This document shows positions 1 through 6,207 of a DNA stretch of 6,207 bases, one piece after another. The notes beneath the pieces were generated by a model, which searched no databases, was not told where the DNA came from, and saw nothing but the letters and a program-made list of their open reading frames with translations. Each line of letters starts with the position of its first letter. Within the stretch, counting starts at the first letter, position 1. Position numbers and translations under genes: made by a program. The DNA lies in NCBI GenBank assembly GCA_018268735.1, contig JAFDWA010000108.1, positions 1-6,207 on the forward strand, written 5' to 3'. Source of the stretch: Actinomycetota bacterium. Its GTDB lineage: Bacteria > Actinomycetota > Acidimicrobiia > Acidimicrobiales > Microtrichaceae.

Positions 1-10
1 CTTCCTCAGC

Positions 11-499
11 GTGCCCCAGACGCACTCCCGTCGTCGCTCCAAGCTCGACCCCGCACTCGTGCGCGCGAACAACCTGCTGATGCGCCACGAGCTCGATGTC
101 CGCATGTCCGGCGGGGGACAGATCCTGGCGATGGCGGCGAGCGGCAGCCAGGACCTCTCGGTGGCAGCGGAGATGGCGCAGAAGATCAAGTCCCAGTGGC
201 GTCAGATGCGTGGCGTGGAGCCGGAGGAGGCCGAGACGGTCCACCTCCAGCCGCTGTACGACGGGACGATGCACCTGATGATCGGCTGCCGCTTCGTGTT
301 GCCGATCGCCGTGTCGCTCGATCCGACCCACCCGGCGCTCGAGGTCGGTCCGCTGACCCGCGTCCGCGACAAGGACGGCTGCCATCGCGTGATGGAGTGG
401 ATCGCCGAGGCGCACCAGGGCGCCACCGGCCTTCCGACGATCTACCACCGACAGGAGGACGACCTGCTCACGCAGGTGCGGGCGATCGTCAAGCTCTGA
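11..499 (+). CDS. Hypothetical protein of unknown function, possibly 5'-partial
   Basis: I do not recognise this protein. From the GTG at 11 it is 162 residues. The frame stays open to the left edge of the window, so the true start may lie upstream, and too little sequence is visible to judge a ribosome binding site. The N-terminus is basic (SRRRSK near residues 6-11). Residues 20-70 look helical, with a Gly-rich turn (SGGGQ, 33-37) and a hydrophilic helix ending KIKSQWRQMRG. Residues 75-115 look like beta strands. I see no signal peptide, transmembrane segment, metal-binding motif or P-loop, so it is probably a small cytoplasmic protein. Codon use matches its neighbours, which supports real coding. 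It lies 51 bp before hisS with a stem-loop and a promoter between them, so it is probably a separate transcription unit. Confidence 0.7.
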   Translation: MPQTHSRRRSKLDPALVRANNLLMRHELDVRMSGGGQILAMAASGSQDLSVAAEMAQKIKSQWRQMRGVEPEEAETVHLQPLYDGTMHLMIGCRFVLPIAVSLDPTHPALEVGPLTRVRDKDGCHRVMEWIAEAHQGATGLPTIYHRQEDDLLTQVRAIVKL

Positions 500-508
500 G
501 CCCCTCCT

Positions 509-531
509 CCCGCACGGAGCGGTGGTGCGGG
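509..531 (+). terminator. Stem-loop after the first gene, possible terminator
   Basis: A perfect 7-bp inverted repeat, CCCGCAC (509-515) and GTGCGGG (525-531), encloses a 9-nt loop and begins 10 nt after the stop of the upstream gene. No T-tract follows. GC-rich actinobacteria often have terminator-like hairpins without one, so termination is plausible but unproven. Its right arm partly overlaps the hisS promoter region. Confidence 0.4.
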
Positions 532-536
532 TCCGG

Positions 537-550
537 TAGCGTGGCCCGCC
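537..550 (+). promoter_or_regulatory. Probable leaderless promoter (-10 box) of hisS
   Basis: TAGCGT at 537-542 fits the actinobacterial -10 pattern TAnnnT. It ends 8 nt before the hisS GTG, which would put the transcription start at or next to the start codon. There is no Shine-Dalgarno sequence before this GTG, as expected for a leaderless mRNA. No convincing -35 box is visible about 17 bp further up. The same TAGCGT plus 8 nt arrangement precedes rarA at 5558-5571. Confidence 0.5.
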
Positions 551-1816
551 GTGACCGGACCGCCCGATCAGCCCTTCCGCTCCCTGAGCGGCATGCGCGA
601 CGTGCTGGCGCCGGAGTCCTCACGACGCCGGGCACTGGTGGGGGAGTTCGCCGCCGTCGCCGGGTCTGCCGGTTACGAGGAGGTGGTCCTTCCGCTCGTC
701 GAGGACCTCGGGGTGTTCCGCCGCGTCGGCGAGGCGACCGACGTCGTCACCAAGGAGATGTACGACTTCGTCGACAAGGACGGAACCCGCATCGCGCTGC
801 GGCCGGAGATGACCGCCGGTGCCGTCCGCGCCTTCGTGCAGCACCGCCCCACGCTGCCGTGGAAGGTCTGGTACGCGGGATCGAACTTCCGCCACGAGCG
901 TCCGCAGAAGGGCCGCTACCGCAGCTTCGACCAGGTCGGCGTCGAGGTGCTCGGCGTCGACGACGCGGATCTCGACGTCGAGGTGATCGCCCTCGGTTGG
1001 CGCTTCTACCAGCGACTCGGGTTGCGCCGGATCCGACTGCTGTTGAACTCGCTCGGCGAGCACGAGGACCGCGTCCGCTACACCGAGGCCGTGCGTCGCC
1101 ACCTGCACGCGCGGCGCGACGAGCTGTCCGAAGCCGCCCTCGAGACGCTGGAGCGGAACCCGCTGCGCGTCCTCGACTCGAAGCGGCGGGAGGACCGGGC
1201 GGTGATCGCCGATGCGCCGAAGGTCGCCGAGCACCTCTCCGAGGACGCCGCTGCGCACTTCGCACGGGTCCGGGCCGGGCTGGACTCGCTCGGCATCCCG
1301 TACACGATCGAGGACCGGCTCGTCCGTGGGCTCGACTACTACCGGCGGACGACCTTCGAGTACGTCGCCGACGCGCTCGACGCGGCCCAGAACGCCGTCG
1401 GCGGCGGGGGACGCTACGACCGGCTCGCCGAGGACCTCGGAGGGCCGCCGACCGACGGCATCGGCTTCGCGCTCGGCGTGGACCGCATCCTGCTGGCCTG
1501 CGACGCGGAGAGCGTGTTCCCGGCACCATCGGCGGACATGGACGCCTTCGTCGTCGACCTCGTCGGCGGTGCGGCAGCCAGGGACCTCACGCACCTGCTG
1601 CGCGATGCGGGCATGTCGGCGGACCGACGCTTCGGCGGTGGTTCGATGAAGTCGCAGATGAAGTCGGCTGACCGATCCGGTGCTCGGTTCGCGCTGATCG
1701 TCGGCGACGACGAGCTTGCCGTCGACGAGGTGACGGTACGGGACCTTCGCTCCGGCGGCGAGCAGCGCCGCGTGCACCGCGACCAGTTGATCGACGACCT
1801 GAGGACGCACCTGTGA
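551..1816 (+). CDS. hisS: Histidine--tRNA ligase (HisRS)
   Basis: A class II aminoacyl-tRNA synthetase of 421 residues, the usual bacterial length, that charges tRNA-His with histidine in the cytoplasm. Motif 1 lies around GYEEVVLPLVEDLGVF (41-56). It is followed by the substrate loop LRPEMTAG (83-90) and motif 2, FRHERPQKGRYRSFDQ (113-128). The two histidine-specific signatures are LVRGLDYYRRTTFE (257-270), whose Arg259 matches the catalytic Arg259 of E. coli HisRS, and GGGRYDRLAEDLGG (285-298). Motif 3 is GIGFALGVDRIL (303-314). The C-terminal anticodon-binding domain runs from about 331 to 421. The GTG start is chosen because MTGPPDQPFRSLSGMRD aligns with the family N-terminus and no better start lies upstream; it has no Shine-Dalgarno sequence and is probably leaderless. 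Its TGA overlaps the aspS GTG (GTGA), which implies co-transcription and translational coupling. Confidence 0.98.
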   Translation: MTGPPDQPFRSLSGMRDVLAPESSRRRALVGEFAAVAGSAGYEEVVLPLVEDLGVFRRVGEATDVVTKEMYDFVDKDGTRIALRPEMTAGAVRAFVQHRPTLPWKVWYAGSNFRHERPQKGRYRSFDQVGVEVLGVDDADLDVEVIALGWRFYQRLGLRRIRLLLNSLGEHEDRVRYTEAVRRHLHARRDELSEAALETLERNPLRVLDSKRREDRAVIADAPKVAEHLSEDAAAHFARVRAGLDSLGIPYTIEDRLVRGLDYYRRTTFEYVADALDAAQNAVGGGGRYDRLAEDLGGPPTDGIGFALGVDRILLACDAESVFPAPSADMDAFVVDLVGGAAARDLTHLLRDAGMSADRRFGGGSMKSQMKSADRSGARFALIVGDDELAVDEVTVRDLRSGGEQRRVHRDQLIDDLRTHL

Positions 1817-3576
1817 CCACAGCACTTCGAACCCACATGTGCGGCGAGCTGCGCACCGACCACGTCGGCGCGACCGTCTCCGTGTGCGGATGGGTGGCGC
1901 GTCGCCGCGAGCACGGCGAGCACCTCGCGTTCATCGACCTGCGGGACCACACAGGGCTGCTGCAGTGCGTGGTGGACGGCGCGCACGACCTTCGCGGCGA
2001 GTACGTCCTCCGGGTGACCGGCACGGTGCGCCCACGTCCCGAGGGGACCGCCAACGCGTCGCTCGACACGGGCGAGGTGGAGCTCGGCGACTGCAGCGTC
2101 GAGATCCTCTCGGTCGCGGAGCCGCCGCCGTTCCCTCTCGACGACCGGGCGGAGGACGTCGACGAGACCGTGCGGCTGCGCCATCGCTACGTCGATCTCC
2201 GACGTCCGGCGATGCAGCGCAACCTGCGCACAAGGGCAGCGGTCAACGCGTCGCTGCGTCGAGCGATGGACGGCCAGGGCTTCGTGGAGGTCGAGACCCC
2301 CATGTTGATCGCGTCGACGCCAGAGGGTGCCCGTGACTTCGTGGTGCCGTCGCGCCATCGACCGGGCACGTTCTACGCGCTGCCGCAGAGCCCGCAGCTG
2401 TTCAAGCAGCTGTGCATGGTCGGTGGCATCGACCGCTACTACCAGATCGCGCGGTGCTTCCGCGACGAGGACCTTCGGGCCGATCGCCAGTTCGAGTTCA
2501 CCCAGCTCGACGCCGAGATGGGCTTCGCCGGACAGGAGGACGTCCTCGCGGCCGTCACCGTCGCGGTGGGAGCGGCGGTCGAGGCCGTGACAGGAGATCC
2601 GGTCAGCGACATCGGCCGCATGACCTGGCGGGACGCGATGGACCGCTACGGATCCGACAAGCCCGACATCCGCTTCGGGATGGAGCTCGTCGAGCTGACC
2701 GACGTCTTCGCCGACACCGGCTTCAACGCGTTCAAGGCGCCGTCGATCAAGGCGATCCGCCTGGAAGGAGCCTCGGCGTCGACGAGTCGCAGCCGTCTCG
2801 ACGACCTCACCGACATGGCGAAGCGCTGGGGTGCCAAGGGGCTGGTGTGGATGCGTGCCGAGGCAGGGGGCGAGGACGGCGCCGTCGAGCTCGCCTCACC
2901 GGTCGCGAAGTTCCTCGACGCCGCGGAGCTGGGCGCCATCACCGAGCGACTCGGGGTCCTGCCCGGTGACCTCGTGTTCCTCGTCGCCGACGAGTGGGCG
3001 ATGACCTGCCACGTGCTGGGTCTCCTCCGACTCGAGCTCGGACGTCCGGCCGTCGACGAGGGCGGGCTGCAGTTCCTGTGGGTCGTCGACTTCCCGCTCT
3101 TCGAGTCGGTGGATCCCACGAGCGGTCGCCCCGTCCCGGCGCACCACCCGTTCACCATGCCCCACGAGGAGGATCTCGCCCTGCTCGACGGCGACAGCGA
3201 TGCGCTGCTCGAGGTCCGCTCGCAGGCCTACGACCTGGTCCTGAACGGATGGGAGCTCGGCTCGGGCAGCGTCCGGATCCACCGTCCCGAGGTGCAGCGG
3301 CAGATCTTCGGCCTGCTCGGCATCGGCGAGCAGGAGGCGCAGTCGAAGTTCGGCTTCCTCCTCGACGCGTTCCGCTACGGCGCCCCGCCGCACGCCGGCT
3401 TCGCGTTCGGCATCGACCGGCTCGTGGCGCTCCTGCTCGGCGAGGAGAACATCCGCGAGGTGATCGCCTACCCGAAGACGCAGTCGGGCACCGATCCGCT
3501 GACGAAGGCCCCGACGGCGATCGACGCCGGTCACCTGGCAGAGCTCGGCCTGCGCCTGCTGCCGCCCACGACCTGA
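1813..3576 (+). CDS. aspS: Aspartate--tRNA(Asp/Asn) ligase, bacterial type, probably non-discriminating
   Basis: A class II synthetase of 587 residues, typical of bacterial AspRS. In order: N-terminal OB-fold anticodon domain (about 1-105); catalytic core with motif 1 FVEVETPMLIASTPEGARDF (157-176), QSPQLFKQ (192-199) and motif 2 FRDEDLRADRQFEFTQLDAE (216-235, Arg217 and Glu219 as in E. coli); the bacterial GAD insertion (about 290-425); then HHPF (444-447), SGSVRIH (484-490) and motif 3 AFGIDRL (531-537). In the OB fold, RRREHG places His34 where discriminating E. coli AspRS has Leu30, and RPEGTAN places Gly78 where Pseudomonas ND-AspRS has Gly83. M. tuberculosis AspRS shows the same pair. 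This predicts aspartylation of both tRNA-Asp and tRNA-Asn, with GatCAB finishing Asn-tRNA. One oddity is RQFEF where RQPEF is usual. The GTG start overlaps the hisS stop by 4 bp, with GAGG at 1801-1804 as ribosome binding site 8 nt upstream. Confidence 0.98.
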   Translation: MTTALRTHMCGELRTDHVGATVSVCGWVARRREHGEHLAFIDLRDHTGLLQCVVDGAHDLRGEYVLRVTGTVRPRPEGTANASLDTGEVELGDCSVEILSVAEPPPFPLDDRAEDVDETVRLRHRYVDLRRPAMQRNLRTRAAVNASLRRAMDGQGFVEVETPMLIASTPEGARDFVVPSRHRPGTFYALPQSPQLFKQLCMVGGIDRYYQIARCFRDEDLRADRQFEFTQLDAEMGFAGQEDVLAAVTVAVGAAVEAVTGDPVSDIGRMTWRDAMDRYGSDKPDIRFGMELVELTDVFADTGFNAFKAPSIKAIRLEGASASTSRSRLDDLTDMAKRWGAKGLVWMRAEAGGEDGAVELASPVAKFLDAAELGAITERLGVLPGDLVFLVADEWAMTCHVLGLLRLELGRPAVDEGGLQFLWVVDFPLFESVDPTSGRPVPAHHPFTMPHEEDLALLDGDSDALLEVRSQAYDLVLNGWELGSGSVRIHRPEVQRQIFGLLGIGEQEAQSKFGFLLDAFRYGAPPHAGFAFGIDRLVALLLGEENIREVIAYPKTQSGTDPLTKAPTAIDAGHLAELGLRLLPPTT

Positions 3577-3682
3577 GCAGCCCGCCGGGCGCTTCGCCAT
3601 CGAACCTGCAGGTGGCGGTCGTCCCAGCGGCGTGTGGCCTACGAGCTCGCCGGGATGCGCGCAGGTGCGGTCCGCACGGAGC
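3577..3682. other. Non-coding spacer after aspS
   Basis: No supported gene lies here. A short frame from 3634 has no ribosome binding site and runs straight through the riboswitch. There is a weak GCCC-GCC-GGGC hairpin at 3580-3590, just after the aspS stop, too short and without a T-tract to be called a terminator. A 13-bp palindrome at 3665-3677 is listed separately. The rest shows nothing I can interpret. Confidence 0.6.
3665..3677. repeat. 13-bp palindrome upstream of the riboswitch promoter
   Basis: GTGCGG-T-CCGCAC is a perfect inverted repeat with a single central base, 5 bp upstream of the proposed -35 box. The position suits an operator, but in GC-rich DNA such a palindrome can occur by chance. 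It could also fold in RNA as a 5-bp hairpin with a 3-nt loop. No regulator is identifiable. Confidence 0.3.
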
Positions 3683-3713
3683 TTGTCACACCCCTGGGGC
3701 GTGCGGCTAGGGT
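3683..3713 (+). promoter_or_regulatory. Probable promoter of the cobalamin riboswitch transcript
   Basis: TTGTCA (3683-3688) resembles a -35 box and TAGGGT (3708-3713) fits the actinobacterial -10 pattern TAnnnT, with a 19-bp spacer, slightly longer than ideal. Transcription would begin near 3720, just before the first helix of the aptamer. An imperfect palindrome, CACACCCC-T-GGGGCGTG (3687-3703), overlaps the end of the -35 and fills most of the spacer. Confidence 0.55.
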
Positions 3714-3720
3714 GCGGGCC

Positions 3721-3864
3721 ACACAGCGACGTTCGGGGAAAGCCGGTCAGAACCCGGCACTGTCCCGCAACCGTGGGTGGAGGTCGTGGCCTCCACGAGT
3801 CGGAGCACCTGTCGCCGCTGCGCTCAGCAGGACCCGTCGTGGATTGCGGGACGAGCGCCGGGTC
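3721..3864 (+). ncRNA. Cobalamin (B12) riboswitch aptamer with kissing-loop arm
   Basis: The conserved core is recognisable. GGGGAAAGCCGG leads into a hairpin, GCCGG (3742-3746) with CCGGC (3754-3758), followed by the invariant-type CTGTCCCGCAAC. A variable hairpin pairs GTGGAGG (3777-3783) with CCTCCAC (3790-3796). The B12 box GAGTCGGAGCACCTGTC follows at 3797-3813. The closing helix pairs GCGAC (3726-3730) with GTCGC (3811-3815). Downstream, GACCCGTCGT (3831-3840) pairs with ACGA (3851-3854) and CGGGTC (3859-3864) around a 4-nt bulge. Its loop carries TTGCGGG (3844-3850), the exact complement of CCCGCAA (3764-3770), which is the L5-L13 kissing interaction by which this riboswitch class senses adenosyl-, methyl- or hydroxocobalamin. 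The element lies on the same strand directly before two lipoprotein genes, so it should reduce their expression when B12 is plentiful. Confidence 0.95.
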
Positions 3865-3915
3865 GCCGTGCGCACCCGGCATCGCCTCTGTGACTCCCCG
3901 GGATGACACGAGAGG
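3857..3915 (+). promoter_or_regulatory. Riboswitch expression platform with a Shine-Dalgarno-masking hairpin
   Basis: GCCGGGT (3857-3863) can pair with ACCCGGC (3874-3880). This is mutually exclusive with the kissing-loop arm, which also needs CGGGTC at 3859-3864. Next, CCTCTGTG (3885-3892) can pair with CAC (3907-3909) plus AGAGG (3911-3915), with G3910 bulged. The second strand is the Shine-Dalgarno sequence GAGAGG (3910-3915), 8 nt before the ATG at 3924. No T-tract follows either hairpin, so control of translation initiation is more likely than transcription termination. How ligand binding is passed to the masking hairpin is not resolved from sequence alone. Confidence 0.6.
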
Positions 3916-3923
3916 TGATGTCG

Positions 3924-4403
3924 ATGAGAACCGACCGCAAGTTCCGCCGGACCCCGCTCGCAGCCGCTGTGCTGCTCGCTGCGGTCCTCGTCCCCGCCTG
4001 CGCGCCCGGACCGACGACCTACAAGGAGGGCCGCTGCAGCGGCACCGAAGGCGTGAGCGTCGTCGTCGACTTCGCTCCGCTGCAGGACCGCATCGTGCAG
4101 CGATGCGCCCTCGGACCGCAGGCGAACGGTACCGCAGCGCTCAGCGCCGTCGGACTCACGCCTGACTCGGGACCCGTCACCGGCGGGGTCTGCCAGATCG
4201 ACGGCCTGCCGACGCAGGGCTACCCCTACTGCTGGACGACCGGTGGCTACTGGTCCTACTGGAAGGCGCCGTCGGTCGGCGCTGCATGGGGCTTCAGCCC
4301 AGCCGGGCCGGCATCGTCGGCCCCGGCTGCCGGTTCGGTCGAGGGATGGCACTTCGCGCTGTTCGCCAACGGGACCGCGACCCCGCCGCGGGTCGGTGCC
4401 TGA
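3924..4403 (+). CDS. Small secreted lipoprotein, DUF4430 / transcobalamin beta-domain-like
   Basis: A 159-residue exported protein. The N-terminus has a basic stretch (MRTDRKFRR), a hydrophobic helix (residues 11-23) and a lipobox-like VPAC ending at Cys26; Pro at -2 is not ideal but lipidation is still likely. The mature part begins with strand-like VSVVVDF (44-50). It continues with CALGPQANGTAALSAVGL (61-78), VCQIDGLP (89-96), YCWTTGGYWSYWKAP (102-116) and SVEGWHFALF (138-147). This pattern of a strand, an 'aL..aG' helix, an IDG turn and a YWsYW block resembles the DUF4430 family, related to the C-terminal beta domain of transcobalamin. Cys38, 61, 90 and 103 could form two disulfides. The ATG at 3924 is chosen over those at 3903 and 3918 because GAGAGG lies 8 nt upstream. 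Its place behind a B12 riboswitch supports a role in cobalamin capture, which is inferred. Confidence 0.85.
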   Translation: MRTDRKFRRTPLAAAVLLAAVLVPACAPGPTTYKEGRCSGTEGVSVVVDFAPLQDRIVQRCALGPQANGTAALSAVGLTPDSGPVTGGVCQIDGLPTQGYPYCWTTGGYWSYWKAPSVGAAWGFSPAGPASSAPAAGSVEGWHFALFANGTATPPRVGA

Positions 4404-4423
4404 TGCGTCCGACCTCGACCCGC
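4388..4423 (+). other. Stem-loop straddling the stop codon of the first lipoprotein gene
   Basis: GCGGGTCG (4388-4395) and CGACCCGC (4416-4423) form a perfect 8-bp stem whose loop contains the TGA at 4401-4403. An alternative pairing, GGTCGG (4391-4396) with CCGACC (4409-4414), is also possible. It has no T-tract. It might attenuate read-through, protect the upstream message from 3' decay or set the ratio of the two lipoproteins. Confidence 0.45.
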
Positions 4424-4435
4424 CGGTCGCCTGAT

Positions 4436-4487
4436 CACCAGAGCACCGGCCACCAGAACACCAGCCACCAGAGCACCAGCCACCAGG
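4436..4487 (+). repeat. 15-bp tandem repeat between the two lipoprotein genes
   Basis: Three 15-bp units (4436-4450, 4451-4465, 4466-4480) follow the pattern CACCAGAGCACCAGC with one or two differences, then a partial unit CACCAGG (4481-4487). Each unit contains two CACC steps, so there is also a shorter internal periodicity. The unit length is a multiple of three and is in frame with the downstream gene, where it would read HQSTG-HQNTS-HQSTS-HQ. It is probably untranslated because the downstream signal peptide starts at 4505. Confidence 0.85.
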
Positions 4488-4504
4488 CAGAACGGAGCAG
4501 ATCG

Positions 4505-5560
4505 ATGAAGGTCACCTCGACGACGACTCGCCGCGCGGCGGTCACCGCAGCGGCGGTGGTGCTGCTGCTGACGGCGTGCGCACCCCCGCCGAGCGCGAAC
4601 CAGGCCGCTGCCAGCGGCGCCGGCGCCTGGCTCGACCGCCAGTTCACCTCTGCAGGATGGTTCCCCGGTGCCTTCACGCCGTCGACGCCCGACGTCGTCA
4701 ACGGTGCGCAGGCGATCGCCGACCTGTCGGTCCTCGGCATCGGAGCCGGCTCGCGAGCGACTCGGCTCGCCCGTCTGGAGGCCGACGCCCCGGCGGCGAT
4801 CGACGACGGCACGGCCTACGTCCCGGGCACCCTCGCCCGAGTCATCCTCGCCGTCGTCGCCTCCGGTGGGAACCCCCGCTCCTTCGCCGGCACCGACCTC
4901 GTCGCCGACCTGGAGTCGACGATCCAGCCGGACGGACGCTTCGGCTCGCAGTTCCCCGGCTACGACGGCTCGTACCGCCAGGGCCTCGCCCTGGCCGCCC
5001 TGTCGGTGGTGACGCCACGTCCGGCGAGCATCACGCCGGCGTCCGGCCAGTCGATCGACGATGTGGCTGCTGTGGCGTGGCTCCGGGCCCAGCAGTGCGC
5101 CGACGGATCCTGGATGGCGTTCAGGGCCACCACGACGTCGCCGTGCGTCGAGGACCCCAGCACGTGGACCTACAAGGACTCCAACGGATCCGCGATGGCG
5201 GCGCTCGGACTGACCGCCGTCGGCGCGACCGCCCCCGTCGACCCGTCGGGCTGGTTCACCTCGGTGCGAGGGAGTGACGGCGGCTGGGGTGCGTTCCCCG
5301 CCGGGGCCACGACGCAGTCCGACGCTGATTCGACCGGGCTCGTCATCGCTGCGCTGAAGGCGCTGGGTCACGATCCCGACGAGTCGGCCTATGCCGCGCT
5401 GCGCTCGTTCCAGCTCGGCGACACCGCGGCGGTGGCGGACCGCGGCGCGTTCTTCTACAAGAGCCCCGACCACAGCCCGAACAGCTATGCCACGCTCGAC
5501 GCGCTGACCGCCCTGTTCGACGGGGTGTGGCCCGGGGTGCTCGCGGCGTCGCACGGGTAG
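4505..5560 (+). CDS. Alpha/alpha-toroid lipoprotein (prenyltransferase/squalene-cyclase repeat fold), transcobalamin alpha-domain-like
   Basis: A 351-residue exported lipoprotein. The signal peptide MKVTSTTTRR plus a hydrophobic stretch ends in a good lipobox, LTAC, with Cys25 as the lipidation site. About six repeats of the form 'xxGxAxxALxxxG' follow, near residues 64-79, 103-121, 156-169, 227-240, 274-288 and 326-340. QW-like turns occur at QQCADGSW (196-203) and GSDGGWGAF (256-264). This fits an alpha6/alpha6 barrel as found in terpene cyclases, prenyltransferase beta subunits and the N-terminal domain of transcobalamin/intrinsic factor. A terpene cyclase is unlikely: the protein is secreted, about half the usual cyclase length, and has DADST (273-277) rather than DxDDT. 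Cys198 and Cys214 could form a disulfide. GGAG at 4494-4497 lies 7 nt before the ATG. An in-frame ATG at 4403 overlapping the previous stop would add 34 residues before the signal peptide and is less likely. A B12-binding role is inferred from the riboswitch and partner gene. Confidence 0.9.
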   Translation: MKVTSTTTRRAAVTAAAVVLLLTACAPPPSANQAAASGAGAWLDRQFTSAGWFPGAFTPSTPDVVNGAQAIADLSVLGIGAGSRATRLARLEADAPAAIDDGTAYVPGTLARVILAVVASGGNPRSFAGTDLVADLESTIQPDGRFGSQFPGYDGSYRQGLALAALSVVTPRPASITPASGQSIDDVAAVAWLRAQQCADGSWMAFRATTTSPCVEDPSTWTYKDSNGSAMAALGLTAVGATAPVDPSGWFTSVRGSDGGWGAFPAGATTQSDADSTGLVIAALKALGHDPDESAYAALRSFQLGDTAAVADRGAFFYKSPDHSPNSYATLDALTALFDGVWPGVLAASHG

Positions 5561-5570
5561 CGTCCCGTGC
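5551..5570. repeat. Perfect inverted repeat around the rarA -10 box
   Basis: GCACGGG (5551-5557) and CCCGTGC (5564-5570) form a 7-bp stem whose 6-nt loop is exactly TAGCGT. The left arm is the last coding sequence of the toroid lipoprotein gene and the loop begins with its TAG stop. In RNA it could end or protect the upstream transcript; in DNA it frames the proposed rarA -10 box. Confidence 0.5.
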
Positions 5571-5571
5571 C
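5558..5571 (+). promoter_or_regulatory. Probable leaderless promoter (-10 box) of rarA
   Basis: TAGCGT at 5558-5563 overlaps the TAG stop of the upstream gene and ends 8 nt before the rarA ATG, the same spacing as at hisS. No Shine-Dalgarno sequence lies in the 11-bp gap, which supports a leaderless message starting at or near the ATG. No clear -35 box is seen. This would give rarA expression independent of the B12-controlled transcript. Confidence 0.45.
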
Positions 5572-6207
5572 ATGGCCGACGACCTCTTCGCCGCTGCCGC
5601 CGAGGAGCGTCTCGCTGCCCGTGGGCCGCTCGCGGATCGGCTGCGGCCGAAGCAGCTCGACGAGGTCGTCGGCCAGGACCACCTGCTCGGGGCGGGCAAG
5701 CCGCTCCGGGCGCTGGTCGACGCCGACCGCCTGTCGTCGGTCATCCTCTGGGGGCCGCCGGGCACCGGCAAGACGACGATCGCCCGGCTGATCGCCCGGG
5801 ATTCCTCCAAGGCGTTCGTGCCCCTGTCAGCGGTGACCGCGACGGTGAAGGACATCCGTGAGGTGGCGGCTGCTGCACAGCACCGGCTCGGAGCGAACGG
5901 CCAGGGGACGATCCTCTTCCTGGACGAGATCCATCGCTTCACCAAGGCGCAGCAGGACGCGCTCCTCCCAGCGGTCGAGACCGGACTCCTCGTGCTCATC
6001 GGCGCGACCACGGAGAACCCCCACTTCGAGGTCAACCCGCCGCTGATGAGCCGCTCCACGCTGTTCCGGCTGCACGCACTCGGAGCGCCGTCGCTCACCG
6101 AGCTCGCCCATCGCGGCCTGGCGGCGGAGTCCGCGACTGCCGACGCCGCAGCGGTCGAGCACCTGGTCGAGCGATGCGGCGGCGACGGGCGGCACCTGCT
6201 CACGAGC
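5572..6207 (+). CDS. rarA: Replication-associated recombination protein A (RarA/MgsA, AAA+ ATPase), 3' end beyond the window
   Basis: The first 212 residues of a protein that is usually about 430-450 long; the reading frame runs off the right edge. RarA (E. coli MgsA/YcaJ, yeast Mgs1, human WRNIP1) is a clamp-loader-like cytoplasmic ATPase that acts at stalled replication forks. The N-terminus carries the typical DLF start (MADDLFAAAAEERLAARGPLADRLRP). It is followed by VVGQDHLLG (33-41), Walker A GPPGTGKTT (61-69), Walker B ILFLDEIHRF (114-123), KAQQDALLPAVE (125-136), sensor 1 GATTENP (144-150) and the arginine-finger segment LMSRS (158-162). All key residues are intact. The ATG lies 11 bp after the toroid gene stop with no Shine-Dalgarno sequence. 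In mycobacteria rarA also lies downstream of aspS. Confidence 0.97.
   Translation, partial: MADDLFAAAAEERLAARGPLADRLRPKQLDEVVGQDHLLGAGKPLRALVDADRLSSVILWGPPGTGKTTIARLIARDSSKAFVPLSAVTATVKDIREVAAAAQHRLGANGQGTILFLDEIHRFTKAQQDALLPAVETGLLVLIGATTENPHFEVNPPLMSRSTLFRLHALGAPSLTELAHRGLAAESATADAAAVEHLVERCGGDGRHLLTS

Follow-up and report, generated by a model that had tools for sequence, protein, structure and literature searches.

A likely two-protein, transcobalamin-like cobalamin capture module behind a cobalamin-riboswitch-like element in Actinomycetota

Animal transcobalamin, intrinsic factor and haptocorrin carry an alpha/alpha-toroid and a beta domain in one chain, whereas the stretch of DNA analysed here (the window, 6,207 nucleotides of an actinomycetotal contig) has two genes for two predicted lipoproteins. 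A preliminary description had suggested that these proteins are a bacterial two-part cobalamin trap under B12 control. The one-chain arrangement is not found in the window, but the two domains are fused in some homologues.

The locus and its riboswitch-like element

The plus strand of the window carries, in this order, two genes which we take to be hisS and aspS, a riboswitch-like element, the beta gene, the toroid gene and a gene that is presumably rarA/mgsA (Table 1). The most likely start codon of the beta gene is the ATG at 3924, with AGAGG 8 nt before it; P0001 denotes the same protein read from 3903 (166 aa). The order hisS-aspS-riboswitch-beta-toroid-rarA is repeated exactly in a same-genus genome (4,661,060 bases). 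The description of two adjacent genes for predicted lipoproteins following a riboswitch-like element is confirmed.

Table 1. Positions of the genes and other features in the window
Feature	Position	Strand	Basis or detail
Presumed hisS	551..1816	+	
Presumed aspS	1813..3576	+	
Cobalamin-riboswitch-like aptamer, RF00174 sub-threshold	3713..3830	+	Focused search, 4-genome alignment, same-genus syntenic element
Segment complementary to the aptamer core (within 3746-3776), predicted alternative stem, expression platform	3841..3866	+	Role inferred
Predicted hairpin covering Shine-Dalgarno AGAGG (3911-3915) and in-frame ATG at 3918	3877..3923	+	-27.7 kcal/mol
Beta-grasp, transcobalamin-beta-like predicted lipoprotein, 159 aa	3924..4403	+	Lipobox Cys codon 3999-4001
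15-bp tandem repeat, 3.4 copies, in the beta-toroid intergenic gap	4436..4486	+	
Alpha/alpha-toroid predicted lipoprotein P0002, 351 aa	4505..5560	+	Lipobox Cys codon 4577-4579
Presumed rarA/mgsA	from 5572	+	

No site in the window matches Rfam at the gathering threshold, and an RF00174 search across the whole genome reported one other site without the window element. A focused search of 441 bases aligned the full RF00174 model (1-189) to the element with 22.9 bits (E 6.8e-4), under the gathering cut-off of 31.5 bits. Its core is invariant in an alignment of four genomes (the window and three related loci), and the syntenic element reaches 31.3 bits (E 6.5e-6) in the same-genus genome. Because of the full-model match, the shared core and the syntenic counterpart we consider the element real, yet its sub-threshold score marks it as degenerate; the B12 riboswitch announced as clear is hence genuine and less clear than claimed. 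It has both the conserved core of RF00174 and a position upstream of B12-related genes.

Downstream of the aptamer, a duplex between 3746-3776 and 3836-3870 is computed at -39.5 kcal/mol, and the TGCGG stretch of the complementary segment is invariant in all four aligned genomes. The hairpin over the ribosome-binding site is more stable than shuffled sequences (z -3.36), and the two structures suggest translational switching. The same-genus genome has a comparable predicted stem, but at z -0.33 it is no stabler than shuffles, and for this reason the hiding of the ribosome-binding site is treated as a prediction. A scan for promoters and terminators found none; the absence of a terminator-like site says little, because shuffled sequences also give almost none.

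The other riboswitch of this genome scores 40.6 bits and is followed by toroid and beta genes and by a fragment that runs to the contig end and is CbiQ-like by a custom profile only. As the contig ends there and the fragment has no Pfam match, we infer an ECF operon here and do not claim this second set as a proven one. The same-genus genome has an additional, separate toroid-beta-CbiQ-ATPase operon, and its only two riboswitch matches (E<=0.1) precede these two sets, the second one being weak (E 0.018). Among 10 genomes of the order, picked for their beta matches, 10 of 13 riboswitch matches are directly upstream of toroid/beta modules; G323 has two of the other three and G317 the third, at other places, and none was found in G264. 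The window genome (83% complete) possesses methylmalonyl-CoA mutase and two TP_methylase genes, too few for corrin synthesis, in partial support of a B12-dependent host. Two matches to MetH were found, neither over the cut-off.

Two predicted lipoproteins and their folds

Lipobox-like motifs are present in both N-termini. The beta protein has VPAC, with an unusual proline at -2, and the toroid protein has LTAC. With the same loose pattern, the motif is found in 28/36 close beta rows (P0003 among them is the window protein again) and 30/39 close toroid rows, consistent with the prediction that both proteins are lipoproteins.

The structure model of the beta protein has transcobalamin-type beta domains as its best matches, with 8-14% identity to the animal carriers over the matched structure, and hence shows a beta-grasp domain of the type found C-terminally in those carriers. 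The YWSYW block pointed out earlier is conserved. The transcobalamin-like SLBB clade has a beta-hairpin insert behind its core helix; in the model a helix at 76-82 is followed by two-residue strands at 87-88 and 98-99. A sequence search of solved structures gave nothing meaningful for either protein, and the NCBIfam profile SCO2322_fam scores the beta protein at 33.9 bits against a curated cut-off of 85.

The features ascribed to this protein had also been those of DUF4430, and here the description did not stand: Pfam DUF4430 (PF14478) has no match in P0001, none in 39 beta-family members among the matches listed (25 of 30 families, E<=10), and none in a profile search of the genome. An alignment by hhalign with four proteins of DUF4430 operons reached 70.8% probability (E 3.8e-5, 51 columns). 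With the gathering cut-off not reached, we rejected the name DUF4430 for this protein, and the link consists of the fold and this modest profile match. Many of the beta homologues among P0003-P0073 carry the Pfam accession PF28005, which the Pfam search here did not report.

The toroid protein P0002 has matches to squalene-cyclase repeats, but all are weak and under the Pfam cut-offs. SCO2321_fam matches it with E 2.7e-42 and 145.1 bits (curated cut-off 300). The natural toroid-beta fusion P0150 aligns to residues 9-343 of P0002 with 37% identity over 360 columns, and its modelled toroid half forms a 12-helix ring, i.e. six hairpins. By homology to this fusion P0002 most likely possesses the alpha/alpha-toroid of the animal carriers, with the six repeats originally proposed. 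The model was not used for the arrangement of the domains, because its beta half is of low confidence. The toroid fold is a common one, and the best structural matches of the modelled toroid are squalene cyclases, not transcobalamin.

The window toroid, compared with L032:5986-7221, seems to be a circular permutation of the SCO2321 type, in that its N-terminal part aligns to the C-terminal part of the profile and conversely. Across 49 toroid rows we counted 25 as permuted (the window and 24 more), 2 as straight, 6 as repeat-overlap and 16 as undecided, with the reservations that internal repeats could mimic permutation and that two permuted rows (P0085 and L192) look like one protein.

Pairing and riboswitch association across Actinomycetota

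True beta matches were found in 36 of 198 Actinomycetota genomes, our own included (42 were reported, and six were dropped because their match was confined to the low-complexity tail of the model). The toroid model has a match in 34 of these 36 and in 36 of the 162 genomes without beta, but it is a loose model that other toroid proteins match too. The exceptions are G008 and G062, where beta occurs but nothing matches the toroid model. Fisher p values of 2e-16 and 8e-13 overstate the independence of these counts, because the genomes are related to one another.

Toroid and beta are adjacent or fused in 26 of the 54 loci examined, and in 22 of these CbiQ and a double ECF ATPase follow. Two others reach CbiQ near a contig end (L049 and L072), L085 is cut, and L077 is without CbiQ and ATPase genes. 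Another four loci possess beta-CbiQ-ATPase without a preceding toroid (L057, L074, L078 and L079), and in 7/54 neither a toroid nor a beta gene was called. By library search, the five genes of a representative operon, whose toroid is above the SCO2321 cut-off, are toroid, beta, CbiQ, an ECF-type ATPase and a PF12822 S component; the S-component tags of the neighbourhood scan also marked toroid genes and were therefore disregarded. The beta domain is found at the C-terminus of 6/109 toroid proteins (a seventh candidate was dropped, since its match was the signal-peptide region), and further fusion gene calls are L047, L054 and L080. Hence the pairing of the two folds holds in the sampled genomes. 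Next to a short beta gene at L076 lies a 974-aa gene (2034-4958) that possibly encodes a single-chain ECF transporter, as it has matches to the profiles of CbiQ, ATPase and S component alike.

We also surveyed 660-base stretches in front of 40 toroid/beta genes or operons and, as controls, 38 regions that precede other genes of the surveyed loci. Of the toroid/beta regions, 33/40 have a sense-direction match to the cobalamin clan (E<=0.1), against 2/38 controls; 15 of the 33 are at or above the gathering score and 18 below it, while both control matches are above. The surveyed loci came from profile matches, partly at a time when 29 small loci had already been searched for riboswitches (11 of them having a match that exceeds the gathering score), and were not selected by those results. 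Twelve of the 54 loci were skipped (the 7 without a called toroid or beta gene, L056, L065, L071, L076 and L072 of our own genome), and the 40 regions are the remaining 42 loci minus L059 and L061. Among those skipped, L071 (= L018) had an AdoCbl-type match and L072 is a known positive.

Most of the seven misses fall into two kinds. L087, L089 and L123 belong to the genus of the SCO2321-type genomes and align with the positives, with a degenerate core, while at L110, L111 and L114 the toroid genes take an internal or the last place in an operon; for L095 we have no explanation. In two genomes the toroid and the beta-ECF operon are on separate contigs, and both have a riboswitch match of their own (L091 and L116 in G134; L094 and L120 in G166), three of these four being below the gathering score. 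A second, strong cobalamin riboswitch (L108 1-146, minus strand; 67.4 bits) faces away from the beta-ECF operon of G171.

Both control matches precede operons of two secreted proteins, CbiQ, ATPase and toroid (L059 and L062). Three of their four secreted proteins are above the DUF4430 cut-off and one is below, and an S component was called in L059. It seems that true DUF4430 takes the place of the beta family in these operons, under a strong cobalamin riboswitch.

A likely capture mechanism and its alternatives

Both window proteins have homologues, toroid and beta respectively, at the head of ECF-transporter operons or fused in one chain, and toroid/beta genes are associated with cobalamin-clan riboswitches. 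We consider it likely that the two are halves of a transcobalamin-like clamp for the capture of cobalamin on the cell surface, with a likely cobalamin riboswitch as its control; the folds, the membrane anchoring and the translational control by hiding of the ribosome-binding site are predicted. The pair is likely made when B12 is low, and bound B12 would hide the ribosome-binding site. Beta and toroid would then close round one cobalamin or related corrinoid, like the two domains of transcobalamin, and an ECF transporter with genes at another site of the genome would receive the captured corrinoid at its S component. On this view the pair in the window would be an extra, free-standing and lipid-anchored copy of the capture module, without a transporter of its own. 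Human intrinsic factor fragments are able to reassemble around cobalamin. A more specific picture, in which the separate lipid-anchored chains are glued by the ligand round B12, hand it to an ECF importer and are a free-standing duplicate of the capture module that heads B12-riboswitch-controlled ECF operons in Actinomycetota, seems to us to have an even chance of being right.

It is rather unlikely that the beta lipoprotein binds alone, or partners the toroid of the ECF operon, with no dedicated complex between the window proteins. Lipoprotein beta genes without an adjoining toroid exist in three relatives (L164, L194 and L197), the first two beside an ECF operon having its own toroid and beta, and PDB 5np4 is, by its title, the isolated beta domain of human transcobalamin with cyanocobalamin bound; yet beta and toroid are adjacent in both the window and the same-genus genome, co-occur in nearly all beta genomes and are fused in several proteins. 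The two-part trap is supported in part: the fold kinship, the fold pairing and the B12 context stood in the sampled Actinomycetota genomes; the DUF4430 label and a pairing without exception did not.

Somewhat less probable still is a ligand other than cobalamin, i.e. cobinamide or another cobamide, or a role in cobalt uptake. CbiQ is named 'cobalt transport protein' in Pfam, and cobalamin riboswitches also control cobalt transporters, both of which count for such a reading. Moreover, ECF-CbrT is reported to transport cobinamide as well as cobalamin (PMC5997447). The PF12822 ECF S component of the representative operon and a beta fold that is that of cobalamin carriers argue for cobalamin instead. 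Finally, it is very improbable that the toroid is a terpene-cyclase-like enzyme and a chance neighbour of a B12-regulated gene: its top fold and Pfam matches are squalene-hopene cyclases, but P0002 lacks DxDD, the catalytic motif of squalene-type cyclases (found in only 4/109 proteins of the toroid set), the toroid is a predicted lipoprotein, and toroid genes on another contig than beta (L091 and L094) have their own cobalamin riboswitch matches.

The clamp reading has a published precedent, since the general idea was put forward in 2007 for other phyla. Burroughs et al. described bacterial transcobalamin-like SLBB proteins, with a secreted beta-grasp domain fused to a toroid, in operons with CbiO- and CbiQ-like genes, and proposed B12 scavenging for this clade of low-GC Gram-positives, planctomycetes and euryarchaea (PMC1796856). 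The two folds, the CbiO/CbiQ operons and the predicted scavenging are common to both cases, while the split form, the predicted lipoproteins, the occurrence in Actinomycetota and the link to cobalamin-clan riboswitches set the present case apart; the words 'riboswitch' and 'lipoprotein' do not occur in the main text of that paper. In the open-licence literature (titles and abstract starts) we found no description of the split actinobacterial form, which subscription papers may mention. Bacteroides BtuG and DUF4465 proteins are described as surface lipoproteins that likewise capture B12 (PMC6143338, PMC10404256, PMC13398666). They act with the BtuB outer-membrane transporter, and the domain family of PMC13398666 differs (DUF4465). 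ECF-CbrT of Lactobacillus delbrueckii, an ECF-type B12 importer, is likely the kind of receiver for captured B12 (PMC5997447); the consulted passages of that paper name no extracellular capture protein.

The closest named relatives are the NCBIfam families SCO2321 and SCO2322 (after Streptomyces genes), homologous toroid and beta proteins that are adjacent as genes 1-2 of the ECF operon in the representative, although the window proteins are under both cut-offs. If the capture mechanism is true, these families, whose NCBIfam names state no function, would gain a likely one and be tied to B12 by riboswitch and operon evidence. The split form would serve as a test system for the cooperation of toroid and beta domains, and it bears on the 2007 proposal that the animal carriers are of bacterial origin. 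It would also point to a way in which these bacteria may gather B12 at their surface when the vitamin is scarce.
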